Of a stretch of DNA of 34,013 nucleotides, positions 1 to 34,013 are shown one piece after another (position 1 is the stretch's first letter; the number at the start of each line of letters is the position of its first letter). The translations under genes and the position numbers were made by a program. The notes under the pieces were generated by a model. That model made no database searches. It was not told the DNA's origin and worked only from the letters and a program-made list of their open reading frames with translations. Source of the stretch: Candidatus Saccharimonadota bacterium (GTDB lineage Bacteria > Patescibacteriota > Saccharimonadia > Saccharimonadales > UBA10212); NCBI GenBank assembly GCA_019662065.1, contig JAIFWC010000009.1, forward strand, positions 1 to 34,013. The letters are read 5' to 3'.

Positions 1-1
1 T

Positions 2-292
2 TGCGAGAGAATAAGGCCAAATAAGCCAAGAGAAGTAGTACAAGACGCTACCATCGAGCTTGAAAGTGGTACGGAAATGGACTTATCCGGAACGGGGCGT
101 GTTGAACTCGCTCACTTAAAATCAAGAGGCGAAATTCTGGGCTCAATAGCATTATTTGAAGGTTCTTTGGAGCTCCAACCAAGTGGTCTTAGTTTGTCTG
201 GTGGACTTGTTAAGACTAAAGGCAACTTTGTCACAGAACGTTTACTAGTTCCGGAAACTTGGGAGTTAATGGTAGTCCCAGACCAGCCTTAG
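2..292 (+). CDS. hypothetical protein, C-terminal part (5'-truncated by window edge)
   Basis: Frame is open from base 2 (CERIRPNKPREVVQDATIELESGTEMDLSG...) to TAG at 290-292; the listed ATG at 77 is probably internal. Confidence 0.5.
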   Translation, partial: CERIRPNKPREVVQDATIELESGTEMDLSGTGRVELAHLKSRGEILGSIALFEGSLELQPSGLSLSGGLVKTKGNFVTERLLVPETWELMVVPDQP

Positions 293-321
293 TACGATGC
301 CTGGCTTGTTAAGTATTTCTA

Positions 322-344
322 AATAAAAGAGCGCCGCGGGCGCT
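322..344 (-). terminator. Rho-independent terminator of small-ORF cassette 1
   Basis: On minus: AGCGCC-CGC-GGCGCT followed by CTTTTATTT; equivalent structure at 9151-9170. Confidence 0.6.
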
Positions 345-540
345 GCGGATGGTTACGCGCTTTGCCCGCCTAATTGGCGGGCGCCCCTTGGCGCTGTGCC
401 CGGACCGGACTGCCCGGGGCTTTTTCTTGAGGAGATTCACCATCGTCCCGGATCGACCTCATCCGGCCAAAAGATGAAGAGCAGGACGGCGATGACGATG
501 ATGATTAACCATCCCCACCATGGCATCTTGTGCTTCTTTC
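327..540. repeat. Conserved 3' end of cassette 1 (copy of 9153-9440)
   Basis: Near-identical to 9153-9440 apart from a 78-bp insertion in the second copy. Confidence 0.9.
437..526 (-). CDS. 29-aa single-pass membrane peptide MPWWGWLIIIVIAVLLFIFWPDEVDPGRW
   Basis: ATG to TGA; near-identical peptide in cassette 2; upstream GAAAGAAGC weak SD. Confidence 0.65.
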   Translation of the reverse strand: MPWWGWLIIIVIAVLLFIFWPDEVDPGRW

Positions 541-550
541 GGACGGTGGG

Positions 551-730
551 TTACTTGCGGCGGAAGCCGATGGAAGCCATCATCCTCTGCCTTCTGGTCT
601 GGCGCTTCCTGATGAGTACTTGCTTCTTGCGACGGCGTTCGCGTTTCTTTACTTCCACGATCTCGGCGCCAGCTAAAGCTGCTGCTAGTACCGCCAACAT
701 CAGAAAGATTTTTCTCTTTCGTCGTCTCAT
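551..730 (-). CDS. 59-aa basic protein with N-terminal hydrophobic segment (MRRRKRKIFLMLAVLAAALAGAEIVEVKKRERRRKK...)
   Basis: ATG preceded by ACAAGGAGCGCC; stop TAA; below the length cut-off of the supplied ORF track. Confidence 0.6.
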   Translation of the reverse strand: MRRRKRKIFLMLAVLAAALAGAEIVEVKKRERRRKKQVLIRKRQTRRQRMMASIGFRRK

Positions 731-745
731 GGCGCTCCTTGTGGG

Positions 746-805
746 TCAGCGGATGATGCGGCCATCGAGTCGCACTATATCTAATTCTTTGCTCTCGATA
801 GCCAA
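746..805 (-). CDS. 19-aa micro-ORF MAIESKELDIVRLDGRIIR (TTG start)
   Basis: AAAGGAGCCGAAA-TTG; the SD overlaps the stop of the upstream ORF. Confidence 0.4.
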   Translation of the reverse strand: MAIESKELDIVRLDGRIIR

Positions 806-817
806 TTTCGGCTCCTT

Positions 818-1048
818 TCAGGTGCCCAAAGCGCCTTTTGGCGGCTTAGGCCTTCGTGTCAGTAGCCGGACGAGTAGGTGCCAGGTTGCCCAGCCGGCAA
901 TTGTGCCAGCGATCAGATAACCGGTCCAGCTCCATGACAGCTGCCAATCCCGCAACCAGGCTATGATTAGCGGAATAGCGATCAGCGGCCAGAACGAGGC
1001 TACGCCAATAACGATGTGAAAGCCGTAGTATACTGCCAGCTTTTTCAC
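818..1048 (-). CDS. small membrane protein, two predicted TM helices (GTG start)
   Basis: GTG start overlaps the upstream ORF stop (GTGA); hydrophobic segments VIGVASFWPLIAIPLIIAW and WTGYLIAGTIAGWATWHLLV. Confidence 0.6.
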   Translation of the reverse strand: MKKLAVYYGFHIVIGVASFWPLIAIPLIIAWLRDWQLSWSWTGYLIAGTIAGWATWHLLVRLLTRRPKPPKGALGT

Positions 1049-1206
1049 TTGGACCCCCTTCGGGACATGTCGCGGTCGTGATAGATATAGCCGCCTCTCC
1101 TAACCCTTGTCAGCCGATTGAGAATCCGGATTGGCCAAGGCAGGTAGGCAATGGATATGAAGGGCCAGGCGTAGTTTGGCCTAAGCTTCCTAAGTTCTTT
1201 TACCAA
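1045..1206 (-). CDS. 53-aa small protein MVKELRKLRPNYAWPFISIAYLPWPIRILNRLTRVRRGGYIYHDRDMSRRGSK (TTG start)
   Basis: GAGGAG-AGTTCA-TTG; stop overlaps next start by 4 bp (translational coupling). Confidence 0.55.
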   Translation of the reverse strand: MVKELRKLRPNYAWPFISIAYLPWPIRILNRLTRVRRGGYIYHDRDMSRRGSK

Positions 1207-1275
1207 TGAACTCTCCTCGAGTTAGAAAGAGCTAAACTTCAGTTCTGCTTGACATTGCCGAAATTTCTAAACCAT

Positions 1276-1304
1276 ATTTTACCACAATACTAACTCTTTA
1301 GCAA
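1276..1304 (-). promoter_or_regulatory. Promoter of small-ORF cassette 1
   Basis: TTGCTA - 17 bp - TAAAAT on minus; same boxes and spacing at 10200-10228 although the spacer differs. Confidence 0.65.
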
Positions 1305-1316
1305 CAGATGGATTAC

Positions 1317-1344
1317 TTGACATTAGATAGGAATGCCCGATAAT
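1317..1344 (+). promoter_or_regulatory. Sigma70-like promoter upstream of the 1346 surface protein
   Basis: TTGACA (1317-1322), 16-bp spacer, GATAAT (1339-1344). Confidence 0.6.
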
Positions 1345-1345
1345 T

Positions 1346-3913
1346 ATGCTTAAGTTAAACCAAAAAATGGCCCTAACTAATATAAACAACCGAACACCGC
1401 TTATAGGTTCATTGCTGAGGCATAAGAACCAATTTTCTAAGCCGCAACTAGCGGTTTTTGTAATTGTTTTTGGCATAATCGGCTACATAATTTTTAAATC
1501 ATTTGCCATCGGGCCACTAGTGGCTAGCCTGGAGGCCGAACAAATGGTTTTGCCGAGCGGCGCTTCTATATTAAATGATTCAGCCGCTTCTTCTGGGCGC
1601 GACATAATTTTAGCCACTAACGGTACAGCCAATGGCACCGTAAATTTTCCTTCATCAGTTAATTCATTGACAATTGTGGCTAAGGGCGGCCAGTGTTCTG
1701 GCGCGCCGGCTATGACTGTTTCGCTAGATGGCTCTAATGTACTAGCTAGTACCGCAGTGTCTAGCACTTCTTGGACTAGCTATTCGGCCAACTTGGCCAA
1801 TACTATTGGGACTGGCAACCATAACTTAGCCATTAGTTTTAGCAATGATTACACAAAGACCCACGGTAATAAAATCCAGTGTTCGCGTGACTTATATGTA
1901 GATATCACTAATTTTTATGGGCCTAACCCACTGCCAACCCCAGCGCCAACCGTCAGCCTATCGGTCAGCCCGTCAAATGTGACGGCCGGCCAAGCCTCAA
2001 CCCTGACTTGGAACTCGGCCAATGCCGATAGTTGCACGGCTTCTGACGCCTGGTCTGGACCCCAATCGACTCAAGGCTCTACCTCTACCGGTGCCTTAAA
2101 CCAAACCAGCACCTATACCTTAAGTTGTAGCGGTCTTGGCGGCAGTACCACCGCCAAAGCTGTAGTCACTGTCAGCAGTGGCAGTTGTTTGAGCTCAACT
2201 ACCGCCTGGCAAAATAATCCATTATCTAGCCAAAGCGGCACCTTTACACAAGTATTTAGCCTAATACCTAATGCTGCTAATATTGATGCCGACATAGGCT
2301 TCTCGGCCAGTCCGGCCGGAGCCTACACTGATTTAGCAACAATAGTCGAGTTTAACACTAGCGGCAACATTGTGGCCCGTAATGGTGGCGGCTACAGCGC
2401 GGTTACACCACTGGCATATAGCGCTGGTGTATCCTATTCAGTCAGAATGGTGGTTAATGTGCCAGCTCACACTTATAGTGTATATGTAACTCCAACTGGT
2501 GGTTCCGAAGTAACTATCGCCTCTAATTACAGCTTTAGGACAGAACAGTCTGGCGTTAGCCAACTGGGCAACTGGGCAACTGTATCAAGTATTGGTAGCG
2601 AAAAAGTCTGCGGACTGCCGGTGAACACCACACCTCCACTTCCGACTGAGGGCTCCGGCCAAGTTGGCTGCGTCGGGCCAAGCTGCGCTGGTAAGTTACC
2701 GGCGCCAGATACCTCAAAAGGTACTAAGTACTATATATCCAACGGCGGTAGCCTGGGCAACAGCGGTACTTCGGCCAGCAGCCCATGGCCCTTCAGCCAA
2801 GCCAGTGCCTCGCTATATAAGCCGGGCGACAGTGTTAATTTTGCTTGTGGCCAAAGTTTTGGTTTCTTAAATGTTAATGTTTCGGGTACCAGCGGTTTAC
2901 CAGTTATCTTTCAGACCGATGGAACCTGCGGCCAGGCAACTTTTGCTGGCATTGACGTACCCGGCCGCAGCTGGGTGACACTTTATAACATCAAATCGTA
3001 TGTTACTGGCTACTTAAACAGTAGTTATCAGTCCTTTGGAACTACCATTGCGCTTGAAGTCGATGCTCCTAGCAGCCATGTAACTGTTCAGGGTAGCGAC
3101 TTATCAACCAGCAAAGGAGTCGGCAGTGATGCCATTGCAGCAGGTAACACTAGCAATAGTAATATTAGTTATTTAACAATCGATAGCACCAATATTCATG
3201 ATGCTGGCGATACGGCCGTATACCTCTACGGCACCAATAACTTGGTGCAATACAGCAAGTTCTATAATAATGGCGGCAAATGCCCGACTGGCTGCGGCAC
3301 TCACCACATCTACATGAAGGCCGAAAACTCCACCTTTGCCTTCAATGATTTTGGAACAGTTAGCAGTGGTCAGAGCCTTAGCTTGCGCCGCACCAGCTCT
3401 ACTATTTATGGTAATTTGTTCCACGATAATGATTATCCGTTATCATATTTTGCCGAGGTATCAGGCGGTGGTACCACCTTGATTTACAATAACCGCTTCC
3501 AAAACACTAATGGTTATATGATATGGATCGATGGCTCAGACAGCGATTATCTCGGGGCACCAAATATTAATTTAGTTTGGGCTAGTAATACGATTCAGGG
3601 CAACAGCTCCGACTACCTGTTTCCGATTTATAGGAATAAAGGCACTTTTAAGGCTTACAACAACATTGCTATGGGCAGCTGGGTCGGTGCCATCAATGGT
3701 GGTAGCGCTAGTGTGAGCCAATCTAATAATCTTTGGTTCACAGCTAGTGGTATTGGTGCCGGCCCAGACTATTTACTCCAAATCGGTAGCAACGCCATTA
3801 ATACCGGTACAGTTAATGTATCTGGCTTAAACTACACCAATGATTGTAACGGTAAGCCTCTAAGTTACTGTTTAGGCTCACCGGATATTGGCGCCCGTGA
3901 GTCTAATTTGTAA
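1346..3913 (+). CDS. secreted multidomain protein: CBM60-like + Ig-like + ConA-like region + right-handed parallel beta-helix (pectate-lyase-like)
   Basis: N-terminal helix FSKPQLAVFVIVFGIIGYIIFKSFA; LEAEQM domain with GGQCSGAP...CSRDLYVDITNFYG; beta-helix-style repeats. True start may be ATG at 1367. Confidence 0.85.
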   Translation: MLKLNQKMALTNINNRTPLIGSLLRHKNQFSKPQLAVFVIVFGIIGYIIFKSFAIGPLVASLEAEQMVLPSGASILNDSAASSGRDIILATNGTANGTVNFPSSVNSLTIVAKGGQCSGAPAMTVSLDGSNVLASTAVSSTSWTSYSANLANTIGTGNHNLAISFSNDYTKTHGNKIQCSRDLYVDITNFYGPNPLPTPAPTVSLSVSPSNVTAGQASTLTWNSANADSCTASDAWSGPQSTQGSTSTGALNQTSTYTLSCSGLGGSTTAKAVVTVSSGSCLSSTTAWQNNPLSSQSGTFTQVFSLIPNAANIDADIGFSASPAGAYTDLATIVEFNTSGNIVARNGGGYSAVTPLAYSAGVSYSVRMVVNVPAHTYSVYVTPTGGSEVTIASNYSFRTEQSGVSQLGNWATVSSIGSEKVCGLPVNTTPPLPTEGSGQVGCVGPSCAGKLPAPDTSKGTKYYISNGGSLGNSGTSASSPWPFSQASASLYKPGDSVNFACGQSFGFLNVNVSGTSGLPVIFQTDGTCGQATFAGIDVPGRSWVTLYNIKSYVTGYLNSSYQSFGTTIALEVDAPSSHVTVQGSDLSTSKGVGSDAIAAGNTSNSNISYLTIDSTNIHDAGDTAVYLYGTNNLVQYSKFYNNGGKCPTGCGTHHIYMKAENSTFAFNDFGTVSSGQSLSLRRTSSTIYGNLFHDNDYPLSYFAEVSGGGTTLIYNNRFQNTNGYMIWIDGSDSDYLGAPNINLVWASNTIQGNSSDYLFPIYRNKGTFKAYNNIAMGSWVGAINGGSASVSQSNNLWFTASGIGAGPDYLLQIGSNAINTGTVNVSGLNYTNDCNGKPLSYCLGSPDIGARESNL

Positions 3914-4013
3914 AAATTATTACCGCTGTTCTAGCCCACGGGCATAGTATTAACACGCCTGCACCACTCTGGATTTGTTATAGGACGGTACAGAGCCTAA
4001 TAGGTGTTTTTGC

Positions 4014-4041
4014 TTGACAGCGGCCTGTAAAAATCCATAAT
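4014..4041 (+). promoter_or_regulatory. Sigma70-like promoter upstream of the 4098 gene
   Basis: TTGACA (4014-4019), 16 bp, CATAAT (4036-4041). Confidence 0.6.
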
Positions 4042-4097
4042 TGAACTTAAGGTTAATTAATCGGGAGAGGGTCAAAAGTATCCATTAAATCTAAGCC

Positions 4098-5327
4098 ATG
4101 CAAGAACAAGAAAAAGCTAAGACCGCTCAAACCAACAATAAATCATCCTTACTCAGACACACTTCTAGATTCTCTCGGGCTCAGCTAGCCATCATAATTT
4201 TAGTATTTGCAGCCGTTGGCGGCTATATTTTGTGGCAGAGCTTTGCGGCCGGCACCCCAGTATCGAGCTTAGAGGCCGAGCAAATGATACTGCCAGCTGG
4301 CGGCAGTGTGATTACCGACGCTAATGCCTCTGGCGGCAAGGCTGTGGACTTATCGACTAATGGTTCGGCCACTGGCTCGGTTAACTTTGCCTCGGCCATT
4401 ACTTCGCTGACTATTACTGCTCGTGGTGGGCAGTGCCAGGGCGCACCCCAGATGGTCATAAGCCTTGATGGAGCCAGCCTGATTAATACTTCGGTTAGCA
4501 CTACTTCTTGGACGGCTTACAATGCTACGGCCAACTATGCGGCCGGCACTCATAGCCTATCGGTTAGCTTTCCTAACGACTTTACTAAATCCAAGGGTAA
4601 AAGATCCTGTTCCAGAGATTTATACTTAGACGTGACTAACTTTTACGGCAATGTCACACCGCCGCCGGCCGCACCAACCGTCAGCTTAAGCGCTTCGCCA
4701 ACTAGTGTCAGCGCCGGCCAAGCCGCCACCCTAACTTGGAATTCATCTAATGCCACCGCTTGCGCCGCCTCTGGCGCCTGGAGCGGCAGCCAGCCGACCA
4801 GCGGTAGCACCAGTACTGGTGCCCTAAACCAAACCTCTAGCTACACCCTAACTTGCACCGGCAGCGGTGGCAGTACTAGTGCTACTACCTCTGTTGCAGT
4901 CACTGCGCCAGTAATTCCGCCGGCCCCAACCATTTACTTCAATCCGCCCAGCCAAAACTTTAGCGTAGGCTCGACCTTTACGATTGATATCAGGGAAAAC
5001 AGCGGCTCGGCCACAGTTAACGCCGTGCAGGCCAACTTTTCCTATCCTAGCGATAAGCTGACATTTGTCAGCGCCGACGCCAGCGCCAGCCCATTTACTA
5101 CTGAGGCCCAAAATACTGGCAGCAATGGTCAAGTTAGCTTAGCCCGCGGTATAATTGGCAGCTTAAGCGGTGACCAGCTAATCTCTAAAATTACCTTCAA
5201 AGTTAATGTTGCTGGAGTGGCTAACCTATCGTTTGTAAATGGCACCGCCTTAATTAGCTCAACCTCTAACCAAAACATCATTGGCTCACTAGCGGCTGAC
5301 GGCATCGGCGTCTACACTCTACAGTAG
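4098..5327 (+). CDS. secreted CBM60-like + Ig-like + cohesin-like domain protein
   Basis: Paralogue of the 1346 and 10588 N-termini; C-terminal TIYFNPPSQNFSVGSTFTIDIRENSGSATVNAVQANFSYPSDKLTFVSA resembles type II cohesin-like domains. Confidence 0.85.
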   Translation: MQEQEKAKTAQTNNKSSLLRHTSRFSRAQLAIIILVFAAVGGYILWQSFAAGTPVSSLEAEQMILPAGGSVITDANASGGKAVDLSTNGSATGSVNFASAITSLTITARGGQCQGAPQMVISLDGASLINTSVSTTSWTAYNATANYAAGTHSLSVSFPNDFTKSKGKRSCSRDLYLDVTNFYGNVTPPPAAPTVSLSASPTSVSAGQAATLTWNSSNATACAASGAWSGSQPTSGSTSTGALNQTSSYTLTCTGSGGSTSATTSVAVTAPVIPPAPTIYFNPPSQNFSVGSTFTIDIRENSGSATVNAVQANFSYPSDKLTFVSADASASPFTTEAQNTGSNGQVSLARGIIGSLSGDQLISKITFKVNVAGVANLSFVNGTALISSTSNQNIIGSLAADGIGVYTLQ

Positions 5328-5400
5328 ACAGACAGTCCAAATAAGCACAAAAGCTTTAACTATTTTACCGTAACCCTGATAGCCTAGAACCCTTGTGTTT

Positions 5401-6972
5401 CTACTTGCCGTAGTTGGAAAGTAGAATCGATAAGTCAAAGATATTGACGATACCGTCTTTGTTGATGTCGGCTACGGCGTTAGTGGTGTTCCAGTTGCTG
5501 AGCAAGATCGATAAGTCAGTGATATTGACCGCGTTGTCGCCATTTAAATCACCGGGCTTAGCGGTTACTGTCGCCGCCGTCAGAGTTGCAGCCGCTGAGG
5601 AGTTGTTAGCCGCATCGGTCGCTACCAAGCTGTAATTGTAGCTGGTGGTGCTAGTTAAGCTACTATCGGTATAGGTTAGAGTGCTGCCGGTTAAGGTCGC
5701 GATCAGTGTGCCATTCCGGCTGAGTTTATAGTTAGCTACACCAACGTTGTCAGTTGAGGCATTCCAAGCCAAAGTAATGCTAGTTAGAGTGTTGGCAGTC
5801 ATGAGCAGGCTAGTTGGAGCAGTTGGCGGGCTATTATCAACAACTACACTAACTGCTGCACTAGTAGTTATATTAGCGGGGCTGGCGCTGTCGTAGCCTT
5901 TAACGGTTAAGTTATGTGAGGTATTGGTAGCTGTGGTGGTGTTCCAGCTAAAGCTGTATGGCGAAGTTGTATCGGTAGAGTTCAAAACTGCATCAACATA
6001 TAGCTCAACTTTACTAATACCGGTGCCGCCAACATTATCGGTGGCATTAGCACTGACCGTCGTAGTACCGCTAAGCGTTGCTCCACCGGCTGGCGCTGTA
6101 ATCGAAGTGGTTGGTGGGGTTTGGTCGGCCAAAGTTATGGTCGTCAGGGCTGTAGTACCAACATTATTAAACGAGTCATAAGCCTTGGCTTGGACGGTAT
6201 GCGAGCCCAAACTGACGCCCGTAGTACTCCAAGCATAAGTATAGGGACTGGTGGTCAGGGTGGTTTTTAGAGCGCCATCTATATATAGCTCAACCTTTGT
6301 TACTGAGCTGGCGGCATCGCTAGCGGTAGTGGTGATGGTAGTGGTGCCGGGAGCTGAGATTACAGCATTGTTGGCTGGAGCTGTTACCGAAACAGTCGGC
6401 GGCGCAGTATCAGTTGTGTAGCTGCCGCCGGCCGTAGCTGCCAGCGAACCTAATATATCTTGATTGGTGGTCGAGCTAACTAAAGCTGTGCCAGTAGTGA
6501 ACGGCACGCTGGCTGTGCCGCCAGTAGCTGTAGTTGTAAAGTTAATAGTTGCTACCAATTGGTCGCCGGTAACTGCTGAACAGCCACCGCAAGTACCAAG
6601 TGCAATATTTATAGAACCCGAACCGCCGGTAGTTTGGGCGGTAGTAGCGAAGGCAGTACCAGTGGTACTGATACTGACAAAAGTTAATAAGCTAGTGTTA
6701 TAGCTCAAATTAGCCTGAACAGCATTAACAGAAGTAGTGCCGCTATTTTCTCGGACCTGGACGCTAAAGCTGGTACTGGCGCCCAAAGTTTGGCTAGCCG
6801 GCGTCAAATAAATAGTCGGCGGCGGCGGTACCGCAAAAGTGCGCCACAAAATGTAGCCGCCGATTACTGCAAATATTAGGCCGAATAAGGCTAAGTCACG
6901 TAAACGGAGTGGACTTTTGGCTGTTAGTTTTGAGCTTGTATTTTTATTTGGCCGTAGCCTATTAAGAAGCAT
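5401..6972 (-). CDS. secreted cohesin-like + bacterial Ig-like (x2) + FN3 + type I dockerin protein
   Basis: C-terminus GDLNGDNAVNITDLSILLSNWN...ADINKDGIVNIFDLSILLSNYGK has two DxNxDxxxNxxD Ca-binding loops; N-terminal cohesin-like domain. Confidence 0.88.
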   Translation of the reverse strand: MLLNRLRPNKNTSSKLTAKSPLRLRDLALFGLIFAVIGGYILWRTFAVPPPPTIYLTPASQTLGASTSFSVQVRENSGTTSVNAVQANLSYNTSLLTFVSISTTGTAFATTAQTTGGSGSINIALGTCGGCSAVTGDQLVATINFTTTATGGTASVPFTTGTALVSSTTNQDILGSLAATAGGSYTTDTAPPTVSVTAPANNAVISAPGTTTITTTASDAASSVTKVELYIDGALKTTLTTSPYTYAWSTTGVSLGSHTVQAKAYDSFNNVGTTALTTITLADQTPPTTSITAPAGGATLSGTTTVSANATDNVGGTGISKVELYVDAVLNSTDTTSPYSFSWNTTTATNTSHNLTVKGYDSASPANITTSAAVSVVVDNSPPTAPTSLLMTANTLTSITLAWNASTDNVGVANYKLSRNGTLIATLTGSTLTYTDSSLTSTTSYNYSLVATDAANNSSAAATLTAATVTAKPGDLNGDNAVNITDLSILLSNWNTTNAVADINKDGIVNIFDLSILLSNYGK

Positions 6973-6993
6973 AAGCTTAATCCTTGAACCTAA

Positions 6994-7021
6994 GTATTAG
7001 TCGAGTTTTTAAAAATGTCAA
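6994..7021 (-). promoter_or_regulatory. Putative promoter of the dockerin gene
   Basis: Minus TTGACA (7016-7021), 16 bp, TAATAC (weak -10). Confidence 0.4.
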
Positions 7022-7050
7022 ACAGTTTAAATAAGATCATCCCTGCAGGG

Positions 7051-7079
7051 TTGACTTAAGCGCTATCGCAAAGCATTAT
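7051..7079 (+). promoter_or_regulatory. Promoter of the double-cohesin gene
   Basis: TTGACT (7051-7056), 17 bp, CATTAT (7074-7079). Confidence 0.55.
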
Positions 7080-7096
7080 TTATATAAGTATATAAA

Positions 7097-8716
7097 ATGA
7101 AATATTTAACAAAAACTAACTTGTTAGCCAGCGTCGGCCTGATTTTAGTAGTACCAATAATAGTTGCCGTTCGCTTAGTGGGTGCTGCCGGTACGGCTAC
7201 GCTATATCTCTCACCAGCTAGTAACACCTATGCCCAGGGCGCGCGACTAAATATTGATATACACGAAGATAGCGGTAGTGATACTGTTAATGCCGTCCAA
7301 GCCAATCTGACTTACTCAAATAGCTTAACCTTTGACGGCATCGATACTTCGCCGGACTTCACCACGGTTGCTGAATCGACTGGTGGGGGAGGTAGCGTCA
7401 AAATTGGCCGCGGGACTTGTGGTCCTTGTGGACCGGTGACAGGCGATAAGGTGGTAGCCACTGTGCATTTTATTGCTAATGCTGCTGGTACAGCCAACGT
7501 TAACTTTGCCGCCGGCACAGCGGTAGTCCGCTCTAATGATAACCAATCCGAGGCTCTAACTCTCAATAATGGTACCTACACTATATCTTCGCCGGCTACC
7601 ATGACTTTATCACCGGCTAGCCAAAGCTTTATCAAAGGTACTAGCTTTAATGTGGCGGTCTATGAAAATAGTGGTAGCGACCAGGTGAATGCCGTTCAAG
7701 CCAACCTTAGCTATCCGGCTAACTTGCTAACATTTGTCAGCATTACCCCTAATACTTCGGCTTGGCCAGTGGAGGCCGAAAACACTGGCAGTGGCGGCTT
7801 AGTTAGAATCGGCCGAGGCACCTTTAGCCCTATCACGGGAAGTCAATTAATAGCTACAGTGAAATTTACTGCGGCTAGCGCCGGTACGGCCCAAGTGGCC
7901 TTTGCTAGCGGCAGTGGCATTATCCGCTCCTCTGACAATACCGCTGAGCCATCAATTAACACCGGTGGTAGCTATACTGTAACCACTACAACCTCCAATC
8001 CGCCAGCTGGCGGCTCTGGCTCCGTCACCAGTTCCACTTCGAAACCTAAATCTAGCTCGACCTCACCGCCTAAAACTACAACTGCCAGTCCAGCCACTCA
8101 AAGCTCACCGGTTACTACTCCGCTTGATACTGATGGACCAGTTATTTCTAATGTCAAAGTCATTAATTTATCGCTCAACACAGCTACCATCAATTGGCAA
8201 ACTTCTGAGCCTGCGACTTCCGAAGTCAGTTATGGATTGAGTACAAAACTTATTCTAAGTAAAGTTGATAAAAACCTAACTACTAAGCACTCTCTAGCTC
8301 TTGATTCTAAGGAGTTAATTGGTCATAAAACTTACCATTTTGTGGTCAAGAGTATCGATGCTGCCGGCAACGAAGCGGTTAGTAAGGATATGACATTCAA
8401 GACCAGCAACAGTACATTTAATGGCTCTAAGATTGTTCTGATATCACTCGGAGTGATTATGATTGGTGCGCTGGCATTAGCGGCAATTACCCGGTTTGGC
8501 GGCCGTGGTGGCGGATCGTCGTCAACTCATGGTACTTATACGGAACCCAAGCCAGTAATTGTTGGCGGCGGCGGTGGACAAGCGCAACCAATAGTGCCGC
8601 CCCAACCTAAAGCTCCTCCCAAAAAACCAGCCACTATTATCGCCGGCGAGGATCCTCAAACGCCCGGTGAAGTCATTGTACCCAAAAACTCCCCAGCTGA
8701 TAGTCCGGCCAAATAG
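7097..8716 (+). CDS. membrane-anchored protein with two cohesin-like domains, FN3-like domain, C-terminal TM helix and Pro-rich tail
   Basis: Two tandem NAVQANL(T/S)Y domains; DGPVISNVKVINLSLNTATINWQTSEPATSEVSYG FN3-like; TM IVLISLGVIMIGALALAAI. Confidence 0.85.
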   Translation: MKYLTKTNLLASVGLILVVPIIVAVRLVGAAGTATLYLSPASNTYAQGARLNIDIHEDSGSDTVNAVQANLTYSNSLTFDGIDTSPDFTTVAESTGGGGSVKIGRGTCGPCGPVTGDKVVATVHFIANAAGTANVNFAAGTAVVRSNDNQSEALTLNNGTYTISSPATMTLSPASQSFIKGTSFNVAVYENSGSDQVNAVQANLSYPANLLTFVSITPNTSAWPVEAENTGSGGLVRIGRGTFSPITGSQLIATVKFTAASAGTAQVAFASGSGIIRSSDNTAEPSINTGGSYTVTTTTSNPPAGGSGSVTSSTSKPKSSSTSPPKTTTASPATQSSPVTTPLDTDGPVISNVKVINLSLNTATINWQTSEPATSEVSYGLSTKLILSKVDKNLTTKHSLALDSKELIGHKTYHFVVKSIDAAGNEAVSKDMTFKTSNSTFNGSKIVLISLGVIMIGALALAAITRFGGRGGGSSSTHGTYTEPKPVIVGGGGGQAQPIVPPQPKAPPKKPATIIAGEDPQTPGEVIVPKNSPADSPAK

Positions 8717-8725
8717 GCTAGAGTT

Positions 8726-8791
8726 ACGAGGACGGCGATTTTATATCATCCCAACCAAGAATTTGACGGCGTGGCTTGGGCGTCAAAATAA
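8726..8791 (+). pseudogene. Truncated copy of the 5' end of the 10266 thioredoxin-like gene
   Basis: TRTAILYHPNQEFDGVAWASK* versus MRTVILYHPNQEFAGVAEDFK; start codon reads ACG instead of ATG. Confidence 0.7.
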
Positions 8792-9018
8792 TCAACTATC
8801 TGCCTGGCTATATCTATCTCTTTTTTATCGACTGACAGCATTGCGCCGTGGGCTAAACCGGCCAAACGCGCCTTACTGACACCAGTTTCATAGGGATAGG
8901 CATAAGTTATACCTTCTGGCGAAACACCGTTCAAGCGCCGCGAAATAATAGAGTCTTCCTCTGAGCTCTCGACTTTGATATTCACCCAGTTACCATTATC
9001 TCTTGGCTGAAATTCCAT
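8746..9018 (-). CDS. hypothetical protein (90 aa)
   Basis: Intact ORF with plausible composition; TATAAT 7 nt upstream of ATG. Confidence 0.55.
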   Translation of the reverse strand: MEFQPRDNGNWVNIKVESSEEDSIISRRLNGVSPEGITYAYPYETGVSKARLAGLAHGAMLSVDKKEIDIARQIVDYFDAQATPSNSWLG

Positions 9019-9078
9019 GTCTTCAATTATACGCGCAAATGGCCGCCGCTTTTTATAAGGGAAAGGTAGTATCGCCGG

Positions 9079-9207
9079 TTCCGCTGATAGGCGGAATCTG
9101 GATTTATTCCAGAAGGCGCGTTGAAGGAAAACCGTAGGTTGTCCTTCAATTTAAAAGCGCCGAGGGCGCTGCGGATAAACCGCGCTTTGCCCGCCTAATT
9201 GGCGGGC
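9079..9207. other. Tandem hairpin array next to small-ORF cassette 2
   Basis: Successive stems TTCCGC/GCGGAA, CTGGA/TCCAG, TTGAAGGA/TCCTTCAA with inner AACC/GGTT, AGCGCC/GGCGCT, GCCCGCC/GGCGGGC. Confidence 0.6.
9151..9170 (-). terminator. Rho-independent terminator of small-ORF cassette 2
   Basis: Minus AGCGCC-CTC-GGCGCT-TTTAAA. Confidence 0.6.
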
Positions 9208-9227
9208 GCCCTTGGCGCTATGCCCGG

Positions 9228-9305
9228 TAGTGAGCTTTCGCGTGGCTATGCTAGCGTCCGCGTACGCGGATATCGCGAAAGTTTACTACCGGGTGTGGTG
9301 CCCGG
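9228..9305. mobile_element. 78-bp palindromic insertion (MITE/REP-like candidate)
   Basis: Absent from copy 1; flanked by direct repeat TGCCCGG (9221-9227 and 9299-9305); 20-bp inverted arms at 9223-9242 and 9274-9293. Confidence 0.55.
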
Positions 9306-9338
9306 ACCGGACTGCCCGGGGCTTTTTCTTGAGGAGAT

Positions 9339-9428
9339 TCACCATCGTCCCGGATCGACCTCATCCGGCCAAAAGATGAAGAGCAGGACGGCGACGATGA
9401 TGATGATTAACCATCCCCACCATGGCAT
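9339..9428 (-). CDS. 29-aa single-pass membrane peptide MPWWGWLIIIIVAVLLFIFWPDEVDPGRW
   Basis: GAAAGGAGCACAAG-ATG; conserved with 437-526. Confidence 0.7.
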   Translation of the reverse strand: MPWWGWLIIIIVAVLLFIFWPDEVDPGRW

Positions 9429-9445
9429 CTTGTGCTCCTTTCGGA

Positions 9446-9616
9446 TCAGGCGAGTTTTCCGCGCTTCCAGCGCCACCACGCCAAGAAGTACTGACGTCGC
9501 GTCTCGCCGAATTGCGGCTGCCAAATCGGACGAGCTCCGCAAACACGTTCAAGCCCTTCATCGTGATATGCCTGGTCTGGAATGATGCCAGACCCAACTC
9601 TTTGGACTGTTCTCAC
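9446..9616 (-). CDS. 56-aa small protein VRTVQRVGSGIIPDQAYHDEGLERVCGARPIWQPQFGETRRQYFLAWWRWKRGKLA (GTG start)
   Basis: GAAAGGAGCACC-GTG; stop lies just before the SD of the next ORF. Confidence 0.55.
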   Translation of the reverse strand: MRTVQRVGSGIIPDQAYHDEGLERVCGARPIWQPQFGETRRQYFLAWWRWKRGKLA

Positions 9617-9631
9617 GGTGCTCCTTTCGGG

Positions 9632-9730
9632 TCAGCGCTTTTTGCGGCGTTTTTTCTTCTGTTTCTTGAAGCCCTGTTGGACGATTGAGTCCTTCAGTGC
9701 TTTCTTGGACTCCCGCGGCGTTTTAGCCAT
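9632..9730 (-). CDS. 32-aa Lys/Arg-rich peptide MAKTPRESKKALKDSIVQQGFKKQKKKRRKKR
   Basis: GAGAGGATCAAA-ATG, tightly packed between neighbouring ORFs. Confidence 0.55.
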   Translation of the reverse strand: MAKTPRESKKALKDSIVQQGFKKQKKKRRKKR

Positions 9731-9745
9731 TTTGATCCTCTCGGT

Positions 9746-9958
9746 TCAGCGTTGAAAGGCGGTGAACCGCCCGATTGAGACAATTAGGAACACCATCGTT
9801 CCTACACACAAGGAGATGACGATTGTCTGCGGCGCCGAGACTCCGAAAGCCAGAAACGTGGCCCAGAACATCAACCACGCCCCATTGAAGCAGAACTCTG
9901 CGACCTGGTCATCAAGCCGGTCGCTGAAGGGCAGAACCAACTTTTTCAAGAGATTCAT
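9746..9958 (-). CDS. 70-aa small membrane protein
   Basis: AAAAAGGAGCAAA-ATG; hydrophobic GAWLMFWATFLAFGV and TIVISLCVGTMVFLIVSI. Confidence 0.65.
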   Translation of the reverse strand: MNLLKKLVLPFSDRLDDQVAEFCFNGAWLMFWATFLAFGVSAPQTIVISLCVGTMVFLIVSIGRFTAFQR

Positions 9959-9973
9959 TTTGCTCCTTTTTGG

Positions 9974-10132
9974 TCAACGGTGTCTAAAGAGCCGGCCGAG
10001 ATTCCTGATAAACAAGTGGACACTGGAGCGCTTCGTGGCCTCTGGATCCTCAGTCCACTCATCAAGGACTTTACCACTCTCGTCCACCAGTTGTTTGTAC
10101 TCGACGCCGTGCCGTCTGACAGTTCTGATCAT
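9974..10132 (-). CDS. 52-aa small protein MIRTVRRHGVEYKQLVDESGKVLDEWTEDPEATKRSSVHLFIRNLGRLFRHR
   Basis: TGAGGAGAAAAC-ATG; first ORF of the cassette 2 operon. Confidence 0.6.
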   Translation of the reverse strand: MIRTVRRHGVEYKQLVDESGKVLDEWTEDPEATKRSSVHLFIRNLGRLFRHR

Positions 10133-10199
10133 GTTTTCTCCTCACAGGAAAGAGCTAAACCTCAGCTCCTTTGACGGCTAACCGAAATTTCTAAACCAT

Positions 10200-10228
10200 A
10201 TTTTACAATGTTCATAACTCCTTAGCAA
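10200..10228 (-). promoter_or_regulatory. Promoter of small-ORF cassette 2
   Basis: TTGCTA - 17 bp - TAAAAT on minus; boxes and spacing conserved with 1276-1304. Confidence 0.65.
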
Positions 10229-10265
10229 CAGAGGAAAGTCTCAGGATTTTGATATCATAAGCGGT

Positions 10266-10532
10266 ATGCGGACAGTGATTTTGTATCACCCCAACCAGGA
10301 ATTTGCCGGAGTGGCTGAGGATTTTAAGCGTGATTTTGAATCCCGCCACCAAGACAAAAAAATCGGGCTAGTCAGCCTGGAAACCGTTGAGGGCGCTGAG
10401 ATGGCCAAGCTTTATGACGTAGTGCGCTACCCAGCCATTTTGGTAGTCCGGGATGACGGGGCGTTACAAAAACTCTGGCAGGACAGACCTTTTCCATTAA
10501 TGGATGAAGTCGCAGCGTACTCCATTAATTGA
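10266..10532 (+). CDS. small thioredoxin-fold-like protein lacking CxxC
   Basis: 88 aa; beta-alpha-beta pattern and YPAILVVRDDG resembling the thioredoxin cis-Pro region; no active-site cysteines. Confidence 0.6.
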   Translation: MRTVILYHPNQEFAGVAEDFKRDFESRHQDKKIGLVSLETVEGAEMAKLYDVVRYPAILVVRDDGALQKLWQDRPFPLMDEVAAYSIN

Positions 10533-10587
10533 CTTTTGGTGATAGCCGTGCACAATTAAGCTCAAGAATTAGTAAAACAGGCTAATC

Positions 10588-12282
10588 ATGCCACCACTAG
10601 AAACCGAAGATATGTCTAAAACTAAAACCAAACTATCCAAAAAGGATTTACTCAAACACGCCAGCTCGCTATCCAGGGCTCATTTATTAGTAGTCGTGGC
10701 TGTTTTTGGCCTAGTTGGCGGTTATTTCCTTTACCGTAGTTTCGCCGCCTCCCCCCTGGTCGCTAGCCTGGAAGCCGAACAGATGATCCTACCGACTGGT
10801 GGCAGTGTCGTGACTGACACTGGTGCCTCGGCCGGCAAAGCCATCCTGCTATCTACCAACGGCACGGCGACTGGCTCAGTTAATTTCCCCAGCCAAGTCA
10901 CTAGCTTGACTGTCGTAGCCAAAGGCAGCCAGTGCCAGGGCGCCCCGACTATGAGCGTGTCCTTAGACGGCGCTAGCCTCCTGAGCGGTACAGCTGTTTC
11001 TACTACCACCTGGACCAGCTACTCGGCAACTCCGTCCAACCCGATTAATTCCGGCACCCATAACTTATCTATCTCCTTTGCCAATGACTACACTAAGAAT
11101 AAAGGCAACCCTAGAAACCAATGCTCTAGAGCCCTTTATCTGGATGTCACCAGCTTCTATGGCCCAACTCCAGCCCCGATTCCAGCCCCAACAGTCACCC
11201 TATCTGCTTCTCCCACATCCGTCACCGCCGGCCAAGCTTCTACTCTTACCTGGAATAGCACTAACGCGACAAGCTGCACAGCATCAGGTGCCTGGTCCGG
11301 CCCCCAACCAACTGCCGGCTCAACCAGCACCGGCGCCTTAAACCAAAACTCCAGCTATACCTTAACCTGCACCGGGGCAGGGGGAGCGGCTAGTGCCAGT
11401 GCGACAGTAACAGTGACAACTCCACCACCCCCACCACCACCCCCACCATCTTCATCTGGTATCTTAACTGGCGCCCATTGGCCCAGCACCACTGACTTTT
11501 CAACCATTAAGAATGTCGGTTATGGCTTTGCGGTTGAAACCTTTAACCCAGGTGATTCAGCTGGCTTAAAGGCCAAACTCGATGCTGCTGACGCTAACGG
11601 CTTAAAGCTCATTATTGGCATGTATCCAGAGCCTTATTCGATGGATTCATCTGGTAACTGGACAATTTCGGCAGCCGGGATTCAGTCCTTGAACCAATTA
11701 GCCGCCCGGTCGTCCTCTGTCTTAGCCCTGTTTGTATACAATGAGCCACTATATATTAGCCCGCTAACTGGAGCGTCGGATTCTTGTGGAGCTATGTCAG
11801 CCGCCCAGCTGCGTGGCCTACGGACCAAGATCCAGTCGGTCTGGGCCGGCGCTAAAATCTACCACGATCTGGGCCAACCAGCCCAGTGGGCGCCAGGCGG
11901 CACGCTTTATAACAGCTACCCTTGCATAGGCAGCAAATACGCCGACTTTAGCGGGGTTGCCGACTATGTTGGCGTTTGGGATTACCCGTTCAAATCAACC
12001 GGTTACCAAAAAACCCAGGCTCTGGCTAGCTTAAGTCGTGAATCTAGTTACGTGATTAACTCCATGCGGGCCATTCCGGTATGGCTCGATCAAGGCCACT
12101 CGGGAGTGGAAGGGCTAGTCTGGCCGACACAGGCCCAGATACTGGATTGGAATTGTTCTAGCCGAGCCGCCCTACCGGCCGGCAGCCTGATATCCTGGTA
12201 TGTCTGGGAGCAATCTATTTATCCGGACTACCTCAAGAAACATCCCGAAATGTGGTCGTCAACCACAGCCTCGGCCTGCTAG
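10588..12282 (+). CDS. secreted CBM60-like + Ig-like + TIM-barrel glycoside-hydrolase-like protein
   Basis: LEAEQM domain; Pro linker; VYNEP and WYVWEQS motifs compatible with clan GH-A catalytic glutamates. The actual start may be the ATG at 10612 (MSKTKTK). Confidence 0.8.
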   Translation: MPPLETEDMSKTKTKLSKKDLLKHASSLSRAHLLVVVAVFGLVGGYFLYRSFAASPLVASLEAEQMILPTGGSVVTDTGASAGKAILLSTNGTATGSVNFPSQVTSLTVVAKGSQCQGAPTMSVSLDGASLLSGTAVSTTTWTSYSATPSNPINSGTHNLSISFANDYTKNKGNPRNQCSRALYLDVTSFYGPTPAPIPAPTVTLSASPTSVTAGQASTLTWNSTNATSCTASGAWSGPQPTAGSTSTGALNQNSSYTLTCTGAGGAASASATVTVTTPPPPPPPPPSSSGILTGAHWPSTTDFSTIKNVGYGFAVETFNPGDSAGLKAKLDAADANGLKLIIGMYPEPYSMDSSGNWTISAAGIQSLNQLAARSSSVLALFVYNEPLYISPLTGASDSCGAMSAAQLRGLRTKIQSVWAGAKIYHDLGQPAQWAPGGTLYNSYPCIGSKYADFSGVADYVGVWDYPFKSTGYQKTQALASLSRESSYVINSMRAIPVWLDQGHSGVEGLVWPTQAQILDWNCSSRAALPAGSLISWYVWEQSIYPDYLKKHPEMWSSTTASAC

Positions 12283-12341
12283 ATAAATATTAGTCGTTAA
12301 TTTTCGAAACATCGTCCTTGAGGCCATAGTTCCAAAAAACT

Positions 12342-15284
12342 ATGCCTTTCATGGCACGAAGCTATATAATTACTCCTGATATGGCGGAGAGTAAGAAGCA
12401 TTTCCTTGCTGAAATTGAAGAGCATCTGCTCAAGATTTGGCAAAAGGAAAAAACCTTTGAGAAAAGTCTAGATAATCGCAAGGGCGGGGAACTGTTCAGT
12501 TTCTATGATGGCCCGCCGTACGCTAACGGCACGCCGCACTACGGCCACTTGGAACAAACCACCATCAAGGACACGGTTACCCGATATAAAACCATGCGCG
12601 GCTTCTACGTGCCGCGGCGGGTCGGCTGGGATACCCACGGCTTGCCGATTGAGTATGCCCTGGAGAAAGAGCACGGCTTTAAGGGCAAGCAGGACATCGT
12701 GGCCTACGGCATCGCCAAGTTTAACCAAGAATGCCGCGACAGCGTCTTTAAATATAAGGATGTCTGGGAAAAGATGTTCCACCGCGTCGGGCGCTGGGCG
12801 GACTATGACAATGCCTATGCAACCCTCGATGAGAGCTACATAGAGAGCGTCTGGTGGGTTTTTAAGACTATCTACGATAAAGGCTATGTTTATAAGGATT
12901 TCCGGTCTTCTCCGTACTGTCCGCGCTGCGCCACGCCGCTAAGCAACTTTGAGCTCAACCAAGGCTACCAAGACAACATACCGGACCCCAGCTTATACGT
13001 TAAATTCAAGCTCAAGGGCCAGGACGCCTATCTGTTAGGCTGGACTACTACTCCTTGGAGCCTGCCTGGCAACGCCGCCATTGCCGTTAAGCCCGATGCC
13101 CAGTATGTTTACGTAAAGCTAAAAGATGATGATGGTAAGGAAGAGGTGTTGATCTTGTCCCGTGACCGGCTGGAGGCCTTAAATGTTGATGATTATCACA
13201 TCCAAAAAGAACTGGCCGGCCAGCAGCTGGTGGGCCTGGAATATGAGCCTTTATTTGAACTCAGGGACAAGGGTGACGAAACTAAAGATTTATACAAAGT
13301 GTGGGCGGCCGAATTTGTTAGTATCGAAGATGGCTCGGGTATTTTGCACGTGGCGCCAGCCTTTGGCGAAGACGATCTGTCGCTGGCCAAAGACCATAAC
13401 CTACCGGTGTTTTTGACGGTCGATGAAAATGGCCATGTGGTCACCAACCAGGGGCTGCCAGAAGAAATTGCCGGCAAGTTCTTTAAGGGTGCCGATGAGC
13501 CGATTATCGCCCACCTCACCCATAAAAACCTGGTTTATTCAGCCGAAACCTTCACCCACACCTATCCGTTCTGCTGGCGCTGCGACACCCCGCTGCTGTA
13601 CTACGCCACCGATAACTGGCTGGTTAGAGTTACAGATTTTAAAGATGCTTTAGTCGGCAACAATATGCAGGTCAATTGGACACCGGGGCATATCCAAACC
13701 GGACGGTTTGGCAAGTGGTTAGATAATGCCCGCGACTGGGGTATATCGCGCAACCGTTTCTGGGGTGCGCCGCTACCGATCTGGGTAACTGATGACGGCG
13801 AAGTGACGGTTATTGGCTCGGTCCAAGAGCTTAAAGAAAAAGCGGTCAACCCGGCTAAAGTCGGCGATTTACATCGGCCGTTTATTGATGAGGTCGAAAT
13901 CAAGACCGACAGCGGCAAAATCGCCAAGCGCATACCAGAGGTGTTTGATGTCTGGTTTGAAAGTGGCAGCATGCCTTACGGCCAAGATCATTACCCCTTC
14001 GAAAATGCCAAGGAGTGGGAAAAGGGTTTCCCAGCGACTTTCGTAGCCGAGGCGATTGACCAAACCCGCGGCTGGTTTTACACCTTACACGTGCTGGGGA
14101 CCGCCTTGTTTGATAAACCGGCCTTCCAAAACGTTATCTGTAGCGGCTGGATTGTGGCCGCCGACGGTGAAAAGCTATCTAAGCGCAAGAAGAACTACGC
14201 GCCGATGGACGAGGTGTTTGACCAATATGGCGTGGACACTATGCGCTATTTTATGGCCAGCTCACCGCTGATGAATGGTGAAGACACTCGCTTTTCGGTC
14301 GATTTTCTACGCGACACCCAGCGGCAGGTGTTCATGAGCTTTAATAATATCTACAGTTTCTACAAGCTCTACGCCGATGTCGATAAATGGCAGCCTAAGA
14401 ACCCCTTAAAAGAACCTAAAAGCCAGAGTTTGTTAGACCAGTGGGTACTGGCCCGGCTAAACCAAGCAGTGGCCGAAGTTACAGCTGGCATGGAAGAATA
14501 CCGCTTAGATAAGGGCGCCCGGCCAATCGCTGAGCTGTTAGATGACGTGTCCAACTGGTATGTCCGGCGTTCGCGACGCCGGTTTTGGAGGAGCGAAGAC
14601 GATGATGACAAGGTTACCGCATATGAGACATTGCACTATGTAATCCTGCGCACAGCTCAACTTTTAGCCCCGTTCGCACCATTCCTGAGCGACCATATTT
14701 GGCGCGATTTGGTGCAGGGGACTGATTTGCCCAAATCGGTCCATTTGAGCGACTGGCCATCTGTTAATGAGCCATTAGATACTAGCCGTATAATGCTAGA
14801 GAACATGGCTAACGCCCGAGTCTTAATCACCGAAGGTTTAGCCCAACGGGCGGCAGCTGGCATCAAAGTCCGCCAGCCTTTGGCCAAGGCTACAGTCAGG
14901 GGGCTGGAGCTATCGCCAGCCCTGCAGCAAATCATGGCCGAGGAGCTGAACGTCAAAGAAATTATCAACCAGGGGGGCGGTGAGGTCAGCGTAACTATGG
15001 ATACAGAAATGACTCCAGAATTGAAGGCCGAAGGCCTAGCGCGCGACCTGATACGCCAGGTTCAAAATGCCCGTAAAACTGCTGGCTTTAACGTCGACGA
15101 CCGTATCCACTTGAGCTTAAAAACCTCATCCAAAGAAGTAAACGACGCCATAAACCAGTTTAAAGACCTGATTTACACCGAAACCCTGACCACCAGCGAG
15201 CTAAGCGGTAAAGGCGAACACACCGAAACCTTCAAGCTAGACGGCCACTCAGTCGAATTACATATCTCGAGAGTCAGAGGATAA
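12342..15284 (+). CDS. ileS: isoleucine--tRNA ligase
   Basis: PPYANGTPHYGH (HIGH-like), EKLSKRKKN (KMSKS-like), GWDTHGLPIEY; start likely downstream (12351 or 12381). Confidence 0.97.
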   Translation: MPFMARSYIITPDMAESKKHFLAEIEEHLLKIWQKEKTFEKSLDNRKGGELFSFYDGPPYANGTPHYGHLEQTTIKDTVTRYKTMRGFYVPRRVGWDTHGLPIEYALEKEHGFKGKQDIVAYGIAKFNQECRDSVFKYKDVWEKMFHRVGRWADYDNAYATLDESYIESVWWVFKTIYDKGYVYKDFRSSPYCPRCATPLSNFELNQGYQDNIPDPSLYVKFKLKGQDAYLLGWTTTPWSLPGNAAIAVKPDAQYVYVKLKDDDGKEEVLILSRDRLEALNVDDYHIQKELAGQQLVGLEYEPLFELRDKGDETKDLYKVWAAEFVSIEDGSGILHVAPAFGEDDLSLAKDHNLPVFLTVDENGHVVTNQGLPEEIAGKFFKGADEPIIAHLTHKNLVYSAETFTHTYPFCWRCDTPLLYYATDNWLVRVTDFKDALVGNNMQVNWTPGHIQTGRFGKWLDNARDWGISRNRFWGAPLPIWVTDDGEVTVIGSVQELKEKAVNPAKVGDLHRPFIDEVEIKTDSGKIAKRIPEVFDVWFESGSMPYGQDHYPFENAKEWEKGFPATFVAEAIDQTRGWFYTLHVLGTALFDKPAFQNVICSGWIVAADGEKLSKRKKNYAPMDEVFDQYGVDTMRYFMASSPLMNGEDTRFSVDFLRDTQRQVFMSFNNIYSFYKLYADVDKWQPKNPLKEPKSQSLLDQWVLARLNQAVAEVTAGMEEYRLDKGARPIAELLDDVSNWYVRRSRRRFWRSEDDDDKVTAYETLHYVILRTAQLLAPFAPFLSDHIWRDLVQGTDLPKSVHLSDWPSVNEPLDTSRIMLENMANARVLITEGLAQRAAAGIKVRQPLAKATVRGLELSPALQQIMAEELNVKEIINQGGGEVSVTMDTEMTPELKAEGLARDLIRQVQNARKTAGFNVDDRIHLSLKTSSKEVNDAINQFKDLIYTETLTTSELSGKGEHTETFKLDGHSVELHISRVRG

Positions 15285-15385
15285 GCCGCTCACCACATTC
15301 CAAAAAAGCATGGTGCGAGCTTCTCTCCACTGGCTTTGAGGTACATTTTGACAGGGGCGGGCTAATCTGTTAAGCTCTCTAAGTT

Positions 15386-15709
15386 ATGGCAGAAAAAGTG
15401 GCCAAAAAGGCGGTGATCTTGACAGGTGGGCACCAATACCTTGTATCTGAAGGCGACGAGCTGGAGATCGAGCTCTTAGAGCCGGCCCAACAAACTACAG
15501 CCTTTGAGGCACTGCTGGTGATTGACGGTGAGCGCGTATCAGTTGGCACACCGACTGTCACCGGCACTAAAGTGACTGCCGATATCCTCGAACAATCAGT
15601 TAAAGGCGACAAAGTGGTAGCCATCCGTTATAAGGCTAAAAAGCGGGTCCGCAAGGTCCGTGGCCACCGCCAAAAACACACTCGAATTAAAATCAAAACC
15701 ATCGCTTAA
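15386..15709 (+). CDS. rplU: 50S ribosomal protein L21
   Basis: KAVILTGGHQYLVSEGDELEIE ... VRKVRGHRQKHTRIKIKTI. Confidence 0.92.
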   Translation: MAEKVAKKAVILTGGHQYLVSEGDELEIELLEPAQQTTAFEALLVIDGERVSVGTPTVTGTKVTADILEQSVKGDKVVAIRYKAKKRVRKVRGHRQKHTRIKIKTIA

Positions 15710-15741
15710 ATTATATCTGTTTTTAAGGTGTGGATAACTAT

Positions 15742-15762
15742 GGCCAGCTGGCCGCTTTTTTG
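15742..15762 (+). terminator. Putative Rho-independent terminator after rplU
   Basis: GGCCAGCTGGCC followed by GCTTTTTT. Confidence 0.45.
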
Positions 15763-15858
15763 ATTGACTCTGCCAACAGGGGAGCGTAACCTGTTAGTAG
15801 GCTTAAACAAAACCAAAAAGCCAAAACAAAACTAAAAACAAACAGGGTATCAGCACTA

Positions 15859-18800
15859 ATGAGGCAATTTGCCTCGCGCACGCGCGCGGTCAATATATAT
15901 CTTTTGACCCCCTTATTGGGGGTTGCTGTGTTTGTAGCAGTTTTGGTTTCGGCTCTGGCTCCAGTCGCCCACGCGGCCACAAGTAGCTCAAATTTAAATT
16001 TCCAGGCCCGGCTGTTAAGTAACACCGGCTCGGTAGTACCCGACGGCAACTACAACATCGACTTCAAAATTTACACAGCTGATTCGACGACCGGCAGCGT
16101 TGGCACTTGTTCGGGCGCCTGTGTGTGGGAAGAGACCCGCAAAAATTCCAACAGCCAGGGCGTCCAGGTTATCAACGGCTACTTTTCGGTCAACCTCGGC
16201 AGCGTGACGGCCTTTGGCGGCGGCATCAACTGGGATCAGCAGCTGTGGCTGACCATGAACATTGGCGGCACTAGCACTGGCGCCAGCCCGACATGGGACG
16301 GCGAAATGCAAAATAGCGGCCATAGTATTGCACTAACGGCACTGCCATACAGTTTTGTGGCCGGCCAGCTGGCGCTAACTAGTGGCGCTAACCGTGGCAC
16401 CCTAAGCTTTGGCAGCGTGACCAACAATCCTGGCATTACCTTGCCTAACGCCAGTGGCACGGTTTGCCTGCAAAGCAGCGCCTCGTGTGGCTTTATCCAA
16501 GGTTCCGGCACGGCTTTTGTGCAGAACGGCAACAGCGGGCTAGGGGCAACGGCTGTATTGGGTACGACTGACTCCCAGAGCTTGAACTTCATAACCAACA
16601 ACCATACCATCCAAAGCATTTCTACGACTGGCGCAGTGACGTTTGAGAACTTCAGCGATTCCAGCACCGCCTTCCAAGTTCAGAATGCCTCAGCCTCAAG
16701 CTACTTCAATATTAATACCTCTGATGGCTACGTGATCGACAACGGCACCGATAGCCTAGGTAATGCTATCCAGAACCCTAGTTTTGAATCGAGCGGCACC
16801 ACGGACGCTACCGGCTGGTATACGCCCAGCGCCTCTCAGGTGCTTACCAATAGCTCGGCTAATGCCCGTAGTGGTAATTATGAGCTACAAGTCAGTGGTA
16901 ACTCCAGCACCCACGCTGTGACTACAAAATGGTTTGCCGTGCATCCTAGCGACACGATTTACGCCGAGGCCTATGTCAAAAACTCGGCGGGGGCTAATGG
17001 CGACGGGGGAATTTACTTGGAATTTGCCGATAAGGACAAGGGTAATGCCACCTATAGTAATGCCGACACGGGGTTGCCGGGCACTAGCTACGCCCTAAAA
17101 TCCATTACTACCACCGTGCCAGCGAGTAAATATTTTGTTCGAATTGCCGCCAGTGTTAAGGCAACTTCTAGTACCGGCACTTTCTACTTTGATGACTTTT
17201 ACCTGAAGCTAGTCAACCAACAATCACCTCTGTTAATTACTAATAATAGTGCCACGGCCTTCCAAGTCCAAAACTCCTCGGGCCAGACGGTGCTGGGAGT
17301 GGATGCCAGCTCTTCTCCCACGGCTGGCGCCAAATTGTTAAGCTTGCAGAATAATAGCGCCGAAAAATTATCAGTCGATAAAGATGGTAATGTGACGATA
17401 ACGGGCAACCAAAGCATTGGCGCTGGCAAGCAATATCAAATCAACGGTACTCAAATTAGCTCGGCTAATTTGAGCAATGATTCGGATATCGCCAAACTGG
17501 CTGGTACTGGGCCGCAGATATTTACGGGCAATAACAAATTTACTGGCACAGTACTCAGCCAGACCACCTCGGCCACGGCCTTCCAGGTCCAAAACGCTAC
17601 TAATACTATTTTTGCGGTTGACGCTTCGGGTAATAAGGTCATTTTAGGTACGGCTTCTGCCTTGACCGGTAAAATCCAGTTTCAAGGCAGTGGTGGAGCC
17701 GGAACATTAACTTTGGTAGGGCCAACCACGCCCGATACCGGCAATTACACCCTGACGATTCCAGCCATTACGGCTAATGCCAATATCTGTACCGATAATT
17801 CGATTTGCTCGGGCTATGCCAGCTCATCAAGCCTCACTACTGGCTTAGCTGGTAAGCTCAATAAAAATGCCGTGGATACTTCGGCGGCGGCCGTGACGGC
17901 GGTGCAGGGCAACTTGTACGCCTTTACTAACAACAGCAGTGGTATTGCTTCGGGCGTGCTTAAGTTGGATAACGGCAATAACACCGATAACGCCCTTTAT
18001 ATAACTGGCACAACCGACTATGCTAGCGGCAAAGCCTACATTGTGGTCAACAACACCAACGGTACCCCAACCGGTAGTTTGATTGACTTGCAGTCTAATG
18101 CCACTAGCGAATTTAGCGTTGATGCCAGCGGCAATGTGACGGCCGCCGGCAATATCTCGATTGCCTCCGGCAAGGTATACCAAATTAACGGTGTCCAAAT
18201 CTCTACTTCGGCGCTGTCCGATGGGAATGTGGTCGCCAAAACTAATGCTACGCAGACATTTAGCGGCGATAATACCTTTTCCTCGGCCTCTAACTCGTTT
18301 ACCGGTAGTGGCTCGGGGTTAACCAGTCTTAATGCCTCTAATGTTAGCTCCGGAACCTTGAACGACGGCCGGCTGAGTTCGAATGTAGCGCTACTGAACC
18401 GCACCGCCCAATCGTTCACTGGTGACAATACCTTTGCGCCAACGTCGAACGGCGCTGGCACAACTATCAAGCAGACTTCTGGTACAGCGACTTCTGGCAG
18501 CGTGCTGGACGTGCAAACGGCCGATGGCTTGAGCCACTTCCTTCAGATAACTAATGCCGCGGCTAACGAGGGCAATGTGACTTTGCAAAGTGTCGGCGCG
18601 ACCCGTGACCTCACGCTTGGTTCGGGTTCGGGCACACTTAAGATTGCGGCAGCCACTGGCACTATCCAGCACAGCAATACCAGCCTGACGATTGACGTTA
18701 ATAGTGGTTCTAATTCAACTTTGACCATAACCAATGCCGGCGCCGGTATAGCTTCCTTAGACGTAGAAGGCAGTATAAACATTGGTGGCAGCCAGGTGTA

Positions 18801-21156
18801 TAAAGTTAATGGTACCAGTGGCGTAAGTAACACTTGTTCGAGTAATACATTCTCGCAGAACCAGGTAGTTAATGGGGGAATAACCACCAGTGTGAGTTGT
18901 GCCAGCGCCGTAACATCGATTAGCAGTGCCGGCGGTTCGATTGCCAATGGCGCCAGTATTTCGGGCAATGCCTTAACCCTGGGCTATGCTGACACCAGCA
19001 ACCCTGGTCTGGTCAGCAATACTACCCAAAGCTTCAATGGCAATAAGACCTTTACAGGTACCGTGACAGTTCAAAATAACGGCTCCGGAGCCTTTCAGGT
19101 TCAGAACACTAGTGCCCGCACTTTACTGGTTGTAGATGAAACTGCCAATGTCGTGACGATCGGCAATAGCACAGATGGTGCCCAAGTTACACTTGGGGCT
19201 ACTGGTAATGCCAGCGGGACTATCCGCAAAAGTATGATTGTAACTGGCACCGTAACGGCCAACGACCTGGTGGAAATTGATATTTCAAACGCTGGCCAAG
19301 TCCAGCAAGCTGCATCTAGCTCTACCAAAGTATTTGGCGTAGCTTCGTCAGCCGTGGGTAGCGGCTCGGCCCAAGATGTTGTGATCAGTGGTGTTTATCA
19401 GGTAAACGCCAACTCCAGTGGCGGCACTATTGCAATTGGTGATACCTTGGTAAGCTCATCCACGGCCGGGCAGGCGACTAAATCCGGCACTACCACGGCT
19501 TCTGGTTCAGTAGTTGGCCTAGCCCTTTCAACGCTATCGAGTGGTAAAGTTTGGGTGTATATCAACCTGGGGCTGGGCGGCTCAGATAACCTACAAACGG
19601 TTTATAACAAATCGACCGGCAGCACCACACCAGAAATCAAAGTTGATTCTACCAGGGGTGGGCTCGACATCCAGGACGCTGACAGTACCATCTCAGCCAG
19701 CTTGCTGACAGTTAGAGCGAGTAATGGCAGTGGCCTAGGCACAGCTATTTTGGATGTCCAGAGCACCGGCACTATCTCACTGGGTACTGCGTCACAAACA
19801 ACCACTATAACCGTTGGCCAGTCGACAGCCAGTAACACTATAAATGTTGGTGCGGCCACTGTAGCGACCGGTAATACCCAGAATATCCATATTGGCGATT
19901 CAGCTACAGGGACCGGTAAAGATGTAATTACTATTGGTAACACCAACGGGGCATCGTCTCTAACGCTTTCGGCTGGAACGGCTGGCATTTCTCTAGCAGC
20001 TGACACGACCTTGTCGGCTGGTAAGCTGCTAGTGATTGGCACTAATGGTAGTGACCTAACCTGTACCAGTGGTGGCATATACTATAACACCGGCTCAAAC
20101 CGGTTTAAGGGCTGCGAAAACGGCACTTGGGTTTTCTTGGATAATTATGCCGACGTGCAACACTTCACTAGCTCTGGGACATGGAGTAAACCGACTAATG
20201 CTACAGCTATCCAAGTAATTGTAATTGGCGCCGGTGGTGGCGGTGGCGGTGGCGGCGCCCGCAACGGTGGCCAGGAACGAAACGGTGGTGGCGGTGGCGG
20301 CGCCGGCGCTTATGCTTCGCAAGTCTTTTCGGCGTCAGATATACCGTCGGGCAGTGCAACCGTAGGTGCGGCTGGCTCATCAGGCGCCGGCGCGGCCAGC
20401 TCGGCCACTGCCGGCAGCAACGGCGGTGCCGGCGGCACCAGTTGTTTCTCAAGTGCCGCCAGTTGCGGTGGCACTATGTATACCCAAGCTTTTGGCGGTG
20501 GTGGCGGTGGCGGTGGAAACCAGGCTGGTACGGCCGGTGGCGGTGGTGGCGGCGGTGGTGGTACTGCGGCGGCTGGTTCGACCGGTTCGAATACCAGCAA
20601 TACTGCCGGGACCGGCGGCAACCCAGCCGGTGGCGCTGTTAATACAAATGTAGCCGGTGGTTCTGGCGCCGGCGGTGGTTCTGCCAACTCGGCTGCGGGA
20701 ATAGCCGGCAACGCCGGTGGTGCGGCTGAATATGGTGGCGGTGGCGGTGGCGGTGCAGCCGGCGGCAACGCTACCTCTGGTAACGGTGGTAGCTCTGTGC
20801 ATGGAGCTGGCGGTGGCGGAGCTGGCGGCAGTACCAACAGTGGTAACTCTACGGGCACTCCAGGCACTGGCGGTTCGAGCCAAACTAATACCAGTGGTGG
20901 CGGCGGTGCCGCCGGCACTTCCGGTTCAGCCTGTGGTAGTGGCGGCACCGGTAGTAATGGTAGTGCTGGTAGTTCAATCAAGGCCGGTACCGGTGGCGGT
21001 GGTGGAGGTGCTAACGGTGGCGGCGGGGCGGCTGGTTGTGCCGGTGGTAATGGCGGCCAAGCCGGCGGTGGCGGTGGTGGTGGCGGTTCAGGTTCGACCA
21101 GTGCCGGGGCTGGCGGCACAGGTGGCGCCGGCGAGGTCTGGATTATCAGCTGGTAG
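15859..21156 (+). CDS. giant secreted fibre-like repeat protein with C-terminal glycine-rich domain
   Basis: Signal peptide ending VAHA; recurring (T)AFQVQN...VD and GK.YQINGxQIS units; C-terminal WSKPTNATAIQVIVIGAGGGGGGGG domain. Confidence 0.88.
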   Translation: MRQFASRTRAVNIYLLTPLLGVAVFVAVLVSALAPVAHAATSSSNLNFQARLLSNTGSVVPDGNYNIDFKIYTADSTTGSVGTCSGACVWEETRKNSNSQGVQVINGYFSVNLGSVTAFGGGINWDQQLWLTMNIGGTSTGASPTWDGEMQNSGHSIALTALPYSFVAGQLALTSGANRGTLSFGSVTNNPGITLPNASGTVCLQSSASCGFIQGSGTAFVQNGNSGLGATAVLGTTDSQSLNFITNNHTIQSISTTGAVTFENFSDSSTAFQVQNASASSYFNINTSDGYVIDNGTDSLGNAIQNPSFESSGTTDATGWYTPSASQVLTNSSANARSGNYELQVSGNSSTHAVTTKWFAVHPSDTIYAEAYVKNSAGANGDGGIYLEFADKDKGNATYSNADTGLPGTSYALKSITTTVPASKYFVRIAASVKATSSTGTFYFDDFYLKLVNQQSPLLITNNSATAFQVQNSSGQTVLGVDASSSPTAGAKLLSLQNNSAEKLSVDKDGNVTITGNQSIGAGKQYQINGTQISSANLSNDSDIAKLAGTGPQIFTGNNKFTGTVLSQTTSATAFQVQNATNTIFAVDASGNKVILGTASALTGKIQFQGSGGAGTLTLVGPTTPDTGNYTLTIPAITANANICTDNSICSGYASSSSLTTGLAGKLNKNAVDTSAAAVTAVQGNLYAFTNNSSGIASGVLKLDNGNNTDNALYITGTTDYASGKAYIVVNNTNGTPTGSLIDLQSNATSEFSVDASGNVTAAGNISIASGKVYQINGVQISTSALSDGNVVAKTNATQTFSGDNTFSSASNSFTGSGSGLTSLNASNVSSGTLNDGRLSSNVALLNRTAQSFTGDNTFAPTSNGAGTTIKQTSGTATSGSVLDVQTADGLSHFLQITNAAANEGNVTLQSVGATRDLTLGSGSGTLKIAAATGTIQHSNTSLTIDVNSGSNSTLTITNAGAGIASLDVEGSINIGGSQVYKVNGTSGVSNTCSSNTFSQNQVVNGGITTSVSCASAVTSISSAGGSIANGASISGNALTLGYADTSNPGLVSNTTQSFNGNKTFTGTVTVQNNGSGAFQVQNTSARTLLVVDETANVVTIGNSTDGAQVTLGATGNASGTIRKSMIVTGTVTANDLVEIDISNAGQVQQAASSSTKVFGVASSAVGSGSAQDVVISGVYQVNANSSGGTIAIGDTLVSSSTAGQATKSGTTTASGSVVGLALSTLSSGKVWVYINLGLGGSDNLQTVYNKSTGSTTPEIKVDSTRGGLDIQDADSTISASLLTVRASNGSGLGTAILDVQSTGTISLGTASQTTTITVGQSTASNTINVGAATVATGNTQNIHIGDSATGTGKDVITIGNTNGASSLTLSAGTAGISLAADTTLSAGKLLVIGTNGSDLTCTSGGIYYNTGSNRFKGCENGTWVFLDNYADVQHFTSSGTWSKPTNATAIQVIVIGAGGGGGGGGARNGGQERNGGGGGGAGAYASQVFSASDIPSGSATVGAAGSSGAGAASSATAGSNGGAGGTSCFSSAASCGGTMYTQAFGGGGGGGGNQAGTAGGGGGGGGGTAAAGSTGSNTSNTAGTGGNPAGGAVNTNVAGGSGAGGGSANSAAGIAGNAGGAAEYGGGGGGGAAGGNATSGNGGSSVHGAGGGGAGGSTNSGNSTGTPGTGGSSQTNTSGGGGAAGTSGSACGSGGTGSNGSAGSSIKAGTGGGGGGANGGGGAAGCAGGNGGQAGGGGGGGGSGSTSAGAGGTGGAGEVWIISW

Positions 21157-21178
21157 CCAAAAAGTTATAATAATATAA

Positions 21179-21754
21179 ATGATGGACTTTGGCACAAAGC
21201 CCGAACCTATGAGACCAGAAATTAAAACCGGATCTAAAAAGCGGTTTAAAAAATTCAAGCTGGCTATTTTGCTGCCAATAATTGTCGTTTTAGGCGGTTT
21301 AGCATTTTATTGGCTATATATAAAAGACCAAAATGCCAATCCTTTGCCAGATTCACTGAAAAATCAGATAAGCTACAAAGTTGTTTATCCAACCTCAAAA
21401 ACTGGCACGGTTGATAAAGATAGCTACCAATACCAAGTTGATCAAAAGACCCTAACCTATTCTTTTAACTCAGCAGAAACTAAAATAGTTTTTATCGAGC
21501 AACCAGCGCCAGCTAGCCTAGGTACAGGCAATCAGGTTTACTTCCCAGCTATAGGCGTCCATCCTTATGCCCAGTTTCAGTCCAAATTGGGTCCGGTAGC
21601 CCTGACCAAGTTTTACCAATCTGGTAGCTTAAAATCAGCCGGGCAGTCAGCGATTTTAGTGGCAGAGGGGACTATGGTTATCGCCCATCCAAATCAAGAC
21701 TTAACTAATACCCAATGGAAGGTCCTATTTGACGGCCTAAAGATCGCCAAATGA
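21179..21754 (+). CDS. single-pass membrane protein, paralogue of the 22559 and 23308 products
   Basis: N-terminal cytosolic segment, TM, then extracellular domain of comparable layout. Confidence 0.6.
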   Translation: MMDFGTKPEPMRPEIKTGSKKRFKKFKLAILLPIIVVLGGLAFYWLYIKDQNANPLPDSLKNQISYKVVYPTSKTGTVDKDSYQYQVDQKTLTYSFNSAETKIVFIEQPAPASLGTGNQVYFPAIGVHPYAQFQSKLGPVALTKFYQSGSLKSAGQSAILVAEGTMVIAHPNQDLTNTQWKVLFDGLKIAK

Positions 21755-22572
21755 AACTATTTTTGAATATACTTTGCTGCTTTATGGGCATAGCAGTAGT
21801 ATTAAGTCTCTGCCAGCCAAAGACTGCGGCCCAGGCTTTGCCAACCACACCCTCCATAACTTTTAATAACTTTAGCGCTATCTATCATTTAAACCGTGAT
21901 GCCCAAAACCATAGCTTACTGACTACCGAAGAGGTTATTTTGGCCGATTTCCCCACCAATGGGAGTTTTTATGGGATTACACGGGCCATTCCCAAGCATT
22001 ACCAAGGCCGGAATGTGGAGGTTAAAGTGCTTAGCGTGACCGATGCCGCCGGTACGCCGCTGCCCTACAAAGCTGCGTCGGATAAGAATGATAACTTGGT
22101 GGTTACCACCGGCGATCCGTCGATAATGCTTTTTGGTAGCCAAACCATAAGGTTAAATTACCAAACCCGGGATGTAATCAATATTAATGCCAAAAATAAT
22201 GAATTCTTGCTGGATATAAACGGGCGGGGCTGGAGCCAGCCATTTAACCAGGTCAGTGCCACCATCTTTATACCTAAAAGCTTTAGTGCCAACCTAAACT
22301 CTAAGCCCAGCTGCTATATAGGTTACCTTAACTCAACTACCTATGACTGCACTATCAAAAGCCAGGAATCGCCGCAGCAAACTATTATTACCTCTAAGGC
22401 CAATAGCCAGCTGGCGGCTCATCACTCACTGGTCGTTAAGACAGACTTTGAGTTAGCTACCTTTTCGGCTAAAAGCAGCTCTAAAAACAAACTCTTATTT
22501 GGCGTAATGGGCGGCGTAGCTATTTTAGCGCTGGCGGTTTTTGGCTATCGCCGCTCAGTTAATATCGCTTAA
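21751..22572 (+). CDS. DUF2207-like membrane protein
   Basis: ATGA overlap with the upstream gene; YHLNRDAQNHSLLTTEEVILADFPTNGSFYGITRAIP resembles DUF2207; C-terminal TM. Confidence 0.6.
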   Translation: MKLFLNILCCFMGIAVVLSLCQPKTAAQALPTTPSITFNNFSAIYHLNRDAQNHSLLTTEEVILADFPTNGSFYGITRAIPKHYQGRNVEVKVLSVTDAAGTPLPYKAASDKNDNLVVTTGDPSIMLFGSQTIRLNYQTRDVININAKNNEFLLDINGRGWSQPFNQVSATIFIPKSFSANLNSKPSCYIGYLNSTTYDCTIKSQESPQQTIITSKANSQLAAHHSLVVKTDFELATFSAKSSSKNKLLFGVMGGVAILALAVFGYRRSVNIA

Positions 22573-23257
22573 GGTTGTGCAACACGAGTGATAGGTTGTC
22601 GGAACTAATACTTGTACTGTTGGTACTCAGAATCAGCCATGTATTAGTCGAAACCAAGCTGCCTAAATAACGGTCTTGGTTCTTACCAACTACGACTGTG
22701 CCATAGGCTGTATCGAATTGCTGGCGGTTTTTGAACTGGTCTTTATAGAATGTCCCAAAATCAAGTGATGATGGGGTTTTTTGGATAGTAAAAACCAATC
22801 TCGGTTCACCGTTATTAGCTGCGAAAATTATCGCCCCGTTGTTTATGCGGAAGGTCGATTTATCAACTTTATAGCCAGCCGGCAATCTTTTAGGATAAAA
22901 CAGCGAAACACCGAGGTTGCTGGCATTAGTTTGGATATTGGCGGGGAAAGGGTTTTGGTTGAAGAATTTGGGATAATACCACCAGCTAGCACCAGCCAGG
23001 CCAACTAAAATTACTAATGATAAAAAGATTTTTGTCCAGCGCCGTTTTTTAGGCTGCGTGTGGTGCTGGGTTGGCGCCAGCTGGCGGTGATTTACAGCCG
23101 GCTGCTCGACTGGTGGTACGTGAGTGCTTGATTTTGGCTGGGCTGGCGGTGGCGGGCGGTAAGCGTGCCGCAAAGATTCATCGACATGAGGCCTAGAAGG
23201 CGGTGGCAAGTCGTAATCACGCCGCGGCACCCGATAGCGGCCCCTCATATCATCCAT
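22559..23257 (-). CDS. membrane protein with Pro-rich cytosolic N-terminus and RRDY motif
   Basis: MDDMRGRYRVPRRDYDLPPPSRP..., TM IFLSLVILVGLAGASWWYY; paralogue of 23308. Confidence 0.65.
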   Translation of the reverse strand: MDDMRGRYRVPRRDYDLPPPSRPHVDESLRHAYRPPPPAQPKSSTHVPPVEQPAVNHRQLAPTQHHTQPKKRRWTKIFLSLVILVGLAGASWWYYPKFFNQNPFPANIQTNASNLGVSLFYPKRLPAGYKVDKSTFRINNGAIIFAANNGEPRLVFTIQKTPSSLDFGTFYKDQFKNRQQFDTAYGTVVVGKNQDRYLGSLVSTNTWLILSTNSTSISSDNLSLVLHNLKRY

Positions 23258-23307
23258 AAGAGTTAATTTACCTTAAAAGCTTAAGCTTACGCAATTCGAT
23301 TTTAGGT

Positions 23308-24018
23308 TTATTTAATAACTTTTAGGCTATTTATGACGCCCACTAACTCGGTTTTTGACACCGCGCCAGTAGTGTTAACTAAAATATAGGTCGAACCGGC
23401 TATAATTTGAGCTGAGGGTTCACCGGCAGTAGTGCCCAAGCTGACTTTACCGATGGACGAGTCGAGACTTTGCGGATTAGCCAACTCATTGGCCGAAGAG
23501 TTGGCCGAATTAGCGGCCTGCTCATGGATAATTATGTGTTTTTTGCCACTGGCCAGCATAAAATAAGCCTGCCCGCCCTCAAAGGCGTTAATATTATTAG
23601 TATAAGAATACCCGGCTGGTAGCGGCTGCGGGTAATAAAAGCTAAAGCTGGATTTTTTGGCCAGCTGGGCAGCCGTAGCGCCGACTTTTTTAGCCGGCCT
23701 GGATATATAAAGGACGCCGGCAACCAATAAGATAGCGGCGGCTACCATCGAACCTAAGAGTTTTGGTGAAACCAAGCTGCCCCGGCGGCTTTTAGAAGCC
23801 GCTGGCTGGGAAACAGGCTGGTCTGGAGCGCTATGACGATAATCGTAGTCACGCCGGTTATGAACCAATAGTGGCTCACCCTGGGCCTCCGGCTGCTGTG
23901 GCGGTTCACTAAACGGCTGTTGGCTAGTCGGCGTTGGCTGGGGCCGGACCGCTTGGTTGCCCGGTAAACTATAATCCCGCCGCGGCAAATGGCGCTGTGG
24001 TCGCCTAATGTCATCCAT
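23308..24018 (-). CDS. membrane protein with RRDY motifs, paralogue of 22559
   Basis: Start moved to MDDIRRPQRHLPRRDYSLP to match the paralogue; shared upstream AGGTAAATTAA. Confidence 0.65.
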   Translation of the reverse strand: MDDIRRPQRHLPRRDYSLPGNQAVRPQPTPTSQQPFSEPPQQPEAQGEPLLVHNRRDYDYRHSAPDQPVSQPAASKSRRGSLVSPKLLGSMVAAAILLVAGVLYISRPAKKVGATAAQLAKKSSFSFYYPQPLPAGYSYTNNINAFEGGQAYFMLASGKKHIIIHEQAANSANSSANELANPQSLDSSIGKVSLGTTAGEPSAQIIAGSTYILVNTTGAVSKTELVGVINSLKVIK

Positions 24019-24114
24019 AGGTGTTAATTTACCTAAATACTCAAGCATTAGCAAGTTTGGTTTAAATATGTCAGGCGCCATGATAATCTGTTATAAGAAG
24101 TAGGGAAGATAAAA

Positions 24115-24870
24115 ATGCCAAATACAGTAGCAGTATTAAATCAAAAGGGCGGCGTCGGCAAAACCACCACGACTATTAACCTGGCGGCCTATTTAGCCAA
24201 AGCCGGCCACTCGGTTTTGATTGCCGATTTGGATCCCCAGGGCAATTCAACTAGCGGGCTGGGCTTGGATAAGCAGGCGCTTAGGACAACATTGTACGAC
24301 GTGCTATTTTCGCGGGCTGAGGCTAACTCAGCCACCCAAAAAATTAGCAGCAAATTATTTATATTGCCATCCAATGCTAATTTAGCTGGTGCCGAGGTTG
24401 AGCTAGTTAGTGTGGCTGAGCGCGAAGTCCAATTGCGACGGGCGCTGGCTGGCTTAAACTACGACTACATTCTAATTGATTGTCCGCCCAGCTTGGGTCT
24501 TTTGACTATCAATGCCCTAAGTGCGGCTAATAGTGTACTGATTCCGGTGCAGGCTGAATACTACGCCCTAGAAGGCTTGAGTCAGCTGCTTAGCGTTATT
24601 CAACAAGTCCGCTCGGCCCTTAACCCCGGCCTAGACATCTTGGGTGTACTAATCACGCTTTACGATAGCCGCAACTCCTTATCTGAACAGGTTAAAAAAG
24701 AGCTAGAAAACTACTTTAACGCCAAGCTGTTTACCACTGTAGTGCCACGTAATGTCCGTCTGGCCGAAGCGCCCAGTTTTGGCCGTACCATCATTGAGCA
24801 TGACAAATGGAGTAAAGGTGCCCGAGCTTACAAGGCTCTTGCCCGCGAAGTCGAAAAACGTACGCTATAA
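24115..24870 (+). CDS. parA: chromosome partitioning ATPase ParA/Soj
   Basis: QKGGVGKTTTTINLAAYLA deviant Walker A; LIDCPPSLGLLTINAL. Confidence 0.95.
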   Translation: MPNTVAVLNQKGGVGKTTTTINLAAYLAKAGHSVLIADLDPQGNSTSGLGLDKQALRTTLYDVLFSRAEANSATQKISSKLFILPSNANLAGAEVELVSVAEREVQLRRALAGLNYDYILIDCPPSLGLLTINALSAANSVLIPVQAEYYALEGLSQLLSVIQQVRSALNPGLDILGVLITLYDSRNSLSEQVKKELENYFNAKLFTTVVPRNVRLAEAPSFGRTIIEHDKWSKGARAYKALAREVEKRTL

Positions 24871-24877
24871 TATATTT

Positions 24878-25759
24878 ATGTCTGCACAAAAACCAAGTTT
24901 AGGGCGGGGTCTAGGGGCCTTAATTTCTGAGGATTTAGACCGCTCGATTCTAACTGAGGATAACGAGAGGGTACAGAAATTACTCATTAGCGATATTGTG
25001 CCAAATCCCGACCAACCACGCCGGGAGTTCGATGAAACCGCTTTAAATGAGCTAGCGGCCAGCCTTAAGCAGCACGGCGTCGTCCAGCCGATCATTGTGG
25101 TCCGGAATTCCGGCCAAAATAGCTATCAAATCATTGCCGGCGAGCGCCGCTGGCGGGCTGCCCAGCTAGCCAAGCTGGCGCATATACCGGCAATTGTCCG
25201 CTCCCTGAAGGAGCTAGAGCAAATTGAATTGTCTCTAATTGAAAACATCCAGCGGGTTGATTTATCCCCACTAGAGCAAGCACTGAGTGTATATAAATTA
25301 CAACAGCAGTTTAATTTAGGCTTGGATGAAATTGCTAAAAAATTAGGCAAAGCGCCGTCAACCATTAGCAACTTGAGCCGATTACTACAGTTACCGGACA
25401 ATGCCAGGGAAGCCTTAAGGACTGGCAAAATTAGCGAAGGACATGCCCGAGCCATATTGTCTCTTAAAGGGATGGAGGACAAACAAGCCGAGTTACTACG
25501 TAGTATTCAAAACAACAGCTGGACGGTACGTCAGGCCGAACAGTTTGCCACTGCCGCTAAAGCCGGCGCTAGCGCTACCTCGGCCAAGAGCCGCACAGCT
25601 ACTGAAACCGATCTAACCAAGCGGGTTGGTCAAAAACTCGGCACCAAAGTCCAAATTAAGCACACCGCCAAGGGCGGCCAATTACTTATTCGGTTCAATT
25701 CAGATGAACACTTGGCTGAAATCGCCAAAGCAATCGAAGCTCAAGCTCAAAACCAATAA
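24878..25759 (+). CDS. parB: chromosome partitioning protein ParB/Spo0J
   Basis: MSAQKPSLGRGLGALI, PNPDQPRREFDE, IAGERRWRAAQLA, HTH; start moved in from 24752. Confidence 0.95.
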   Translation: MSAQKPSLGRGLGALISEDLDRSILTEDNERVQKLLISDIVPNPDQPRREFDETALNELAASLKQHGVVQPIIVVRNSGQNSYQIIAGERRWRAAQLAKLAHIPAIVRSLKELEQIELSLIENIQRVDLSPLEQALSVYKLQQQFNLGLDEIAKKLGKAPSTISNLSRLLQLPDNAREALRTGKISEGHARAILSLKGMEDKQAELLRSIQNNSWTVRQAEQFATAAKAGASATSAKSRTATETDLTKRVGQKLGTKVQIKHTAKGGQLLIRFNSDEHLAEIAKAIEAQAQNQ

Positions 25760-25825
25760 TTTAAGATAGTATAAAAAGTTTATTCACAGTTATTAAGCTA
25801 AATGCTTAATTCCAAAGCTGAGTAA

Positions 25826-26548
25826 CTAAAATTTATGGACTTTATTAAGCGGCAGGATTCGGAGAGTTAGCTTGGCCACTACCTGATTAGTCTTAATCGG
25901 GCCAAAGTAGCGCGAATCTTCCGAATTAGGCCGGTTATCGCCGCAAACGAACAATTCGTCTTTTTGCAGCGTAACGTCCGTATCGCCGACAGTGGTTGGC
26001 GAAGCCGTCTGGTAGGTGCCGGCGTTATCGGGGTCAAAACCCTGAGGATGGGTGGAGTTGTAGACCGATAGCCGGCCATCAGCTACCACCACCCGCTCGC
26101 CAGGTAGGCCAATCACCCGCTTAATCAGTTGCTTCTGGCCAACAAACCCGGGTAAGCCGGATTGGTTGAAAATGATCACGTCGCCGCGCTTGGGCACGTA
26201 CTGGTGGCCGGTAAGGCGCGAAATCGTCCGTGGTATCTTATTAACAATTAGCCGGTCGTCATTTTGCAAGGTGTATTCCATACTTTGGCCATCGACCTGG
26301 TAGCTTTGGATTACAAAGGTATTGAGCAAAATCGCAATCGAGAAGGCACTGACTAGTAGGCCAATCGTCGATAAAATTGACTTAAAAGAGCCTTTATCCT
26401 CAGGAAAACGTGGCTGTGAAGGCGGTAGGGGCGATAATGGCTGCGACGGCGGTGGTGCGGCCGGTGGCGCAGTTGGTGGCGCAGTTGGTGGCGCAGCCTG
26501 CGGGACCGGCCGGATGGGACCGGCGCTTCTGGGCGGAATTATATCCAT
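25826..26548 (-). CDS. lepB: signal peptidase I with Pro-rich N-terminal extension
   Basis: QSYQVDGQSMEYTLQNDDRLIVNK (Ser box), KRVIGLPGERV (Lys box), CGDNRPNSEDSRYFGPI. Confidence 0.95.
   Translation of the reverse strand: MDIIPPRSAGPIRPVPQAAPPTAPPTAPPAAPPPSQPLSPLPPSQPRFPEDKGSFKSILSTIGLLVSAFSIAILLNTFVIQSYQVDGQSMEYTLQNDDRLIVNKIPRTISRLTGHQYVPKRGDVIIFNQSGLPGFVGQKQLIKRVIGLPGERVVVADGRLSVYNSTHPQGFDPDNAGTYQTASPTTVGDTDVTLQKDELFVCGDNRPNSEDSRYFGPIKTNQVVAKLTLRILPLNKVHKF
26464..26499. repeat. 12-bp tandem repeat (GGTGGCGCAGTT) encoding APPT in LepB
   Basis: Two full units and a third partial unit. Confidence 0.7.
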
Positions 26549-26632
26549 ATCAGGTTCCTATTATATAGGTACAACCTGAGAATCCGCATAAGTTTTAATT
26601 CAGTTTCAGATGGTATACTAGTCGTTAGCGTA

Positions 26633-28276
26633 ATGGACGACAAACAAAAGAGGCCCGTGTGGGGGCGCAAATCGCCGCCTAGTATAGATGGAATGGTGCG
26701 CAGTGGCCGGGACTTAGGTGTGCCGGTATCGCGCTCTTACCAGCCTAACCGCCAACAACCGACACCAACTCTCGGTAATCTTAGTGGCCAAACCGATGGT
26801 TTCCATCCCTCACGGCAGACTGCCCGCGGCGCCGATTCCGCCGAGGCCGCTGAAGCCCATCTGTTAGATGAGCCAATAGTGCTAGACCAGATAGAAACCA
26901 AAAAGCGCAAACTGCGTTTTTGGCAACGCCATGTCAAGCTCAAAAAACTTATTAAGCGTACGGCATTAGCCTTTGCGATTTTAGTTTTGGCTGGCGGTGG
27001 CTATTTTGCTTATAAGCTGTACCACACCCAGAAAAAGGTGCTGGCTGGAGGCGGTAAAGCGGCTACGGTATGCACGGATGATGCCGATGTCAGCTTGCTA
27101 CATAGTGAAGGCGACAGCCGCATCAATATCTTACTGCTCGGTATCGGTGGGCCAGGGCACGAGGGTGCTAACTTAACTGACACGATCTTGCTGGCCAGCG
27201 TTGATCCAATTAAAGATAAGGCTACTTTAATTTCGATCCCGCGCGATTTGTGGGTTAAGATTCCCAGAAATGGCTACCAAAAAATCAACGCGGCCTATGC
27301 CGATGCAGTTGATCAATCAACCTCTAAGACTCAAGCCGGCCAAGAAGGGGATGGCATTGAAGTCCTCGACAATACACTTAAGCCGGTGCTTGACGGCATC
27401 CATATCAACTACCATGTGCTACTCGACTTCTCGGCCTTTAGGCAGATGGTTGATGCGCTGGGCGGGGTAACTGTAAATGTGCCAGAAACGCTGTATGATC
27501 CGACCGTCGCCTGGGAAAACCACTACAACCCAGTTATTGCTAAAAAAGGACTGCAGACCTTTAATGGCAAGCAAGCCCTGCTGTACGTCCGCTCCCGCGA
27601 GACTAGTTCTGATTTTGCCCGCGGCGAACGCCAGCGGCTGGTAATTGCGGCAATTAAACAGAAGGCTCTATCGGCTGGCACCTTCGCTAATCCGCTCAAA
27701 ATTTCTAGCTTGTTAGATAGCTTGGGCCAAAATGTTTACACCGATTTTTCGGGCGGCGATATTAAATGTTTGTATCGCCAGATTTCCACCATCCCGAGCA
27801 CGTCTATCCAGTCGCTCGATATGGTTACGCCGCCTAATGCGCTACTGACCACCGGCAACATGAACGGGCTGTCAATTGTTGAACCTAGAGCCGGGTTATT
27901 TGACTACTCGGATATTCATAAGTTCCTGCACGGCGCCCTCAAAGATGGCTTAATTGTTAAAGAAAACGCCCACATTGCTGTTTATAACGCTACCGACACC
28001 AGCGGCCTAGCTAGCGCCGAAACCGCCAAACTTAAAGAATATGGTTACAAGATCACCAAAACTGATAGCACCGCCACTATTAGCAATCCGGCCACTACTA
28101 CGATTATTGATTTGAGCAAAGGCAAAAATAAATACACTCGCAATTATTTGCAAAATCGTTTTGGCGTCACCATCGTTAATAAATTACCAAGCGATCTTGG
28201 CATCACACCGTCAGCCGACACTAGTTTTGTTATAATTCTTGGTAATGATGTCTCTAGCGACGCCCTCCAAGAGTAG
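26633..28276 (+). CDS. LytR-CpsA-Psr (LCP) family protein with LytR_C-like C-terminus
   Basis: INILLLGIGGPGHEGANLTDTILLASVDP, SIPRDLWVKIP, YVRSRETSSDFARGERQ. Confidence 0.9.
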   Translation: MDDKQKRPVWGRKSPPSIDGMVRSGRDLGVPVSRSYQPNRQQPTPTLGNLSGQTDGFHPSRQTARGADSAEAAEAHLLDEPIVLDQIETKKRKLRFWQRHVKLKKLIKRTALAFAILVLAGGGYFAYKLYHTQKKVLAGGGKAATVCTDDADVSLLHSEGDSRINILLLGIGGPGHEGANLTDTILLASVDPIKDKATLISIPRDLWVKIPRNGYQKINAAYADAVDQSTSKTQAGQEGDGIEVLDNTLKPVLDGIHINYHVLLDFSAFRQMVDALGGVTVNVPETLYDPTVAWENHYNPVIAKKGLQTFNGKQALLYVRSRETSSDFARGERQRLVIAAIKQKALSAGTFANPLKISSLLDSLGQNVYTDFSGGDIKCLYRQISTIPSTSIQSLDMVTPPNALLTTGNMNGLSIVEPRAGLFDYSDIHKFLHGALKDGLIVKENAHIAVYNATDTSGLASAETAKLKEYGYKITKTDSTATISNPATTTIIDLSKGKNKYTRNYLQNRFGVTIVNKLPSDLGITPSADTSFVIILGNDVSSDALQE

Positions 28277-28282
28277 TCCGAA

Positions 28283-29065
28283 ATGAGAGAGCTAATTAAA
28301 AAGCGCTCTTTAATTCCAATTAAGTTACCGGCTAGCATTAAGCCGGCCAAAGGCTTTTCGCACGTTTTTTATGTCGGCTTGAATATACTGCTGCCACTGC
28401 TGGCTTATATATTAGTCCGGATTGATTTTGTGAGCGTGGCAATTGTGCTGGTGTTGCTTAGCAAGTGGCGAATGTTTGCTGTCCGACCGCGCTATTGGGT
28501 GGTTAATCTTATCCAAAACGGCGTAGACATCATGGTGGCGGTGTCGCTAATTATCTTTATGGCCAGTACTACAGTGGTCTGGTGGCAGCTGCTTTGGGCC
28601 GTAGCTTACGGTGGCTGGCTAGTTTGGCTGAAGCCACGCTACGATGTATTGAGTGTTTCGGGGCAGGCCATGATCGGCCAGTTGCTGGGCTTGTCGGTAC
28701 TTTATTTAAAATTTGGTGATGGCAGTATTGTTGGCCTAGTGGCCGGCACCTGGTTAGTAACTTACTTGGCAGCCCGGCATTACCTAACCAGCTTCGAAGA
28801 AAGCCATTCGGCCATGCTGGCTCATATTTGGGGTTATTTTGCGGCCAGCTTGGCTTTTATACTGGGGCATTGGCTGCTATTTTATGGCACTATCGCCCAA
28901 ATTATCGTCATCTTAACCACCATCGGCTACGGTTTGGCGGCGCTTTATTATCTGGATGCTACGGACCGCTTAAGCCAAAGCCTTAATAAGCAGCTGCTGG
29001 GCATTATGCTAGCAATTTTACTAATCATAGTTTTATTTTCCAACTGGACAGGGTCAACCCTTTAA
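28283..29065 (+). CDS. polytopic membrane protein, unknown function
   Basis: Many hydrophobic helices; directly downstream of the LCP gene. Confidence 0.7.
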   Translation: MRELIKKRSLIPIKLPASIKPAKGFSHVFYVGLNILLPLLAYILVRIDFVSVAIVLVLLSKWRMFAVRPRYWVVNLIQNGVDIMVAVSLIIFMASTTVVWWQLLWAVAYGGWLVWLKPRYDVLSVSGQAMIGQLLGLSVLYLKFGDGSIVGLVAGTWLVTYLAARHYLTSFEESHSAMLAHIWGYFAASLAFILGHWLLFYGTIAQIIVILTTIGYGLAALYYLDATDRLSQSLNKQLLGIMLAILLIIVLFSNWTGSTL

Positions 29066-29107
29066 ATAATCAGCTAATATTCAGCTTGCACAGATTACAA
29101 TAAAGAT

Positions 29108-30370
29108 ATGGATCAGACCGAAAAATCGCGCCTAAGCAAAAGCGGTCCTTCAACTTTTTCGACCAAAACCCAGCCATTTATGGACCTTGAACGCTTTAAG
29201 CAGCGGTCACCAGTTTGGCCGTCGGGACGTTGGCTCTGGTTGGTGCTGGCGGTAGTTATTTGCTTGGCCGCCGGTTTTGGTGGTGGTTGGCTGGGCGCCC
29301 GCACCTATACTCACGGTAATGCTTTTGTTGGTACCAGCACAGCTGCCAAGCAACAGTATGTATCTAACGAAAGCGAACTAATTGAATCGATTGCTAAGAA
29401 CGTCGGCCAGAGTGTGGTGTCGGTTGATGTTAAGGGCCAGGATGCTACCGCCGACTTTTTTGGGTTTGTGCAACCGCAAACTACCGAGAGTGCCGGTACC
29501 GGTTTTATAATTTCGCCAAGTGGCATCATTGTCACTAACCGGCACGTGGTACCGGCCGGCACCACTTCAGTTAGCGTTACGCTGGCCGACGGTACCAGGT
29601 ACGATAATGTCCAGGTAATCGGCCGGACCAATAACTCCAGCTCACAAGACATCGCTTTCCTTAAAATCGGCGACTTAAAAGGTAAAACCTTAGTGCCGGT
29701 CACTTTGGGCGATTCGTCAAAGGTCCAAATTGGCGACAAGGTCATCGCTATCGGTAATGCCTTAGGCCAATTCCAAAACACTGTCACTAGCGGCATTATT
29801 TCAGGCTACGGCCGCGATGTCACAGCTGGTGACCAAAGCGGTCTGCAATCCGGCGAAACCCTGACTGACTTATTCCAGACCGATGCCGCCATTAATGAGG
29901 GCAATTCTGGCGGCCCTTTAGTTAATATCAACGGCGAGGTGATTGGCATTAACACAGCAGTGGCCTCGGGTGCCCAAAACATTGGCTTTGCCCAGCCAGT
30001 TAACGATTTACGCGGCTTAATTTCCAGCGTATTAGATAGCGGTCAACTGCAGCAGCCTTACCTTGGGGTGCGCTACGTATCGCTAACCAATGATTTAGCT
30101 AAAGAGTTTAACCTAAAAGTTACGCGCGGCGCTTATATCCTGTCTGGTAATAACCAGCCGGCAGTGGTCGATGGCTCGCCAGCCGCCAGGGCAGGGCTTA
30201 AAGACAAGGATGTAATTATAAAGGTTAATAACATTAATATTGATGATAAAACTAGCCTAACCAGCGCGCTATCCAAATTCAAAGTTGGTGACGAAGTCAA
30301 GCTAACGGTTGTACGAAACGGCAAAACCATCACTGTAAAAGTTGTACTGGGCAACGCTCCTTCGTCGTAG
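29108..30370 (+). CDS. HtrA/DegP-like trypsin-PDZ serine protease
   Basis: VTNRHVV, QDIAFLKI, NEGNSGGPLVN triad; C-terminal PDZ. Confidence 0.94.
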   Translation: MDQTEKSRLSKSGPSTFSTKTQPFMDLERFKQRSPVWPSGRWLWLVLAVVICLAAGFGGGWLGARTYTHGNAFVGTSTAAKQQYVSNESELIESIAKNVGQSVVSVDVKGQDATADFFGFVQPQTTESAGTGFIISPSGIIVTNRHVVPAGTTSVSVTLADGTRYDNVQVIGRTNNSSSQDIAFLKIGDLKGKTLVPVTLGDSSKVQIGDKVIAIGNALGQFQNTVTSGIISGYGRDVTAGDQSGLQSGETLTDLFQTDAAINEGNSGGPLVNINGEVIGINTAVASGAQNIGFAQPVNDLRGLISSVLDSGQLQQPYLGVRYVSLTNDLAKEFNLKVTRGAYILSGNNQPAVVDGSPAARAGLKDKDVIIKVNNINIDDKTSLTSALSKFKVGDEVKLTVVRNGKTITVKVVLGNAPSS

Positions 30371-30500
30371 CCTGCGCCCCAGCCTCGTTTTGCCAAGTCT
30401 GACAAAAGCTCCGGCCTAGAGCTTGGCCACTCCTCTCAAATTTGCAAGAATCTGCTAAAGCACGATCTTACAAATTTGGAAAAACTAGATACTTAACTAG

Positions 30501-31316
30501 TTAAGTAATTTTGACTGGGGTGAAAACTTGAATAAAATCGCCGGTTTTTAATAGTCGAAAACCGTGCTCGACGGCTATGTTTGTTAGTTTTGGGTGTTGT
30601 GGCGGCAAGGCTTCGGTCAAAACGTACTCAGGTTTCCAGGTAAAACGCTGCAGTTGGTGAAAAAACTTGCGATAAACATCTAGGCCATCCGGTCCGCCAA
30701 AGATGGCGATTTTTGGCTCGGCCATCGCTGCCTCATTAATTTGCCATTTATCGGGTACATATGGCAGGTTGGCCAAGATGGCATCGTATGGTCGCAGTGG
30801 CCGGCTGAGTAGGTTCATTTTGCGCACGTGCAGCCTAAGCTCGTGCAAATGAATATTGTGTTTAGCCACAGCTATCGCGCCGGACGAAATATCGTATAAA
30901 TCAACTATTGAGCTAGGAATTTCCAGGGCGGCTGTAATACCAATAGCGCCATTTCCGGTACCCACATCAGCTATTGCCGGGTTTAATGGCAGGCGCAGCT
31001 TTTTGAGCAGCTCGATCATAGTCTCGGACTCCGGGCGTGGCTCCAGCACGTGGCGGTTAACCTTAAAACTGCGGCCATAAAATTCGGTATGGCCACGAAT
31101 GTAGGCCAACGGTACGTGCCGCGCCCGGCGTTCCAGCTTGCGCTCCAGGCGCCTGGTCTGCGAATCACTGACCTCTATCTCCGGATGGGTTAACAGCCAG
31201 GCCCGGTCTTTATGCAGAGCGTCTTCTAGCAAAATTAAAATATCCAGCCGCGCCGAACTAATCCCAGCGGCTTTTAATTTGGCCTCGCTGGCAACTAAAA
31301 CCTGGCTAAGCTTCAT
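30501..31316 (-). CDS. prmC: release factor glutamine methyltransferase
   Basis: EPRPESETMIE, DVGTGNGAIGI, NLPYVP motifs; next to prfA. Confidence 0.9.
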   Translation of the reverse strand: MKLSQVLVASEAKLKAAGISSARLDILILLEDALHKDRAWLLTHPEIEVSDSQTRRLERKLERRARHVPLAYIRGHTEFYGRSFKVNRHVLEPRPESETMIELLKKLRLPLNPAIADVGTGNGAIGITAALEIPSSIVDLYDISSGAIAVAKHNIHLHELRLHVRKMNLLSRPLRPYDAILANLPYVPDKWQINEAAMAEPKIAIFGGPDGLDVYRKFFHQLQRFTWKPEYVLTEALPPQHPKLTNIAVEHGFRLLKTGDFIQVFTPVKIT

Positions 31317-31821
31317 TTATATAAGACAAGATTTTATTGGTCATCTGCTCAATCGGCAACGAAGCGTCAATCGGAATGGCGTCCAGCGCCAAAAGCTCGT
31401 CGTCAAATTGCTGGTGCCGGCCAATCACGCGCTGCAAATCCAGCGGATGCTTCCCAAAGTAATTATTGGTCCGGGTGCCCAGGCGATGGGTGATGATGTC
31501 ATCGGAAGCAGTTAATAAGAATAATTTGTCGAATTGCGGGTAAAACTTGGCCTGGTTGGCAGTAATTGAACAGATAAAAAGAGGCTCGTGGGCATGCTTT
31601 TTGAGCAGACCCAGCAAAACTTTTTCATCGAAAACCCGCTCGTGCTGGTCGTACCATTCCTGAGAAGGCTGCTTGGGGTATGCGCAGCGTTCACCGGTTT
31701 GCTTATCAACATAATAACTGAAGCCTTCTTCTACATCGTAAGCCGCGTAGCCGCGCCGCCGTAGTTCTTTGGCCAACGTGCTTTTGCCTGTACCAGCCAC
31801 TCCGGTGATTAAGTATTTCAT
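31306..31821 (-). CDS. P-loop kinase-like ATP-binding protein
   Basis: [19 protein letters not shown] Walker A; overlaps both neighbours. Confidence 0.75.
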
Positions 31822-32876
31822 TGGCCTGACTTTAGCAGCTCCATCTCTTTGGATTGTAGCTGCTCAATCAAATCATCGATGTCTCCATTTAGGGCGCCTG
31901 GCAGGTTGGAGCGGCTATAGCTAATCCGGTGGTCGGTAATGCGGTCTTGCGGAAGGTTATAAGTCCGGATCTTTTCAGCCCGGTCACCAGATCCAATTAA
32001 GGAGCGGCGGGCATCGCCTAACTGTTTTTGTTCGTCTTCGATTTTTTGGGCTAATAGGCGCGAACGCAGGACCTTCATGGCTTTGTCACGGTTTTTGATC
32101 TGACTTTTTTCGTCTTGCTGGCTCACTACAATGCCAGAGGGCAGGTGGGTAATCCGTACCGCCGAATCGGTGGTATTTACGCTCTGGCCGCCATGGCCAC
32201 TGGCCCTAAAGACATCAACCCGGATGTCTTCTGGCTTTATCTCAATATCGGTTTCTTCGGCTTCTGGCAAAACGGCAACAGTGACGGTGCTGGTATGGAT
32301 TCGGCCTTGGCTTTCAGTGACCGGGATCCGCTGCACACGGTGCACGCCGGCTTCGAACTTAAGCATTCGGTAAGCGTTTTCGCCGCGCACCATAAAAATG
32401 ATTTCTTTAAAGCCGCCGGCCTCGGACGGGCTCTCGCTAATCAACTCGGTCTTATAACTATGCGTTTCGCACCAACGGCTATACATACGGTACAAATCAC
32501 CAGCAAACAAACTGGCTTCATCACCGCCAGCCGCCGCCCGGATTTCAATAATACAGTCACGTTCGTCATTAGGATCCTTGGGCAGCAAAGCTTCCATTAA
32601 GGCTGTTTCATTGGCCTCCAGTTGTGCTTGCAGGTCCTCAACTTCGCTTTGAGCCAGCTCAGCCAGTTCTGGCTCGCTGCTAGCAGCCATAGACTTAGCA
32701 TCAGCCCGCTCAGCCACTAAAGTCTTTTTTTGGTCAAACAAACTAAGTATTTTATCTAACTCACCTTGACGGCGAGCCAGTTTAGGATAATCTTTGGACG
32801 AATAAATAGCCGGGTCCTCAAGCTGTCGCTCGAGGCCGGCATACTCTTGGCGCAATTTCTGCTCCTGGTTATCCAT
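31818..32876 (-). CDS. prfA: peptide chain release factor 1
   Basis: [44 protein letters not shown] (GGQ). Confidence 0.96.
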
Positions 32877-32918
32877 AACTATCTAAGTTTATAGAAAAAC
32901 TGTGGATAAGGGGAGGGT

Positions 32919-32946
32919 TTGACATAAACCACCTCTAGCCTATAAT
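32919..32946 (+). promoter_or_regulatory. Consensus sigma70-type promoter
   Basis: TTGACA (32919-32924), 16 bp, TATAAT (32941-32946); both boxes perfect. Confidence 0.75.
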
Positions 32947-32973
32947 TAGGCATAAGAATAATAAGCCTAGAAT

Positions 32974-34013
32974 ATGGCAAAAAACCCAAAACCTAAGAAA
33001 GAGAAAAAAATGGATCCAAGTAACAGCTCTAAATCCGTGGCGGCTTGGTCGCCTTTTAAACGGACTAGTTTTTCACGCAATCAACTCATAGCTTTTGCAC
33101 TAGTGTTTGCCGTGATTGGCGGCTATATTTTATATCGCACCTTTGCCTCTGCTCCCTTAGTAGCTACACTCGAAGCCGAACAAATGATCTTACCGGTCAG
33201 CGGCTCAGTAGTTACTGATACCAGCGCCAGCAGTGGCAAAGCCGTATTTATATCTACAAACGGCACTGCTACCGGCAGCCTTAACCTGCCATCCAACGTC
33301 ACTTCGCTGACAGTTGTCGCCAAGGGCGTGCAGTGCTCTGGGGCACCAACTATGACTATGGCTATCGATGGCTCTAATACTATGACCAATATGGCGGTAT
33401 CCTCCACAGCTTGGGCCTCATATTCAGCCTCGGTTAACCTTAATGCCGGAACCCATAGCGTAGCCTTGAGCTTTACTAATGACTACAATAAAACTCGCGG
33501 CAACAGCCGTAATAGCTGCACGCGCGACCTTTATATAGATGTCTCTAACTTCTTTGGTCCTAGCGCTGTTACCCCAGCCCCCACTGTGTCTCTTAGCGCT
33601 TCACCTACCAATGTTAGTGCCGGCGGCTCCTCGACCCTCACGTGGGCTTCAACCGACGCTAATACTTGTATGGCTAGTGGTGCCTGGTCTGGCTCCCAGC
33701 CAACCACTGGTTCAACTAGCACTGGAGCCATTAACCAAAATTCCGTCTATACCTTAACTTGCACAGGTCCTGGGGGTTCTGGCAGTGCTTCGGCTACCGT
33801 CACAGTCAATGGCACTTTAGCTATCATACCGGCTAGCTTAGCGACGGCGACTGTTGGCCCGGCCTACACTCAATCCTTTAGTACAACCGGTGGTTCTAAC
33901 CCGCCATATAGCCTTAGGGTCACCCAAGGCACGCTGCCTAACGGCTTGTCTTTTACTGGCTCGACCCTAGCTGGTACACCGACCACCGCTGGAACCTATG
34001 CCTTCACTTTCCC
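32974..34013 (+). CDS. secreted CBM60-like + Ig-like (+ putative Ig/He_PIG-like) protein, 3'-truncated by window end
   Basis: MAKNPKPKKEKKMDPSN...FSRNQLIAFALVFAVIGGYILYRTFASAPLVATLEAEQMILP...; open to the last base; missing from the supplied ORF list. Confidence 0.85.
   Translation, partial: MAKNPKPKKEKKMDPSNSSKSVAAWSPFKRTSFSRNQLIAFALVFAVIGGYILYRTFASAPLVATLEAEQMILPVSGSVVTDTSASSGKAVFISTNGTATGSLNLPSNVTSLTVVAKGVQCSGAPTMTMAIDGSNTMTNMAVSSTAWASYSASVNLNAGTHSVALSFTNDYNKTRGNSRNSCTRDLYIDVSNFFGPSAVTPAPTVSLSASPTNVSAGGSSTLTWASTDANTCMASGAWSGSQPTTGSTSTGAINQNSVYTLTCTGPGGSGSASATVTVNGTLAIIPASLATATVGPAYTQSFSTTGGSNPPYSLRVTQGTLPNGLSFTGSTLAGTPTTAGTYAFTF

Follow-up and report, generated by a model that had tools for sequence, protein, structure and literature searches.

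In T4-type phages, the promoter-terminator modules known as PeSL have reportedly been treated by Arbiol in 2010 and by Comeau in 2014. Prophages carry morons, which are autonomous promoter-ORF-terminator units of deviating composition. The Patescibacteria have very small genomes, and among them the Saccharibacteria are ultra-small and parasitic. PeSL modules, as they are cited in PMC4503421, join conserved promoter and stem-loop parts to shuffled small ORFs. In bacterial chromosomes, MGE-free hotspots with recombination at the flanking core genes have been documented (PMC5635113), and Saccharibacteria have been naturally transformed with homologous flanks (PMC10633639).

The locus described here lies in a stretch of 34,013 nt, referred to as the window, which corresponds to the complete contig C10 in a Saccharibacteria MAG (G000; 679 kb, 71 contigs). 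The contig is chromosomal, with ileS, a release-factor gene and parB. Comparison within the window delimits two minus-strand cassettes, A at 323-1311 and B at 9151-10235, which have their ends in common and differ in the small ORFs between them. They are among several scaffolded small-gene operons whose cargo can be replaced, a description that suits them better than that of a mobile element, and the genes at these spots are probably under rapid exchange.

Layout of the two cassettes

The preliminary description of this DNA had claimed a common promoter/leader end, a common distal end and a series of ORF sizes for each cassette, all of which are borne out (Table 1). The fronts of A and B are 80-86% identical, with blocks of 86% (A 1258-1308, B 10182-10232) and 90% identity (A 1225-1245, B 10148-10168), and the promoter pattern TTGCTAANGAGTTATN5TTGTAAAATATGG has two matches in the window against none in 100 shuffles, that in A with two mismatches. 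The tail is 98% identical over 148 nt (A 396-543, B 9298-9445) and comprises the gene for a 29-aa peptide with its SD, followed by a hairpin-rich 3' end or terminator, whose further part (A 327-403, B 9153-9227) is 88% identical. This 3' end folds at -52 kcal/mol in A (323-440, z -2.3) and at -95.6 kcal/mol in B (9149-9341, z -7.7), where an extra hairpin of about 71 nt, absent from A and with no second copy in the rest of the genome, is inserted. The hairpin predicted for the leader of B is no better than shuffles (z -0.5), and a conserved leader structure was dropped as a candidate feature because the folds do not surpass shuffles save in the related genome G009 (z -2.4).

The cargo between these ends is unrelated, as had been proposed, with z-scores of -0.5 to 1.2 for the protein pairs. 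One stretch of 51 nt at the ORF3/ORF4 junction is nevertheless still alignable, a score that 0 of 300 mononucleotide shuffles reach, and since the ORFs also correspond in order and are similar in length, A and B may stem from one operon rather than having only their ends in common. A 27-aa homologue of the 29-aa peptide is encoded in G007, another genome of the family; five synonymous and eight non-synonymous codon changes separate the two, so that conservation concerns mainly the type, a WW-rich membrane peptide.

Table 1. Features of the cassettes, their surroundings and the further units. Positions are those of the window unless a locus is named.
Feature	Position	Strand	Remarks
A front, sigma-70-like promoter and leader ending in SD	1201..1311	-	-35 TTGCTA, 17 nt, -10 TAAAAT
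A ORF1, putative, 53 aa, basic	1045..1206	-	TTG start; SD 5-mer; GC3 0.65
A ORF2, 76 aa, membrane protein	818..1048	-	GTG start; hydropathy; weak SD
A ORF3, about 19 aa	748..807 (approximate)	-	TTG start after SD; by eye from sequence
A ORF4, 59 aa, very basic (+20)	551..730	-	one membrane segment
A ORF5, 29-aa membrane peptide MPWWGWLIIIVIAVLLFIFWPDEVDPGRW	437..526	-	constant tail gene; 98% DNA identity to B
A structured 3' end / terminator	323..430	-	RNA fold; exact 22-nt core also in G009
B front, promoter and leader	10128..10235	-	exact pattern match
B ORF1, 52 aa	9974..10132	-	SD 5-mer
B ORF2, 70 aa, membrane protein	9746..9958	-	SD 7-mer
B ORF3, 32 aa	9632..9730	-	net charge +13
B ORF4, 56 aa	9446..9616	-	GTG start; SD 8-mer
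B ORF5, 29-aa constant membrane peptide	9339..9428	-	
B structured 3' end	9151..9338	-	private hairpin insert at 9228-9298
47-nt fragment, possible recombination scar	8730..8776	+	83% identity to 5' end of gene at 10266
Small gene between B and ileS	10266..10532	+	thioredoxin-like by eye; no Pfam match
Unit C	L104, contig C71		adjoins rpsB; ORFs of 77, 94, 104 aa
Unit D	L063, contig C30		beside 16S rRNA; ORFs of 125, 49 aa
Unit E	tsf-frr spacer of the window's genome	antisense	33, 104, 38, 40, 36 aa; all with predicted membrane segment
Further strong-SD unit	L037 9881-10084		without shared leader; 67-aa protein

Surroundings of the cassettes

No transposase or recombinase is recognised among the window genes scanned, in agreement with the preliminary description, and the window holds neither a known RNA family nor a tRNA. 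On the far side of B from the gene at 10266 lies the 47-nt fragment resembling the 5' end of that gene, with a local score of 59 against a shuffle maximum of 26 (n=300); going by this match, it may be the scar of a recombination event at B. Its position overlaps the end of a 90-aa ORF (8746-9018, minus strand) between B and a cohesin gene, for which no relative was found in the loci compared. A hairpin-rich, REP-like repeat of about 100 nt (TTGAAGGACAACCTACGGTTTTCCTTCAACG...) occurs at window 9058-9154, where it has no Rfam match, at L078 9674-9772 and at L063 10880-10955; it stands directly downstream of B and of unit D, and in L078 it adjoins a tRNA-like stretch. L038 2500-3650 is a stretch of about 1 kb that is rich in GC and hairpins and has no clear ORF.

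CBM60 carbohydrate-binding domains are present in three window proteins (1346-3913, 4098-5327 and 10588-12282). The link that had been drawn between each cassette and a nearby CBM60-like gene is incidental, given that the copies of the promoter/leader type elsewhere adjoin rpsB (C71), 16S rRNA (C30) and, in G009, queA. A dockerin-domain protein (5401-6972, minus strand) adjoins a cohesin-domain protein (7097-8716, plus strand), a possible cohesin-dockerin pair in a Saccharibacterium.

Coding potential and composition of the small ORFs

ORFs behind SD sites were scanned on both strands and compared with 500 dinucleotide shuffles. The strong-SD ORFs on the cassette strand of B are matched in number by 3 of the 500 and in coverage by 9, whereas for A the figures of 44 (count) and 36 (coverage) are weak and its single ORFs are not clearly beyond chance. 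In units C, D and E and in the unit of G009 the SD-led ORFs exceed the 500 shuffles, as in B. An SD match of at least 6 precedes 13 of 20 cassette ORFs and 38 of 363 host genes, a comparison biased by the fact that the cassette ORFs were partly picked for a strong SD. Less affected by that choice is the comparison of GC3: pooled GC by codon position is 0.57/0.42/0.65 in the cassette ORFs of the window's genome (n=20) and averages 0.54/0.41/0.51 in host genes (n=363). High expression was ruled out as the cause, as ribosomal proteins have a GC3 of only 0.53. The window's genome and several relatives have raised GC3, but G007 does not, and G009 gives a mixed picture. A simple hydropathy rule predicts a membrane segment in 33 of 45 cargo proteins, and several are very basic. 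By inference, the cassette ORFs would be transcribed and translated.

In database searches, nothing in Pfam, PHROG, PADLOC or NCBIfam matched the cargo of the window's genome above the cut-off; for PADLOC, 10 cargo proteins were compared with known anti-phage defence proteins and none matched. Neither DNA nor protein comparison with phages and plasmids, including 50,697 phage records, gave a match, and within the family genomes the cargo is without relatives except for the 29-aa peptide.

Further copies of the ends

The search for further copies that had been proposed finds the promoter/leader type twice more in the genome and once in G009. A scan for the -10/leader motif over contigs covering most of the window's genome matched A, B, unit C, unit D and one stray position in a coding region; what C and D have in common with A and B is just the promoter/leader type, and in C loosely so. 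The unit of G009 (RYN_425, a Candidatus Saccharibacteria MAG of the same family and another genus) has the same promoter, ORFs of 106 and 53 aa and, in its tail, the exact 22-nt core of the A/B tail around different genes, so that both ends are common to three units: A, B and that of G009. An assembly artefact is unlikely, as A and B lie in one contig, their sequences differ and this third copy belongs to another genus. Among the 294 genomes of the order, two have the promoter pattern; within GTDB r220 it occurs only in RYN_425, and in IMG/VR it has no match; a short tail pattern, GCCCCGGGCAGTCCGG, did match 21 IMG/VR contigs, which was judged to be chance for a GC-rich 16-mer. Beside the shared-end cassette of G009, at the end of its contig C5 (L034 5850-6310, minus strand), is a GC-rich ORF of 138 aa with its own terminator, perhaps one more unit, truncated where the contig stops.

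Fixed sites with changing content

The cassettes belong to a more general pattern of strong-SD small-ORF operons, mostly encoding membrane peptides and often GC3-rich, that stand at fixed chromosomal spots. The spacer between tsf and frr holds an antisense unit of this kind in no fewer than eight of the 16 family genomes (the window's genome, G003, G004, G006, G007, G009, G013 and G014). Between genomes these ORFs have no convincing homology, and species of one genus differ wholly in their ORF sets. The spacer of G003 includes a CDP-alcohol phosphatidyltransferase, from which it follows that cargo is sometimes larger than tiny. In five family genomes the spacer measures only 0-173 nt (G001, G010, G011, G012 and G015, tentatively so for the zero value of G011 and for G001, which is at a contig edge), in G002, G005 and G008 it is unresolved or has no clear unit, and in a second family, f36, resolvable spacers are of 43-147 nt. 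Near frr but outside the spacer, G002 has a glycosyl hydrolase family 6 gene (L165 422-1201, minus strand; GC3 0.74), possibly acquired from an actinobacterium.

At the site of cassette B, upstream of the small gene before ileS, G013, which belongs to another genus, has an orthologue of that small gene preceded by an unrelated cassette, a 116-aa membrane protein in the same orientation. No integrase or transposase is recognised around the window cassettes; at this spot in G013 a gene that by eye resembles a REP-associated-type transposase stands beside the cassette (L142 reverse complement, 13092-13706). In the interval between rpmE (by eye) and rpsB, G003 has two same-strand ORFs at the position of unit C. 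In G007, a CAAX-type protease gene and proS (both by eye) are separated by 734 nt with ORFs of 56 and 27 aa, whereas the same pair is 102 nt apart in G000, so that a single genus offers both an occupied and an empty version of the site. A recurrent core-gene location with differing content, a mark of an MGE-free hotspot, is found at tsf-frr (8 of 16 genomes) and upstream of ileS (G000 and G013).

How the cargo might be exchanged

Were the genes between the ends replaced, did the whole unit move, or did duplicates simply diverge? On balance, and with some reserve, the probable answer is that promoter/terminator scaffolds are resident and that homologous recombination swaps in new cargo, probably on DNA taken up by natural transformation. 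Each unit would be a small autonomous operon, composed of promoter and leader, packed SD-led tiny ORFs and a strong hairpin terminator, whose outer regulatory parts, facing the transcription machinery, would stay resident and conserved while the ORFs would be swapped as blocks, between copies and between genomes. One scaffold or spot could then carry different tiny proteins, mostly single-pass membrane or very basic peptides. The cargo may be imported from high-GC donors, namely actinobacterial hosts or their phages, through (double) homologous recombination at the conserved ends or the flanking core genes after natural transformation, and it might serve an arms race, for example in phage exclusion or in interaction with the host cell surface. 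Homologous recombination is the simplest route because no recombinase is recognised, the ComEC family is present in 14 of 16 family genomes and natural transformation is established in the group (PMC10633639); the same route has been put forward for MGE-free hotspots (PMC5635113). Constant ends, differing cargo, fixed-site cassettes in other genera, comparable sites with short spacers and the strong SDs and raised GC3 of the cassette ORFs support this explanation; against it, only three units have both ends, the ORFs of A are barely above chance, GC3 does not follow the pattern in G007 and G009, and the alignable A/B junction and the similar ORF lengths also fit duplication and fast divergence. 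That last account, of a five-gene operon duplicated into ordinary paralogues with ends kept by selection and gene conversion and internal genes diverged but unreplaced, would explain the shared ORF order and, through gene conversion, the 98% identity of the tail, but it seems rather unlikely when ORFs adjoining so similar a tail cannot be aligned, when G009 has another architecture between the same ends, and when the tsf-frr sets differ wholly even within a genus.

The preliminary description had called the units modular and possibly mobile or recombining. The modular and recombining part stands, as G009 has the same front and tail around different ORFs and fixed-locus operons of other genomes show complete cargo replacement; mobility in the transposing sense is not supported: there are few copies, neither a recombinase nor a target-site duplication came to light, and occupied sites recur at the same chromosomal spots, all of which homologous recombination fits better. 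A small transposing or site-specific element, mobilised in trans and recognised by its constant ends, is very improbable, even with several copies per genome, hairpin-rich ends, the REP-like repeat directly downstream of B and the C30 unit and the transposase-like gene of G013, since that gene has no relative in the window's genome, neither end is an inverted repeat of the other and occupied sites are shared across genera. There is likewise little likelihood that the units are domesticated phage DNA between core genes, either remnants or morons, from phages that infect Saccharibacteria or the actinobacterial hosts: the tiny strong-SD ORFs are phage-like, and the 67-aa protein of the L037 unit has relatives, 67% and 52% identical, in two viral contigs whose GC is about 68%, but no phage structural or replication gene is recognised nearby and neither the phage records nor PHROG gave a match. 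At least for this one cargo protein, these relatives do point towards donors of high GC. A more specialised form of replacement, a dedicated cassette exchange in which standard scaffolds at several fixed docking sites would time and again acquire blocks of tiny foreign membrane-peptide genes from hosts or host phages for an arms race with phages or hosts, is regarded as improbable.

Significance and comparison with known systems

Several kilobases of this small genome are spent on tiny, fast-replaced genes at fixed spots, an investment that is maintained across many genera of one family and suggests strong diversifying selection at the host or phage interface; the fast replacement itself suggests, as a guess, phage conflict or host interaction. 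The tsf-frr, ileS-upstream and rpmE-rpsB sites offer concrete loci for counting cargo turnover in a group that is now transformable. In several genomes the longest ORF of the tsf-frr spacer is on the strand opposite to the SD-led ORFs, so that gene callers may miss or miscall cassette ORFs.

Beside a transposable element, the cassettes lack a transposase of their own and a noted target-site duplication. With integron gene cassettes they share variable cargo behind a constant promoter, but no integrase is present among the window genes scanned and whole operon blocks, rather than single promoterless genes, are concerned. Like prophage morons they are autonomous promoter-ORF-terminator units of deviating composition; unlike them they stand outside a prophage, hold several ORFs each and have their ends in common. 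The T4 PeSL modules, so far as their citation in PMC4503421 goes, offer an analogy in their conserved promoter and stem-loop parts and shuffled small ORFs, whereas the cassettes place the promoter at one end of a multi-ORF unit and the terminator at the other, instead of joining them between ORFs, and reside in a bacterial chromosome, not in a T4-type phage genome. The likeness to MGE-free hotspots (Oliveira et al. 2017, PMC5635113) extends to fixed core-gene intervals, high turnover and a naturally transformable group; mobile-element genes are not recognised around the window cassettes, though the ileS spot of G013 has the transposase-like gene beside it. The cassettes differ in a cargo almost only of tiny ORFs, arranged as operons in which promoter/leader and terminator recur.
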